NCBI GenBank assembly: GCA_900208305.1
Contig: OAPG01000022.1
Coordinates: 124,001-188,000 of the forward strand
Length of the DNA stretch: 64,000 nt
Direction: 5' to 3'
Source of the DNA: Melanopsichium pennsylvanicum
Taxonomy: Eukaryota > Basidiomycota > Ustilaginomycetes > Ustilaginales
Of this stretch, positions 1-64,000 are shown in pieces. Both the position numbers and the translations under genes were made by a program. Position 1 is the stretch's first letter. The number at the start of each line of letters is the position of its first letter. The notes below the pieces were generated by a model that saw only the letters and a list, made by a program, of their open reading frames with translations, searched no databases and was not told where the DNA came from.

Positions 1-442
1 CGTTGCTGGGACCTGCATGGTGTGCGCCGCCAAAAGCGGACTGAAGGGAGGCGCCATCGACGTTGGGAGGTGCACCGCCAAAGTTGAGGTTCATAGGATG
101 GGCAGAATAAACGGTTCCTGCGCCACTCTGTGTTCGACCGTGGCCACGCATGGAGAGGCCGCCTGGTGTTTTTGGTATACCAGCCGAAGCAGATGCTGAG
201 AAGTAGGACTCTGAGTGTGGACCAGGCTGACGAGGATGGTGATGCCAGCCAGCAGGAGCTGTGGAAGGCTTGTCAGAGGCCTGAAACGAGCCTTGACGGC
301 GATGGAGCGATGTAGGTGCTGCTGAAGCGTTGGCGTTATTATCCTTGGCAGGGTTGGAACTGCCGAGAACATCAATCTTCAAGTCGGCGCCAAAGTCGGG
401 GACTTGCGCTGATTGACCAGGAAAAGGTAGCTGTGCCGACAT
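1..442 (-). CDS. N-terminal part of an unknown protein, cut by left edge
   Basis: Reading the minus strand from an ATG at 442 gives 147 codons without a stop to the window edge, so the 3' part lies outside. The translated part begins MSAQLPFPGQSAQ and is rich in Ser, Gly, Pro, Ala and His, with no fold I recognise. It looks like a disordered N-terminal region, as common in fungal regulatory or RNA-binding proteins, but that is only an impression. Upstream (463-503) is a pyrimidine-rich stretch on the plus strand, so the leader on the minus strand is purine-rich. I cannot assign a function. The gene is supported by the long open frame and coding-like base use. Confidence 0.6.
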   Translation of the reverse strand, partial: MSAQLPFPGQSAQVPDFGADLKIDVLGSSNPAKDNNANASAAPTSLHRRQGSFQASDKPSTAPAGWHHHPRQPGPHSESYFSASASAGIPKTPGGLSMRGHGRTQSGAGTVYSAHPMNLNFGGAPPNVDGASLQSAFGGAHHAGPSN

Positions 443-3400
443 TTCCAAGAAAAGATTGGTCCCTCTCACTCTCTCTTTCTTTTTCCCTCTTTTCTCTCTC
501 TGAGTGAGTAAAGCCGGAGGTGTTGTATTGAAGGTGAACTGTAGAAAATACGAAAGCACAAGTCGAGTAACAGAAGAAAGCTGTCTACGTCGTCAAGGGC
601 TATTTGTGATGGCCTGGCCAAGGTGCGTCTAGGGATGCGTCTATGGAGAATGGTGTTGGATTTTCGAGTTTCAAACTATGCAGTGTGCTAAGCGAGTATG
701 TGAATTGGGCAAACAAGATGTCGTATGTGACTGATGATAGCGAGATGGGTGTTGTTGAGAGTGGTATGACAAGGTGATGTTGGCGAAGAAGCTGGAGGAT
801 AAGACCGTAGATCAAGACGGATTTGAAATAGCAAAGGAGTGTGTGTGTGTGTGTGAGGTTCGATGAAGCAACGATTGCGGGAAAAGGAAATGCAAGCGGG
901 CCAGCCAGCCAGCCAGCCAGGCAGCCTACAGAGTACCTGTAACTTAGCCAGTGTCACTCACTAGTTACTCTACAGCTCTCTCCACTGCATTTGTTTGCTT
1001 TGTCTGATGTGTCTTGCGCTTTGAGACGGCCAACATGATACATCCGTAATCACACAACATAAAGAGTGACCTGCATTTCACGCTCGAGTGGCCGCTCTTT
1101 CATTCGCCATTGCAGCTCTCCCTTTCTGAGTTCGCCATTCACATTTCTCACCATGAATCTTTCACATATATATATATTTTTTTTGCTAAAAATACATGTA
1201 AAGACTGTGACTTTTACAGCAAATTTACATTGTCACAAATTCGCTCTCTGCGATATACCATAGGATGCACCATTCAGACACAAACGTCAGCTCTTACACA
1301 ACACGTTTGTCCACAGATGTGCTTGTCTGGTGCGATCGTCAGTCACAGCTTTCCACTCTTTCCCACAGTCTCAGATCACTGACACACCACACAGCACCTT
1401 GTTTGAAATGGTTTGGCACGGATTGGGGTAATAAAGTTTTGTCCAATTCGACTAGAGCAAAGAATTACCTACAGATCGTCACAAGGGATCTGCAAGGATG
1501 ATCGAACTTCGCTTATACCGAACAACGTTCTCAGATCGGAGAGATTTGAGCGCGGCCAACCAGTCGATCCATGGCTGCATTTCGGGAAACCAGAGTAGCA
1601 ACTTAGAGGCAGCCATGGTATTTTGTTCTAAGTTTGTTTGTGTGTGTGTGTTTTTTTTTGTTGGGTGTTGCTTGAAGCTGAAAAGAGATAGGGAACCGGT
1701 ATTCCTTTGGCTCGGCTACCCAAGCTCGCTTTCACGACATACTGTATTTCAACCGCCGCTTGCTTGTTATTGCAAGCAACTGTACGTCTTTGAATGTTTC
1801 GTGTAGCGCACCTAAAACATACAGTCCATCGACAACGCAAACCTGTATGTGAGATTTCAACAACGTCTCTGTGAATGGGGAAAAAAGGAAAGACACAAGC
1901 GCTAACGCCATGATGGTAGATAGGGCCATTGAACGGTGAGCCGCAATTGGTATTCAGCGTCTTGTGAAAGGCCTTTATTTTTGATAGAGAGCGAGGCAGT
2001 GGCAAGACGTTCGATTTCGGCAATTTTGTTAGACTTGCACCTTGTTCATTGTCACACAATAACTATGATGTCATCCTACACCGATTCCTTTTACATCTGC
2101 CCCTGAGCGGTGCAGTAGGAGAGGTGTATGCAAAGAGACATGCTACAACCATTTGAGTGGTGGCTGCAACCACACGCACAAAATTCACCCTTGCCGGCGC
2201 AGGTAGGCTGATGCTGTGCACACAAATCGCCGATTTGTGACAGAAATGGTCGCCCGATTTCAGCAAGCCAGATTTCTCGGCGAGACCTTTTCCTCTCCAC
2301 CTGTCAAACTGCGCACCGCCAAATTCAATCCCCTTTGTATCCACCTCACCTTTGTCCATCCAACCCCTTTGTCACCGGGCTATCCATAGCAGCACTCCCA
2401 TACATCTGATCTGCCCTCTCATGCAGTTTTTGGAACTCAACTTCTCGGATGAAAAGCTCAAGATCAGCAGCGCCCATCTCATCTCTCTCCTAACCCTACC
2501 TTCAGCAGCCAGATTTGGCTTTTATGACATGTCCCAACTATCCGTCGGCGGATTTTCGTACCGCGTGTACTCCATGACTCAATCAAGCCCTATTGGCGTC
2601 CACACTGAACCAGTCTCGGCACGCAAGTCTTGAAACACCTGATAACTTCTAGCATTGCGCCCGAGACTCTGTGTGAACCAAGGTGTGAGAGCGGTTGAGC
2701 GTCAACATCTCATGCGGTAACGTCCTAAACAATTTACTTGACAGTAGACGTTGCACTTGCCAAGAATAGGCACCAAAGTGGTGGTTTTCATGTGGTCCAA
2801 CGTATGCATTGGCGCTCTCAAATGAAAATGACCAAGTTTAGCTTCGGAACGCCGACGTTTTGTGGATCCGTCAAGTAACAAGCCCGCGCTGAATTGCTCT
2901 TGGTGGTTGAGTTGTGAGTTGGATGTTGTTTTACCGCTGTCCGTGAAGGAGCGGCGACTGAAAGTTGACATTTGCACAATGATTCGCTTTGCACTTCCGC
3001 TTTTTGTCAAAATTGTCAAGGCTGGTAATGTTTCCTTTCCTTCTGTCATCCAACAACCTTTTCTTGAACAGTATCAACGTATATTGGCATCGTCTCGGCT
3101 TGGTCCACTCGCTTTTCTTTCTTCATCTTCTCTTTCTTCTCTACCGTTGATCGGTACTCCTTTCTTAAAATCTTACACGAGTTCAGCTAGCTAGTCTATC
3201 GCTGGGACTATATCGGAGAACAGGACTTCCTCGTTTCAAACCCCTTGATCTGTTTCGTGGATCGAATCGGCAAGGTTCTCGTGTTTATAGCTTCTTCTAC
3301 ACCTCTACATTCTTTTTTTTTTCAGCCATATTCTCTTCTGGTGCAGAGCACTACCTTTTAACACTCTTTTCAGCATCATTCGGAAGAACAGCTTTCTTTT

Positions 3401-3451
3401 CATTCGCGCGACGACACTTACAAATCCACCGCCACACCAAGGATCTAGAGA
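443..3451. other. Gene-free 3 kb between two divergent genes
   Basis: No convincing coding region is seen. It holds simple repeats: a GT run at 839-855, five CCAG units at 901-920, an AT run near 1165-1178 followed by T8, and a TG/T run near 1637-1660. The last few hundred bases are pyrimidine-rich (TTCTTTCTTC-like), as expected for the chitinase promoter and leader. Short open frames on both strands (the longest about 143 codons) show no recognisable protein. Confidence 0.5.
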
Positions 3452-5110
3452 ATGAAGCTCTTGCCACTACGAGTTCTAGCGTTGGTCAGTCTGTTCACCA
3501 CATCAACGCTTGCTCTTCAAGACGACATCACGCATGCGTCACTTCACCTCACCAAATTTGGAGCTGATCCCATCATCTCGGACTTCTCCCATCGAAATAC
3601 AGATTCTGATCCATCATCTGTATCAAAGCTTAACTTGGTTGCAGACCGACTATCCTCCCCACCAACATCCTTGAGGTTGTCGATTCAACGCAGATCTCTG
3701 TGGCAGGTGCTTTTCGGCCAAGGTGGAAAGAGCGGGAAGAAGCGGAGGGCAGCTCCTTCGGCTCGATTTCTCCCTGCTGATCGCCGTCGTACGCCAGCCT
3801 CATCTTCGCGTAAAATCAAACGCCGCAACGGATCTTGTAAGATGTCCTCTTCCGTCAACTCGACATCTGTCTCCACACCTACGTCTACATCGAGCAGCTC
3901 ATCACCCAGTCCGACAAATAGTGGCAACGACACGAGGACGAGCACCAACAAGATCATGGCTGGCTACTGGCCTGATTGGGTCAATTCTGAGTTCCCACCC
4001 ACCGCTATCGACTTTTCCAAGTTCGACATTGTCAATTACGCTTTCGCTATACCCACAGCGAAATTCGATCTGAGCATCCCTACAGATTCATCAGGCGGGC
4101 TGTTGAAGAGTTTCGTTTCCGCTTGCAAGGCGGGAGATACTAAGGCAGTCTTGTCTCTTGGAGGATGGGGTGGTTCGACGTACTTCAGTCCAGCTGTCCG
4201 AACCGCAGCATCTCGTGCGACTTTTATCCGAAATATTAACAAGTACTATACTCAATACAACCTGGACGGAATCGACATAGACTGGGAGTATCCTGGTCAG
4301 ACGGGAGCAGGTAATCAGCTTGATCCAAGCGACACGGCAAATTTCCAAACTTTCCTCACGGAACTGCGTGCATCACTTCCACAAGGTGCTTTGATTACAG
4401 CAGCTGTGTCACATCAGCCTTGGATATCAAGTAGTGGTCAGCCAGTTGAATCTGTCGCCAGGGCTGCAGCGTCGATAGACTATATCATGATTATGAACTA
4501 CGATGTTTGGGGAAGCAGTAGTAATCCAGGACCAAACGCTCCTCTCGCGAACCTATGTGGTAATTCTTCGCAACCAGGTGCAAATGCAGCTGCGGGTGTC
4601 AAAGCCTGGTCGGCTGCCGGTATGCCTCGTGACAAGATTCTTCTCGGCATCCCTGCTTATGGCTACATTAACACCTCCAGTAAAAAAGTTTTGCGTACTC
4701 GGTCCACTATCTCCTCCCCCTCCTCATCGTCAGCTTCCCAAGTTCCGATTCGAACAGAAAAAAGAGCAGTCACCCTCACATCCATGAGCGGAAGCACCTC
4801 AGAAGGTCAAATTAACTTCTCTACTCTCGTTTCTCAAGGAGCTCTCAAACTCGACTCAGATGGCCTGTACGATGGCTCAGGAGGCTTTACCAAATATTGG
4901 GATGATTGTTCAGATACACCCTACCTCAGTGATGGTACTAAAATCATCACTTATGATGATACCAGTTCGATCTATGATAAAGGTGCTTTTGTCAATGCAG
5001 CAGGGATTGGAGGTATGAGCATGTGGAGTTTGGATGGTGATACAAAGTCTTGGGCTCTCACTAACTCGGCTGTTGCTGGAATGAGCTCGACTACTGCGAT
5101 ACAGAGCTAA
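3452..5110 (+). CDS. Secreted GH18 chitinase
   Basis: This single-exon gene encodes 552 residues. Residues 1-21 form a signal peptide (MKLLPLRVLALVSLFTTSTLA). A low-complexity region rich in Ser/Thr and basic residues follows (about 22-165), then a glycoside hydrolase 18 domain (about 167-545). The family's catalytic signature DGIDIDWE lies at 272-279, with Glu279 as the expected proton donor. SLGGWGG and MIMNYDVWG match the substrate-barrel strands. Such enzymes hydrolyse beta-1,4-GlcNAc links in chitin, during cell separation, wall remodelling or nutrition. Two dibasic clusters before the catalytic domain (KKRR at 96-99, KRR at 123-125) look like Kex2 sites, so a pro-region may be removed. 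No carbohydrate-binding module or GPI signal is evident. Which of the fungal GH18 paralogues it corresponds to is not resolved. Confidence 0.95.
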   Translation: MKLLPLRVLALVSLFTTSTLALQDDITHASLHLTKFGADPIISDFSHRNTDSDPSSVSKLNLVADRLSSPPTSLRLSIQRRSLWQVLFGQGGKSGKKRRAAPSARFLPADRRRTPASSSRKIKRRNGSCKMSSSVNSTSVSTPTSTSSSSSPSPTNSGNDTRTSTNKIMAGYWPDWVNSEFPPTAIDFSKFDIVNYAFAIPTAKFDLSIPTDSSGGLLKSFVSACKAGDTKAVLSLGGWGGSTYFSPAVRTAASRATFIRNINKYYTQYNLDGIDIDWEYPGQTGAGNQLDPSDTANFQTFLTELRASLPQGALITAAVSHQPWISSSGQPVESVARAAASIDYIMIMNYDVWGSSSNPGPNAPLANLCGNSSQPGANAAAGVKAWSAAGMPRDKILLGIPAYGYINTSSKKVLRTRSTISSPSSSSASQVPIRTEKRAVTLTSMSGSTSEGQINFSTLVSQGALKLDSDGLYDGSGGFTKYWDDCSDTPYLSDGTKIITYDDTSSIYDKGAFVNAAGIGGMSMWSLDGDTKSWALTNSAVAGMSSTTAIQS

Positions 5111-5942
5111 AATGTAGAGTCTCATTTGTTTCGTTCGTAAGGAATCGATAGAAGGCCGTTTTTTTTTGTTTTAACTCTTCTTCATTTTGCGCGTGTCAGG
5201 GGTGGTGGTGTTCTTGGACGAGGTTGTGTGACAAGTGTGAGGGTTGGCGTGTGTGATACGAACGGATCATGGAGCAGGCACAGAGACGCGTAAGGGAGAT
5301 AGTCTCAGAGAATGTAATCTAGCACCAGCAGCCACAGGTGACGAATGGTTTCAAACCACCGACAATGGCAGCCCTTCTCCCATGCCAGCCACATCTGACC
5401 GGATAAATCATAACATTAGTGGCATCATGTTCGTGCTACCCCCACAATGCGAGATGAACTTTGTGCAGGACCAAATTTGGTTTGGTGTACAAACAAACTT
5501 GACGTGATCCATACCTAGACACCTAGTAATGACCCTCGAACATGAGTGGATGCAAACACGAACTCAATCGTGAAAGAGAGTATGTCGGGCTGATGACTGG
5601 TGAACTGATCACCATGTTACGAAAAGTGGAGAACACAATGCTGTTCATGTACGGGGGCTAAGGGTGCTCTGAACAATGTCAATAATTCCCTGCACTCGGT
5701 CGTCGGCGTCTGCCTTGGTGGGTTGAGACAGGATGTTGGCAAGGGGACGTTTAGCCGTTGCAACCCACATTGGTGCAAAATGTCGCTCTTGCCATCTGGC
5801 AGCGAGGTTGCTGTGTGATGGCATAAGCTGTTTAAGCAACGAGATAAAACAAGTACAAGTATATGGATCCTCGATCTTCAACATGGACCATCTCTTTCAC
5901 CGATCCTTTCCCTCAACTTTATCTGTTACAATACGCGTCGCC
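5111..5942. other. Intergenic: chitinase 3' region and leader of next gene
   Basis: It contains the chitinase 3' flank (T8 near 5160) and the upstream region of the dehydrogenase gene. In-frame ATGs at 5733 and 5883 precede the chosen start of the next gene and are discussed there. Nothing else recognised. Confidence 0.5.
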
Positions 5943-6902
5943 ATGGTTAACGTGGTCTTTCTACCCCACGACTCATCTCGAACGTGCCTGGATATCCAGC
6001 AACTAAGCAGCACCATCCCGAATCATCCCAATCTCAACATTCAGTCGACCCTCACACCAGACACGGAAGCGCTGTTCTGGCTTCCCAACATCGCCCAAGG
6101 AAACACGAGCTCTGAACTTGCTCACCTCCTTTCCACCTTTGGAAGTAATGTCAAATTCGTCCAACTTCCCATGACGGGAGTGGAACATTTTTTGCCCTTG
6201 ATTCGATCTTGCACCCACAAAATTCAGTGGAGTTGTGCTAAGGGATGTTATGCGAACCCGGTCGCAGAGCATGCTTTGGCCATGTGTCTGAGTCTTTTGC
6301 GCGGACTCAACAGATCGCAAGAAGATGAGCTTGCACCAGGCGAAATTGAAACACTTTTTCAAAAGAAAGTGTTGATTGTCGGAGCAGGCAGCATCGCCAA
6401 AGCCATCCATGAGCTGTTGTTCGCATTCGATTGTTCTATAAACTTCATCGATTCGTCCTCCCCGCCAGAGGAGCTTAATTTTGTTCTTAAAACATCCGAC
6501 ATAGTCGTGCTCGCATGTCCCCTAACCGCAGCCACACACGATCTTTTCAACATTGATACATTCTCAAAGATGAAACCCGATTCGATGCTGATCAATGTCG
6601 CCAGAGGAGAAATCGTCTCGACACCAGCCTTGATCAGCGCCATGAAACAAGGCAATCTCAAAGCTGCTGGTTTGGACGTCATAAGCTACACCCCCGGGGA
6701 AAAAGGATTAGAAGAGCAGAACCAAGTGGAGCAAATGATCAGCAAGGGTAGGCTCCTTGTCACGCCTCACTCTGCTATTCCTGCCAAACTCATTTCGCCT
6801 TTGCTCGGCAAGAGGATTATCGATAATTTGGAGAGGTTGATCAAAGGAGATGTGGAAGAGGGGGGTTTTGTGGGACTTGTTGATCCGCAGAAAGGGTACT
6901 GA
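5943..6902 (+). CDS. D-isomer-specific 2-hydroxyacid dehydrogenase (glyoxylate/hydroxypyruvate reductase type)
   Basis: The protein has 319 residues from the ATG at 5943, a usual family length. It would reduce a 2-keto acid such as glyoxylate or hydroxypyruvate with NAD(P)H. Evidence: a Rossmann dinucleotide-binding segment VLIVGAGSIAKAI; the substrate-binding/catalytic Arg block LINVARGEIV; and the terminal His block LLVTPHSAI. Substrate cannot be told from sequence. The start is chosen for its strong context (GTCGCCATGG). Two further in-frame ATGs upstream, at 5733 and 5883, also have A at -3 and keep the frame open. The longest form adds 70 residues, of which the first 28 contain Arg/Lys but no acidic residue and could be a mitochondrial presequence. 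Confidence 0.88.
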   Translation: MVNVVFLPHDSSRTCLDIQQLSSTIPNHPNLNIQSTLTPDTEALFWLPNIAQGNTSSELAHLLSTFGSNVKFVQLPMTGVEHFLPLIRSCTHKIQWSCAKGCYANPVAEHALAMCLSLLRGLNRSQEDELAPGEIETLFQKKVLIVGAGSIAKAIHELLFAFDCSINFIDSSSPPEELNFVLKTSDIVVLACPLTAATHDLFNIDTFSKMKPDSMLINVARGEIVSTPALISAMKQGNLKAAGLDVISYTPGEKGLEEQNQVEQMISKGRLLVTPHSAIPAKLISPLLGKRIIDNLERLIKGDVEEGGFVGLVDPQKGY

Positions 6903-7126
6903 AATTCCGCACAGGCGTCGTACCAAATCATTGTCTCTCTTCAGGCCAGGTCGTTTCGGGCAAAGTCGTGTAGGCCAGCCTCACGTCCTCCCTGACGGCA
7001 CACAAAGCTCACAGAAGCAAGACAGGTTGTTGACACATTATGATCATTCGATGTATGTGATGCCGAGTCTAAGGTATGAAGTTGCAATGCAAATAAAGAA
7101 AAGAAGGTGAAGACACCAGTGGTCAT

Positions 7127-10100
7127 CTATGAACGACTCTTTTTCTCCGTCATCAGTTTGGTAGCTGCAATATTGGGTCGTCTTGCAATCAATCCCCTGG
7201 TCTTGACCCTAGGCCCTCTCCACGCCGAAAATGCACCCATCCTCTTCTTTCCTCTCGCAGCTTCTTCGTTCTCCAACACCTCCGGTGTGCCTGAGCAGTA
7301 GGCCAAGATCCACCGAAAAGCAACAGGGATATCAAGAGAGAATGCTTCCATATCAAATAAGATGCGAAGTAGACACGGGTCTGGTGGCAGAGATGTTCGA
7401 CGGCCGCGAGAGTTGAAGGTGATACGATTGACGACGTGCGTAAGCTGTTGACTCGTGGAAAGGCTGTGCGGATCGATGCTGTTTGGAGTAGAGGCCTCGC
7501 TTTGCTGTTCTGGCGTCGATTTGTGCGTATCAGTCGCAACATTGGATGCTTGCAGGCCGTTGATCTCCTGGCTTGGAGCGGCGGCATTGTCAACCACGGA
7601 TAATGAGGCAGCCATTCGGCGAGGCTTCGAAACGTCGATGGCTTCGGTGACTACAGCTTGTTGCTGCCTTTCGGTCGGAGTCGCCGCTCCTCGAGAGGCC
7701 TGGCCGTATCCGCGGCGAAGCTGAGACAGCACTTCAGATCGGCTAGTGTGCCTTCTGCTGCGCTGAACCATCCCTGGTCGCCTCCCAAACACGTTCAGCA
7801 ATGCATCGTAGAACCTGGAGTCTGGCTGAATGCCTTGGTCTGCCTCGAAGTCCAGAACGACGCGCTTCGACATCTCGACCTTCTCTCTGCTTTCCATTCT
7901 GGACTGCAAGATACCTTCCAGGCGCTGCCTCCGCCACCTCCCAAGTCTCCGTGAAAGTTGCCAATGATGCACCAAGAATGCATACTCCCTCTTTGCGAGC
8001 AGCTGTGCAGCTCTCCATCGCAGGCCTTCGCCCAACTGTCCCGCGCTGTTGTGCACGCGCCCGATCGAGCGCATTCTGCCTGCATACGAGCGACCACGGA
8101 GCGATGCGACAATGTTCCATCCCCTCGCGTACTGTCGATGGGCCGTGAGTTGCGACATTCTTCTGTCGATGACAGGACGCGATCGAAGACTGTGCGAGGT
8201 CGTGGGCGCCCTAGCAGCCTCATTAGCGAGCACCTGCATGATAATGGTGGCTGCTTCAACTGGGATCTTCCAGGGCGTCTCGGCGACATCGCTGGAAGGA
8301 GATCGCAATGCGCTCTGGAGACTGGTACGTTTCAGCAAACGCCAAACGCGGAGGGCGAGGCCTGTCTTGCCTGCTTTCGCAACCAAATTGAGCGCGGCGG
8401 TGAGCACATGCGGGCTGAGGATGGCATGTCGAGATGCTTGATTTGCCTTTGGCCTGAGTCGCAAGTCGGACGACTGCTGAAAGCCTAACGCATCAGTGGT
8501 CGATTTGCGTGCATAGCGCTGCGTATTGAGTGCTGGATAGATACGCATTACCACTTCCTTGACACCTGCATGACCGGGCTCGTGTCGGTAACGACGCAGG
8601 AACAGTCCCGACGCCGTCACGTACTGGAGTAGGGAGACTAGACGGTAAGAGTCGGCTTGGGCAATGGCTGTGTCGATCTGCTGGAGCATGGGTCGGATCG
8701 GACGTTGCTCGAGCTCGATTGCTAGTGCATCCGACGCTGGCGTGGCTGTCATTGTAGCTGCTGGCGTAGGCGCTCTGCGCTTGCTGGACTGCTCGGCAAC
8801 GCTACCTCCTTGACTTGATGATTGACCTGATGCGTCGAACTGTGACTGGCGGTTCGTTATCAATACTGCTCGAGCTAAGGCTTCAGAGCGTTGAGTGGTA
8901 GCCTGGCGCAGGATAGTGTTGAAGGTGACAGCATCCGGTTCGAGCGGTGGCCGACGCAGCTGAGTCATGTGCTGAAAGACCTCCTTACAAATCGAAGGAG
9001 ACTTGAGAACGGACATGGCATAGTGGATGAGCTGATTGTAGGCGACAATGCCAAGTGCTGGACGGATGACAGGTTCTCCTGCGATCAGAAGATTGCCAGC
9101 TGAACGCGTCTGTCCATCGGGTAGCGACTGCATGTACTCGCGAAGATAGTATCTGATCACCTCTGCAGCGCCGCGGAGGCTTTTCTTCTCTGCGACACTA
9201 AGTGGCCCAGGCGAGGATGCGCCATTGCCCGTGGACTCGTTAAGAAGCGTTGTACTTTCGAAGCGACAGCATGCAGATTGGATCCAAATCATTTCTGGCG
9301 CGCTCGGTGCCGGGGGGATTGGCAACCGTCCTCCACGGACTAGACGGATGAGATCGACCAAAGAGCTCGCGTACTCAGTTCTCTTTACGGTCAGCGCCTG
9401 TCGCTCCCGCTCTGACAATTGGGTCAAAAGGTCGGGTCGAACGCGAGACAAGATCTGTTCAACTTGTTGAAGAGCGCTCGTGATCTCTCGCAGAGCCTGG
9501 GAGCTGGGCTTGCCTGATTCGACGGTAAATGCAGCTTTGCGTCGCATTGAGGAGCGCGGACGCCTGGCTTCCTTGTGAGCGCTCCACCAAGCACGTACCT
9601 CTGCTGTAAATGTCTGAACAGCTAACTGAGTGTGACCTGAGGTGATCATGGCACGTATCAATGCTGTCTGGGACGCCGTCGATCTGGGCATTTGAGCGAG
9701 GTGCATCGCAGCCAAAAGAGATGTGGCAGTGTCGAGATGCTGCTGTGATTCGAATCGTCGTGTGGGTCGAGGACTAGATGTGGAAGGTGCAAGAGTCAAT
9801 AGCGAGATTACTTGCTGTGCGACGAATGCTAGCCGAGCCGCTGCTGCAGATTTTCCACGTGTTGTGGCATCAAGCGTGCTCGAGGCGTGACAAGGAGGCA
9901 ACTCAAGCTCGGAAAGAGAACGAGGATGCCAATCAAGCTTTACCAAGAGATGGCGGATGACGTTGCCGGCTGGGATGGATTGGCCGGAGGCGAGTAGGTG
10001 GGTAGCGCAGTCAGCTACGGTCTCGTACGCGATAGCACGAGCTCTTCTGGCATGTAGTCTCGGCTTGATCGTGCACGATTGTAGCACGACACGTCTACAT

Positions 10101-10936
10101 GCTGCCTCTGTTGTGGCTGCATCGATCGGCGTGTTGGCTTGCAACGATTCGCGGAGGGCAAGACTCTGCTGTCGCAACGATGATAGCGCCGCAGCAGATG
10201 CTTGGATGCGGTGGCTCGGTGCCGTCGGTGTAGCGGCGACGTCGTGCGCAGATTGGTGGGATGCTGCATCATCTTCGAGATGGGTGCTGGCGTCCTGTTG
10301 GAGGAGCGCGTTGGTGCGCGGATGGTCTACGAGACGCGGTGGTGGATCGTAGTGATGGCGGAAGAACGAGAAGTCTGATTCGAAATGGGCGGAGGGATGC
10401 TGCTGATGGGAGCGATCGTCGTGTGGTGATGCGACCTGTTGGGCAGCTGCTGCAGACGAGACAGCATTTGTTGGTGCAAGTGACGACTTGCGTCGGACAG
10501 CTCTTGACGATGATGGTGATATTGAACGTTGAGCATAGGCCAGACACGATGGTGGATAGAGGAATGACAAGTAGGAATGTGTGGAAATTTGAGCCGAAAA
10601 GTGATGTGAAGGGCTGCAATACTTGTGCGCATTGCGTTGTAATGCAGAGGAAGGCGATGTGGTTGGTGTTGGAGTTTGACGCGATGCTGAATACGACGCT
10701 GCCGTCGTTGATGGTGACAATGAGTGCGATATTGCGAAAGGCGAAGTTGATGGCCAAGGGCTTAATGGTGGAGGCGATGGCGATGGCGAGCATATTGACG
10801 AAGAGCCAGAGAGTGGTAGTCTGGAAGGCCCTGCGATGCTCTTTTGGGCTACCTGAGCTCGAGGTGTCTGACGAGGTTGACAAGCTCGATGGCCACACGC
10901 ATCGACTGCGGTGGTGAGGAAGCCCTTGTGACGCAT
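7127..10936 (-). CDS. Very long PPR-like helical-repeat protein, probably mitochondrial
   Basis: One uninterrupted frame of 1,269 codons. The N-terminus (MRHKGFLTTAV...) is basic and followed by a long Ser/Pro/Ala-rich stretch (about 30-220), consistent with a mitochondrial presequence plus disorder. Downstream are pairs of helices resembling pentatricopeptide repeats: about 395-450, about 629-690 (VAYNQLIHYAM ... PDAVTFNTILRQ, the clearest), about 835-865 (TAALNLVAKAGKTGLALRVW) and about 1029-1050. PPR proteins bind organellar RNA and act in its processing, stability or translation; I infer that role here. The ATG at 10936 has a weak context (C at -3), and a CGGCAG just upstream could be a 3' splice site, so the true N-terminus may differ. 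The 3' end is 224 bp from the convergent dehydrogenase gene. Confidence 0.75.
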   Translation of the reverse strand: MRHKGFLTTAVDACGHRACQPRQTPRAQVAQKSIAGPSRLPLSGSSSICSPSPSPPPLSPWPSTSPFAISHSLSPSTTAASYSASRQTPTPTTSPSSALQRNAHKYCSPSHHFSAQISTHSYLSFLYPPSCLAYAQRSISPSSSRAVRRKSSLAPTNAVSSAAAAQQVASPHDDRSHQQHPSAHFESDFSFFRHHYDPPPRLVDHPRTNALLQQDASTHLEDDAASHQSAHDVAATPTAPSHRIQASAAALSSLRQQSLALRESLQANTPIDAATTEAACRRVVLQSCTIKPRLHARRARAIAYETVADCATHLLASGQSIPAGNVIRHLLVKLDWHPRSLSELELPPCHASSTLDATTRGKSAAAARLAFVAQQVISLLTLAPSTSSPRPTRRFESQQHLDTATSLLAAMHLAQMPRSTASQTALIRAMITSGHTQLAVQTFTAEVRAWWSAHKEARRPRSSMRRKAAFTVESGKPSSQALREITSALQQVEQILSRVRPDLLTQLSERERQALTVKRTEYASSLVDLIRLVRGGRLPIPPAPSAPEMIWIQSACCRFESTTLLNESTGNGASSPGPLSVAEKKSLRGAAEVIRYYLREYMQSLPDGQTRSAGNLLIAGEPVIRPALGIVAYNQLIHYAMSVLKSPSICKEVFQHMTQLRRPPLEPDAVTFNTILRQATTQRSEALARAVLITNRQSQFDASGQSSSQGGSVAEQSSKRRAPTPAATMTATPASDALAIELEQRPIRPMLQQIDTAIAQADSYRLVSLLQYVTASGLFLRRYRHEPGHAGVKEVVMRIYPALNTQRYARKSTTDALGFQQSSDLRLRPKANQASRHAILSPHVLTAALNLVAKAGKTGLALRVWRLLKRTSLQSALRSPSSDVAETPWKIPVEAATIIMQVLANEAARAPTTSHSLRSRPVIDRRMSQLTAHRQYARGWNIVASLRGRSYAGRMRSIGRVHNSAGQLGEGLRWRAAQLLAKREYAFLVHHWQLSRRLGRWRRQRLEGILQSRMESREKVEMSKRVVLDFEADQGIQPDSRFYDALLNVFGRRPGMVQRSRRHTSRSEVLSQLRRGYGQASRGAATPTERQQQAVVTEAIDVSKPRRMAASLSVVDNAAAPSQEINGLQASNVATDTHKSTPEQQSEASTPNSIDPHSLSTSQQLTHVVNRITFNSRGRRTSLPPDPCLLRILFDMEAFSLDIPVAFRWILAYCSGTPEVLENEEAARGKKRMGAFSAWRGPRVKTRGLIARRPNIAATKLMTEKKSRS

Positions 10937-11787
10937 GGGGTGGACATCTGCCGAGGACGAGAGCAGGCGTCACGCTCTCAGTCCCGGTTGCGATGATATA
11001 ATTGGCTGAAAGGAAAGATGGACTATCTGGTGTACTGCATGGAGTTGAACATGGAGTGGCGGCCTGGCAGATGAACAGGAACCGCAATGTTTAGAACGAG
11101 ATGGTTGTCAAGCTGTGATTGTGAAAGCCGAACCTAAAAGTCAAAATTGGGACATGCCGTGTGGGAGCGCCAAGGTGAAAAAAGCGAGATTGACGAGATT
11201 GGGAGTTGAAACGGTGATTGAGCTTTTGTTAAGCAATAGGCAATGTAGTGTAAAAGTGTTGGTACGCTCTGAATATGCCAAGCAAGGTCTGTAGAGCCAA
11301 GAGACAGATGAGAGGTCGTATCTTCGAGGCTGAGATTGTTAGGTGGCCGCTTCAAGATGTGATGTAGGAGATTAGAGATGGCGAGGAGGACCGGATGGTG
11401 ATTACTTGTCAAAAGTAACAGTTGACAATTGGTTGGCTGATCCGGTCGGCTTCTCCTGAAAGTGTCAATTTGGAGCCAAAAGCCTTTGTGAGCGCTCAAA
11501 GACTTGGAAAGAGAGACAGAAAAAGGGCTGAGAGATCGTTACAACTACTTCTTCCTACAGCTTTGATTTGTACGGCCCTGACCCAAAAAAAAAAAACGAG
11601 CATTTCTCCTCTTTCGCTCTTGGCTCAGCCAATAATCTCACACACCATTTGCCCGAATTCCGCTTTTCGCCCGCCTGACAACATGGAAAGAGGTAGTCTA
11701 ACAAATTTAATTTGAAGGTTTTAGAGATACTATGTCGAGCAAACTTTTTTTATTATATATGCAATATAGTTCCCATCAATATGTAAA
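10937..11787. other. Intergenic between the PPR-like gene and tRNA-Ala
   Basis: No gene recognised. A short A run lies near 11585-11597. An AT-rich segment TTTATTATATATGCAATATA just before the tRNA (about 11748-11767) may act as an upstream TATA-like element for Pol III. Confidence 0.4.
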
Positions 11788-11871
11788 GGGGGTTTAGCTC
11801 AGTTGGTAGAGCGTTCGCTTAGCATTTGCCTAATCTGCGAAAGGTCGCGTGTTCGACTCATGCAGTCTCCA
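11788..11871 (+). tRNA. tRNA-Ala (anticodon AGC) with an 11-nt intron
   Basis: The 84 bases fold as a cloverleaf. The acceptor GGGGGTT pairs with AGTCTCC (using G-U pairs), followed by discriminator A73. The D stem is GCTC/GAGC, the anticodon stem TTCGC/GCGAA and the T stem GCGTG/CATGC with loop TTCGACT. The anticodon AGC occupies 11821-11823. Eleven extra bases at 11825-11835 sit directly after position 37, the canonical place for a nuclear tRNA intron, leaving a mature tRNA of 73 bases. An A box (TAGCTCAGTTGG) and a B box (GTTCGACTC) are present. A T5 run at 11875 begins four bases after the gene and would terminate RNA polymerase III. Confidence 0.95.
11825..11835 (+). other. tRNA-Ala intron
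   Basis: TTTGCCTAATC lies between nucleotides 37 and 38 of the tRNA. Removal restores a 7-base anticodon loop TTAGCAT. Confidence 0.88.
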
Positions 11872-12383
11872 TCCTTTTTGCATTTTTTACCTTGCCCTTT
11901 TGGACGTTGTGGTTGCTCGTCTGTTGAGCCCAGACGAGGGAAGAATGCTCATTTCATTGGCTTGACGCACAGTAATGTACTGTGCATTACGCTGTGACTG
12001 GAGTAAAAAATTCGGTATTGATTTCCAGCGTCGCCACTTGGTCAAAGGCTCGCACAGCTGTAGAACCTCGGAAGGGTCCTCATCAACCTCTTTTTCTTTT
12101 TTTTTCTTTTTTCATTGCCGCTGACCTTTTTTGAGCAAAAATTTCTTGTTTGTCGAGTGCAAACTTCCTCGGACTGCATCTGATCAATTTTTCACTTTTT
12201 CTTCTCAGCCGTTATACCAAGACAAGACACTCTACGCTACAATTTTAACCTTTGCCTTTACACCATACATCTTCACACTTCTTGCAAGTGTTTCCTGCTC
12301 CAAGTCTCTCCCTTCACCCCCATTCCCCCTTCCAAACATCCAAACACATACCCCGGCTCACATCGCCAAGTATAATATACAAG
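11872..12383. other. Intergenic with an inverted repeat; leader of the nucleolin-like gene
   Basis: The Pol III terminator T5 is at 11875. An inverted repeat at 11968-11996 can form a 10-bp stem: CACAGTAATG, loop TACTGTG, CATTA, a 2-base bulge, CTGTG. A pyrimidine-rich stretch (T-runs near 12090-12115) and a C/T-rich leader precede the next start. Confidence 0.5.
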
Positions 12384-13751
12384 ATGGTCAAGAAGGACAA
12401 GTCTACCAAGGTTACCGCCGCCGCCCCCGTCGTTGACGCCAAGAAGGAAAAGAAGGACAAGAAGGCCGCTGCTAAAGCCGTCGACGAGACCCCCAAGACT
12501 AACGGTGTCGACAAAAAGGCAAAGAAGGACAAGAAGACCAAGAAGGCTCCTACCCCCGAGCCAGAGTCCTCCGACTCGAGCGACTCTGACTCCAGTGACG
12601 AGGACGAGAACGAGGACGAGGACGAGGACAAATCTTCTGACTCCTCTTCCGACTCTGACTCTTCCTCTGACTCGTCTTCCGAGGAGGACACCAAGGTCGA
12701 GGCTGCCAAACCACAGACCAACGGCAAGGCTGCCGAGGCCTCGTCTTCCAGCTCGAGCGATTCGTCCGACTCATCCGACTCTGACTCGTCGTCCGACTCA
12801 TCCGATGACGATGAGGAGGCCAAGCCCGCCGTTGAGGAATCCAAGAAGCGTAAGGCTGATGATGAAACACCCGTGACCAAGAAGGCCAAGACCGAGGATG
12901 CTGCTGCTCCTGCTGAGCTCGCCGAGGGCGAGACCAACCAGATCTGGGTCGGTCAGCTCTCGTGGAACGTCGACAACGACTGGCTCAAGTCCGAGATGGA
13001 GGTGTTCGGCGAGATTACTTCCGCTCGTGTCCAGCTCGACCGTACCTCGGGCAAGTCTCGTGGTTTCGGCTACGTCGACTTTGCCACCGCCGCTGCTGCC
13101 AAGAAGGCCTTCGAGGAGGGTCAAGGCAAGGAAGTGGATGGCCGTGCTATCCGCATCGACCTCTCTACACCCAAGGGTGATGTCACCGAGAACAGGGCCA
13201 AGAAGTTCAATGACCAGCGATCCGCCCCTTCTTCCACCCTCTTCATCGGTAACCTTTCCTTCGACATCTCCGAGGACGATGTCTGGAATGCTTTCTCCGA
13301 ACACGGTGAGGTTTCTGGTGTTAGACTCCCAAAGGACCCCGACTCTGGTCGACCTAAAGGTTTCGGTTACGTCGAGTTCGCCGCTCAGGAGTCCGCTCAG
13401 GCTGCTCTCGACGCTATGACCGGTCAGGAGCTCGCTGGTCGTCCTTTGAGGTTGGACTTCAGCACCCCAAGGGATAGGCCTGAGGGCGGTGCTCCGCGTG
13501 GTGGCGGACGTGGCGGTGGATTTGGCGGTGGACGTGGCGGTGGATTTGGCGGTGGACGTGGTGGTGGAGGACGCGGTGGTGGATTCGGCGGCCGTGGTGG
13601 AGGACGAGGCGGTGGACGTGGCGGCCGCGGTGGCTCGGATGGTTCCTTCCGTGGTATGCCCCGTGGTGGTGGATGGGGCTCCCGCGGTGGCAGCGCACGA
13701 ACTGGTGGCGCTGCTGACTTCTCCGGCAAGAAGATGACCTTTGACGACTAA
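12384..13751 (+). CDS. nsr1: Nucleolin/NSR1/Gar2-like nucleolar RNA-binding protein
   Basis: The protein has 455 residues and the classic three-part build. A Lys-rich start (MVKKDKSTK) leads into long acidic/Ser stretches (about 55-150). Two RRM domains follow: about 184-265, with RNP2 IWVGQL and RNP1 KSRGFGYVDF; and about 282-361, with RNP2 LFIGNL and RNP1 RPKGFGYVEF. The C-terminus is an RGG/GAR tail (about 370-440). This architecture defines yeast Nsr1, S. pombe Gar2 and animal nucleolin, which bind pre-rRNA and snoRNPs in the nucleolus for 18S rRNA production. CK2 phosphorylation of the Ser/acid stretch and arginine methylation of the tail are known in the family. The ATG at 12384 is the first in-frame ATG. 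The frame extends upstream only through non-ATG codons. Confidence 0.95.
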   Translation: MVKKDKSTKVTAAAPVVDAKKEKKDKKAAAKAVDETPKTNGVDKKAKKDKKTKKAPTPEPESSDSSDSDSSDEDENEDEDEDKSSDSSSDSDSSSDSSSEEDTKVEAAKPQTNGKAAEASSSSSSDSSDSSDSDSSSDSSDDDEEAKPAVEESKKRKADDETPVTKKAKTEDAAAPAELAEGETNQIWVGQLSWNVDNDWLKSEMEVFGEITSARVQLDRTSGKSRGFGYVDFATAAAAKKAFEEGQGKEVDGRAIRIDLSTPKGDVTENRAKKFNDQRSAPSSTLFIGNLSFDISEDDVWNAFSEHGEVSGVRLPKDPDSGRPKGFGYVEFAAQESAQAALDAMTGQELAGRPLRLDFSTPRDRPEGGAPRGGGRGGGFGGGRGGGFGGGRGGGGRGGGFGGRGGGRGGGRGGRGGSDGSFRGMPRGGGWGSRGGSARTGGAADFSGKKMTFDD

Positions 13752-14368
13752 TTTAGTCGCCTCCATCCCTTGTCTCTCTCCCTACGATACATCTGCGTCA
13801 AGGATACAACCAAACATCTCACACACTCGTTCCCTTGCTATCGGGTGACGTCCAAAAGCGCCCATCCCCTCACAATCCTTTCTTTTCTTTTATAATCTAG
13901 GATTGTGCCAAAGGGATGCATCCTCTTCGCATATCTTTGTGGTCTTTTCAGCTTTTCTCTTTGCATCTGTATATTTCTCCTCGAGGGTCTCGTTTGTAAT
14001 TTGTTCTTTGTGTCATTGCTTCGCTTGCTCGCTTTTCCTCGCTGTCGGGTCCCTCGCAGTTTCAAGGTATCATCACCCCATTCTGGCGCAAATGCGGTTA
14101 GCCTCGACGAATTTGCTCAGCAATGACACGGTCTTGTGTCTGTAACTATTTCGTGTATGAAGCGTAAGTGCTTCTCGGACCTGTGTGGTTGTTGAGCCGT
14201 AAAATTGATTGTACTTTGTGATGAATCTTCCATACATACTGTATATTCATTTACTGTACTGTACAGTGGACCTGCAAGCCTTGGAGAGACCTCCGTTATA
14301 AATTAGGCGAGCGACGCAAAAAAGCCCCCCCCCCCCCCCCCCCCCGAAATCCTCTTGTCAAGATCACG
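13752..14368. other. 3' flank of nucleolin-like gene, ending in a C21 run
   Basis: No gene recognised. Palindromic ACTGTA words occur at about 14237-14270, including TACTGTACTGTACAGT. A homopolymer of 21 C residues lies at 14325-14345, immediately before the CpG-free block. Confidence 0.5.
14325..14345 (+). repeat. Poly-C tract, 21 bases
   Basis: An uninterrupted C21 run on the plus strand preceded by A6G. Such tracts are length-variable and prone to sequencing error, and they can form i-motif/G-quadruplex structures. It lies about 20 bp from the left boundary of the CpG-free block. Confidence 0.9.
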
Positions 14369-15435
14369 AGATGATGCTCAGCATAAGCTACAACTTGTAT
14401 TAGGCAAGTTTTGGCCTGCCATTGTCTGGGTCTATTTGAGCTCACTTGTGCAGTAATTCAGACTGTGCACATTTCATGCAAGTTGGGTGTGCTCTAGATC
14501 ATTGTATGGGTTGATCACTCCATACAAAGTCAACCCAGATGATGTAGCAACAAGTTATTTGGGTCAGAGAGTCTCAGAGTGTTGGGTCCAAGAGAATGAT
14601 GGTGTTTTTGTTGAGAAATTTGGCTTGTAGAGTGTGTTTTGTTGCCATTGAGGCTTGATATGATTACTCACACCATCTCAAGCCCCCACATTACCCCACA
14701 AAACCTTACCATTATGGGGCCAACCAGGAGGGGCACAATTCTGGACAGCTGATTGCAACCCATATCTAATGGGTTGAGCACTGGATTGGGCAATCTGCAC
14801 TCAGGTCCCACCACAACCAACTGCAGCAGCCATCCAGCCAACTCAGTAGGATTGCACTTGCCAGGCAAAGGTTGCCTCAGGAACTTTGTTGCATGTATTA
14901 CTTACTTTGCTTGATAGCAATTCAGTAGACTGTGCCTGACCTCCCAACCAATATTGGTTGTTCATTCTTACAATCCCTCTGTACCCAGCCACCCTGACCA
15001 GTTGTAGCTGCAGTGCAGTAACTCAGACCCTACAACCTTAACAGACAGGCTGCATTTCCTCTGAGAAGAGTGTTCACAATGACTAGTCAGATTGGTACTG
15101 TTCCATTGGGTCTCACAAAATAGGATAGAATTGCATGGTTTATTGGTTCTCAAGTTGAACTACAATAAAACAGCCAGTTTCATTGTGTTTTGAACTGGTC
15201 AAATCACATTCTTTTTCACCATTACACTGACTCACTTTGTCCAATCCAGCTGTTGGGTCTTCCATTCCTTTGTCAGTTCTTCATGACATTTCCACCTTCT
15301 GCACCTTTCTGCACTAGCATCACTAACCTGCTGTTGGGTCTTTGGAACCTCACCTAAGATCCTTTGACCTGTCAGTGTCAGAAACAATAAACATAATTTG
15401 CAACTTGAAATGTGCAGCCAAGTGGTCTAACAACC
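14369..15435. other. CpG-free block of 1,067 bp, probable decayed repeat or transposon relic
   Basis: Checking every line, I find no CG dinucleotide from 14369 to 15435, while flanking and coding sequence has one roughly every 10-20 bases. TG and CA dinucleotides are abundant, as expected if methylated CpG decayed to TpG/CpA. The word TGTTGGGTC occurs three times on the plus strand (14580, 15251, 15332), with relatives ending GGGTC near 14424, 14557 and 15105. A perfect 16-bp palindrome CAACCAATATTGGTTG lies at 14945-14960. No intact reading frame remains. The likeliest explanation is an old mobile-element fragment or solo LTR mutated by CpG-directed methylation or a RIP-like process. The family is not identifiable by eye. 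Confidence 0.7.
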
Positions 15436-15644
15436 CGCTGTGAACCCGCCTTGTTCTTGAAGGCTGACCCAATTCATGTTTGATTTGTGTCGTGCGCAAT
15501 CAAGTTAGGTCGAGTTGGGCACATCCCCAACGTATTATACTACCCTTGATCTCGGATACTCTTGTTCGCTTTCTCTGTTGCGCCTAGTATAACTTTCTTT
15601 GCCTCTACATCATCTTCAGATAGCCTGCAGTGAAGACGTCCTGC

Positions 15645-17327
15645 ATGTCTCTTTTCCGTACTCCAACGAGCACCGCCATCCGATCAATTCATCATCAAGG
15701 TCGCCACACCCTCCCCCTCCCCCTCCCAAATCGATCCTACAGATCAACTATCTCCACTACTCGTCATACACTGAAACCGTATCTCACACCTCGTCTGTCC
15801 TCATTTGCATTTGCAAAGAACTCCAACATGACCGCAACTCCACCTCAGGCCGGCCGATTCCCAAGTTTCACCACTGTCAATTTTTATGCCGGCTCTAAGC
15901 TGAACCGTCTCTCCTGGCTGCGTACCTCGACCTCTTTCCTCAATTCTACCATCGCTTCGCCCAGCACGCGCTTTGTCTTGCTCAAGAACAACAATCCATT
16001 ATGCCATGGAGGTGAGGGCGACAACGCCGGTCTTTTGGCTACGCTTTCTTGGGACGAAGTCAAGCCGTACATCCTTGAAAACGTCAAGCTGAGCGGTGGA
16101 CTTGAAACCGATTCCGAGGAGGCGTTGGTGTTTGGTCCTCAGGCATACGGGCTTAGAAATGGGAATTGTGAGGGTGCAGACAAAGACTTTTCTCGTGCTA
16201 CTGATGGTGTTGGGCCCAACAGACTTGCGTTGGTGTTTTTAGGGATTGACGAGTCTGGATTGAATGCTACTTCTTTGCCTGGCGAGATGGCTAACGACAA
16301 CTCCAAAGATTCGGATGCGGCCAACGACAACTCTCCTCCTGCTGGCGTACCTTACTTTGCCTTGTCTCTCACATACAAACCCCCATTCCTCAGCAAAAAC
16401 GACCCAGCACCCATGGCTAAACTTTTGGACAAGCTCGAGGCGGAGAATCAGTATGACTTTATGGATCTTCGTGCAAGTTCCCGTGCCGCCACCTGGGCTC
16501 AAGCCGATGCAGCCATTGTTGCGCAAGCCAAATCCTTGATCGACTGGAATGAGAGACACATTTATTGTCCTGGATGTTCGAGGCAACAGTATTCGCTTTG
16601 GGCGGGTTACAAACGTGGATGTTCTTCATCGTTGAGTACCTCGACGCCTGGATCTGATTTCTCCAAGGCTTTCCTATCCAATGGTATCCATCAATCATTT
16701 GATCAAGACGGAAAGGGCGTTTGTCCTAGCACCAAAGTGCTTTCGAATTTCCAGTACCCTCGAACAGACCCGGTGATCATCATGGCCATCATTTCGCCTG
16801 ACGGGGAAAAAGTGTTGTTGGGACGACAAAAGAAGTGGCCTGGTGGATTCTACAGTTGTCTCGCCGGGTTTTGCGAACCTGGAGAATCTTTTGAAGAGGC
16901 AGTGCGTCGAGAGGTGTTGGAAGAGAGTGGAATTCAGGTAGATCAGGTGATTTACCATTCGAGTCAACCTTGGCCGTACCCAACCAATCTCATGGCAGGT
17001 TTCTACGGTATTGCCAAATCCGACGATGAATCGTGTATCAGGCTCGATTTGGACAACGAACTTGAAGATGCGCGTTTCTACACACGTGGTCAAATTCTGC
17101 AAGTGATCAATAGGAACGATACTACTCACTTTACAAGGGCAGAGTTGGAAAAACTCGAAAAGGAGCATGGAACTGATGAGCAGCAAGAGGGAACTAAGAA
17201 GAATGAAAAGATCGAGATTAGGTTGCCCCCCGAGACAGCAATCGCAAGAGTGCTTGTAGAGGCGTGGGCAAAAGGTCAAGCTGTGTTGCCCACCCATATG
17301 GACAAGTTGCAAAAGACTCGCATGTAA
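15645..17327 (+). CDS. npy1: NADH pyrophosphatase (Nudix hydrolase, NPY1/NUDT12 type)
   Basis: The protein has 560 residues from the ATG at 15645, or 499 from the ATG at 15828. It would cleave NADH (and NAD-capped RNA in known homologues) to NMNH plus AMP. Evidence: a zinc-ribbon start (C308, C311, later Cys near 326 and 352); a complete Nudix box at 408-430 (GFCEPGESFEEAVRREVLEE, then SGI); and the SQPWPYP motif that marks NADH-specific members, just after it. The extra 61 residues of the longer form contain no Asp or Glu but many Arg/His/Lys, like a mitochondrial presequence. However, ATG15645 has a weak context (T at -3), whereas ATG15828 has A at -3. Both forms may be made. The C-terminus TRM is not a standard peroxisomal signal. 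Confidence 0.9.
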   Translation: MSLFRTPTSTAIRSIHHQGRHTLPLPLPNRSYRSTISTTRHTLKPYLTPRLSSFAFAKNSNMTATPPQAGRFPSFTTVNFYAGSKLNRLSWLRTSTSFLNSTIASPSTRFVLLKNNNPLCHGGEGDNAGLLATLSWDEVKPYILENVKLSGGLETDSEEALVFGPQAYGLRNGNCEGADKDFSRATDGVGPNRLALVFLGIDESGLNATSLPGEMANDNSKDSDAANDNSPPAGVPYFALSLTYKPPFLSKNDPAPMAKLLDKLEAENQYDFMDLRASSRAATWAQADAAIVAQAKSLIDWNERHIYCPGCSRQQYSLWAGYKRGCSSSLSTSTPGSDFSKAFLSNGIHQSFDQDGKGVCPSTKVLSNFQYPRTDPVIIMAIISPDGEKVLLGRQKKWPGGFYSCLAGFCEPGESFEEAVRREVLEESGIQVDQVIYHSSQPWPYPTNLMAGFYGIAKSDDESCIRLDLDNELEDARFYTRGQILQVINRNDTTHFTRAELEKLEKEHGTDEQQEGTKKNEKIEIRLPPETAIARVLVEAWAKGQAVLPTHMDKLQKTRM

Positions 17328-17670
17328 CTGATACAAGTATGAGTCGTAAAACCCCCCGACTAAACTCAAGTTAGTCTCTAAGCAGAAGACGCGAAAACCA
17401 GAACAAATGCTCCATTTGCTCATCCATGCTTTTCGGCTCGCTGTGCACTCGAAATGTCTCTGATGTCCGAAACAAACCCTTACGATTGTGCGATCGCTAA
17501 GGTAATATTTGCATGGTACACGGCCTGAGATAGGCGCCGGATTCAATAGCGAACAGATGGAAAGCGACAGGTTGAGAATGACAGCAACAAGTGAAAAGAC
17601 GGAGGGATGCAGTTTTACCAACCACAAGAACGATGCATGGCAGTTTCTTTGGATTTGATTTTTTGTATGA
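17328..17670. other. Short convergent intergenic region
   Basis: It separates the 3' ends of the NADH pyrophosphatase and Nep1 genes. Nothing recognised apart from a C6 run near 17351. Confidence 0.4.
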
Positions 17671-18840
17671 CTATACAACCCCCCAAAAATCCTCCAAAGC
17701 ACAACAAAACTTTCCACAAGCGACACTTGCACTCAACGAGTATTCGCTAATGGAGATTTTTTCGTCAACCACGCCATCTGCAAAGTTGTCCTTCCCATGA
17801 GCCATGGCACCGACGAAAACGGCGATGGAGTGATTGTCTGGAATGGTGGGAAGGTAGTTGCTAAGGCGTTGTACTGGCGAATCGAACGAAAGGGTGATTT
17901 TGTGTGTGTTGGCTGGGAAATGGTCGGTGACAGGATTTTTGATGACTCTGAGCAGCTTTTCGCTGCCTCCCATTGATCGAATCGATAACTTGTGAAGCAG
18001 TTGGACCATGAGACCGCTAAATCGCTTGAATGTACGAGGGATGCGAACATGAGGATTGACTTCGATCAAGACACCTTTGGCGGTGTGGATGTACACTTGA
18101 AGCATGCCGGCTTTGTTGAGCGGGGAATCGAGGAGGGTGAGGAGGCACTGGTGGGTGATGTCGGGACGTGCTTCAGCAATATCTCTTCCCATCTTGGCGA
18201 GGACTCGCTGATGATCGTCACAGTTGAGCAAGGCATATTTGTCGCCTCCGTCTTTGTTGGCTCGACCGCCGGCGGGGCCTCGGGAAGCGGAGCCTGTTGA
18301 AACTTTGTAAGTTTCCAAACAAGCCTGTTCGAGTACGACGATGAGTCTGGGAGTATTCTCCTTTTCGGCGGCGGTCTTGGGAACCTTGGGCACCTGGGGC
18401 ACAAGAGAGGAATCTACGCGAGATCGCTTGGCCGAGTTGGCTTTGGCCGCGGCTGCTGCAGAGGAAATTGCCGAGGTAGAGGGAGAAGGTGAGGTTGATG
18501 ACGAGGAGCCAGGCATAGTAGTGATGGGTTTGGGTGGGAGGGCGTGTCGCATAGGCGGTGCGGCCGTCTTATTCGAGGAGGAGGTGGTGGAGTTGGAGTT
18601 GGAAGATATGATTGATGCGGCGTCAGTATTATGGTTGAGGCGAGCTTGAATGCTGTCGATAACAGGTTCAGGGCGGGAAGATGATTGGGCTGCTGTAGAA
18701 TGTGACGAGGGAGAGGTGGCAGGAGGTGACTGTGGAGACTGTGGGAGGGGAGCGATAGGACGATATGTGGTAGCGGGTGCGGAGCGAGTGGTCATTCGAT
18801 CATCCTCCGAGTCGGAAGCTGCAGATGAAGCTGAAGACAT
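17671..18840 (-). CDS. nep1: 18S rRNA pseudouridine N1-methyltransferase Nep1/Emg1
   Basis: The protein has 389 residues. The first about 160 are a low-complexity Ser/Pro/Ala-rich extension not found in yeast Nep1. The rest is a full SPOUT-class domain with near-invariant blocks: [71 protein letters not shown] and [20 protein letters not shown]. Nep1 methylates a hypermodified pseudouridine in 18S rRNA and is needed for small-subunit assembly in the nucleolus. The ATG at 18840 has A at -3; upstream in-frame codons are not ATG. The gene is divergent from the Mbp1-like gene. Confidence 0.97.
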
Positions 18841-19939
18841 GATTACTCTCAAAAGATTGGTGATATAAGAAGAGTTTCGATGACAGAAATTGGAATCCAC
18901 TGATGAGAGCGGTTGTGCGCCAAATCAAGGAAACCACGGTTTGGAATCCAGTTTTCTAGCGTCGAGAGTTTGATGTTAGAAGGTAACGTCCCCGTATGAA
19001 ACTTGTGATGATATGGAGATGAATTAAGGAGGGTAGGATGATTGCCGACTGCGATCAATTACAGTTTCTACAACTTCAATACTACTCTGATCCAATTAGT
19101 GGCAGCATTCAAATGTTCAACAGAGTCGTGCCATGATGATTAAAGTACATGCGAACCCTGAACAGAGTCACAAGAATAGTAGAATGAATGTCGAAATTTT
19201 GACTATTTTTGACTATTGCTCCAAAGCACAAAAAAGTTGTGTGCACATAATTTATCTTGGAAAAATCTCCATCGCTCTCTAATCACTGCGTGCTATACTT
19301 TATTTTACTCTATACCGTACCTACCATGTTGTCAGCCGAGCTCTCCCCTTTTTTCTTTTTTTTTTTTCCTTGGCTCGAGAAGGAAAGAAGAAAGAGAAAA
19401 AAAGGAGACTAAAAAATAGATGAGCCCTGCATACTCTCAGATATATATCGGCCGAATACAGTTCCCTTTGTCTTCTTTTCTTTTTTCCCAATTGTTAAGT
19501 CGCAAAGTTGTCGAGATGCAAGAAGGTCGAGACGCGAAAAGAGAGTCCAACACTCGGCCGCTACCCAAACCAGAAGTCGCGTCACGAAAAGTGAGGAAAA
19601 AGGTGTGTCGAATGCATTTAACACCACCGACGAATCCTCACCCTCCTCTTTATCACAGTGTCAGTCTGCCACTTTGTACCGCTCAACCAGAGTATGCCCC
19701 CGCTTGCTACACTATCTCAAATATCATCGTCTCATTCTCATATACTCAGCAGAACTGCATTCAGCAATCATTCATCTTTCATTCAGCAATCATTCATCTT
19801 TCATTCGTCTATTACCACTCATCTCGGCCATCTGTCACTCGACCTTTTTAACCGCTTGCGTATAACGCGCTTCCACCAGCTCGATCACCCTCCTCAGAGT
19901 AGCATAGCACAGCATAGAACAGCATAGCATAGCATCACC
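18841..19939. other. Bidirectional promoter region between nep1 and the mbp1-like gene
   Basis: No gene recognised. It contains a T-rich/A-rich tract (19345-19411), a 22-bp tandem duplication at 19758-19801, and an AGCATA-type short tandem array (about 19899-19935) immediately before the mbp1 start. All these lie in what should be the mbp1 5' leader or promoter. Confidence 0.5.
19758..19801 (+). repeat. 22-bp tandem duplication
   Basis: Two perfect copies of a unit starting CATTCAGCAATCATTCATCT (19758-19779 and 19780-19801), followed by the first five bases of a third copy. Confidence 0.9.
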
Positions 19940-22121
19940 ATGAGTGGCGACAAGACCATCTTCAAGGTAAGTTTTTCTCCGTGACTCCTTCAAATCCCTG
20001 TCTGTTGCTGCAACTAAGCTGACAATCACATTCCACCGCTTACTCGCATCGCTACAGGCTACCTACTCGGGCGTGCCAGTCTACGAGTGCATCATCAACA
20101 CTGTCGCCGTCATGAGAAGACGTTCTGACAGCTGGCTCAATGCCACTCAGATCCTCAAGGTCGTCGGTCTCGACAAGCCACAGCGTACACGTGTTCTCGA
20201 GCGAGAGATCCAGAAAGGCATTCACGAAAAAGTCCAGGGAGGTTACGGCAAGTATCAGGGAACATGGATCCCCCTCGACGTCGCCATCGAACTTGCAGAG
20301 CGCTACAACATTCTTGATCTTCTCCAGCCCATCACCTCATACGTCCCTTCCGCCGCCGACTCGCCTCCTCCCGCACCCAAGCACACCATCTCCACTTCCA
20401 ACCGCACCAAAAAGGTCGTACCTGTCGACGCTGGCGCTCTTGGCCGCTCTCGACGCGCCACCAGCATCGAGACAGAGTCCGAAGTCGTTGCTGCCACTCA
20501 GCAAAACGCATCCGAAGGCACCATGAGCCCTTCCCCCAGCGACATCAGCAGCTCTTCCCGCACCCCCAGCCCTCTTCCCGTCGACCGTGCAAATGCCTTG
20601 TACGCCAACCAAGCAGCTGGCTTCAACGGTCGCGAGGTCAGCAATCAAGCAAGATACGCCGACATCATCCTCGACTACTTTGTCACCGAAAACACCACCG
20701 TCCCTTCCCTCCTCATCAACCCTCCACCCGACTTCAATCCCAACATGAGCATCGACGATGACGAGCACACCGCTCTTCACTGGGCTTGTGCCATGGGCCG
20801 CATTCGTGTCGTCAAACTGCTCCTCTCGGCCGGCGCAGACATCTTCCGCGTCAACACCAACCAGCAGACCGCCCTCATGCGCGCTACCATGTTTTCCAAC
20901 AACTACGATTTGCGAAAGTTTCCAGAGCTATTTGAGCTTCTACACCGTTCCATTCTCAACATCGACAGGAACGACCGTACCGTCTTTCATCATGTGGTTG
21001 ACCTCGCTCTCAGCAGGGGCAAGCCGCATGCCGCACGCTACTACATGGAGACCATGATCAATCGTCTTGCCGATTACGGTGATCAGCTGGCAGACATCCT
21101 CAACTTCCAAGACGACGAGGGGGAAACTCCACTAACTATGGCTGCACGCGCGCGATCCAAGCGTCTTGTCCGACTTTTGCTCGAACACGGCGCCGATCCC
21201 AAGATCCGCAACAAAGAGGGCAAGAACGCGGAAGACTACATCGTCGAGGATGAACGTTTCCGATCATCTCCCTCCCGAAATGCACCCGCCGGTATCGAAC
21301 TTGGCGCAGATGGCCTTCCCGTCCTCCCCACTTCCTCTCTCCACACTTCTGAAGCAGGCCAACGCACCGCCGGTCGAGCGGTTACTCTGATGAGCAACCT
21401 TCTTCACAGCCTGGCCGACAGCTACGACAGCGAGATCAATACGGCCGAAAAGAAGCTTACGCAAGCCCACGGTCTGCTCAAGCAGATTCAGACAGAGATC
21501 GAGGACAGTGCCAAGGTCGCTGAGGGATTGTATCATGAGGCCAAGGGAGTAGAGGAGGAGCGCAAAAAGGTGGATTCGCTTCAACTGACCTTGAAGCAAG
21601 GCATCAACAAGAGAACGAGGGAAGACTTGGAAAGCAGATGGAACGAAGGCAAAGAGGCGATCAAGAGAGCTAGAACCCAAGCTGGATTGGAGGCTGGTGC
21701 ATTGCTTGCCAGCAATGTGGGTAACGCTCAAGAGGGTGGCAAGGGTGCTGATGCTCAGCGATTTTTGAGAGGGTTGCCTGCAGGGACGGATGTCAAGACG
21801 GCGATAGACGAGTTGAAGAAGCAGCTCAAAGAAGTGCAGAAGAAGAGATCAGACCTGGTGTGGACATTTGTGAACAACGCCAGGGAGCAGGGCACCGGTA
21901 AGACCATGGCTGCATACAGGAGGTTGATTGCGGCAGGTTGTGGTGGTATCGCGCCGGATGAGGTGGACGCGGTGGTTGGCGTGCTGTGCGAGCTGCTGCA
22001 GGAGGGCCATGCGGGTGCGGAGAATGCGGGGAAGGAGGGGGATGAGAGGGCAAGGGATGCCGCCATGATGTTGAAAGGTGCTGGTGCTGCTGCGCTTGCC
22101 GCGAATGCTGGCGCTGCATGA
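19940..22121 (+). CDS. mbp1: APSES/ankyrin transcription factor, Mbp1/Swi4 type (MBF subunit)
   Basis: Two exons, 19940-19966 and 20058-22121, encode 696 residues. The intron 19967-20057 (91 nt) has donor GTAAGT, branch-like GCTGAC and acceptor CTACAG, and it joins MSGDKTIFK to ATYSGVPVYEC in frame. Residues about 9-105 form the APSES/KilA-N DNA-binding domain (SWLNATQILKV, GGYGKYQGTWIPLDVA). Ankyrin repeats follow at about 245-400 (HTALHWACAMGRIRVVKLLL, GETPLTMAARARSKRLVRLL), then a coiled coil at about 465-540. This is the layout of Mbp1/Swi4 (S. cerevisiae) and Res1/Res2 (S. pombe), which bind ACGCGT boxes and drive G1/S genes with Swi6/Cdc10. A Mbp1-like assignment fits the domain order; the partner is not in this window. 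Confidence 0.93.
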
Positions 22122-22610
22122 GGTTCTGAACTGATGTTTGCAAATCACTCAAGTTGTACTGTAGTTTTCTCCCTTTGGTTTGCTATCTCGATATGCTACT
22201 CTGCTCTCAAAGGCTGTGTCGGTGCGAGTGCGAGACAGAATGTTTCACTCGCAATTCATTCGGAATGGTGTGAGTTGTGAGACGTGATATGGTGTCTGCA
22301 TGGAAGAAGGGCGCCTTTTACTGTTGGTCTGATCATAAATTCGGCAAAACACCATCAGCACCTGCTTTTTTTTTTTTTTTTTTTTTTTTCCCAGACAGTA
22401 AGCGCCTAATTTCGACCTTTTCGCGTTTCGCGTGCCGGTAGGTGCTGCCAAAATCGAAGTGAGGATGAGTTGAGACCAGCTGCTCAGATTATGAACGATG
22501 GTGAGTAAAGTTTTGGCATATGAGAAGGGGCTGATCAAGTTGCGTGTTGAGGAAGTGGTAAGCATGTATAATACAGAGATATAGCCGAGATATGTAAGTG
22601 AGGTGGAATT
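22122..22610. other. Convergent intergenic region with T24 run
   Basis: It separates the 3' ends of the mbp1-like and mS34 genes. A 24-base T run lies at 22366-22389, which is a poly-A run on the minus strand. No gene recognised. Confidence 0.5.
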
Positions 22611-23155
22611 TCACTTTGCAGAATCCCAGCAGTACTTGAGTGCGCCAGGGATACGTTCGCCGGACTCGACTTGGGTGATAGGTTTGCCTGTGATTGTCAC
22701 ATTGTCAAATGCAAAAGTCAGTATGCTCGGTGTTGTTCCGACGTCAAGAGTGTATGTGAAGACTCACCTCTCCAAACGAACCTGCCCCAAGCCTTACCAT
22801 GCTTTCCGCCGTCCTTCAATCTGACCTTTGTGATCTCCCAATAGCACAGATGGCCGTGCTCCTTGTTCGCCTTCTTATGCTCAGCATGGAGTGTTATGAG
22901 GTGTTGTTTGAGATCTTTGTCATGAGGCACATCCAGGCCCTTGGCTGCCCATCTACGTTGGCGCACTCTAGCACCGACACCATCGTTCGGAAGAGAAGAG
23001 AGCAGCTGGTAAAGATTCTTGTGCGGTTTCTGAGCTCTTGCAAGACTTGGTGGTAAGTGGGATTTGGAAAGATGGCCGGTGAGGATTTCAGTGTAGCTCG
23101 AGGATGCGGTCGAGCGAGCCGCATACGAGAATAAGGTGAGTGTTTGGCGGAACAT
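22611..23155 (-). CDS. mrps34: Mitochondrial small-subunit ribosomal protein mS34-like
   Basis: Two exons on the minus strand, 23155-22768 and 22687-22611, encode 154 residues. The intron 22688-22767 (80 nt) has donor GTGAGT, branch-like ACTGAC and acceptor ATCACAG. Splicing joins FVWRG to KPITQVESGERIPGALKY in frame, and the total is divisible by three. The N-terminus is a mitochondrial-type presequence (MFRQTLTLFSYAARSTASSS). The core carries family hallmarks: NLYQLLSSLPNDGVGARV, RQRRW, CYWEITKVRLKDGGKHGKAW. These resemble animal MRPS34 (HGKAWG followed by a FKGK-like end). An in-frame ATG at 23245 would add a 30-residue hydrophobic stretch, but it has T at -3; the ATG at 23155 (ACCATG) is preferred. 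Confidence 0.8.
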
Positions 23156-23623
23156 GGTTTGTCCGATATGTAGAATGAGGATGATGGTACAGATGATGAC
23201 GAGAGAGGAAGAGAGAAAGGGTGAAAGGACTTTGGCCTCAGCCATTCACAACTGTCGAAAACCTCGTCAAGCGGTCGCACTACACTGTAACCAGAATCGG
23301 AAGATCTGAATCAACCATTTTTTTTCAACTTGTGCACAGAAGAGACAAGTTTCGCATTAACAGTTCTGAGTTTTTTTAAGAAAAAAGCAAAAAAAAAAGG
23401 CAAGGCACATGAACGCCTCCACACACCAAAAAGTCACCAAGTGAGCACCAACACCGGGGCGCGACACGCGCTTCTATTAGGCTCAGCTATCCATGCATGC
23501 TTTGTGTTCAACATCATCCTTCACCTCATCTCACACCATACCCTATCGTACCGCCATAATCCATACTTCAACAGCACTTTCACACGACTCTACAATGTCA
23601 GAAATAGCCTAATAAAACATATC
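23156..23623. other. Divergent promoter region between mS34 and the PIP-box gene
   Basis: It holds both 5' leaders. A run of A10 sits near 23388. The plus-strand frame of the next gene stays open upstream to 23330, but its composition there is leader-like, and the first well-placed ATG is at 23624. No separate gene seen. Confidence 0.4.
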
Positions 23624-25861
23624 ATGGTGTCAAGGCAATCAGCTGGCCACAGCGCCGCAACTAACACTCACACCACTCCATCCACAAGCTCGATCAAGCC
23701 TACAGGCTGGATCCGTTCAACCTCTGTCACAAAGCCTGCACCTTTTGCAGATCGCACAAATCTGCCTTCCACATCAATATCCGCTCCTCTGAGCTCTATT
23801 TTCAAGCCTCTTGCACCGCACAGCGCCAGAAGCCCGGCCCCTAGCGTTCACAGCAACGGGCCGAAGCAAGCAAAGCTATCCAGCTTCTTCACGCCTCACA
23901 CAGCGCCTCCTACCGCCGCCGCTGCAGCGAGGTTAGCTACCCAAACATCTGGCAGAAAGGAAAAGCAGAGCGGATGCATAGATTCGCCTAGCCTACATCG
24001 TGCTCAGCGGAAAAATGGCGCCGAAGCTGGTCCTTCCAAGCTACCGGCATTGGAGCTCGACGATGAGCTTGACGCTCGCGCGACGAATTTATTGCGCGGC
24101 CGCTTTGGTAGCGTGACTCGCTCGCTTAACGCTTCTAGATCATCCACACCTACTCGGCCTATCTCTTCGCCGATATCTGATCCACAACCGATCCCACAAG
24201 CAGCACAGGTTCAAGCCAGAGCCGGCGCTGATGCTCGTCTCACCATGTCGCTACCCCGAGTACCTCCCCGACCGCGACCCAGTAAAAAGGCTCAGATCAC
24301 GCCAGCTCGACGAAAGAAAGAAGCACAGCACCCACCATCATCACCAGCACCCTTCGAACCCACTCTGATGGCCGAATCTCTCTCCAACTTCACCCCACCC
24401 GCATGGGAACGTTCACGCTCCGATAAGATGGCTCTGTTTCAGCGCCTTGCAGGTGTGCCGAAGAAATCTATACTCATATTTGAAAAGCACAGAATGCAGG
24501 ACGAGCTGAACAAGGCACACAAGAGGTTGCTGGCAAACCATGAGGATTCGCCGCTTGAGAGGCCTTTAGTTAGCCGAGAGGACGCATCGCCTAGCAAAGC
24601 TACCCTTATACGCTCGCCCATCGAGAAGCAAGCACGCAACAGGCAGATTGGCTCGCCATCTAGAAGCAGAGTCAACGATGGCGCTGCACTCTCGGCTTCT
24701 CCCTCCAAGAGAAATGTCATAGTGAGCACAAAATCGGTGCTAAGATCTCCAACGACTAATAGAAGAATCTACGCACTCGAAACACAACTAAGTGGTGCGT
24801 CCGCTTTGACGGGTGGTAGATCTGTGAGTTTGCAACCACTCAGGCTCGACATTCAAGAAGAAGCGGCAGAGCAGCGTCGTGCTGTATCGCAGACAAGAGG
24901 CGTTGCTGATGGAGCAAACGCTGATCACACTATAGTGGTCAGTGATGAGACTATGACGGAGGACGAAAGCGAAACACTCTCATTACCGTGGCCCGAGGTG
25001 GAAAAGGCATCTCAAGCAGACGCGTTGGGGGAAGAAACCCAGCTCCTCCCCTGGAACGACGACGAAGAAGATCAGATGCTAGATCATCCACCAGACCGAT
25101 CACAGCAACCAGTAACAGAAGTTCCGACATCCGATGACGAAGATTTGCTTCTCCAATTCGCGATTCCTTCATCCCCATCTTCATCTTTGCCGGCATCGGC
25201 CTCCCGGAGCACTTCACCAACCTCGTCGTCACTTCGCGCCGCTGGGTCACCGTCGAAGAAACGTCGTCGAACGCACAGTAGCAGCACTGAGCTAGACTCT
25301 TCGCCTACAGTCTCACTTACTAGATCGGATGGAACAACTCCATCACGGCGCCTCCCGAAGGTCAGCCCGATTACCCTGACCTCGACTCTCGGCAGCAGTG
25401 GAAACAGATTCGACAAGGTCGTCACAGCGCTTCAAAAGGAAGAGAGACGCGCAAACACTGGTATGCAGCTCAACTTGAACTCCTTCTTGTCCTCATCCCG
25501 TCCAAATGGTCATCCTTCACCTTCCAATCGGCAAGGGTTGAGCGAGGATCTTGAAGATGAGCTGTCTGATGACGATATTGATGAAGCTCATGGCGACACA
25601 ACGGTGAATGGCATGCCTCTGAACCTGGAACAGCATAGAGATGGCGCTGAAGACGAGGCTGAGGAAACGCACCCTCTCCTATGGTCTTCTCAAACTCAAA
25701 CAGAACCAATGGCGAGACCAGGTCTTCGCCCTCTGCAACCATCGAGCTCACAATGCACGACAAGCAGCAGAACCAGTAGTGACGCCATCAGCCTTCCCAG
25801 CGAGGCCAACCTTTATCAATCTGGCAACACTCCATTCCGGTCCTTCTTCGAACATCTGTAG
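23624..25861 (+). CDS. Disordered protein with a PCNA-interacting (PIP) box; function unknown
   Basis: 745 residues, single exon, mostly low complexity (Ser/Pro/Arg). Residues 82-89 read QAKLSSFF, an exact PIP-box match (Q-x-x-L-x-x-F-F), which points to PCNA binding and a role at replication forks or in repair. Upstream, ADRTNL contains an RxxL destruction-box-like motif. The best-conserved-looking part is a helical stretch (PAWERSRSDKMALFQRLAGV to about KAHKRLL, about residues 262-305). An acidic repeat occurs three times: ESETLSLPW (448-456), EETQLLPW (470-477) and EETHPLLW (680-687). A basic SPSKKRRRTH near 540 may be a nuclear signal. The protein ends in TPFRSFFEHL. I do not recognise the family. 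The role in DNA replication or repair is inferred from the PIP box only. Confidence 0.75.
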   Translation: MVSRQSAGHSAATNTHTTPSTSSIKPTGWIRSTSVTKPAPFADRTNLPSTSISAPLSSIFKPLAPHSARSPAPSVHSNGPKQAKLSSFFTPHTAPPTAAAAARLATQTSGRKEKQSGCIDSPSLHRAQRKNGAEAGPSKLPALELDDELDARATNLLRGRFGSVTRSLNASRSSTPTRPISSPISDPQPIPQAAQVQARAGADARLTMSLPRVPPRPRPSKKAQITPARRKKEAQHPPSSPAPFEPTLMAESLSNFTPPAWERSRSDKMALFQRLAGVPKKSILIFEKHRMQDELNKAHKRLLANHEDSPLERPLVSREDASPSKATLIRSPIEKQARNRQIGSPSRSRVNDGAALSASPSKRNVIVSTKSVLRSPTTNRRIYALETQLSGASALTGGRSVSLQPLRLDIQEEAAEQRRAVSQTRGVADGANADHTIVVSDETMTEDESETLSLPWPEVEKASQADALGEETQLLPWNDDEEDQMLDHPPDRSQQPVTEVPTSDDEDLLLQFAIPSSPSSSLPASASRSTSPTSSSLRAAGSPSKKRRRTHSSSTELDSSPTVSLTRSDGTTPSRRLPKVSPITLTSTLGSSGNRFDKVVTALQKEERRANTGMQLNLNSFLSSSRPNGHPSPSNRQGLSEDLEDELSDDDIDEAHGDTTVNGMPLNLEQHRDGAEDEAEETHPLLWSSQTQTEPMARPGLRPLQPSSSQCTTSSRTSSDAISLPSEANLYQSGNTPFRSFFEHL

Positions 25862-26085
25862 CACGACACTGGCAAGAAGTTCACCAAAATACCTTTTCAC
25901 GCTCATATTTTCTTGGGCATTCTTGGAAGGCTGGTAATTTATATGATTCGATCATGTCGTTGGATTCAACCATGCATTTTTTCAACAGTGCTACATTTTC
26001 GGTTCTGGGAAGCAAAGTGGTGTGAGAACATGTGTGGATGGGTTTTGGATCGGAAATGAGAATCTTGAGAATTGACAGAGTTGAT

Positions 26086-28119
26086 TCAAACGACGTTGCC
26101 GAGCAGGATAGCGAGGGCCTTGGTACCAGCTGGCAAGCTACGTGTGGTGGAATTGGCTGTGAGCGCCGGTAAAGCGATGAGACTGTTGGCGCAGCTCATC
26201 GAGTGCATACCCGAACTCCTCTGACTACCCGTGCTGTATGCGACCAATCCCCTTTCTGGCTCGACCTTTACCACCGCTCGGTGAAACTCTGGTCGAGGGT
26301 CCAACTTCATTTCGGAACCCAAGGTGATAGAAATTTGTGGCAGACTCCACGGGTTTGGGCCTTGATTCCCACCTTCTTCTCCGGGAATGGCATAGCAGCC
26401 GGACAGCTTTCGAAGCGCGGGCAGTACAAAGACGTAGAACGTCACGAGTGCACTAGCAGGGTTGCCAGGAAGCGCAAAGATGGTCTTGTCGTCGGAGAGC
26501 GTGGCAAAAGTGGTCGGTTTCCCAGGCTTCATAGCCACTCTTCCGAAATGGATTGTTCCGCCCAATTGTCGTTCGATCAAGGGCTTCAAAAGGTCGGATT
26601 CACCCATACTTGTGCCTCCCGTGGTGATCACCATGTCCGCTTCGGCTATGCCTCTCTTGAGAGCAGACAAGGTGGTGTCAATATCGTCCGTGGCAATGCC
26701 AAGGTCAACAACGGAGAATCCAAGGCCGGTGATGGCTGCGTGCAGGCCTGGACGATTCGCATCAAATACCCTGAAGCCCCAATCTTTCCTATGTTCTGTT
26801 GTAGGGTTGGAAGATGTGGAGGAAGGAGGGTCTTGCAGCTCATTGCCTGTGGAAAGAATGGCTACTTTGGGCTTCTTGTAGACTTTGACAGAGGAGCGGC
26901 CGAGGAAAGATAGAGTGCCAATCTCTCCACCAAGCGTGGACACTTGTGAACCTTTGCGGAGAACGACCTGACCTTCTTTAACATCGCTGCCTTTGCCTCT
27001 GACGTTCTCGCCCACGTCGACTTGGGCTAGGATCTTGACCACCACCTCTTCCCCATCTCTTTCTTCCAACAACTCCGTGTCCTCAACCATGACAACCGCG
27101 TCTGTTGAAGGGGGTAAGCCTTGACCGGTATTGATCCTGAAGATCTCCTTTTCTCCCAGCGCTCTGTTCTGAAGAGTGCTCAGTGTCACAACGCGGTACT
27201 CTCCAGGTGGTGTGACACCCGCTCTCACCGCGTAGCCGTCGACATTTGTCGTAGGGCCCGGAGGCAGATCGGACAATGCGGAGACGTCTTCGGCTAGAAC
27301 GTGACCGATTAGGTGCGTGCCTATCGGCAATGTTTGGACTGAAGCTGCGGGTGGCGTGTGTTCGGCGATGAGACCCAAAGCTTGATCCAAAGAGAGAAGG
27401 GGATATGGAGAGGTGCGATGACGCAAAGAGGGCCCGCTGGCCGGGTCGACGGTGCGGTATCCGGTGTGGTCTGACGGGATGGTGCGTGGCTTGGGTGCCG
27501 AGTGCGAGTGAAGTCCTCCGTGGTGGTGATGAGAGCATCCTGCGTCGGTTGCGGTGTGAACATTGGCGTTGGTGCGACGAAACATATCTCGTTGCATCTC
27601 TTGATGCTTCGTCTCTCCGGTTCCACCAGCCAGAAGCTCGAGAGCATGTTTAAGCAACCCATTTGCAAGGAGCACTTCCAAGCATTCTTTCACTGCTTTC
27701 GGGCTTCCAGGCAGGACGACAATCAAAGCCTCCTTTCCAGTGCTCTCTACTTTTCTGATACCTGTCACAGCCCTAGATAGCGCCGCTAATGGAGTCTTGC
27801 TCAGCGAGTATGAAGTCAGTGCATGAGTTAAGGCCGGGGTTTTGCGAGAGATCAGCGGTTCCACAGCTTCCGGGGTCACATCTCGCTGTCCAAAGCCAGT
27901 GCCTCCAGTGGTGACGATCAGATCGACGCCCTCGCTGTCTGCCATGAGTTGAACGTAGTAGCGAATGGTAGAGAGCTCATCGGGACACAAGGAGCGCGCT
28001 TGAATGTCGAAGCCGGCGGAAGAAAGGGCGTCCATTAGGACCGGGCCAGAGCGATCCAATAAAGGGTTAGTGGAAGCTGTGTCGCTGACAGTGAGGATGC
28101 CAGCTTTGAACGAAGTCAT
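26086..28119 (-). CDS. cnxE: Gephyrin/CnxE-type molybdenum cofactor synthase (MogA-MoeA fusion)
   Basis: The protein has 677 residues in one exon. The N-terminal G domain (about 1-170) is MogA/MoaB-like (GILTVSDTA, VTTGGTGFGQRDVTPEA) and adenylates molybdopterin. A His-rich linker follows (CSHHHHGGLHSHS, about 195). The C-terminal E domain (about 235-677) is MoeA-like (TNVDGYAVR about 286, FRINTGQGLPPSTDAVV, STGNEL, ITTGGTSMGESD about 498, LPGNPASALVTF) and inserts molybdate. The G-then-E order is that of fungal CnxE/NIT-9 and animal gephyrin; plant Cnx1 has the reverse order. The product supports nitrate reductase, sulfite oxidase and xanthine dehydrogenase. The start at 28119 (ATCATG, A at -3) begins right at the G domain. 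Confidence 0.96.
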   Translation of the reverse strand: MTSFKAGILTVSDTASTNPLLDRSGPVLMDALSSAGFDIQARSLCPDELSTIRYYVQLMADSEGVDLIVTTGGTGFGQRDVTPEAVEPLISRKTPALTHALTSYSLSKTPLAALSRAVTGIRKVESTGKEALIVVLPGSPKAVKECLEVLLANGLLKHALELLAGGTGETKHQEMQRDMFRRTNANVHTATDAGCSHHHHGGLHSHSAPKPRTIPSDHTGYRTVDPASGPSLRHRTSPYPLLSLDQALGLIAEHTPPAASVQTLPIGTHLIGHVLAEDVSALSDLPPGPTTNVDGYAVRAGVTPPGEYRVVTLSTLQNRALGEKEIFRINTGQGLPPSTDAVVMVEDTELLEERDGEEVVVKILAQVDVGENVRGKGSDVKEGQVVLRKGSQVSTLGGEIGTLSFLGRSSVKVYKKPKVAILSTGNELQDPPSSTSSNPTTEHRKDWGFRVFDANRPGLHAAITGLGFSVVDLGIATDDIDTTLSALKRGIAEADMVITTGGTSMGESDLLKPLIERQLGGTIHFGRVAMKPGKPTTFATLSDDKTIFALPGNPASALVTFYVFVLPALRKLSGCYAIPGEEGGNQGPNPWSLPQISITLGSEMKLDPRPEFHRAVVKVEPERGLVAYSTGSQRSSGMHSMSCANSLIALPALTANSTTRSLPAGTKALAILLGNVV

Positions 28120-28609
28120 GATGAGAGGTGTTGCAGTAATTCGCGCAAAATGAATGGGATAAGAGCTATTATGATGAGAAAGAAGGTACGAAGGGCTGGT
28201 GTGGGAAAGGACAAGAGGGAGGATACGCGCACGAACCAGCAGCTGAAATCTGGGTGCGGGCAAGGGTCCAGTGCAGGGCCGAGTTGACCCTGACGGTGAA
28301 GTGGCGGGGTGCTTTAGAAGCCGCTCATCCACAGCATCTCCCATCACAAGTGTCGACAAGAACACATCTCCGGCCACCACACGCTAGTCAGTATTTATAT
28401 GAAGGTCATCGTCACACCCGTGATCAATCATGCGAGTAAAAATCTCGCAGAAAATGCTGCGAGTGGGTCTAATAAAAAAGAGTGTTATGGTGAGAGTGAT
28501 ACGAAGTATAAGGCCGATTTGGCACAAAATACAATGAGTTACATCGTTTTTCACCAATGGGGGTATATGTCCTGCCTTTCCTTCTGCTCTCATGGGTTGG
28601 TCCTGGTCT
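28120..28609. other. Promoter region of cnxE and 3' flank of SH3 gene
   Basis: The frame of cnxE stays open upstream to about 28380, but without a convincing start. No other gene recognised. Confidence 0.4.
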
Positions 28610-29975
28610 TCATTCCGGCAAGGGACCCGACCATTCTAGATAAGTGGCGGGAACCAGCCCCTTGATTCCTTCCTGGTCGTCCTTGATGGCAATTGCCCAA
28701 CCACCGTCCAGCGATCCTACCACATGCACAATTTCGCCTGATTGCACCGCCAACTCGTGGTCTGAGACCGGATCGAATTCGTACAAGACCTTGTACACGC
28801 CCTGGGTAACATTTGCATCTCCCTCGTCGCCATCGAACTCATCATCTTCGGCGCCGCCTTCAATATAAAATTCATCCTCTGCCTCCTCTCCGTGCTGCTG
28901 CTGTTCGTCTGCCTCTGAGCCTGCGGTGGACAGCGTGTCGGGGAGCAGTTCACCGTGGTGACGTGGATCATCTGCTGGGAATGCGAAGTCTCGTACTTTG
29001 ATCCAAAATGCAGACTCATTTGTGTCACCAATGCGGGCAGTTTGGTAGCTCGCTGTGGAGTTAGGTCGCGTTGACTTTTCGCTATCGACATGGGTGTTTT
29101 GTACCGAGACAGAGTTGCGATTTGAGCTCTCGGCAGCAGTAGCGGATGTATTGAACTGATCAGCCGACGAAGACAGGTCGGATGTTGGTAACGCGGAACC
29201 CAGTGAGGAGGCTGTGCTGATGCGATGAATCGAACTCGTCGCGCAGGATGTTGGACGAAGCTGAGGGGAGTATATCGAATTCGACGCTTGCGAGCTTCTT
29301 CTTGATAACGAGTTGGATGCTGCGTGGGCAATCTTTGCTGCCGTCTCGTTGGATGAGGGCAAAGATGGTGGACGTGTTGGTGTAGATGTGCTGGATGTGT
29401 TGAACGGGTTTTGAGAGGAAGTTGGGCGCTGGCTCGTTTCTGCTACGGGTGAGAGCGCATGTGAGGTTAGTGAAGGCGATGATGCAAATAGTGACGAGGA
29501 GGAGACGGAAGGGGAAGCATCAGAGGTTCGGTTGATGATGCGCCCCGGCGGAGGAGGCTTGAGTCTCCAATCCTGACCTTCTTCTGGTGAAGGAACGAAG
29601 CCTCCAGAGGGGCTAGGATAGAGCGTGTCTGCTGGACCTGGTTTTGGTGGTGCCATTGTCAAGGGGGAAGGCTCGGCGAGGGATTCATGAGGATTAGAAG
29701 AGGTGGAAGGTTGAATGGTGAGAACTTCTTTGGGGTCTGAGGAGAGCGGAGTAGAGTTAACGCGGCTAAGCTCGGGGGTGAGATTGAATGTGGAGAGGAA
29801 GATGGCATCGGCTGATTTTCGATCTGATCGTGAGGAGACGCCGTCTAGATCCGCATCGGCAGCTGTTGAGAATCAAGTGGGCATAGAGCGCGCTGTGGAT
29901 GAGCATGATGCACGGCGGAAAAGAAAATGATTCTTGCATATACTTACACTTGAGCCTGGCTTCCATGGACGGCAT
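28610..29975 (-). CDS. SH3-domain protein (Nbp2/Skb5-like)
   Basis: Two exons on the minus strand, 29975-29948 and 29862-28610, encode 426 residues. The intron 29863-29947 (85 nt) has donor GTAAGT and acceptor TCAACAG. It joins MPSMEARLK to SADADLDGVSSRSD in frame, and a stop lies in the intron, so splicing is required. Most of the protein is Ser/Thr/Pro-rich and disordered (PPPPGRI near residue 125), with an acidic stretch (EEAEDEF...) before a C-terminal SH3 domain at about 360-424 (YKVLYEFDPVSDHELAV, GGWAI, KGLVPATYLEW). A lone C-terminal SH3 after an acidic linker recalls yeast Nbp2 and S. pombe Skb5, adaptors of MAP-kinase/PAK signalling. That homology is tentative. The SH3 itself is clear. 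Confidence 0.85.
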
Positions 29976-30977
29976 GCCGTTTGAGCGGCTTGATTAAAGA
30001 GCGAGAAAAGCAGCAAAGTAAGATCGAGTGGATGTGACATGCAAAGGAGATTGCTGCAGCAAAATGGAACAAGTTACGTGCCCTCAAGGTTTGTGGTTGA
30101 GAGCGCCTGAGGTGCGATCAGTGGGAATCGAGCCTGTGTACCTAGTTGGATGAAAGATGAGCAAGCTATAGCGGACGTGTGTGAAATTGATGGAAGCTTA
30201 TGCGGATTCGCCGATGACCTGCAATTGGACAGAGGTCGTCGATGGTTTTGTTTGTGACAGGTATAGAAGCGGAAGCCGAGGATGACTTGATCGAATGAGA
30301 TGATGGTGAACCGATGAAAACATGCGCAAAATGCGATATGCGAATGAATGAATCTATGGAGTGTAGACGTTCAACGCGGCTTTGGGTGAGTGATGCTTTA
30401 ACCAAATGGATCCTAACAAGTTGATCCAAAAAAACCTAAAGCTTTAAGCCCATTATTGTTTTACAATGTACCGTATAATAATGGGAAGGAAAACAGTCCA
30501 GCGCCATTTAACCTGTGACTCTAAATTGGGCGTCAAAGACCCATTTCCTCTCAAAGCTAGACCAAACATTAACGGCCGAAAAAAAGTTGACCACATTGTG
30601 CATTTTTTTCACTGTGTTAGGTCGACAATTTTAGCGGAAGAGCTGATCGCTCGCTTGTCTTCCACTTTACCGTCTCTAGACAAGAAGAAAAAGATTTTGT
30701 GCAACATAATGTAAATATTCACTACCGTTTACTACCGTTTACTACCGTTTACTACCGTACCACAGTAGCTTCAATCTGGAGAGCTTATAATAACGTTCTC
30801 TCATCACCATCGCACTTCCGGCACATCGCTGAAAGCTCATCATTTGCCCTTGCTTCTTGGTCAGCGCCGTCCAACATCAGTGTCGTTGCCATTCATTTCT
30901 TGAATTTCGTAATTTGGCACCCTCTCCACAACATCACTTCCAATCAGCTTTGATCGGTCTAGTACATTTCCTTGACA
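29976..30977. other. Bidirectional promoter region between SH3 gene and uL24m
   Basis: No gene recognised. A 10-bp unit TTACTACCGT is repeated about four times at 30719-30760. Purine and pyrimidine runs elsewhere are unremarkable. Confidence 0.5.
30719..30760 (+). repeat. Tandem 10-bp repeat (TTACTACCGT)
   Basis: Four near-perfect consecutive copies, about 220 bp upstream of the uL24m start; the last grades into ACCGTACC. Confidence 0.85.
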
Positions 30978-32294
30978 ATGTCCAGGTCCAGCACAACAGG
31001 CAGTGTGCTCCGCTCGCTTCAACATCTCAACCCACCAACCAAGGGCTCCAAATTCGCTGTCAGGGCGCCCTCCCACGCCGCACACCAACCTAAATTCGTT
31101 CAGCCCAAGGACCGTATTCCATTTTGGAATATTGTCCCCGGTGATCACGTCAAGCTCAGATGCGGTCGTGTCGGTCAGAAAGAAGGCCTCGACTCCAATG
31201 ATAAGCTTCGTGGCGAGGGCATCGTCGTCAGTATCGACAGGCAGAAGAATTGGGTTTGGCTCAGGGATGTCGACGACAACAACAAGCTTGCGCCAAAATC
31301 GCTTCGCCATATCGTTCCTCGTTTCGTCGACCCACTTCAACCCGAAAAGGGCTATGGTCCCAATACAACAGAGATTCCTCGTCCCGTTCACTACTCCAAC
31401 GTCATGCTCAAGATTCCCGGCTCGGATCAGTACGCAGTGCGACTCTCCCGTTCTGCAGCAAAATACCACAAGCGTAAAGGCATGTGGGTCTGGAAGCGCT
31501 TCGCAACCATCAAAGCTTCCGATGACAAGCTCCGCGACACCGGCAAGGCTTTTGAAAAAGTCGAGGTGCCTTGGCCCACCCTTCCTGGAAAGCGCAAGCA
31601 TCTTGATTCCACCATGAGCGACCGTAATGTCGTCGAGGCCGAGTCTTGGGCTCCATGGAGACCTGAGGATCCTGTTCTGCTTCCAGAGCGCAAGGGCATT
31701 ACTTCGCCTCAGTCCGAACGTCGAGCAGCACTTCTCGCTCTTCATCGCAGCAACCTCGACTCCCAAAGGGTCGCCGAAGCTGGCCCTTCCGCACCCGCCG
31801 ACGCCCTTGGCTCCTACGCTGGCTTCAAGCAAGCCCGTGCCAAGCCACCCCCCATCGCCCAGCCCCCCACACCAGCAGAGACAATCCGACTCCGCACTGA
31901 TGCAGCGTCCAAATGGGCAAGCGGCGATGCCATCCAGGCGCACCGTCAAGAAGGTGGTCTTGCTTTTCTCTGGCGTGATTACCTGGACATCGCTCCACAA
32001 CAGGGCCCAGCAAGCGGTGGCGACTGGAGCGAGTTGCCCGATCTTACGCACGAAGGCGGCTTGGATGCACGCAGAAGCCCAAATGATGGCCGTCTCACTG
32101 ACGGCGTCAGCCGCAACGATGTGGATCGTATGCCTATTGAGCTGCTCATGGCCAAGGATCTGGCCAACGAATCCGGTCTCAAATGGAGAATGAGGAGATG
32201 GCAGGACAAGCAGGCCGAAAAGCAACGGGAGACCATCAAGCAGCAGAAAGCACGCTCGAAATTACTCAAGGAACTCGACGCTCTCAAGATCTGA
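30978..32294 (+). CDS. mrpl40: Mitochondrial large-subunit ribosomal protein uL24m (KOW domain)
   Basis: 438 residues, single exon. The N-terminus (MSRSSTTGSVLRSLQHL) is basic and suits mitochondrial import. A KOW/uL24 domain spans about 53-110 (PGDHVKLRCGRVGQKEG, GEGIVVSIDRQKNWVWLRD). Further conserved-looking blocks follow (PRPVHYSNVMLKIPG; WKRFATIKAS). uL24 proteins bind the 5' end of large rRNA early in assembly; fungal mitochondrial members (yeast Mrpl40) carry long C-terminal extensions as here, with a basic coiled tail at the C-terminus (RRWQDKQAEKQRETIKQQ). The start is the ATG at 30978 (A at -3: ACAATG); the frame begins six bases earlier with a non-ATG codon. Confidence 0.88.
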   Translation: MSRSSTTGSVLRSLQHLNPPTKGSKFAVRAPSHAAHQPKFVQPKDRIPFWNIVPGDHVKLRCGRVGQKEGLDSNDKLRGEGIVVSIDRQKNWVWLRDVDDNNKLAPKSLRHIVPRFVDPLQPEKGYGPNTTEIPRPVHYSNVMLKIPGSDQYAVRLSRSAAKYHKRKGMWVWKRFATIKASDDKLRDTGKAFEKVEVPWPTLPGKRKHLDSTMSDRNVVEAESWAPWRPEDPVLLPERKGITSPQSERRAALLALHRSNLDSQRVAEAGPSAPADALGSYAGFKQARAKPPPIAQPPTPAETIRLRTDAASKWASGDAIQAHRQEGGLAFLWRDYLDIAPQQGPASGGDWSELPDLTHEGGLDARRSPNDGRLTDGVSRNDVDRMPIELLMAKDLANESGLKWRMRRWQDKQAEKQRETIKQQKARSKLLKELDALKI

Positions 32295-32444
32295 AATGTG
32301 TCTCATTGGCCCATATTATCGGGACCTGCCCTCTTTGTTCATTGATCCAACTTTTGCAATCACAGCTCGTGTCACGACTTTGAGCATTGTGCCAGATGAC
32401 GCCAAATGGTGTTTAAAATCGGTTTGGTTGATTGAGTGTAAGAA

Positions 32445-34022
32445 TCACTTACTGGCTTCGGTAACAAGCTGCTTTGCCGCGGGCGACCTCCTGAGCACTG
32501 CCTGCTGCACTCTTTTGAGGAGACGAATCATCAATAGCGGATCTCCCCGCCCAGTGATTTGCTTGAATGCATACAGGAAGAAGCTTGACACCAGAACAAG
32601 GCTGATGACGTCCAACGCCAGTCGGGCGCTGAGGTTGACCAGTGCTATGAGGATCCGCACTGGCGAGGTCAACAGGTTGAAAGCGGCATTACTGCGGTTT
32701 GATTCACTTCCTTCGGCAAGGAAGCTGGGAGCCAAGGCTTCGCCTCGAGGGCCTCGAGCCGCGGCGTTAAGACCAATAAGCTGTCTGACATCGTCAACGA
32801 TATTCATGATGGCACTGTAGAGGCGTGCACTACTCGATTGACCTGCGCCTAAGCGTAATCGGCGTGGAGCATCTGCGCCACCGCCTGATGAACGGCTCTC
32901 AACACGATTAAGGCGCTCGTGAAGTGCGGCAAGCGATGCTTGAATAGACTGAAGTGCCATTTCCATCTCGGGTCGCGGTTGCTGCTGAGCTGTGCCTGCA
33001 TTGGATGGAGGACGCGGGGGATATACGGGTACTGGCCCTGTTCTTGTTCCAACTGAACGGCCGCCGACAGATGAAGCAGCATACGTGCTGCGTTGATAGT
33101 GGCCCGGTTCGCCTTGGCGAGGGTAATTGGATCCAGCTACAGAGGCGGCGGTAGATTGGGGGCCGTACTGGGAACGCGAGTAGCCGCCTTGCAACGAAGG
33201 TGGGCCTCGAGGGCGAAGACTCTGAGAAGTATCATGCGGAGCAGAGCGCGAAGGTGGGCCTCTGTTGAAGCCTTCAGTTGCTGAGATGGAGCCTGCTCGA
33301 GGCCCAGGTCGATATGACTGGACGGATGGCGGTGCGTGCGAGCTCGGGTGACGAGGTGCGCCTCTAAAAGGCCCAGGTTGAGAACCGAGACGGTCGTCTT
33401 CGGAAGAGTCGTCTTCAGACTCTGATGCAATTGGTGTTCTTCCTGGTGAGATTGCGGCGTCGTCCCCGCCGCGAGTGGCGGCGGTGCTTGTTCCTGTGAT
33501 GGAGGATGCATTTGGAGCAAGATGGCGGAGAAGTTGAGATTGGGATTGGCGAGAGGGAGCCGATGTGTGTTGATGAAGTCCCATGGGATCGAGACGCTGG
33601 TGATCATCGGTATCTGTGTCGGTGACGGACTCTTCGTCAGAGTCAACCTGAGCCAAAGAGCCTTCCATGACACGTTGTGCCACCTGACCCGAGAAGTTTT
33701 CGAGCTCTTGAATGAGGGAAGCCGCCTGTGGACGATCGCTGTATCGTCGCAGGATTCGGAGCATGGATTCTACGTACAACTGCTTTGCATCTCGCGGAGG
33801 AAGACCGCTGACTTTTGACCAGGCATCCCATTTTGCTCTCCCTAGCATGTCAAGCATGCCGGGACGCTTTGATGAGACGTCGCCTTCGGTGGCTTGTTTG
33901 TATAGACTGTAGAGAGCCAGTTTTTCCTCGTATGAGGTTTGAATGGGACCAGACTTTGGGAGTGACTGGACCATGTCGACAGTCTTGACGAAGAGGGCAT
34001 CTATAATATCGGCGCTGCTCAT
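32445..34022 (-). CDS. Tail-anchored acyl-CoA-binding-domain protein (ACBD5/Atg37-like)
   Basis: The protein has 525 residues. An acyl-CoA-binding domain fills about 1-105, with the diagnostic LYSLYKQATEGD and KWDAWSKVSG motifs. A long Ser/Pro/Arg-rich disordered middle contains a short helical stretch (MEMALQSIQASLAALHERL). A hydrophobic segment near 462-488 (ALDVISLVLVSSFFLYAF) is followed by a short tail. N-terminal ACB plus a C-terminal membrane anchor is the layout of ACBD4/5 and yeast Atg37, peroxisomal membrane proteins acting in pexophagy and organelle contact. Orthology is inferred from layout. The head-to-head neighbour is PEX3. The last codons read GCC AGT AAG TGA, so a consensus donor (GTAAGT) overlaps the stop; an alternative spliced C-terminus is possible but unsupported. 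Confidence 0.85.
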   Translation of the reverse strand: MSSADIIDALFVKTVDMVQSLPKSGPIQTSYEEKLALYSLYKQATEGDVSSKRPGMLDMLGRAKWDAWSKVSGLPPRDAKQLYVESMLRILRRYSDRPQAASLIQELENFSGQVAQRVMEGSLAQVDSDEESVTDTDTDDHQRLDPMGLHQHTSAPSRQSQSQLLRHLAPNASSITGTSTAATRGGDDAAISPGRTPIASESEDDSSEDDRLGSQPGPFRGAPRHPSSHAPPSVQSYRPGPRAGSISATEGFNRGPPSRSAPHDTSQSLRPRGPPSLQGGYSRSQYGPQSTAASVAGSNYPRQGEPGHYQRSTYAASSVGGRSVGTRTGPVPVYPPRPPSNAGTAQQQPRPEMEMALQSIQASLAALHERLNRVESRSSGGGADAPRRLRLGAGQSSSARLYSAIMNIVDDVRQLIGLNAAARGPRGEALAPSFLAEGSESNRSNAAFNLLTSPVRILIALVNLSARLALDVISLVLVSSFFLYAFKQITGRGDPLLMIRLLKRVQQAVLRRSPAAKQLVTEASK

Positions 34023-34832
34023 GATGCACGATGATGGGCAATGACAGCCAGACGGATTAAAGGGTGAAAAGAGGTGGCCAATGCGAAGAAAGCCAAAGAG
34101 GCCTGAGTGTGTTGAGAGCGGTCAAGCGGTAGGTCGAGGATATCAATTGAGGGAAGGAGCAGATCGTAAAAGCTATTTAGGTCGCTTTTATTGACTAGAC
34201 GGTGGTGAGTGCTGCCAGCAAGTAGCTTAGGTTGAGAAGAAACTTGATAAGCAAGGTAAAGAAGGGAAAGAATCAGGTGTTGAAGAACATCAAGCGGGCA
34301 ACAGATGTGGAGTGAGCCATTTCCCCAAACCCCACAAAACACTGTGTCACACACACACACACATACACACACACAACTTGAATCATCCCGACACCACCAG
34401 CCAAGATTACGACCATGACCACCACCAAATCATGGAATCGGTTACAATACGCAGTTTTTAACTGTACATTCCCAAAGCTGCGCTAAGCCAACCAACCGTT
34501 CCATGACTCGAGAGACGCGTCGTAACAGAATTTGTGTCGGTGAAAGTTGGGCAGGAAATGTGCGCTTTCAATCCAAACTTAGCCGGTTACCCGAATCGAA
34601 AAAAATGCGCTTTGATGCCGTACGAGTAAAGAGCCTCCCTCTCTTGAGTGTGGCAGCACAGACACCTTCCACCAACACTCGGAAACTTGTCCCAATTCGG
34701 CTTCTTCGGCGTCTGTCCTCGCATGCCTTACCCTCTCCTCCATTCATGATTCTGCGCTTTCACCATTGATCAACCAGAAGCTCCCCATAATCAAACGTTC
34801 CGACGACGTCCCCCTTTGCCCCCTTGTCAAAC
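34023..34832. other. Bidirectional promoter region between ACBD5/Atg37-like gene and PEX3
   Basis: 810 bp shared by two peroxisomal genes. It contains a CA repeat at about 34348-34375 and one ACGCGT (MCB-type) hexamer at 34515-34520. No other gene recognised. Confidence 0.55.
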
Positions 34833-36709
34833 ATGACGAGTTGGTGGAGGAAGACGTCGCGCTACCTCTCATCCCATTCCAATATCTTCATCTTCACAGG
34901 AGGTCTCTTAGGCGGTGCTTATCTGGTATCCCAGTATGCCATCTCCAAGTTCCAACAAATACAGGAAAAGCTCGTCAACGACAGGAATGCAAAAGAAAAG
35001 TAAGTCTGCCCTCGTTCACTTGGTTTCGTTGCCTGTCTGCTGAAATTCCATCAATCCTCTTACCCCTCAACAGTCTCCGTCGAAGATTCGCTCAGAACCA
35101 GGAGGATTGCACCTTTACTGTTCTCGCTTTGCTTCCCACGCTAGGTGATCAGCTTTTTGCCAAGCATGATGTAGAGCACCTCACAGACAGCCTGCGTTCG
35201 CAAGCTGCGCCTCCAGTTCAACCTTCGTCCGTCCAACACTCCAGTCCTAGCCCATCCCTCGACCCACAACAAAACGGATCACACCCATCTGAAGCCGGTC
35301 CACAGCTTATGCCGCATGCGCAACAGCCAAAGGTCATAGGTACAGAATCCGCAGAGCCTTCTTTTCCTGTATCCGACCAGCTCACAAATTCAGTGGACCC
35401 AAAACATTCCGATACACCTTCGCCTCAGCTCAACCCGCTTGCCAGATCTTTCGTCCCCGGTACCTTTGCTGCAACCGCAAGCCCTCAGCCTGTCACTTCC
35501 GCTAGCAGCATGAACTCAAATCCGCTGATCGAACAGAAGCCCGATACTCAGGCGGCGATTCCAAATGCAAATACGGGATCCGAGACCGCGCTCTCGTCAA
35601 GCGCCAACTCGACACCGACGACGTTTGCGGCCCTCGCGTCCAAGCCAACAGAACCGAGTCAGCAGACGGAAGAAGCGCCTGAGAACGCCTTGGCTCCTGC
35701 TCAGCCAGATCAATCCCATTTGAACGCACAAGAGCAACGAAACAGGATACTGGCCGAGAGGCAAGCCAAGCTTCGTCTTTGGAACGATCTCAAGTTGACC
35801 GCATTTACCCGCACCATCACTTCGCTATACTGCGTTGTTCTTCTGACATTGCAGACTCACATCCAGCTCAATCTCATCGGCAGATTTGCCTACCTCGCTT
35901 CAGTCCAAGCTCAGGCACGTGAATCAGGTGATCTCGTCAATTCGCCATCCGCATCCAATCTCGATCTTTCTCGTGGCCTCGATCACGACACTGAACGCCT
36001 CTACCTCACTTTCAGCTGGTGGTTTCTCCATCGAGGTTGGGACCGATTGTCGGACCGTGTCTCCGTCGCGATTGAGAAGGCATTCGCTCCGCTCTCCGTC
36101 AAAGCCCAGCTTTCAATGTCCGACTTAAGGGCTTTGCTCAACGACGTCCGCTACCTCATCGAGCACGATGCATCAGCTGCTTCGAATTCCACCGAGCAGC
36201 CCACATGGAAACGTAACAGCTTTTTGGATGTCCTCTTCCCCAGCTCGATCGATGAGGAAGTCGAAGTTCTCGTTGGTGCAGGCGCGCTGGATGCCCACTC
36301 TGCGCAACTCGGCCTGGCCACAAACGATAAGCTTCGAGCACTTCTCGATGAAACAAAAGATGTCATCGAGTCTCAGGATTTCGGCACCATCCTTGCTCTC
36401 TGCATCGACCGTGTCTTTGAGACCTTCTTCGACAGCCTCAATCCGACTTTTGGCATTCAAAGGACCGGCAAGCTTGACTCCACCACTCAGATCGAGCCAA
36501 TCTCAGCAATAGAGTCCCGCTTCCAGGAGATCACTGAAGAGATGCAGCACGGTAAGCGTGTTCGTCTAGCGTCTCTCTTCCCTCTTGTCTCACGACAAAG
36601 TCAGATGGCCATCCGTGGTGTTCCCAACGAATACATCGAGGCTCTCGCCGATTCCAAGGAGCTTCGAGCTTTCTCTGCCGTGCTTTACGTGGCCTGGTCT
36701 ATTCTGTAA
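34833..36709 (+). CDS. pex3: Peroxin-3 (PEX3)
   Basis: Two exons, 34833-34999 and 35074-36709, encode 600 residues. The intron 35000-35073 (74 nt; GTAAGT ... CTCAACAG) joins NDRNAKE to NLRRRFAQNQEDC in frame; an in-frame TAA at its start shows splicing is needed. The N-terminus has the Pex3 pattern of basic residues then a membrane anchor (MTSWWRKTSRYLSSHSN, then IFIFTGGLLGGAYLVSQYAI, about 17-38). The hallmark LRRRFAQNQEDCTFTVLALL follows. The C-terminal block (PLVSRQSQ, PNEYIEAL, ELRAFSAVLYVAW) is also typical. A Ser/Pro/Gln-rich insert of roughly 170 residues (about 90-260) makes it longer than yeast Pex3 (441). Pex3 docks Pex19 and inserts peroxisomal membrane proteins, and it takes part in pexophagy receptor regulation. 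Confidence 0.95.
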
Positions 36710-36875
36710 AAGTATCTTGCTTGTCTACTTAATCTCACCATCATCAGCATCAATTACAAATTCCAACCCTTCTTTCGCACCCGTGCATCAGGCTTCGGAG
36801 GACGTTGTGTCTTTGCTTCGGATCAGTATTGATTTCTAGAAGTACAGTGGGCGTAACTCTGAAACGGCATGAGCT

Positions 36876-38449
<1,574 letters not shown>

Positions 38450-39616
38450 TCTTGGGGACCAGTGATTTCCTCCGTCGATCTCGATGCTAATTATGCTTGG
38501 TGCAGCGCGGCAGTCGAGTATGACCCAAAATCGAGAGCTGTCAGAGGCAAAATGGCTGCTGAGTATTCTCGCGGCGGTGTTGATGATGAAAGTGGTGAAG
38601 GTGGAAGGAGACTTTCAGCAACGCACAGATTAAGATTTGCAAGCCGTGTCTTCTCGACACGTGACAGATAAGTGCAAGCTGTTAAATTCGGTACCGTATA
38701 TTCGCTGAAAAGACTGTAGCTGGCCATGATACTCTAGCAAGTGTACATCTATGTCCGATCGACCACATCTTGATGAGGTTGCAGAGCATCACCCGGACCG
38801 CGGGCACTTTCGAGAAGACGCAGTTGGTTCACCGGGCTAAGGAAGATCCCTCGTGCAAGCATGTCGGGGAAATAGTGAAGTGAAAATTGCTCAAGCAACC
38901 CAAAGAGGCCACCTCGAGCAGCCACCCAGCAATATTCATAAAAAAAATTCAGCATAAGTGTGCCGGGGACCGTGAGATGCGACTTTAAAAGCTTTTTTAT
39001 GTGGTTCAGCCGACTTCTCCTTGAAAAAGATCAAATCAAGATCACAATGCTCAACAGATAATCCTGTATCGTGACTTATGAACGTCTGAGCAGCCACACG
39101 TGGATACCTGTGGAAGCCACTTGCTAGGAAAGTGGCTCAGGGATGACAAGCCAGCCATTGAAAGTATGTCCACAGCTTCTCAGAGATTTGCCCAGAATTA
39201 TCTCTCATCTTCTTTGCCCCCTAATATGATGAACACAATGATCTGTTCTGACGAAAACTAGCACAAAAACTTGAGCGTAGGATCATTGGCAAATCAAGGA
39301 TTCGGACAAAAAAGAGCATGGCTGCTCAGCGACACCAGCCAAGCGGCCACCCGGTCGCAAATGGCTTCACAATTGAGTTTTCGAATAGAATGCATTTCTA
39401 GGTAATTGCAAAATTCAATTACAAGTTAAAAGTCGCCTCTTTAAGTATTCCGAAAACCAGTTATGGCGGCACCGCTGGCTCGCCACCCACCGGACGACCT
39501 ATAGCTTTTTCACGACTTTTTTTTCGGTCTGGGCACAACGATGCTTACGTTTGTTTCTCGAATTTAGGATTTATTCTCAGCAAGTGGTTTAGCCGATAGC
39601 ACCAAATTTATTCAAG

Positions 39617-39646
39617 GAGTAAAAAAAAGCTTTGCTTTTTTAACTC
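39617..39646. repeat. Inverted repeat, A/T-rich hairpin
   Basis: GAGT-A8-GC, spacer TTT, GC-T6-AACTC: the two arms pair almost fully. No flanking gene explains it. Confidence 0.65.
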
Positions 39647-39952
39647 GAATTGAACAGGCCAAAAGCGGGAATGGACATCTTATGAAGTTTGAATGGGCTA
39701 GTAAGGAATATGCACATGATGTTTATGAACAGTTCAAATCTTATGTTATTACGCCACCACGTGAACAAAAACGTATCAACACTAGTGGAAATGAAAATAT
39801 TACATGGTGCTTTCAAACGAGAGAAAGGCTAGCATACCGTTCCCCTCCCATACCTCGACAACAAAAAAAGTTCGAACTTGGAGCCGGCGGGAATGAGTGG
39901 AATGGGCCAATTTGCCCCAACGCATCGAACATGGCTCCATGGACAACATTTC

Positions 39953-40026
39953 GTTTTTTGTTTTGTTTTTTTTTTTTTTTTTTTTTGTTTTTTGTTTTTT
40001 GTTTTTTGTTTTTTTTTTTTCTTTTT
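39953..40026 (+). repeat. T-rich simple repeat with TTTTTTG units
   Basis: About 74 bases of T runs interrupted by single G at roughly 7-base steps, ending CTTTTTAC. Confidence 0.85.
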
Positions 40027-41058
40027 ACATTTTGCTCAAAATCAGCTTTAAAGCTGTCGAGCAAATACATATGTGAAAGAGCGGTGATGACTGCTTTCGG
40101 AAAGGCAGCCAAGCAGAGACCTCCGTCGTGGGCGGCGGCTCCATCAAAGCACCCAGCCGCCACCATAGGTGGCTCAAAGGATCTTTGCCCGGACCATTGC
40201 GATTGCTTTTTTGCGAAATTATTGTCATATTTATGACTCTTGGTATTAATTAGCTATGTTTTCAAGTGTGGCAAACATTCATATTGACAAACTTCGCGCC
40301 TTAATTTGATCATGTCCGTGTCTGAGCTCGTCTAGTCATGATTTATCGCGACAGCATTGATCATAGCTGCAGTGGACCAAGAAACCTTTTACAAAGCCAC
40401 GCAATGTAGTTTCTCCGGACCGTGCATAGAAGCCAACCTAACAATATAGTAGCGGAAAAAAGATCGCTTCTCTTGTTCGACTCTGTGCCTTTGTGAAAAA
40501 TCTCGACTTCAGGGCAACGCAGCTTTACAACTATTTGACAGTCCCAACCCCCTTTGGAATCTTAGAAAACGAGTAAATACCGTAAATGATTTGCAGCTCG
40601 GCCACAAGGGCCCTTATCTGACCGTTTTGCCGACAGGAAGATAAGTCTTGACAGAAATTATTCCCAAGGAAGCAGATCAAGCTTTGATTTTCAGTCATTT
40701 TGACTATTAAGAGCTTACAATTCAAATTGATAAGAAAAATTAGTTGGCATATCCGTACACGCAGCCACCCTCCTGGTAATTGTTATTGAGCAGCAAAAGG
40801 TGTATGCGGGATGGCTTATTCACCCCTTTAAGACGATAACAGACATAAGTAAAAGAAACTTCAATAAGCCGATTAGGATAACACGCCGTAGCCCTAGCTT
40901 CGTAAACGACTCCTCTTCGCCTTTTTGGACGACACGAGTATTTCGAATTGCCTGAGCGACTTATGTTTGAAAAAGAGTGAATTTAGCTCGAGGTCGCCTA
41001 GCAGATGCGGTCCGCCAAAGAGCCTCGGACCATGGCTCACCCGCTCAGCCACCCTAAG

Positions 41059-41080
41059 AGCCACCCCCGACCGGGTGGCT
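41059..41080. repeat. Perfect 8-bp inverted repeat (AGCCACCC/GGGTGGCT)
   Basis: AGCCACCC at 41059-41066 pairs with GGGTGGCT at 41073-41080 across a 6-base loop CCGACC. Further copies of the same word flank it on both sides (CAGCCACCC at about 41046; GGGTGG at 41087). Confidence 0.8.
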
Positions 41081-41311
41081 TTCATTGGGTGGTCGCGGGG
41101 CCCTGAGATTCCGCAAGTAAAGCGCAAGTTTCATCTTCCAGCTTTTCAGACAGCCATCACGGACGCTTCACGAACGGGTAACAGGCTCCAGACCCTGGTC
41201 TCATTTTTGAACGATGAAAAGCGATGTTGTTCGACTCTGACTTACGGCATATTAATGCAATGATGCTCGACTGATCGGACAAGTGTTTGCTTGAATGGGA
41301 GCTGACCTCAG

Positions 41312-44300
41312 TCATCCTGTGAGCAGCGAACCCAGCTGCGCCTGCAGTATGATCGGCAGATATGCCACGCAGAAGACAGGCACTGTTGCTGAACCGAACA
41401 GCTTCCAATGTGCCATCAGCTTTTCCATCTCCACTTCCAGCGTTTTCCCGGGTAAGGACTGCCAGATCCAGGCCCAAAAGACGGGATTGAAAAGCACAAC
41501 TACCGGAGTTCGCAGCGAGCTCAGGATCGAAACACGAGTGGATGCGGAAGGTGACGATGTGGCTCGGCTGGAGGCTATCCTGAGTGCCGCGCACGTGAGA
41601 AGAGCTAGTAGGGTTGCTAAGGCAAAGTTGAGTACGCTCAAGACTGCCACCAGCATACCAGCTTGAAGGTAGGCAAATGCAAGGAGCAGTGTGCCAATAC
41701 GGCGTGCTTGCTTGACTGTGCGGCGAGAGCGAAGAATTGGACCTGCGGTCATCGGGAGAGTTATGAATGCCGCCCTCAGCATAGCCACGCGTACTGCCTG
41801 AAGAAATCGGAAAGAGCGAGCGAAAGACTTCAAGTCAGCTGCGCTGTTCAGCATGTTCGAAATCTCCAAATCGAAGTCATGACTTACCCGGTCCCCGTAT
41901 GCTGCTGTTAGTTCTACGAGAAGCCCCGCGTCAAAGTAGAGCAATCCAGCGCCCATGACAACGGTGGCACCTACGCAAGCGAGGGCCGCCACGCACGGCC
42001 TCATCGAGTTTCTCAGCCTGTCCGCGTGCCCGTCTACTGTCGATCTCATCTCCTCCCCGCCGTCGCTCATTGCAAGGTACTTCTGAATCACTTGATGGCG
42101 GTACCAGCCAAGCGTGGGTGCTTCTGGCTGAACATCGCCCTCATCAATGTGTCCCGGCTCGACACTTACCAGCACTGCCACACGTTCCGACTTCGAGATC
42201 TTCTCCTCTCGAAACCAGAGCGCCAAGCCACTGATCGTGAGCGAGATTGACAAGAAGAGCGGAATCAAAATGGCTGTACCGATCGGAACAAAGCGTTTCG
42301 GGTTCAAGAGAAGGTAGAGGAACTGTGAATGATGCAATCTCTCCAGCAAGTTCGACATGGACCGAACAAATGATTCGATCAGCCTACCCATATGGAAGAA
42401 TCCGAAGGGTCCTGTCGCAGGCACAGCATAGAGCGTGATCGCATCGACGTGGTGTCTCTGGAAGAACCCATGCGGGCCACTAGCTTGTCCGGAGATACCG
42501 AATCCGACCTGTCTCAGTGCTGCCCGAACCCCATCTTCAAAATTACCCAGCTCGTACTCCATATCCTGCCTCAAGTGTTTGCCCCATCTCTTTGCTAATC
42601 TTTGCGCTTGCCCCTTGAGGACAGAGTGGTCAGTCTGACCGCCTAAATTCACCGGCATACCGCCAGCAACACTGTCTGCAATTCTCACGATTGTGTTGGT
42701 GACGTCCATGTTCGGTAATTGTCCATCAAACCCTTCGTACTGAACCACGAGCGATGAGAATGAATCCGCCGGATAGTCGATCGATATCGCGTTCCAAACT
42801 TGTGAGCCTCCTGCTGCCACAGGATCCACCTTGAGTCCATCCGAAACACTGCCAAAGTAGGCCGACGACCACGCATGGATGCCTTCTAGATATCCATCGC
42901 TGATGACGAAGATGAGGTCTTTGCTAAGGTGTGCTTGGGTGGAGAGGTACCGAGCGAGGGCAAGGACGGAGGCAACGCCGCGGACGTTGGTGCGGCCGTT
43001 AAGGTCGACATTAGATGCGTTTTCGGCTGAGTGCGCGTCGGGATCATTTTGGCCGGTCCATTGACTGAGCCAGCTCGCGGTGAGGACGATTGCTTCGCGA
43101 CCATCGATGCGCGGAGAGGCGGATCTCGCATACACATTTGTACCTGACAGCGACGAGTCTTTTCCGTTAGAGGCGGCACCAAATTGGTAGTGCTGTCGAT
43201 TCACATCCAAGCCATACGACTGAAGCTCGGAATACACAAAGTCAGCACGCTCTGCGTGGCTTGCGCCACTCAGAAAGGCCACTTTTTCAGAGAGCATGTC
43301 GGCATAAGTGACATCAAAGTAATCCCAGTAGACACGGGCTTGACCGGGCTGAAGAGCGTTCTCGTCGACATATGTGCCTTTAGAAACTGGCGATCGAGGA
43401 TGTGGAACGACAAACACCAGCACGAGACCAGCCGCGACCAAAAGCGGTCGAAGCAAGAGTGAGAAACGCCCAAGAAGTGCCAGAATCTTACGCCGGGTGG
43501 CAATGCGACGTCGGAACGCATCGCGGACCTTTGACTCCTGGGCTACTTTGGCTTCACGAGCTTCTACCAAACGTTGCAGAGCTTCCTCGCGTTCCAAGGC
43601 TGCATCTTCTTCCGTCACTGAAGCAATATCGGAGTCTGTATCCTGCGATGCGTTCCGGCCCGAAAAGCGCTCGTCGGTTGAGAGCAAATTGTTCACTTCA
43701 TCTTCCTCGACATCGCTTTGCGCAGACACGATCGTCTCTTTCGATGTCGCCGGACCTGGAAGAGTGAAGCAGCCCAGCACGAGCACAATGTGGCATGCCA
43801 GCAAGATCTGCGAGGAAGACTCAGTAGAAGGAAAGACGTTCCAGCACCACTCCAGCGCCATTGGCACCACGAGCTTGACGACCACTGGGAGCTTGGAGAA
43901 CCACAGCAGCAAGGGCACTTGGTGAAAGTACCACGAGTAGAACTGGTAATGCAAGCTCCGCGAGCAAAGAATGCCGATGACGTTGGAGGTGAATGCACAG
44001 CACAGAATGGCGACTTTCCCGGAACGGGTGAGGTTGTGCGACTCGATGGAGAGATTCTGCAGAATCCACTGCGGCCCGAGCGAGCCGATTGGCGTCCACA
44101 CAAAGAGAGCAAAGAAAGCGAGCAGCAGAAGGTGGGCGGCGAGCAGACCCTTTGCAAAATGCTGAGACAAGAATGTGGCTTCGGGGAGGAACCGCCAGTT
44201 GACAGTCCAAACGTAAAGGAAGGCTCTAGAGAAGTCGAACGCACGAGTGAGGTATGCGTGGAGACTGTGTTGCGTGAATGGCAGTGAGATCAGAGCCTGC

Positions 44301-44953
44301 ACAACGACTGCGATTGAGACATAAGAAATCGCGCCTTTGAGACCGAGGTGGACGAACGCTGCTGTAGCGATACCGGGCAGGAAGAGGAGAACGTTCATCT
44401 TGATTCCCAGCCCGACGCTGAAGAGCGAGGCTGAAATCCTCCAACTCGCCTTGAGAGCCGAGTATAGCGCGAGATAGACGAAGAAGATGGCGATGGGGTC
44501 GTTGAACATGCGAAGCAAAAAGATCGAGGAGATTCTTCTGGACAATATCAACGGCAAGATAGTGATAGGTGGCATGCCGGCTTGGCGATAAAGAAGCGCA
44601 ATGACGAGGTTGTTCGCCGTCAAAAGCCCTGCAAAGACATTCTGTGCAGGCAGAATGTTCTTGCCGCCGGCCGTGAGCCAGTGGAAAAAGGAATAAACGT
44701 AGAGATGGGCGGCGGGGTAGACGCAAGGCCCACTGCCCCCTTCGGGGTCGAGTCTGTTGTAGTCGCGTTCCCCATCGAGGAAGAGGGCAGCTTGGCCGAC
44801 ATACGTCTGGAAATCGATTTCTGTGAAGTCGATACGTTGTATGACGGCTTGCGAAATTGCTGCTGATGTAACGATCAAAGCAGGGAGGGCGAAATTGTAG
44901 CCGTAGTCGTCGAGGCAGACTCGGCGCAGCCAAGTGACCGCTTGGGAAGGCAT
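41312..44953 (-). CDS. alg3-gaa1: ALG3-GAA1 fusion: Dol-P-Man alpha-1,3-mannosyltransferase joined to GPI-transamidase subunit Gaa1
   Basis: One frame runs from ATG 44953 to the stop at 41312. Residues about 1-405 are a whole ALG3 (FTEIDFQTYVGQ, VYPAAHLYVYS, LRMFNDPIAIFFVYLALYS, SVGLGIKMNVLLFLPG, SRSLHYQFYSWYFHQVPLL), the ER enzyme adding the sixth mannose to Man5GlcNAc2-PP-dolichol. An acidic then coiled linker (about 406-490) contains no methionine. Residues from about 495 to the end are a whole GAA1: first membrane segment (LLVAAGLVLVFVV), YVDENALQPGQA near 527, luminal domain (VVQYEGFDGQLPNMDVTNTI, RSMSNLLERLHHSQFLYLLL) and C-terminal membrane segments. Gaa1 is part of the GPI transamidase in the same membrane. 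Bases 41798-41887 (90 nt) look like an intron that preserves frame; spliced (44953-41888 plus 41797-41312) the product is 1,183 residues, unspliced 1,213. No splice signal or stop separates the two halves. Confidence 0.9.
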   Translation of the reverse strand: MPSQAVTWLRRVCLDDYGYNFALPALIVTSAAISQAVIQRIDFTEIDFQTYVGQAALFLDGERDYNRLDPEGGSGPCVYPAAHLYVYSFFHWLTAGGKNILPAQNVFAGLLTANNLVIALLYRQAGMPPITILPLILSRRISSIFLLRMFNDPIAIFFVYLALYSALKASWRISASLFSVGLGIKMNVLLFLPGIATAAFVHLGLKGAISYVSIAVVVQALISLPFTQHSLHAYLTRAFDFSRAFLYVWTVNWRFLPEATFLSQHFAKGLLAAHLLLLAFFALFVWTPIGSLGPQWILQNLSIESHNLTRSGKVAILCCAFTSNVIGILCSRSLHYQFYSWYFHQVPLLLWFSKLPVVVKLVVPMALEWCWNVFPSTESSSQILLACHIVLVLGCFTLPGPATSKETIVSAQSDVEEDEVNNLLSTDERFSGRNASQDTDSDIASVTEEDAALEREEALQRLVEAREAKVAQESKVRDAFRRRIATRRKILALLGRFSLLLRPLLVAAGLVLVFVVPHPRSPVSKGTYVDENALQPGQARVYWDYFDVTYADMLSEKVAFLSGASHAERADFVYSELQSYGLDVNRQHYQFGAASNGKDSSLSGTNVYARSASPRIDGREAIVLTASWLSQWTGQNDPDAHSAENASNVDLNGRTNVRGVASVLALARYLSTQAHLSKDLIFVISDGYLEGIHAWSSAYFGSVSDGLKVDPVAAGGSQVWNAISIDYPADSFSSLVVQYEGFDGQLPNMDVTNTIVRIADSVAGGMPVNLGGQTDHSVLKGQAQRLAKRWGKHLRQDMEYELGNFEDGVRAALRQVGFGISGQASGPHGFFQRHHVDAITLYAVPATGPFGFFHMGRLIESFVRSMSNLLERLHHSQFLYLLLNPKRFVPIGTAILIPLFLSISLTISGLALWFREEKISKSERVAVLVSVEPGHIDEGDVQPEAPTLGWYRHQVIQKYLAMSDGGEEMRSTVDGHADRLRNSMRPCVAALACVGATVVMGAGLLYFDAGLLVELTAAYGDRVSHDFDLEISNMLNSAADLKSFARSFRFLQAVRVAMLRAAFITLPMTAGPILRSRRTVKQARRIGTLLLAFAYLQAGMLVAVLSVLNFALATLLALLTCAALRIASSRATSSPSASTRVSILSSLRTPVVVLFNPVFWAWIWQSLPGKTLEVEMEKLMAHWKLFGSATVPVFCVAYLPIILQAQLGSLLTG
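41798..41887 (-). other. Stop-free, frame-preserving 90-nt intron inside the GAA1 part
   Basis: On the minus strand it starts GTAAGT, has a GCTGAC branch-like site about 42 bases before its end, a pyrimidine-rich tail (TCTTTCCGATTTCTTCAG), and length 90 with no in-frame stop. If retained it inserts 30 polar residues (VSHDFDLEISN...SFRFLQ) after residue 1022, next to a membrane segment; if removed it joins YGDR to AVRVAML. Confidence 0.7.
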
Positions 44954-45431
44954 TCTGAACAGCAACAGCGAGCGAAAGTCGGTAGGAGGAAGGCGAATCG
45001 ATTCGGGAAGTCTAAAGATTGATCATGCTGATGCGATGCTGTATGACGGCGATCAGAAGCCGGACAGCGAAGGATGAAGGGTAACGGTTGAGGGGGTAGG
45101 TGACGATGGATCTGCAAGCGTGAGGTTGGACGATTCGCGTCGAGAAGAACGAAAAAGCGTTGATCTGCTTTTTGCCGGTCAGTGCGTCGCGGCATAGGGT
45201 TGTTTCGAAATCTCGCAGATCTTGGAGCATGGTCTGAAGATTCGAGCTGCAGACGATGGCATGGTGCTTCTCTACAGAATCTTCACAGTTCAACGCGCGA
45301 GTCTTACACAAGCTCTCATGCTCAAACTCAGCTGAATGTAGAAACTTGATGGCGAAATGGATTTGTAAGGATGGCTCAAGTGGCAAGGGCTGTGTTGCAA
45401 TCGAAGGAATGATGAGTATGCGGAATTGACA
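44954..45431. other. Promoter region of the ALG3-GAA1 gene
   Basis: It lies between the fusion gene start and the taf4 stop (same strand). No gene recognised. Confidence 0.4.
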
Positions 45432-46760
45432 TTATGCCTCCTTCGCTCTGAGCAGCGACTCGTCACCGGCACGTATCCTGTATAGCAGCTTTTCGCCACT
45501 TCCGTGCCCTGCTCCTGCTCTTCTCTCGTACTCTAGCGCAAACAGCGCGTCCCGTAGAGTGACTTTGAGCCTTGCCTGCCTCTCCTCTTCCTCCTTCACC
45601 GCCTGACGGGCGGCTACATCTCCCCATGCGCCCGCAGAGCCTGGATTGGACGCACTGCCTCCCAAATTGGCGTCATTGGGACCAGCTGAGCTCCAATTGG
45701 ACACAGCTGGTTGCGGCGCAAATTTTGGCTTGGGAAGACGACTTGGTGTCTCTTCACCATCAGCATCCGCTTTGGCCTTCTTCCCACCTAGCGGGCTGAA
45801 TGTGCTCGGAAAAGAAGATCCACCAGAAAGCCACGAGTATTTTGACGAACCACCGCCCAAATTTCGCATAGCAGTGCTGTCTGCGAGCCTCTTGCGCACG
45901 TCTTCTGACATGTTTCTCGCCGCGACACCGGGTCCAATCTTCTTGGGTCTCTTTCTGCCGTCGCCCTTGGGAGTTCCTGTGCCGTCATCCATGTCCATAT
46001 CGTCGCCTCCGTATCCAGCTGCGAGGGCGGATGACTCTTCGTCTCGGGCTAGTCGCTCGCGACGTTTACGCGCCTCTTCACCTCTCTCGGCTTTTTCGAG
46101 CGCCGCGAGCTGCTTGACGGGATCGCTGAGAATTTTTTCGTGGTACATGGGTTGGGATGTCGAAGGGTACGAGGGCGGCGGATGTTGGTGGGATGACCAG
46201 CTTCGATGTCTCGACGAAGCGATCATACTCTCGAGCACGTTCTTCAAGCGTGTTCTGGCTGCTAGCGAGAGGTAATTGAGGACAGCAGCGTCGACACTTA
46301 GGCCGTGTTCTTGAGCGAGGGTGTGGACCTTGTATGCGAGAGGATAAACTTGCAAGAAGAGCCCGTCATCTTCGGGTTGCGCCACATTGTCGCGTGAGTT
46401 TTGAGACTGTTCCATGCGTTCTCGCAATTGTATTGCTTCTTCTTCAGCTTGCAAGTCGACACCCGACGCACCCATTACATCGACCAGGCTGTCGAAGTTA
46501 TCCTTTTGTTCTGGAATTGTAGCGCCAGCTTTGCCACTGGTGGATGCTTGCGTCGTGCCGGCATCGATGGCGCTGGAAGTGCCGTTCATTGATGAAGCCG
46601 CTGCGGTTGCATTGGCGTGCTCGGCTTTGAAACGCTTGGCTAATGGTACTGAAGAGTTGGAACGTTCCCGGCCACCTTGTGCCTTGGAAGCCTGTACTGA
46701 CACATCATTGGTCGGAGTCTGAGGTGCGTTTGGACTGCTTGGTGCTGGCGAAGAGACCAT
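45432..46760 (-). CDS. taf4: TFIID subunit TAF4
   Basis: The protein has 442 residues. After a Ser/Ala/Pro-rich start comes the TAF4 histone-fold region at about 130-190 (LFLQVYPLAYKVHTLAQEHG, LNYLSLAARTRLKNVLESMI), which pairs with TAF12. A charged helix follows (DPVKQLAALEKAERGEEARK, RRERLARDEES), then the C-terminal conserved block near 398-435 (VTLRDALFALEYERR ... EKLLYRI), equivalent to the human TAF4 end (NLRDLIFCLENER). Role: scaffold of TFIID for promoter recognition by RNA polymerase II. The ATG at 46760 has G at -3 and G at +4. Further upstream the frame is open but starts with a non-ATG codon. TAF4-type length is short compared with human (1,085) but like other fungi. Confidence 0.9.
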   Translation of the reverse strand: MVSSPAPSSPNAPQTPTNDVSVQASKAQGGRERSNSSVPLAKRFKAEHANATAAASSMNGTSSAIDAGTTQASTSGKAGATIPEQKDNFDSLVDVMGASGVDLQAEEEAIQLRERMEQSQNSRDNVAQPEDDGLFLQVYPLAYKVHTLAQEHGLSVDAAVLNYLSLAARTRLKNVLESMIASSRHRSWSSHQHPPPSYPSTSQPMYHEKILSDPVKQLAALEKAERGEEARKRRERLARDEESSALAAGYGGDDMDMDDGTGTPKGDGRKRPKKIGPGVAARNMSEDVRKRLADSTAMRNLGGGSSKYSWLSGGSSFPSTFSPLGGKKAKADADGEETPSRLPKPKFAPQPAVSNWSSAGPNDANLGGSASNPGSAGAWGDVAARQAVKEEEERQARLKVTLRDALFALEYERRAGAGHGSGEKLLYRIRAGDESLLRAKEA

Positions 46761-47262
46761 TGCGAACTTCAATATCTGGCTACGGCAGCTGTGATGTGAG
46801 ATGAGAAGCCAAGTTGGAAGGCGCACTGGTTGTGGCTGAGTTAGCTCGTGACGGATGTGATTTGGATCGACTGCAGACCCCTCGTCACGCCAAGTCTTTG
46901 TGCAGAGTGTCTGAATTGAGGACGCAAACAGGCTGATCCAAGATATTGACGGAGGTGGTGCCAATTTGAATTAATTGTTCCGCTGGACGGCACGAATGTG
47001 TGAGTGACAAAGAATGCATGGGAAGGTATGGTATAGGTACCAGGGTGGGAAGAAGGACGGATTAGAGCGGATCAGTCGAGCGAATGTAGAAAATTTCGGA
47101 TCACGGATTTGTGCTTGTGCTTTCCATTTAGTGCTAAATTACGGGCGTATCGTGACTGACACACAACGACGCGTCTTCTTCTCTCTGTACTTTATGAAAT
47201 TAATAAATAATAAAATTACTGTACTGGTACAACACAGTCAGTCACCTCTCTTTTCTTTTTTC

Positions 47263-47299
<37 letters not shown>

Positions 47300-47576
47300 A
47301 AAGGAGTTGATTCAACGCAGATCTTCTAACCTATTGACTCACTTGATCACATTGCATAGGCCAAGTCTTTGGAGGTAAATCTTAAGGACAACAAGAGAAT
47401 AGATCTTGTGCTCTGCTAGCTCGCTTTTCACACTTTGAGGAACCATGTTTGCTTAGTGTTTGCTTTCTGTTTGTTTGTGTTTTCTGAGTACAGCGCACGT
47501 CAGTTGAGCCTATACCTAGAGAGACTCAATTGTGAATCATGCTCTCCTCAAGTTCCAAGCTGAGAGACAATCAGAT
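46761..47576. other. Promoter of taf4 and 3' flank of got1
   Basis: It contains a CT microsatellite at about 47269-47294 and one ACGCGT hexamer near 47167. A TTAATAAATAATAAAATTACTG stretch near 47200 is AT-rich. No gene recognised. Confidence 0.5.
47269..47294 (+). repeat. CT dinucleotide microsatellite
   Basis: About 13 consecutive CT units, preceded by a T/C-rich stretch, in the intergenic region between got1 and taf4. Confidence 0.9.
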
Positions 47577-48301
47577 CTAGACGGCAGATTGACGGGATCC
47601 TGCCAACCTGTCCAGCACCTTTCCAGAGAAATGCGAAGCGAGACGCATGCAAACAATCAGCTTCTGCTTCGCGATAGCATCTACATATCAAGACTGTGCA
47701 CGCAACCATGTGTACTTACCGCAGCGACGCCTGGAAGTGATAAAATGTTGCCGATCACAGGAAGCTGCCGAAGGAAGTTGAGGATGACTGGGAAAAAGTC
47801 TCTGTAAATATCGCAAAACATCCAAGTACCAGCGTGGCTTGGTCAGTATTCTATGCAATTTGTCCGAGTACGCACCATTCCATAGTTGACTACATACCCA
47901 AAAAGATTGAGGAAGCCAAACGCTTCAATCAGCATACCAATCACCGCCCACTTGCAGAAAACCAGCAACATGCCAGCAAAGAAGCAGATGGTGCCCCTGA
48001 TCTTTTGTTTTCTGGCAAAGAAGTAGAATGTCTTTTGAGGTCCGATCAAGAGTGCGATACCCGCAGTGAAGAGCACGTTGCCAAGAGCCAGCAACGCCGC
48101 ATCAAAGAACAAGATGATACCAACAAAGATGAAGAATGTGCCGAAGGACACGAGCCCTGCCCCAATCTCTGTAAGAACAAGAGCCATCAAACAAAGCAAG
48201 CCAATAATGGTCAGCATAGCGGTAGCATAGCGGTACTTGAAGACGATGTGATGCTGTTTAGCATATTGTAAAACTTACTCTGTTGATCTGTGAGCCACAT
48301 G
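47577..48301 (-). CDS. got1: Golgi transport protein GOT1
   Basis: Four exons on the minus strand: 48301-48280, 48168-47898, 47801-47720 and 47618-47577. Together 417 bases encode 138 residues, exactly the length of yeast Got1. Introns are 111, 96 and 101 nt, with donors GTAAGT, GTATGT and GTAAGT and acceptors TTACAG, TTACAG and GAAAG. The protein starts MWLTDQQKIGAGLVSFG and has four membrane segments with the family blocks DAALLALGNVLF, GPQKTFYFFARKQKIRG, CKWAVIG, and a C-terminus FLRQLPVIGNILSLPG ... LDRLAG matching yeast FLRSMPIIGPIL ... DKLAG. Got1 is a tetraspan Golgi/ER vesicle protein needed for ER-Golgi and intra-Golgi transport. Confidence 0.95.
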
Positions 48302-48686
48302 TTCGTTGTGTGATCGAGATAGATTGATGGAGCAAGCGCAAGAAGAGCTCAAGATAGTCAACGCGTTCGGTAGAGTGCAATTTGAGGGCTTCTCGCTGGC
48401 GCTACGTCGACCCAAATTCTGAGCCATTATCAGCTCGTGACTATTCACCCTGCCCGTCTTCCGAGAAAATTAGCAGCTTATATTTAATATTTATAAATAC
48501 TTGCACGCATTATCCTCCCAGTGCACATTCATCACGCACACCTCCACACACGGCCGGCGTCATGAGTGTTTCGAATGGAGTACAGTTTGAATTGACCTGG
48601 TATGCGGAAGCACAGCATGACTGCAGTAAAAGTACAGATAGAAAGTCAAAGGCAACGGCAATATGCGATAGCGGGTTCTGCGATCT
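48302..48686. other. Promoter of got1 and 3' flank of the LIM-binding gene
   Basis: AT-rich near 48480-48500 (TTTAATATTTATAAATA). No gene recognised. Confidence 0.4.
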
Positions 48687-50787
48687 TTACCGCTGCCTCT
48701 TGGCAGGGTTATTGGTATGCGCCAACTTTGGACTTGGCCTCGGCGCAGTCTTGCCCTTACGTTTCAGACTCGCAACACCAGTGGCGACACTCGGCGAAGC
48801 ATGGTTCGACGCTGTGCCGTTCTCGGCGGGGCCGCCATGCGCACTGGGTGGTCGGCCAGGCATCTGTGAAGGTGTAGGTGTACTGTTGGCTGGCCCTTGC
48901 TGACCCGCTGCGCTGCCGTCTACCGATGTTGTTTGCGACATGGCTCGTCCCGATTGCATTTCTCTGAATTGCGTTGCAAACTTGCGCAGCGAGTCGATTG
49001 GTCCCAGCTTGTCACGCGTGCTGAGATCAATCAGATCGCGCAATTGGCAGACGCTTTCGGTGATCTCGAGGCAGCGCATAGCTCGTAAGCTGATACCGTA
49101 TTCATTGACGGGGTAGTCAGGTAGGAATGTCTTCTCCACTGATACGGTGTAGCCGCTTTGGCTTTTCAAATCATCGTCTCTCGAGCTAGAACTATCTTCC
49201 GTCTTGACCACAGTATCGCCATTCTCGTCTCGCTTCGCATCGTTCCCTTCGTCTTTGCGAGCGCTGACTCCCCTTGCCTGACCTTTCTTATTGCCATTCT
49301 GGTTTGGGTTGGTGTCGCTCGTGCTGCGAATATTGGTAATTAAGCTGTTGGGAAGAGGATGCTCCACTTTCGACTTTTGTATGGCAATACGCGGAATGTA
49401 TCCTGTGTGGGCATGTACGGTAAAATCGAGCGACTCGAGACGCAGTTGAACGTCCATCTTTCCTGGCTCTCCTGGTTGCGCCACAGCCCACGGAACGAGG
49501 GACGCGCGCAGAAGACCCGTCATCTGCACCTGCCAGCCACTGTCAAAGCTGGATACAAAAGTTGCTCTTGAGGCGTCGACCTGGTGCGTCGCGTTGGCAG
49601 AGGGGAAGCTGTTGACATACTTGTGCGATGGGGGCGGCGGTGGCAGAGGGTTGACGGGAGGCCAGCCAGTGTGATACTCTCTCGGATTCTCGAGCTGGAT
49701 CTGTGACGAGCGAAGGCCGGATACGTAATTGGTGAGCAAGTAGCGCGGCAAGACACACGTAGGCACCTCGAAGCCCTTCTGTTCACGCGAAGTGGCATTC
49801 CAGAGGATGATACGGAAGACGCCCGTGGGAGTGAAGAACTCGTTGACAAAGGAGCGCCAATAGTCGATGTCGCCGCGATTGCTACCTGAACCAAGACCCT
49901 CGGAGTACTGAAGAAGCCTCAACACGCCGGACCCGGAAGGAAAGTGGGACTGTAGCTGAGGATTGGGACCTGGAGCGCCGGCGATGACCTCGACCCCTGC
50001 GAGACTCGATGGAAGTGGCGCGTTGATGGTGGAAACTGCATTTGGCGTGACATTGGGTACAGAAGCGGCAAAGGCAGGGGGCAGCTGGCTCGAGGTGGGT
50101 GAAGTGGTGGTAGGACGTGCGATGGGTGTGGCTTGGGGGGCAGCAGCTGGCTGCATGGACGGAGTAGGTGCAGCAGATGGTGGTCTGGAATGAGAGGGTG
50201 TCGGAGGGCCCTGATTTAATGGTAGCGAGGCTTGCCGCAAGGGCATGGGGCCGTTGACCTGTGGGCTAGCTACTGAGGAGCCAGCTGCGGGAGGAGCGGT
50301 TGTAGCCGAGCCCGAAGAGTGCATCGGGTGAGCAGCATGATTCACTTGGGTGGGTGTGTGATGGGGGCCAGGCAGACTGGGACGTTGACCGACAGCAGTG
50401 AGCATTGGACTATTGTGTGCTGTGGCTGGCTGTGAATTGGAAGCGCTGGGCTGCAAGTTTTGAACGGGTTGGGGCTGTGATTGCGGCGGGTGTGTGGTTG
50501 TCACGGACGCGGATTGGTGCTGTTGTGATTGCTGAGCCTGTGAATGCGAATGGAGGGTGACCTGTGGTGGTGCGGCCATGTACTGTTGAGGATGTTGTTG
50601 CTGTTGAAGATGCTGTTGCTGTTGCTGCGGCTGCTGCAACAATACCCGATGAGGTTGCTGTGGCGTGTGCGACTGTTGAAGCGCAATCGACTGTGCTTGG
50701 GACTGTGTTTGTTGTGCTGGCTGATGTGCTTGCTGCTGAGCGTGCTGCTGCTGCTGCTGCTGCTGCTGCAAGAGGTGCAACTGCTGC

Positions 50788-50840
<53 letters not shown>

Positions 50841-50850
50841 TTGTTGTTGC

Positions 50851-50889
<39 letters not shown>

Positions 50890-51497
50890 TGATGATGTTG
50901 TTGTTGTTGCTGCTGCTGTTCTTGTTGTGGTTGCTGCTGTTGTTGTAATTGAAGCTGCTGCTGTTGCTGTTGCTGCTGAGCAAACACGACATTGGCAGAG
51001 ACGGGGGGAGGCTGTTGTTGACCGTTGACCAAATGGGGCTGTCCAGCTTGTGCGATTCTTGCCATCTGAGCCTGATGCTGTTGCATGGTAGGATGGTAGG
51101 CAGAGGAGACTGGACCGTTGACCATGTGTACGGGCTGATTGACCGAGGGAGTTGATGGTGCACCAGCATAGACAACGGGCTGATGTGATTGGGGTTGATG
51201 ATGTGGAGGATGTTGGGCAGGATGCTGTTGGTGTTGGTGATGATGCTGAAGCTGCTGCTGATGTTGCTGTGAATGGTGATGGTGCCGCTGCTGTTGTTGT
51301 TGCTGCTGCTGCTGATGGGGCGGTGGCTGCATCTGTTGATGTAACTGTGGAGTTGGGGGCTGCTGCTGCTGCTGTTGATGATGGTGTTGAGCATAGATGG
51401 AAGGTTGGATGACATAAGCAGCGTTGTGTTGGATGGGAGGAGGATGCTGGTGTTGGGCCAAGTGCTGCTGCACGTGGAAAGTGCCGTTGGGCATCAT
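48687..51497 (-). CDS. ptaB: LIM-domain-binding (LDB/SEUSS-like) transcriptional co-regulator, PtaB/Adn1 type
   Basis: The protein has 936 residues. Residues 1 to about 330 are dominated by Gln and His, with long uninterrupted glutamine runs coded by mixed CAA/CAG (about 50580-50980 and 51240-51400 on the plus strand as TTG/CTG). A Pro/Ser/Thr-rich part follows. The folded LIM-binding domain spans about 520-830: LRLLQYSEGLGSGSNRGDID, YWRSFVNEFFTPTGVFRI, LPRYLLTNYVSG, then the end block RAMRCLEITESVCQLRDLID. Fungal members (Aspergillus PtaB, S. pombe Adn1, yeast Mfg1) partner Flo8/SomA-type factors to control adhesion, filamentation and cell-wall genes. The C-terminus is basic (SLKRKGKTAPRPSPK ... 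NPAKRQR), probably a nuclear signal. The start is the ATG at 51497, followed at once by a second ATG. Confidence 0.85.
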
Positions 51498-52724
51498 GAT
51501 GGCGAGGAAGATCTTTTAAGGGGCAAATGAGCCCACGGTGGAGGGGTGCGCTCAGATGGATAAGTGTACTGGGAACGGTTTGAAGTAATTGGCAAATCAA
51601 TTGAGACTAGTTTAAGTAGGAGCGAGTGCGAGTATGACAGATTGTCATGAGAAGCGCGTGCGAGGTTGGGTGAGGCCAAAACAGCGCTGAATGGAGTGCA
51701 GAGAGGGTTTTAAAAGCTCGAGATGGATGACGCGCTGATACTGTAAATCGAGGTGAGCTAGCGAGCGCGGTTGGGTGTAGAGGGCGCAAAGTGGGAGAGA
51801 TGATGGATGAAGGATGTGATGAGGAGTAAGAGTAAGAGGTAGGGGCAAGAGAAAAGTCTAAATTGAGAATGGCATGGTACACGGCAGGCAACCGAGCGAA
51901 TACTGTTTTTATCATAAGCTTGACGAGTGTTGAATCTGTTTAGAAAGGTACAAATCAAGCTATTACAAGTAGGAAGTGTCGAACCTCAATTAAATAGCAG
52001 ATGACAGATAGCAGACAGCCGACAGCCGACAGCTGACAGCATCAGCCAGCAGCGCAGCCAGCAGCCCACGCAATTGGCTCACTTTCAAAAGAAGCTGCCA
52101 AATCGAATTGGTCGGTCCGATTCTAGGGTCAATTTTTTTTGTAAATTTTTTTTTTAAAAAAAGTTGCTCGAATCTCACATTCTTGCCAAATTTTAGCTAC
52201 GCCCCCGATCAGATTACGATCACAGTCAAGATCAGCTTCTCTGGAAGCACTTTCAGTGTTTGGTTTGAGCGAATCGCAGCTTCAGTCGACCGACGCGTTT
52301 TGGCGATTCCATCGCAATTTTTGCTGCTTTCAGCTGCTGTACTAACTACAGTCCTACCATAGTATGATTCTACACCACCAACCACATCTTGTAAATTGGT
52401 CCGGTCTTCGTCTCGTCTCATCTCACTTGGACATAATACCTTTCAATCCCGCTTCAACGCTTCAACAAGTATCCACACTTCATCTGCGCTTTCACTTGCA
52501 CCAAATTCTCAGTCTCTGAGCACTCCACCATTGTTGTTGCTTAACCACTACATCACACACCACTCGTCTTCTCCTCCCACATAATAGTCTACACACAATC
52601 ATCACCACCCGTGGCCTCCTTCAACTTAACCCCATTCAACAAATTTGGCTCCTTCAGCTCCTTTGACTTGATCCTTCTTTGCTCATTCGCATGCCCTAAG
52701 CGCACAGTCCACTTTCCTCTACCA
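51498..52724. other. Bidirectional promoter region between the LIM-binding gene and ars2
   Basis: It contains imperfect GACAGC/CAGATA short tandem units at about 51995-52070, a T-run/A-run palindrome at 52131-52160, and a C/T-rich leader before ars2. No gene recognised. Confidence 0.5.
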
Positions 52725-55226
52725 ATGGATCACAGATCCTCTTATCGTTCCTACGACCGCTCCGGTCCATCACCAGATGCCTACCCTCCCACCGCATCCG
52801 ACTACAAAAATGCAACAGATGACTCCTATGACCGCTCAAGAAAGCGTGGTCGTTCTCCCTCCCCTTCGTACTATCGCGATGAGAGGCGTGCCAGTGCCTA
52901 CAACGACTACCCCGCTACCGACCCATGGGACCGTACGCGCGACTACCGTGATTCATCTCCCTACGCATCACGTTCCTCTGCCTACCACAACTATCGCACA
53001 ACCGATCCTTATGATGACCGCTCCGAACGTATCCGTGCTCTAGAATGGGAACGCTACTACCGTGAGCGAGATCATCGAGATCAAGACTATCGTTCCGCAC
53101 ACGACGATCGCGACAGATACGACGCCAGATCCAGATACCAAGAATTAGTGACCCCTTCCGATACAGATGACCGTCCACGCCATCGCCCCGATCGTGAACG
53201 TCCTTACCCTCCTTACGATCCTCACTACCGCAGACAAGATGCGTCTCTCGGCTCCGATTCTAGCCCAAGGCCTCCTTTCGACCCTCAATTAGCACCCGAT
53301 CCCATGCAATCCGACACTCTGCTACCCTTTCGCCCGTATGCACAAATGATCAAGGCCGCACACCCTTCCGCTCGCGACAGATCCATCGAACAACCCACCA
53401 CCCAGGACATCTACGACGGCTATCAATCCTACAAAACCGCCTTCAACAAAAAGGCCATCGCACTCTTCTTTCAACAGCGCAAAGACGAGTCTTGGTTCAA
53501 GGAAAAGTACTCGCCAATTCAGCCGTGGCTCACTGCCAGATATCAGCGCAAGCGAGCTGCTCGCAATGGCAAGAAGCACAACTGGCTTCGCGAGCTGCGC
53601 GACGGCAAGCTCGACAAGATCAACTCCGACATCCAGAACGACAGCCAAGATGCGTCGCGCAACCGTTCCGACTCGTACGACGCCGACAGCCACGATCACC
53701 ACCGCGGCCGATCAGAGCCTGCCGACATCACTTTGCTCTCCCGCTACGGTGAGCCCGAAGTATTGCACGCCGAACAGGCCACCATCCCCGCCTGCCACCA
53801 TCAGATTCTTGTCAAGACCTTCCCGGCCGATCTTTCCCGAGAAAAGCTCGAAGACTTGCTCAAAACCAAGCCCGGCTTTCGTTACTTGGCCTTGGGCGAG
53901 CCTCACGCTGGCAAGCGATGGCACCGTGTCGGTTGGGCCATGTATGAGCCCGAAATTGATATGGAAGACACTCTCAACGCGCTCCAAGGCAAGGACATTG
54001 ATGGTTTCACCCTCAATCTTGCTCCCTGCTCCAAACCCACGTCCAGCAAGCTTCGCACTGTTCCCGAGTATGCCAATTCCTTCCACCGCCTGCTCACCGA
54101 TATCAAGCACTGCAAGCAGCTGCTGGAACGATTCGAGGCGGAGGATCGTGAAATCCTCTTTCGGGACCAAGCCGAGAGTAACGCCTCGTCCGAGACCGAA
54201 ACCTGGCTCGAGGCAAACGCTTCAGAAGCAATTTTGCAGCGAATCAAGCAGGTCGAGACCGAGCTCATGGATGACGATCTTGAACGCGGCTACGAGCCAG
54301 AAGAGGATGCAGACAAGCGTGAATACCGCCGCAAGTGCATCAAGAAGCAGCTCGATCTGCACCTTGATCTCCTTCGCACTGTCTACCACTGCGACTACTA
54401 CATCTCGCTCATTTGTGAATTTGAAGAGGAGCTTCTCCGTCGAAGTCCCCGTCACGGCCGCAAACAACCTCCACCTGGTGTCTTGGTGGAAGAGCCGCGG
54501 GAGAATACCAATGACGAGTCCTGGGCACGCAGCGTAGACCAAAAGACTACACTCCTCCTTGCCGACGAGCGAACGGATCTGACCGAAGTCGGCGGTAAAA
54601 GCATCGACGCCGAACTCATGGCCGCCGCTTTGCCGTTCATCAAGGAGGAAGAGAAAGAGAAGCACCGCTGCACCGTAGAAGTCAATGGAGGCCAATGCGG
54701 AAAGCTCTTCAAAGCAGTCAATTTTGTCCAGAAGCACATTCTCAACAAGCATCGCGCCCTGATTGAAAGCATAGCAGCTGAAGCGATGCAAGATGCCAAA
54801 TTCTTCAACAATTACGTGCGCGATCCGTGCCGCGCGACGACTCAGCTCGGGTCCAGCCACGCCAAAGGTGGAGAGAGGGAAGCGGGCGCCACGCCTCTCG
54901 CACAAAGGCTAGGTGGGAATGGTGATGGTGGACAGAACCGGATGTTCAACAATGGGGGTAGGATGGGCATGATTAGATTTGGCAATGCGAGTGCGATCGA
55001 TTCGCCAAGGAGGGGCGATCCGGGTGGAGCGGGCGGAAATGGCAGTGCTTCGCTGGGCATGAGGTTGGGCGGGGTCGTGGCAGACTCGCCAGCGGATACG
55101 CCCATCAAGCCTGACCCTTTACCGCCTGCGCCTAAGCCACTAGATCCCAGAGCTGCGCGACAAGCGCCAAAGAGCTACCAGGATTTGGACGGCGCCGCTG
55201 AAGGCGATGTCGATCTGGCTTACTAG
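52725..55226 (+). CDS. ars2: ARS2/SERRATE/Pir2 homologue
   Basis: The protein has 833 residues. The N-terminal ~190 residues are rich in Arg, Asp, Ser and Tyr (RS/RD-like, RKRGRSPSPSYY). The conserved core starts near 198 (LPFRPYAQMIKAAHP, then AIALFFQQRKDESWFKEKYSP near 243). An RRM-like part lies at about 365-450 (HQILVKTFPADLSREKLEDL ... GWAMYEPEIDMEDTL). A single C2H2-type zinc finger is at about 646-678 (HRCTV, GGQCGKLFKAVNFVQKHILN, KH). The tail is Gly/Pro-rich. ARS2 links the nuclear cap-binding complex to RNA decay, 3'-end processing and small-RNA pathways. The ATG at 52725 (ACCAATGG) is the first good start. It is tail-to-tail with CBP80, its physical partner. Confidence 0.92.
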   Translation: MDHRSSYRSYDRSGPSPDAYPPTASDYKNATDDSYDRSRKRGRSPSPSYYRDERRASAYNDYPATDPWDRTRDYRDSSPYASRSSAYHNYRTTDPYDDRSERIRALEWERYYRERDHRDQDYRSAHDDRDRYDARSRYQELVTPSDTDDRPRHRPDRERPYPPYDPHYRRQDASLGSDSSPRPPFDPQLAPDPMQSDTLLPFRPYAQMIKAAHPSARDRSIEQPTTQDIYDGYQSYKTAFNKKAIALFFQQRKDESWFKEKYSPIQPWLTARYQRKRAARNGKKHNWLRELRDGKLDKINSDIQNDSQDASRNRSDSYDADSHDHHRGRSEPADITLLSRYGEPEVLHAEQATIPACHHQILVKTFPADLSREKLEDLLKTKPGFRYLALGEPHAGKRWHRVGWAMYEPEIDMEDTLNALQGKDIDGFTLNLAPCSKPTSSKLRTVPEYANSFHRLLTDIKHCKQLLERFEAEDREILFRDQAESNASSETETWLEANASEAILQRIKQVETELMDDDLERGYEPEEDADKREYRRKCIKKQLDLHLDLLRTVYHCDYYISLICEFEEELLRRSPRHGRKQPPPGVLVEEPRENTNDESWARSVDQKTTLLLADERTDLTEVGGKSIDAELMAAALPFIKEEEKEKHRCTVEVNGGQCGKLFKAVNFVQKHILNKHRALIESIAAEAMQDAKFFNNYVRDPCRATTQLGSSHAKGGEREAGATPLAQRLGGNGDGGQNRMFNNGGRMGMIRFGNASAIDSPRRGDPGGAGGNGSASLGMRLGGVVADSPADTPIKPDPLPPAPKPLDPRAARQAPKSYQDLDGAAEGDVDLAY

Positions 55227-55773
55227 TCTGCCAGCTGTATTGAACAAGATGCGCTCTCAAGACACTATGTATCAGGTCACAGCTGTGCACTGTAAAGTAC
55301 TGTAAATCCACTCTACATTGTCACGCTGTGACACGTACCAAAAATCCACAATGCAGAGCCTTGACAAACATGTGTAAAACGGTTGATTTATTGAGCTGTT
55401 GTGCCCTAACATGAGTTTTCGGAACGGTATGCCGATTTTAGCGGCGATGCGTGTGCAATGTTTTGCAGTCCTTGGAGGTGCTAAGCAATGAGCAGGTGTG
55501 ACTTGACCTGGTCTGACTTGAATTCAGCCGAATCGGAAGCTTCGCACATCAACCGTCGAGGTCTCATTGCTTGGCATGGATGGCGCTCCAGATATCACCT
55601 AACTTGATGAATGAATCGCTGCTTTCGGAAGTGACGCACACATCATCATCCTCTCACGAGGCATGTGCAACAGAAACTCTCGATGCAGTTCAACCATCAT
55701 TAGAGACTCCAAAATTGCTATTACATCATTGCAGCGAAAACAGTACAGAATGACAGTAGTAAGAATCATGGCT
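55227..55773. other. Convergent intergenic region between ars2 and cbp80
   Basis: Holds both 3' flanks. TACTGTAAATC and related ACTGTA words occur near 55290-55310. No gene recognised. Confidence 0.45.
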
Positions 55774-58700
55774 TTACTCGGAAAGAATATCAATCGCACG
55801 CTCCAGGAATTCTCTCAATCCCTCGACCAATTCTTCATCACCTCCTGTGCTTCCACCGAAACAGTTGCTCAATACAGTCTCTCTGTTCTCCAACAACTGC
55901 TTGTTAAATGCGCGAACGAGCTGCTTGTACCAGCCATTGATCCACCACTTTTCCCACTCATCACCCTCATCATCCACCTTGACAATCAGGTTCTTGAATC
56001 CGTTAATTGTCCCTACCAACACCTTGCGCTGCTCACTCTTGATGGCATCCAAGCTCGCCAACGCCTCCATAGAGCTGAGCTCGGCCTTGTTTCCCCCGTC
56101 CTTGGCAGGTCGAACCGGCAAGGTAGCGCTTGTAGGGAACAATGGAAGCTGCTCCTCCTCGTCTTCTTGTTTCTTCTCCTCAACTTCGTCCAAAGGCAGA
56201 CCGGCGGCAAGTGCTGCCTCCTTCTTCTCCCTCTCCTCGGCTTCTTTGCGTTCAATCTCTTCCAGACGTTTCTTGAGCTGGTCTACACGACCATTCACTT
56301 TCTCCAGAGTCAATCGAAGCAGCGTCCACGTGTTGAAGCCTGCCCAAGCCTCTTTCTCCTCTGTGGGCGACAGAATGGTAGAAGGTTCGTCTGTGGGCGG
56401 GGAAAAGATGAAATCGACCACGTCGGCAGGTTCGACAATACGATATTGAAGCAGCTTGTCCACGACAATGTGGATCCACTGTTGGGAGCGTGTCCAAAAG
56501 CGCACGGAACCAGCCAGGATGGCGGCACGCATACGTGGCGAACGAGAGAGTTGACGAAGTAGCGAGTGGTAGCGCTCGACAATGTTGAGGAAGTGCGAGA
56601 AAGATCGTGAACCGACCTGGAGCACACATTGAATCGTGAGATCCCTGACCACAACGTCGGCTTCCAATGGGCTGCTGACCATTCCTTCCCCGCTTTCGCT
56701 GGGAATTGTGGATGCAGAGGATTCATAGATGCTGTTCTTGAAAGTCTCAAAGTCGGCAAGAACGATTTCGGCACTAGCCTTGGCCTTGATCGAGTTGACC
56801 AAACGGGCCGCCTGTTCATAGTACGGATGGCTCTCATCCGCATATGTAAACACCGGGCTAGGTTCTTGTTTAGACATAGCAACCGCTTGAATTTCCTCCG
56901 GCAGGGTCTCCTTAATGCGATCAAAATACGCGAGTCTGATCTCGAGCTCGACGATCCTCTTCATGAAGACAATCTTGGGGTGATTGGAAGGGAGAGAGGT
57001 GTCGGGGATCCACTCTTTCCAAGCCCAACCGAAGTTGAAGTTCGAAAGGTGGATCGCGAACCAGTCAGCGAAACGGCGGACGGATTCAACGTCCATGGAA
57101 GGAGTGGAGAGGGCGTTGTAGAACGTGCGGATAGTTCGACCGAGGGAAGGGGCGACGGTGCTCGGGGTCAAAGACACGATTTCTCGGAGGAGCGAAGTGT
57201 AATACAGAGGGTTACGGGAAGCAGTCGGAAGGAGGAGAGCAGTGGAAAGAATGGTCTCGACGAGCAAATCGTCGAGCGAGTATCCGGTTTCCTCGAGCAC
57301 CTCCCCCTCGTGTACTTCTCCGAACAATCCTGCCTCGCTCGAGACTTTGCTTGTGAACGTACCCCGTCTGAGCCAGTTTGGCAAATCCAAGATGAGCTTG
57401 GCCGCCTCCTTGCGGTTGACTTCGTATAAATCGATCATGTCTGCCAGAATGGCTCGGAGCACCACCGAGGCAGGGGATGCAGCTTTTGGCACGGTGTTGT
57501 TGAACCACCTCGGCTGAAGGGAAACACGTTCGGAACCCACGGCAGCCTTCTTCTCCTCGAGCTCTCCTTTGCCAGTATCCAACTTCCTCCTCTTGACTTG
57601 ACCCTCGCCAAGTTGAGCATAAGCAACATCCAGACCTTGATCTTCGGCGTCCTCCTCGGGAGGCACAAGCACCTCTGGGAGCGTGACCACTCTCTTTTCC
57701 TCGGCCACTTGAGTTGCACTCGGCGAGATGGCGGCAGGCAACAGATCAGAAGGAACGGGCAAAAATGCTGGTCTCTTGTACTCTCTGGCTCGTAATTGCT
57801 CCAAAGATTTCACAGCATCGGGGAAGCCTTCCAGCCAAATGGATTCGAGATCGTGCACGGGCTGCGTGAGTTCGACTTCGACTTTTCGGGCAGAATCGTA
57901 AGCGACGACCTTTGCAACGAGATGGTCAAGTTCGGCTTGGGCGCTGTCGGCTTGGTCTATGAGCAGGTCTTGGCCGGCGCGACAGAGGGTTTCGATGATG
58001 CACATGGCTGCGCGATCTGCGCGAGCTGCTGCTACGGCGGGCTCTTCCAAGACTGCTGCAAATGAGCCTAGCAATGTTCGGAGGGAAGCAGCGGGGATGA
58101 TGTGAAGTGGGACGAGTGCTGCGAAAAGGTGCAAAGTGAGTCGTGTGTTGCGCCAAAGGCGAGCATCGAGATAAGATCGGAAAGCTTTGACGAGGTCCTT
58201 TACGATGACGATGCCCAACGAGTCGGCTTGAGCTGGTTCGAGTTGCATGCTATCATGTTGATCGACGTCATCATCGTCAGGATTTCGGGGAGGTGCGGGC
58301 TTGGGCTGCTGTTGCAGGCAAAGAAATCCGATGAGTGCAGCAACCAAGGGAGTTTTGTGCGGCTGCTCTGTGACCATGACTCTGAAAGCGTTTGTGATGG
58401 GCTCTGTACCATCGGCAGCCTTGTCCTCAATCCAGCGCGCCATTTTGAGTAGATCCGAGGGTGGATGAAAATCCTTGTCTTCACCGAGCTTGAAAAGTTG
58501 CGATCGAATGTGTCGGACTCTATTCTCTTCTCGTTGTTCTGCCGAATGTTGTTGTTGTTGTTGTTGTTGTTGTTGGTGATACCCCCCTCCTCCACCACCA
58601 CCACCGCCACCGCGACCTCCTTGATGATAGCCGCCAGAGCGATTGCCTCCACGGCCTCCGCGACGGGGTGAGTTGGACCATCCCTGATCGCGTTGATTGT

Positions 58701-58851
58701 TATATCCACTATGGTAGCCTGGACTGTTATTATTGTCATATCCACCACCGTTGTTGCTATGAGGTGGTTGGTGACCATATGCGCTCTGCTGTTGCTGCTG
58801 ATCATAGGAGTAGCCAGAGCCAGAATTTATAGACACATCCCAGCCATCCAT
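55774..58851 (-). CDS. cbc1: Nuclear cap-binding protein subunit 1 (CBP80/NCBP1)
   Basis: The protein has 1,025 residues in one exon. Residues 1-100 are a low-complexity start with Gln runs and RGG/GGY repeats (MDGWDVSINSG, then poly-G/Q), absent from human CBP80. From about 105 the MIF4G-type helical domains follow: VRHIRSQLFKLGEDKDF, FRVMVTEQPHKTPLVAALIG, KDLVKAFRSYLDARLWRNTR, then MIF4G 2/3 (LSNFNFGWAWKEW near 600-610; VERYHSLLRQLSRSPRMRA; AWAGFNTWTLLRLTLEKV). These are CBP80-specific blocks. With CBP20 it binds the m7G cap of nascent RNA and recruits ARS2, splicing and export factors. The ATG at 58851 has A at -3 and G at +4. It is divergent from spt4 and convergent with ars2. Confidence 0.94.
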   Translation of the reverse strand: MDGWDVSINSGSGYSYDQQQQQSAYGHQPPHSNNGGGYDNNNSPGYHSGYNNQRDQGWSNSPRRGGRGGNRSGGYHQGGRGGGGGGGGGGYHQQQQQQQQQHSAEQREENRVRHIRSQLFKLGEDKDFHPPSDLLKMARWIEDKAADGTEPITNAFRVMVTEQPHKTPLVAALIGFLCLQQQPKPAPPRNPDDDDVDQHDSMQLEPAQADSLGIVIVKDLVKAFRSYLDARLWRNTRLTLHLFAALVPLHIIPAASLRTLLGSFAAVLEEPAVAAARADRAAMCIIETLCRAGQDLLIDQADSAQAELDHLVAKVVAYDSARKVEVELTQPVHDLESIWLEGFPDAVKSLEQLRAREYKRPAFLPVPSDLLPAAISPSATQVAEEKRVVTLPEVLVPPEEDAEDQGLDVAYAQLGEGQVKRRKLDTGKGELEEKKAAVGSERVSLQPRWFNNTVPKAASPASVVLRAILADMIDLYEVNRKEAAKLILDLPNWLRRGTFTSKVSSEAGLFGEVHEGEVLEETGYSLDDLLVETILSTALLLPTASRNPLYYTSLLREIVSLTPSTVAPSLGRTIRTFYNALSTPSMDVESVRRFADWFAIHLSNFNFGWAWKEWIPDTSLPSNHPKIVFMKRIVELEIRLAYFDRIKETLPEEIQAVAMSKQEPSPVFTYADESHPYYEQAARLVNSIKAKASAEIVLADFETFKNSIYESSASTIPSESGEGMVSSPLEADVVVRDLTIQCVLQVGSRSFSHFLNIVERYHSLLRQLSRSPRMRAAILAGSVRFWTRSQQWIHIVVDKLLQYRIVEPADVVDFIFSPPTDEPSTILSPTEEKEAWAGFNTWTLLRLTLEKVNGRVDQLKKRLEEIERKEAEEREKKEAALAAGLPLDEVEEKKQEDEEEQLPLFPTSATLPVRPAKDGGNKAELSSMEALASLDAIKSEQRKVLVGTINGFKNLIVKVDDEGDEWEKWWINGWYKQLVRAFNKQLLENRETVLSNCFGGSTGGDEELVEGLREFLERAIDILSE

Positions 58852-59228
58852 TATGCTCTGTGTAGTTGATTTGAAGATGTATGGTTTGGGAAATGTGAGA
58901 TGACGAGGAGAGGGGGAATAGAGTGTGGTAGAATAGAGTGTTGTACGAGAATAGGGAGTTGAGTGGTGAATGTGGTCAAGTGAGCACGGTCCGCAAATCC
59001 GCCTTTTTCTTTTTGTTGGCTTTGGTGTGTCTGCCAATTTTTATAATATTTTTCTGCGCTGAATTTCTAACTGCGAAAGAATTCGGAAGTCGGAAATTAT
59101 TGTGCACTGCGCAGCTCGTTTGGTTCCCAAAAGAGGCTCAGTCGCTCTCTCAGTTTGTCTACCAACTCGACTTGACTCGTTCCCTTGTGCTTTTCAACTA
59201 TCGTAGCTGCCAATACGACATAGCAAAC
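58852..59228. other. Bidirectional promoter region between cbp80 and spt4
   Basis: 377 bp shared by two divergent genes; a T-rich segment near 59005-59060. Nothing else recognised. Confidence 0.45.
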
Positions 59229-59723
59229 ATGTCGGTAAGAAAAGAAAAGCTCAGAGCGTGCCTACGCTGCCAATTCGTCCAATCGCCAAGAGATTTTCAT
59301 TTGAAGGGTTGCCCCAATTGCGAGCCTGTCCTTGAGGTATGCTCCTTTCCCACTCGCCCAACACTCTGCATTTCCGTCAAGTTGACTGACAAACTTCTTC
59401 AAAACACAGATGCAAGGAAGTCAAGACAGAGTCGCAGAATGCACAACCTCCAACTTTGACGGCATGATCTCGATGCTGCGTCCAGAAGAAAGTTGGGTTG
59501 CAAAGTGGCAGCGTATAGGTAAGTTGTTTATTCTCTCCAAGCCTTTCTTTCATATCAAGAAAATTGTTATGGTTGCAAAGATTGCAACTCCGTACTGATG
59601 CTTTCTTGCTTTGACGCTTTCATGGTATTTGCGTGAATTGTCCTCTGAATGTTAGAGAAGCGCCTTCCAGGACTTTACGCAGTCAAAGTGGTCGGCAGAC
59701 TGCCAGAGAACATCGAATCCTAG
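59229..59723 (+). CDS. spt4: Transcription elongation factor SPT4
   Basis: Three exons, 59229-59336, 59410-59518 and 59656-59723, encode 94 residues. Intron 1 (73 nt) has donor GTATGC, branch TTGACTGAC and acceptor ACACAG. Intron 2 (137 nt) has donor GTAAGT and acceptor TGTTAG. The total is in frame. The protein has the four-cysteine zinc site (CLRCQFVQSPRDF, then GCPNC), the block SNFDGMISMLRPEESWVAKW matching Spt4 SFEGLVGM...SWVAKW, and the end GLYAVKVVGRLPENI. Spt4 with Spt5 forms DSIF, which clamps elongating RNA polymerase II. It is near the small end of the family (yeast 102 residues), mainly through a short C-terminus. Confidence 0.95.
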
Positions 59724-59855
59724 TCTTTCATATAAACCTTGTTCTCACAGAGTTTCTTTTCTTTCTTCCGTTGGTCTCAAATGTATTATTACAAACACTT
59801 TTTCCTTACAAGTACAAGTTACAGCTTCTTGTTACCTTTCTCTCAAAGAGCAAGG

Positions 59856-61343
59856 TCATCTGTGCGTTGCCATCCCCGCTGAATCGTGCGACTCTGTTGC
59901 TTTTGCAATAAGTTCTTGCCTCCTCGCCTCCCGCATTCGATCCAAAAGCTTACACATGCGCATACCATCTGCCACCAACCCCCTGGTTTCGTTTTGCACC
60001 TTGTACCCCATCACGATTTCCTGCACCACCTCTGCCAACAGTGGCAGACTGATGTTTAAGCTGGCGAAAAACGTCAATGCTTCCTCGCTTGGCGGCATGA
60101 GATCTTGCTCGTTTGGCAATTCGTCCACGTTTGCCTGTGGATTGTTAAGTACCGATTCGATGGCGAGCGAATGTTGGAGACGTTTTTGCTGCATTGTTGC
60201 GAGCGAGTGATTGATGCGATCGTAAGACGGCGTGTGAAGGGTTAAAGCGAGCCAAAGCGAAGCTAGAGCTACCATGTATGGAGCATACATGAGTGGTATA
60301 TCCGTCTTGTACGTATCGTTGAGAACAAACCAGCTCATTTGCAAAACTTGCTCATCAAACTCGAGCAGTTTCACCGCCTTGCCATGTCCTACTCCTGAAT
60401 CTCTCTCCTCTACGCTTGTTAAACCTTTAATCACTCCGAAAGCCTCACTCTCCAATCCAAGACCTGTAACAACACCACCACTTGCGGCTGCTGCGGCTGC
60501 TGCTGCTGTTGCTCCTCCTCCCCCCCCTTGAATCCCGTCATCTTTACCATTACCATACAAATCATACAAAGCTATGAGTGATCTATAAGGGTGGAAAATG
60601 ATCATATCAAACTCCATCTCTTCCAACAAGTAGAATTCCATTTCGGCCAAACTACTGTTGTCCGTAGGCATACTGCGAAAACCTACCTCTTGGAAGCTCC
60701 TCGAGGCTTCTGCCACAGCAGATTTGATGTGAATGGGAGATTCTTCCACTTTGGCAGCGACATAAACGCAGGTGGCAGCTACCAAGAAGGGATCCAAGGC
60801 AGAGTAGGAGTTCTTGGCGAAGAAACGGCGAAAGAAGATGTTTGCCGAGGCGACCACCCTCTGGCGAAGGTTGAGCCTTTTGGCTATTGTTGAGATTACT
60901 GTAAAATGGTTAGGCACGAATCCAGATTGAGTGTTTGATAGGCCAAGATTTTGCGCGAGGTAAGAGACGAAAACGAGAGCCGAAAAAGGTGGTGCAGTAT
61001 TGGCGTAAGACAAAGAAAAAAGATAATGCGCAGGCGATTAGCATCTCTTGTTGCATAACTCGTCATGATTGATGCGCAAATGGATGTGAATGCTTACGAT
61101 TGGAGAAGAATACGCCCAACGCAGCGCATTCAAGTGATGAGGCATACTTAAGATCTTGTTTTCTCGCAAGTTGTAATTGAGGCCTGTCTAGTAGCCAATT
61201 GTTGCTGTTCGAGTGTCATGAAGATGGATGTCAAGAGTAAGGAAAAGCAAGGTTGTCAGCAAGAAAGTGATTTGAGATGAGCGATGAGAGAGGGGCAGAG
61301 TATGTTGTCACCATTGTGTTGATGCCCAGTAATTGGCTGACAT
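59856..61343 (-). CDS. ssn8: Cyclin C (Mediator kinase-module cyclin, SSN8/SRB11)
   Basis: Three exons on the minus strand: 61343-61312, 61204-61098 and 60898-59856, together 393 residues in frame. Intron 1 (107 nt) has a weaker donor GTGACA, branch GCTGAC and acceptor GAACAG. Intron 2 (199 nt) has donor GTAAGC, branch CTAAC and acceptor TTACAG. The result starts MSANYWASTQCNNWLLDRPQ and continues DLKYASSLECAALGVFFSN, ISTIAKRLNLRQRVVASANI, FFRRFFAKNSYSALDPFLVA, KVEESP: a full cyclin C box. An Ala/Gly-rich insert (poly-Ala near residue 215-225) splits the second cyclin fold. With Cdk8/Ssn3 it forms the Mediator kinase module. Exon 1 is less certain than the rest. It is convergent with spt4 (132 bp). 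Confidence 0.9.
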
Positions 61344-61782
61344 AGTCGTAAGCTTTACAGCTTGCTTGTGATGATGAGAGGATTGCAGTATTGTGGAGCA
61401 AGGGGAGAGGGAAGATGATCGAGTTGGTTTCTTGAGTGCAAGTATGTATAAGAATACTGTGAATGCATGTTGCAAGCGTGGTCGGTGAATTCTCGAGCCA
61501 AAATTGGCTATAAAGCAGATTGAATAAAGGTTGGACTGAGCATGATCATGTCTTTTAAGCGTCTCATCTTGATTGTTTACGTGGATGAAGGTTTCACAGA
61601 CTCTCCAAGTTTCCTTGTTGTTTCCTCACTTGTTGTTCTTCTCATCCAAGTTCCCTTTGTTCCCTCCCTGTCATTCGCAATCGCAATCGCGATCGCAATT
61701 CCTTTTCCATTCGTCAATCAATGTCATCATCGTAGTAAACAACCATCACCACAATCAATCTTCTCACACCAAAAACACCCAA
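61344..61782. other. Bidirectional promoter region between cyclin C and rce1
   Basis: 439 bp; a CAATCGCAATCGCGATCGCAAT-type short tandem repeat lies near 61678-61698, in the rce1 leader. No gene recognised. Confidence 0.45.
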
Positions 61783-63036
61783 ATGTCGCTCATATCCCAT
61801 CTTCCACCTCCAAATCTGGCACCTCCAATCCTCTCCCAGCCCATCGCAATAGCCTCATGTACTCTTTTTACCGTCTCCTATGTCTCAAGCCTCTACCTAC
61901 ATCCTGCAGGACGTATAACCGCCACAAAGGATGACGACGGTAATGTGATCGATAGGGACCATCCAACCGTGATTAGGGCTCGAATCATAACTGCTTCACT
62001 AGCTACTGCTGTCACAATTGCTGCTACTGGCCTTGGGCTGTGGTTCAACAATGCTGTGCCCAGATCTGTGAGTACACTCTGCCTCTTTGCACGCAGCTTG
62101 AGTATAGAACATGGTGGCTATGCTGACAAAGTTCCACGTGGATACATCCTTTACAATGACATAGGGTTGGCTGTTGGAAACTTTAAACATAAGCCGCCTA
62201 CTCGGTTTACCATTGCCAACGCCCTCTCTGCTCAATAGCAACTCTCTCCCGTTCAATCCAACCCTATCTTCCTACCTGGTCAACGTATGCAAGCAGATAG
62301 CCGCCCCCCTCTTGCTCACCTCTCTACTCTTTCTCGGTCCCATAACAGTCTCGTTCCTCGACCGCCAACTCCCCTTTCAACGCTTCTTCTCCTTCCACCG
62401 AGATCTGGTCGAAAAAGTCACAACCCTTGCTGGTATCAGAAACTTTCTCGTTGGTCCCATTACCGAAGAACTTGTATTTCGAACAGCCATCCTCACCACT
62501 CTACTCTTCTCTGGCGTCTCCAACATCAAACTCATCTTTGCCTCGCCTATCTTCTTTGGTATCGCCCACGCACATCATGCTTACAATGTATACCTTCAAG
62601 GCGGAAGAACAACAAACGCCGCATTCAGAGGCTTATCGATAGCAACACTCCAGTTCGCATACACCGGTGTTTTCGGTTGGTATGCAAACTTTCTCTTCCT
62701 TCGTTCGGGATCCATCCTGGGTAGCACAACAGCGCATATATTTTGCAATATCATGGGCCTTCCAAATCCGATCGACGCTTGTGAGAGGCATCCAACAAGT
62801 AAATCTCGTAAGTATCACTCAAAGTGTCCTACCCAACTTCACTTGGAAACGAGAGCAAGATGGAATTAACCAAGAGAGAGAGAGCTTTCTAACATCTTTA
62901 TTTGATTCCGTATTGTGGGTTTGTAACAGTCATCTGGATTGCGCATGCTGCGGGCATCGTCCTTTTTGCAAAGTATCTGTTCCCATTCACCAGCGCATCT
63001 ATCCTTGGCCCAAGTCTGTATTGGCCTCAATCATGA
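61783..63036 (+). CDS. rce1: CAAX prenyl protease 2 (RCE1)
   Basis: Three exons, 61783-62067, 62165-62807 and 62930-63036, encode 344 residues. Intron 1 (97 nt) has donor GTGAGT, branch GCTGAC and acceptor ACATAG. Intron 2 (122 nt) has donor GTAAGT and acceptor GTAACAG. Both keep the frame. Several membrane segments are present. The catalytic signatures of the ABI/CPBP family are intact: EELVFR at 196-201 (EExxxR), FGIAH at 226-230 (FxxxH), and a third His in TTAHIFCNIMGLPNP. The C-terminus is hydrophobic (IWIAHAAGIVLFAKYLFPF). RCE1 removes the -AAX tripeptide from prenylated Ras, Rho and mating pheromone in the ER membrane. The ATG at 61783 has A at -3. Confidence 0.93.
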
Positions 63037-63118
63037 TGCCAAACTGGAATCAATCACCGTTTCTCATCATCCCAAAAAAATAAAAAAAATAAAAAAATCA
63101 AATAACCTCTTTTGTCAA

Positions 63119-64000
63119 TCATCGAAAGTTCAGGCTGGTAGCCTTAGCTGCTCTCACCTCCTCAGGTCCGAGTGCAAGCCACCGCTCATACCCCGGTGTT
63201 TCACCACTAAGCCAATTCGACATCAACCTAGAGCTATTCCTCGTCGACCTACCTCCACCTGCACTTAAGACTGACGAATCACCATCCGCTGCAGCCTGTT
63301 GAGCCAGAGCGGCGTGAATCTGTGCCAGATCCTCGTCCACCAATGCCATGAGCCGAACAAAGGGCGCATACGAGACAATTTGAGATGGTGCAATCTGGGT
63401 CGAGGTTTGAGTGAATCGAAAGTCTCGAAAAAGCGGATGCAAGAGGGTTTGGATAAGAGATGCTTCTCTTGCCTGCAGAGCTCTAAGCCTCATTTCTGTC
63501 ATTTTTGTAACAGGCACCTCATCATCCTCAAATGCCACTTTCGTTGCAAGCCAAATGTGAATCTCGGCAAGAGCCAACCCATATTCCATAGATGCACTTG
63601 AGTCAAAAGTTTGACGTTGCTCGTGCCTTGCTAGCGGATGCGCCGCAACAAGTTGGGTCCATCCGCCTAGTTGACGTGAGTTTGGCTGTTGTTCCAATCC
63701 ACCTTCTCCAAATGCTTCCATGTCCCAGCGAGCATCAAGATTGGTCTCGAAAACGTCTGCTAGACTAGCACTCTCTGCTGCACAAGCTACTGCTTTCACA
63801 TCCGAGTTAGTAGACGCGAGTGTAGAGACCGGATCGCGCCCTTGTTCATACTTTGGCGCATGTTTTGTGAGATGACCAAATTCAAGTTGAAGCAGGGCTT
63901 GGCGGATGTCCACCCCCACCGCTTTCTCTGCATCGGGTTCGGAGTCGAGTACCATCTCCGTTCCCGGCAGACCAAGTAGCATGTCTGTCACTTGATCCGA
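63119..64000 (-). CDS. Unknown protein, 5' end beyond the right edge
   Basis: The minus-strand frame is open from the window edge (reading SDQVTDMLLGLPG) to a stop at 63119, giving 293 codons of the C-terminal part. The first in-window ATG is internal-looking, and the true start probably lies outside. The sequence is moderately charged and predicted helical (SMEYGLALAEIHIWLATKVA; MTEMRLRALQAREASLIQTL), with a Ser/Arg-rich stretch near the end and no membrane segment. I do not recognise the family. It is convergent with rce1 (about 80 bp between stops). Confidence 0.65.
   Translation of the reverse strand, partial: SDQVTDMLLGLPGTEMVLDSEPDAEKAVGVDIRQALLQLEFGHLTKHAPKYEQGRDPVSTLASTNSDVKAVACAAESASLADVFETNLDARWDMEAFGEGGLEQQPNSRQLGGWTQLVAAHPLARHEQRQTFDSSASMEYGLALAEIHIWLATKVAFEDDEVPVTKMTEMRLRALQAREASLIQTLLHPLFRDFRFTQTSTQIAPSQIVSYAPFVRLMALVDEDLAQIHAALAQQAAADGDSSVLSAGGGRSTRNSSRLMSNWLSGETPGYERWLALGPEEVRAAKATSLNFR

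Follow-up and report, generated by a model that had tools for sequence, protein, structure and literature searches.

Based on analysis of a 64,000-nucleotide stretch of Melanopsichium pennsylvanicum DNA (hereafter the window), combined with comparisons to protein records and a predicted structure, we confirm that the mannosyltransferase ALG3 and the GPI transamidase subunit GAA1 are encoded as one joined open frame. The fusion gene occupies 41312..44953 of the minus strand and is open from its ATG at 44953 to the TGA ending at 41312, i.e. 1213 codons plus the stop, probably yielding a protein of 1183 residues upon removal of one intron. We assign a probability of about 0.85 to a real, functional single-chain ALG3-GAA1 fusion, a figure that overlaps with our estimates for cleavage of the chain and for coupling of its two halves.

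Complete ALG3 and GAA1 domains in one frame

The initial annotation had proposed a single open frame holding a complete ALG3 followed by a complete GAA1, and the family profiles bear out both parts of this proposal. The ALG3 family (PF05208, GT58) matches residues 25-381 (E 9.6e-128), covering positions 2-358 of the 358 in its profile and scoring 427 bits against a curated cut-off of 23.6. Gaa1/GPAA1 (PF04114) matches residues 603-1204 (E 4.5e-77), with profile positions 1-495 of 497 covered and a score of 260.7 bits against a curated cut-off of 28.6, both domains being present whole or nearly at full length. The ALG3 half (residues 1-402; 43748..44953, minus strand) is predicted from its sequence to be a GT58-type Dol-P-Man:Man5GlcNAc2-PP-Dol mannosyltransferase. 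It is separated by a linker from the GAA1 half (residues 489-1213 in unspliced numbering; 41315..43489, minus strand), which comprises a first membrane helix (TM1), a luminal M28-like domain and C-terminal membrane helices. Asp47 of the TEID motif (44813..44815, minus strand) is invariant in all 23 aligned rows and, by analogy with the GT-C fold, is the probable catalytic base, whereas the yeast ALG3 chain 9s6r has an asparagine at this place of the alignment.

One ALG3 and one Gaa1 family match are present in the 21.1-Mb assembly, both within the gene at 41312-44953, and a search of the assembly for a separate copy of either, a check that the initial annotation had proposed, returned none. 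An uninterrupted frame through the join in conjunction with the lack of separate copies is what a true gene fusion would show at the level of the DNA.

The AlphaFold2 model of the protein has a mean pLDDT of 88.7 and is matched by yeast ALG3 over residues 8-400 and by human GPAA1 over residues 485-1181. It displays an ALG3 fold with the acidic residue of TEID on the luminal side, and a GAA1 architecture of an N-terminal membrane helix, an M28-like luminal domain and a C-terminal membrane bundle; as modelled, both halves hold the expected folds. A hydropathy plot detected 12 strong segments only and was too coarse, and the model was used instead.

An intron in the GAA1 half

A 90-nt in-frame intron (GTAAGT...TTTCTTCAG; 41798..41887, minus strand) probably interrupts the GAA1 half, which the initial annotation had treated as wholly coding. 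Its 30 codons (residues 1023-1052) are in frame and free of stops. We assign the stretch from 41887 to 41798 as an intron because of these two ends and because the M. pennsylvanicum record P0002, the best database match, equals the window protein minus exactly those residues. In the alignment, P0015 and P0016 diverge from the GAA1 sequence at the same position and terminate within about 20 residues, while P0004 carries an additional stretch there, a pattern that fits an unspliced intron at a common position.

The join in other smut fungi

Both domains are present in 22 of 42 homologues (P0002-P0023), so that the join, which had been suggested as something to seek in other smut and basidiomycete genomes, is indeed found there, as known from protein records. 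The remaining 20 consist of 18 proteins with Gaa1 and without ALG3, and two (P0041 and P0043) with ALG3 and without Gaa1. The 13 fused homologues that bear a species name are all from smuts or smut-related yeasts: Melanopsichium, Ustilago trichophora, Sporisorium scitamineum, S. reilianum, S. graminicola, Kalmanozyma, Pseudozyma hubeiensis, Moesziomyces, U. loliicola, Testicularia, P. flocculosa, Violaceomyces and Thecaphora. Taxonomy look-up places Melanopsichium and Testicularia (Ustilaginales), Violaceomyces (Violaceomycetales) and Thecaphora (Urocystidales) in the Ustilaginomycetes, to which the other species-named fused genera presumably also belong. Ustilago maydis is not among the names displayed for the ALG3 and GAA1 homologues.

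Two quick trees were computed, both without P0001, which is the same gene as P0002. In the tree of the GAA1 half (64 rows: 22 fused and 42 standalone, the latter chosen among the matches listed), the fused rows make up one side of a branch with an SH-aLRT support of 99 and adjoin Malassezia (82); the branches leading to Tilletiaria, Ceraceosorus and Thecaphora are long, and the sequence of P0019 covers no more than 42% of the columns. In the tree of the ALG3 half (59 rows: 22 fused and 37 of the 120 standalone proteins among the matches listed), the fused rows group together with the truncated row P0044 at a support of 94. P0044 has 414 residues and no GAA1, sits inside the fused ALG3 group and ends within the ALG3 domain; it is probably an incomplete prediction, judging from its sequence, although it is the sole row against a clean split between fused and unfused proteins.

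In both trees the nearest standalone relatives of the fused halves come from Malassezia, Tilletia and Microstromatales, which, unlike the smuts above, have two proteins. The matches listed include separate ALG3 and GAA1 proteins from Tilletia, Sympodiomycopsis and Malassezia as well as a separate ALG3 from Meira, all of these being Exobasidiomycetes or Malasseziomycetes. In each of four outgroup species checked (Tilletia maclaganii, Sympodiomycopsis kandeliae, Parajaminaea phylloscopi and Malassezia yamatoensis), with both proteins forming single-member, single-contig clusters, the contigs that carry the two genes differ in length, and the genes are hence not neighbours.

Properties of the linker

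The linker (residues 403-488; 43490..43747, minus strand) consists of an acidic, weakly predicted stretch, with pLDDT below 50 at residues 410-447, and then a basic helical stretch leading into the first GAA1 helix, the long helix of the model covering residues 448-515. Its length varies from 66 to 112 residues among the 23 fused rows; with P0001 and P0002 being one gene, these rows stand for 22 distinct genes. Residues 403-472 are poorly conserved, with a mean pairwise identity of 0.345 (P0002 being left out as a duplicate) compared to 0.673 for ALG3 and 0.724 for the luminal part of GAA1; the 18 residues preceding TM1 are well conserved (0.669). Within the variable part, residues 419-424 (43682..43699, minus strand) read E-V-N-N-L-L, and 22 of 23 rows, or 21 of 22 distinct genes, retain the consensus E-[VI]-x-x-L-[LV], the exception being P0022 from Violaceomyces. 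We take this motif to resemble an acidic di-leucine sorting motif. When 10 fused linkers were aligned with the N-terminal tails of 10 standalone GAA1 proteins, common sequence was found only from the basic block before TM1 onwards; upstream of it, many standalone tails are acidic, yet unalignable with the linker. Homology of the whole linker with these tails was consequently rejected.

Alternatives to a single chain

That an assembly or sequencing error fused neighbouring genes in frame, or that annotation merged them, is the reading that we regard as exceedingly improbable. Merged models do probably exist among the homologues, as P0019 contains a TAF4 part, P0026 combines WD repeats with Gaa1, and ALG3 is accompanied by unrelated domains in P0041 and P0043. 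Yet in the window it is the raw frame that is open, no gene model being involved, and the join recurs in 22 proteins and the linker motif in nearly all aligned rows; the open raw frame and this recurrence led us to reject an annotation merge. Very unlikely as well, if somewhat less so, is that a separate GAA1 is additionally made via an internal promoter or a spliced start, with the long frame being used only in part. The initial annotation had argued that no separate GAA1 start is available, as the junction has neither stop nor methionine, and we likewise find nothing usable: in the window protein no in-frame methionine occurs between M365 and M553, initiation at M553 would produce a GAA1 lacking its first membrane helix, and ATGs in the other frames (gene nucleotides 1140-1680) open frames of at most 83 codons. 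The accompanying statement that there is no consensus donor has to be corrected, since one GTAAG, the sole GTRNG donor-like site in the scanned junction stretch, is located at 43491, and several CAG/TAG acceptors in the linker add to the case for splicing. Used with an acceptor 105 nt downstream, however, this site would remove 35 codons in frame, and with them the first membrane helix of GAA1, which is conserved, without giving rise to an ATG. Because such a splice deletes the helix and adds no start codon, the donor-like site leaves the conclusion unaltered, and the spliced intron with its own ATG envisaged in the initial annotation is not what the site offers. A linker methionine is present in 5 of the 23 aligned fused rows (P0012, P0013, P0018, P0019 and P0023), at a common position in P0012 and P0019 only, which favours a separate start, but is absent from the other 18. 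With a codon-usage model trained without the linker, the linker reads as coding in its own frame (+0.128 bits per codon), compared to -0.405 and -0.192 in the two other sense frames and -0.013 to -0.205 on the antisense strand. Taken together, the ATG, frame and splice-site evidence led us to reject an internal GAA1 start codon.

The most serious alternative, which we nonetheless consider unlikely, is a polyprotein, i.e. one chain whose cytosolic linker is cut to release free ALG3 and free GAA1, so that coupling is limited to the level of expression. Given how poorly residues 403-472 are conserved, the linker may serve only as a spacer or may undergo cutting; the least ordered and least conserved part of the protein lies here, and other fungi have the two as separate proteins. 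On the other hand, inspection of the 23 linkers by eye revealed no cleavage motif common to them, and the conservation of the residues directly before TM1 and of the six-residue motif exceeds the needs of a disposable spacer. We favor the uncut single chain as the more probable state.

Origin of the fusion

A single fusion event in the stem of the Ustilaginomycetes fits the sequence comparisons best, because Tilletia, Sympodiomycopsis and Malassezia hold separate proteins. In the ancestor, ALG3 and GAA1 would have come to lie head to tail, followed by loss of the ALG3 stop and of the GAA1 start codon, and the joined frame would have been kept open ever since. Given the different contigs in all four outgroup species, it is likely that the two genes first became neighbours and fused later.

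Each half differs from its known counterparts at the join. Yeast Alg3 (GT58; PDB 9s6r) has a free C-terminus, whereas the fused chain runs on into GAA1; compared to GAA1/GPAA1 in PDB 7w72 (human) and 9ub7, the fused GAA1 is without a start methionine of its own, and its N-terminal tail is replaced by ALG3 and the linker. A KKxx or KxKxx C-terminus, present in 17 of 120 standalone ALG3 proteins among the matches listed (about 1% being expected from lysine content), is unusable in this form by the fused ALG3. Loss of this di-lysine signal was considered as a cost of the fusion and set aside as weak, with only those 17 of 120 listed proteins bearing one.

Proposed bifunctional protein

We propose that the gene gives rise to one bifunctional ER membrane protein. 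Its N-terminal half would be the lumen-facing alpha-1,3-mannosyltransferase ALG3, mannosylating Man5GlcNAc2-PP-dolichol for assembly of the N-glycan precursor, and about 85 residues of cytosolic linker would connect it to GAA1, an eight-membrane-helix subunit entering the GPI transamidase along with GPI8, GPI16, GAB1/PIG-U and GPI17/PIG-S. The GPI8, GPI16, PIG-U and PIG-S families are found at one locus each, on contigs C16, C6, C5 and C3, respectively. A search with the ALG9/ALG12-type mannosyltransferase family gave matches on four contigs. We infer that the gene is translated as one chain, that both halves are active and that the GAA1 half assembles with the four remaining transamidase subunits.

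In the human GPI transamidase structure, subunits are present 1:1, GPAA1 has eight membrane helices and tags are on the cytosolic side (PMC9098846). With eight helices and cytosolic tags, the N-terminus of GPAA1 should be cytosolic, and with 1:1 subunits each smut transamidase would carry one ALG3. Joining a cytosolic C-terminus to a cytosolic N-terminus is topologically permitted, and the fusion therefore needs no functional coupling as an explanation. A bolder version, in which the GPI transamidase of smuts permanently includes ALG3 as a sixth subunit, with the conserved linker motif and helix holding the mannosyltransferase beside the GPI-attachment machine and thereby imposing common stoichiometry, location and turnover on N-glycan precursor completion and GPI anchoring, is tentative and on balance doubtful.

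Discussion

The initial annotation knew of no description of this fusion, and we found none for the ALG3-GAA1 join in searches of a library of open-access PMC papers, including the available parts of PMC12244721, PMC6881057 and PMC9003368. Alg3 is marked as present in U. maydis in a table of PMC4973528, the available text of which mentions no ALG3-GAA1 fusion.

Database records already display both domains, and where a functional name is given, it is ALG3: among the 13 species-named fused proteins, NCBI names are ALG3 in eight and 'hypothetical' or 'uncharacterized' in five. Several Malassezia and Tilletia GAA1 proteins bear the ALG3 name as well, and in the three that were scanned with Pfam (P0169 and P0184 from Malassezia, P0032 from Tilletia) Gaa1 is found and ALG3 is not; the name was possibly transferred from fused records.

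The join is unexpected, as the relatives examined outside the Ustilaginomycetes have two separate proteins. Should the two halves remain in one chain, an entire class of fungi would physically tie N-glycan assembly to GPI anchoring, and judging from phylogenetic position this class probably includes the model U. maydis. In such a fungus, deletion of 'alg3' would also remove GAA1. The phenotype would then be misread, since neither S. cerevisiae nor Colletotrichum graminicola can dispense with GAA1, an essential gene in both (PMC12786357).

Conservation and gene order at the fused locus

Within the linker joining the ALG3 and GAA1 halves, an acidic di-leucine-like hexamer (window 43682-43699, minus strand) is kept in 22 of the 23 aligned fused rows, the exception being P0022 from Violaceomyces. 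The TAF4 gene (window 45432-46760, minus strand; PF05236, E = 3.4e-34) is located 478 nt upstream of ALG3-GAA1 on the same strand, and a Ustilago loliicola gene model, P0019, contains a TAF4 part together with ALG3-GAA1. Taken together, these arrangements suggest that the gene order is common to the window and U. loliicola, and that the TAF4 join in P0019 is probably a false merge.

Related ALG3 and GAA1 proteins

In the tree of the ALG3 half, P0044, an ALG3 protein of 414 residues that ends within the ALG3 domain, clusters with the fused ALG3s; either its prediction is incomplete or it is a rare relative that lacks the fusion.

Several GAA1 proteins of Malassezia and Tilletia (P0169, P0175, P0184, P0185, P0032 and P0033) are labelled as ALG3 mannosyltransferases. 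A Pfam scan of P0169, P0184 and P0032 detected no ALG3 domain in these three, and a true ALG3, P0048, is also present in M. yamatoensis. Methyltransferase domains are found on the GAA1 protein of three Malassezia species, M. cuniculi, M. yamatoensis and M. psittaci (P0179, P0184 and P0188), at residues 742-905 in P0184, reflecting either a further fusion or merged gene models.
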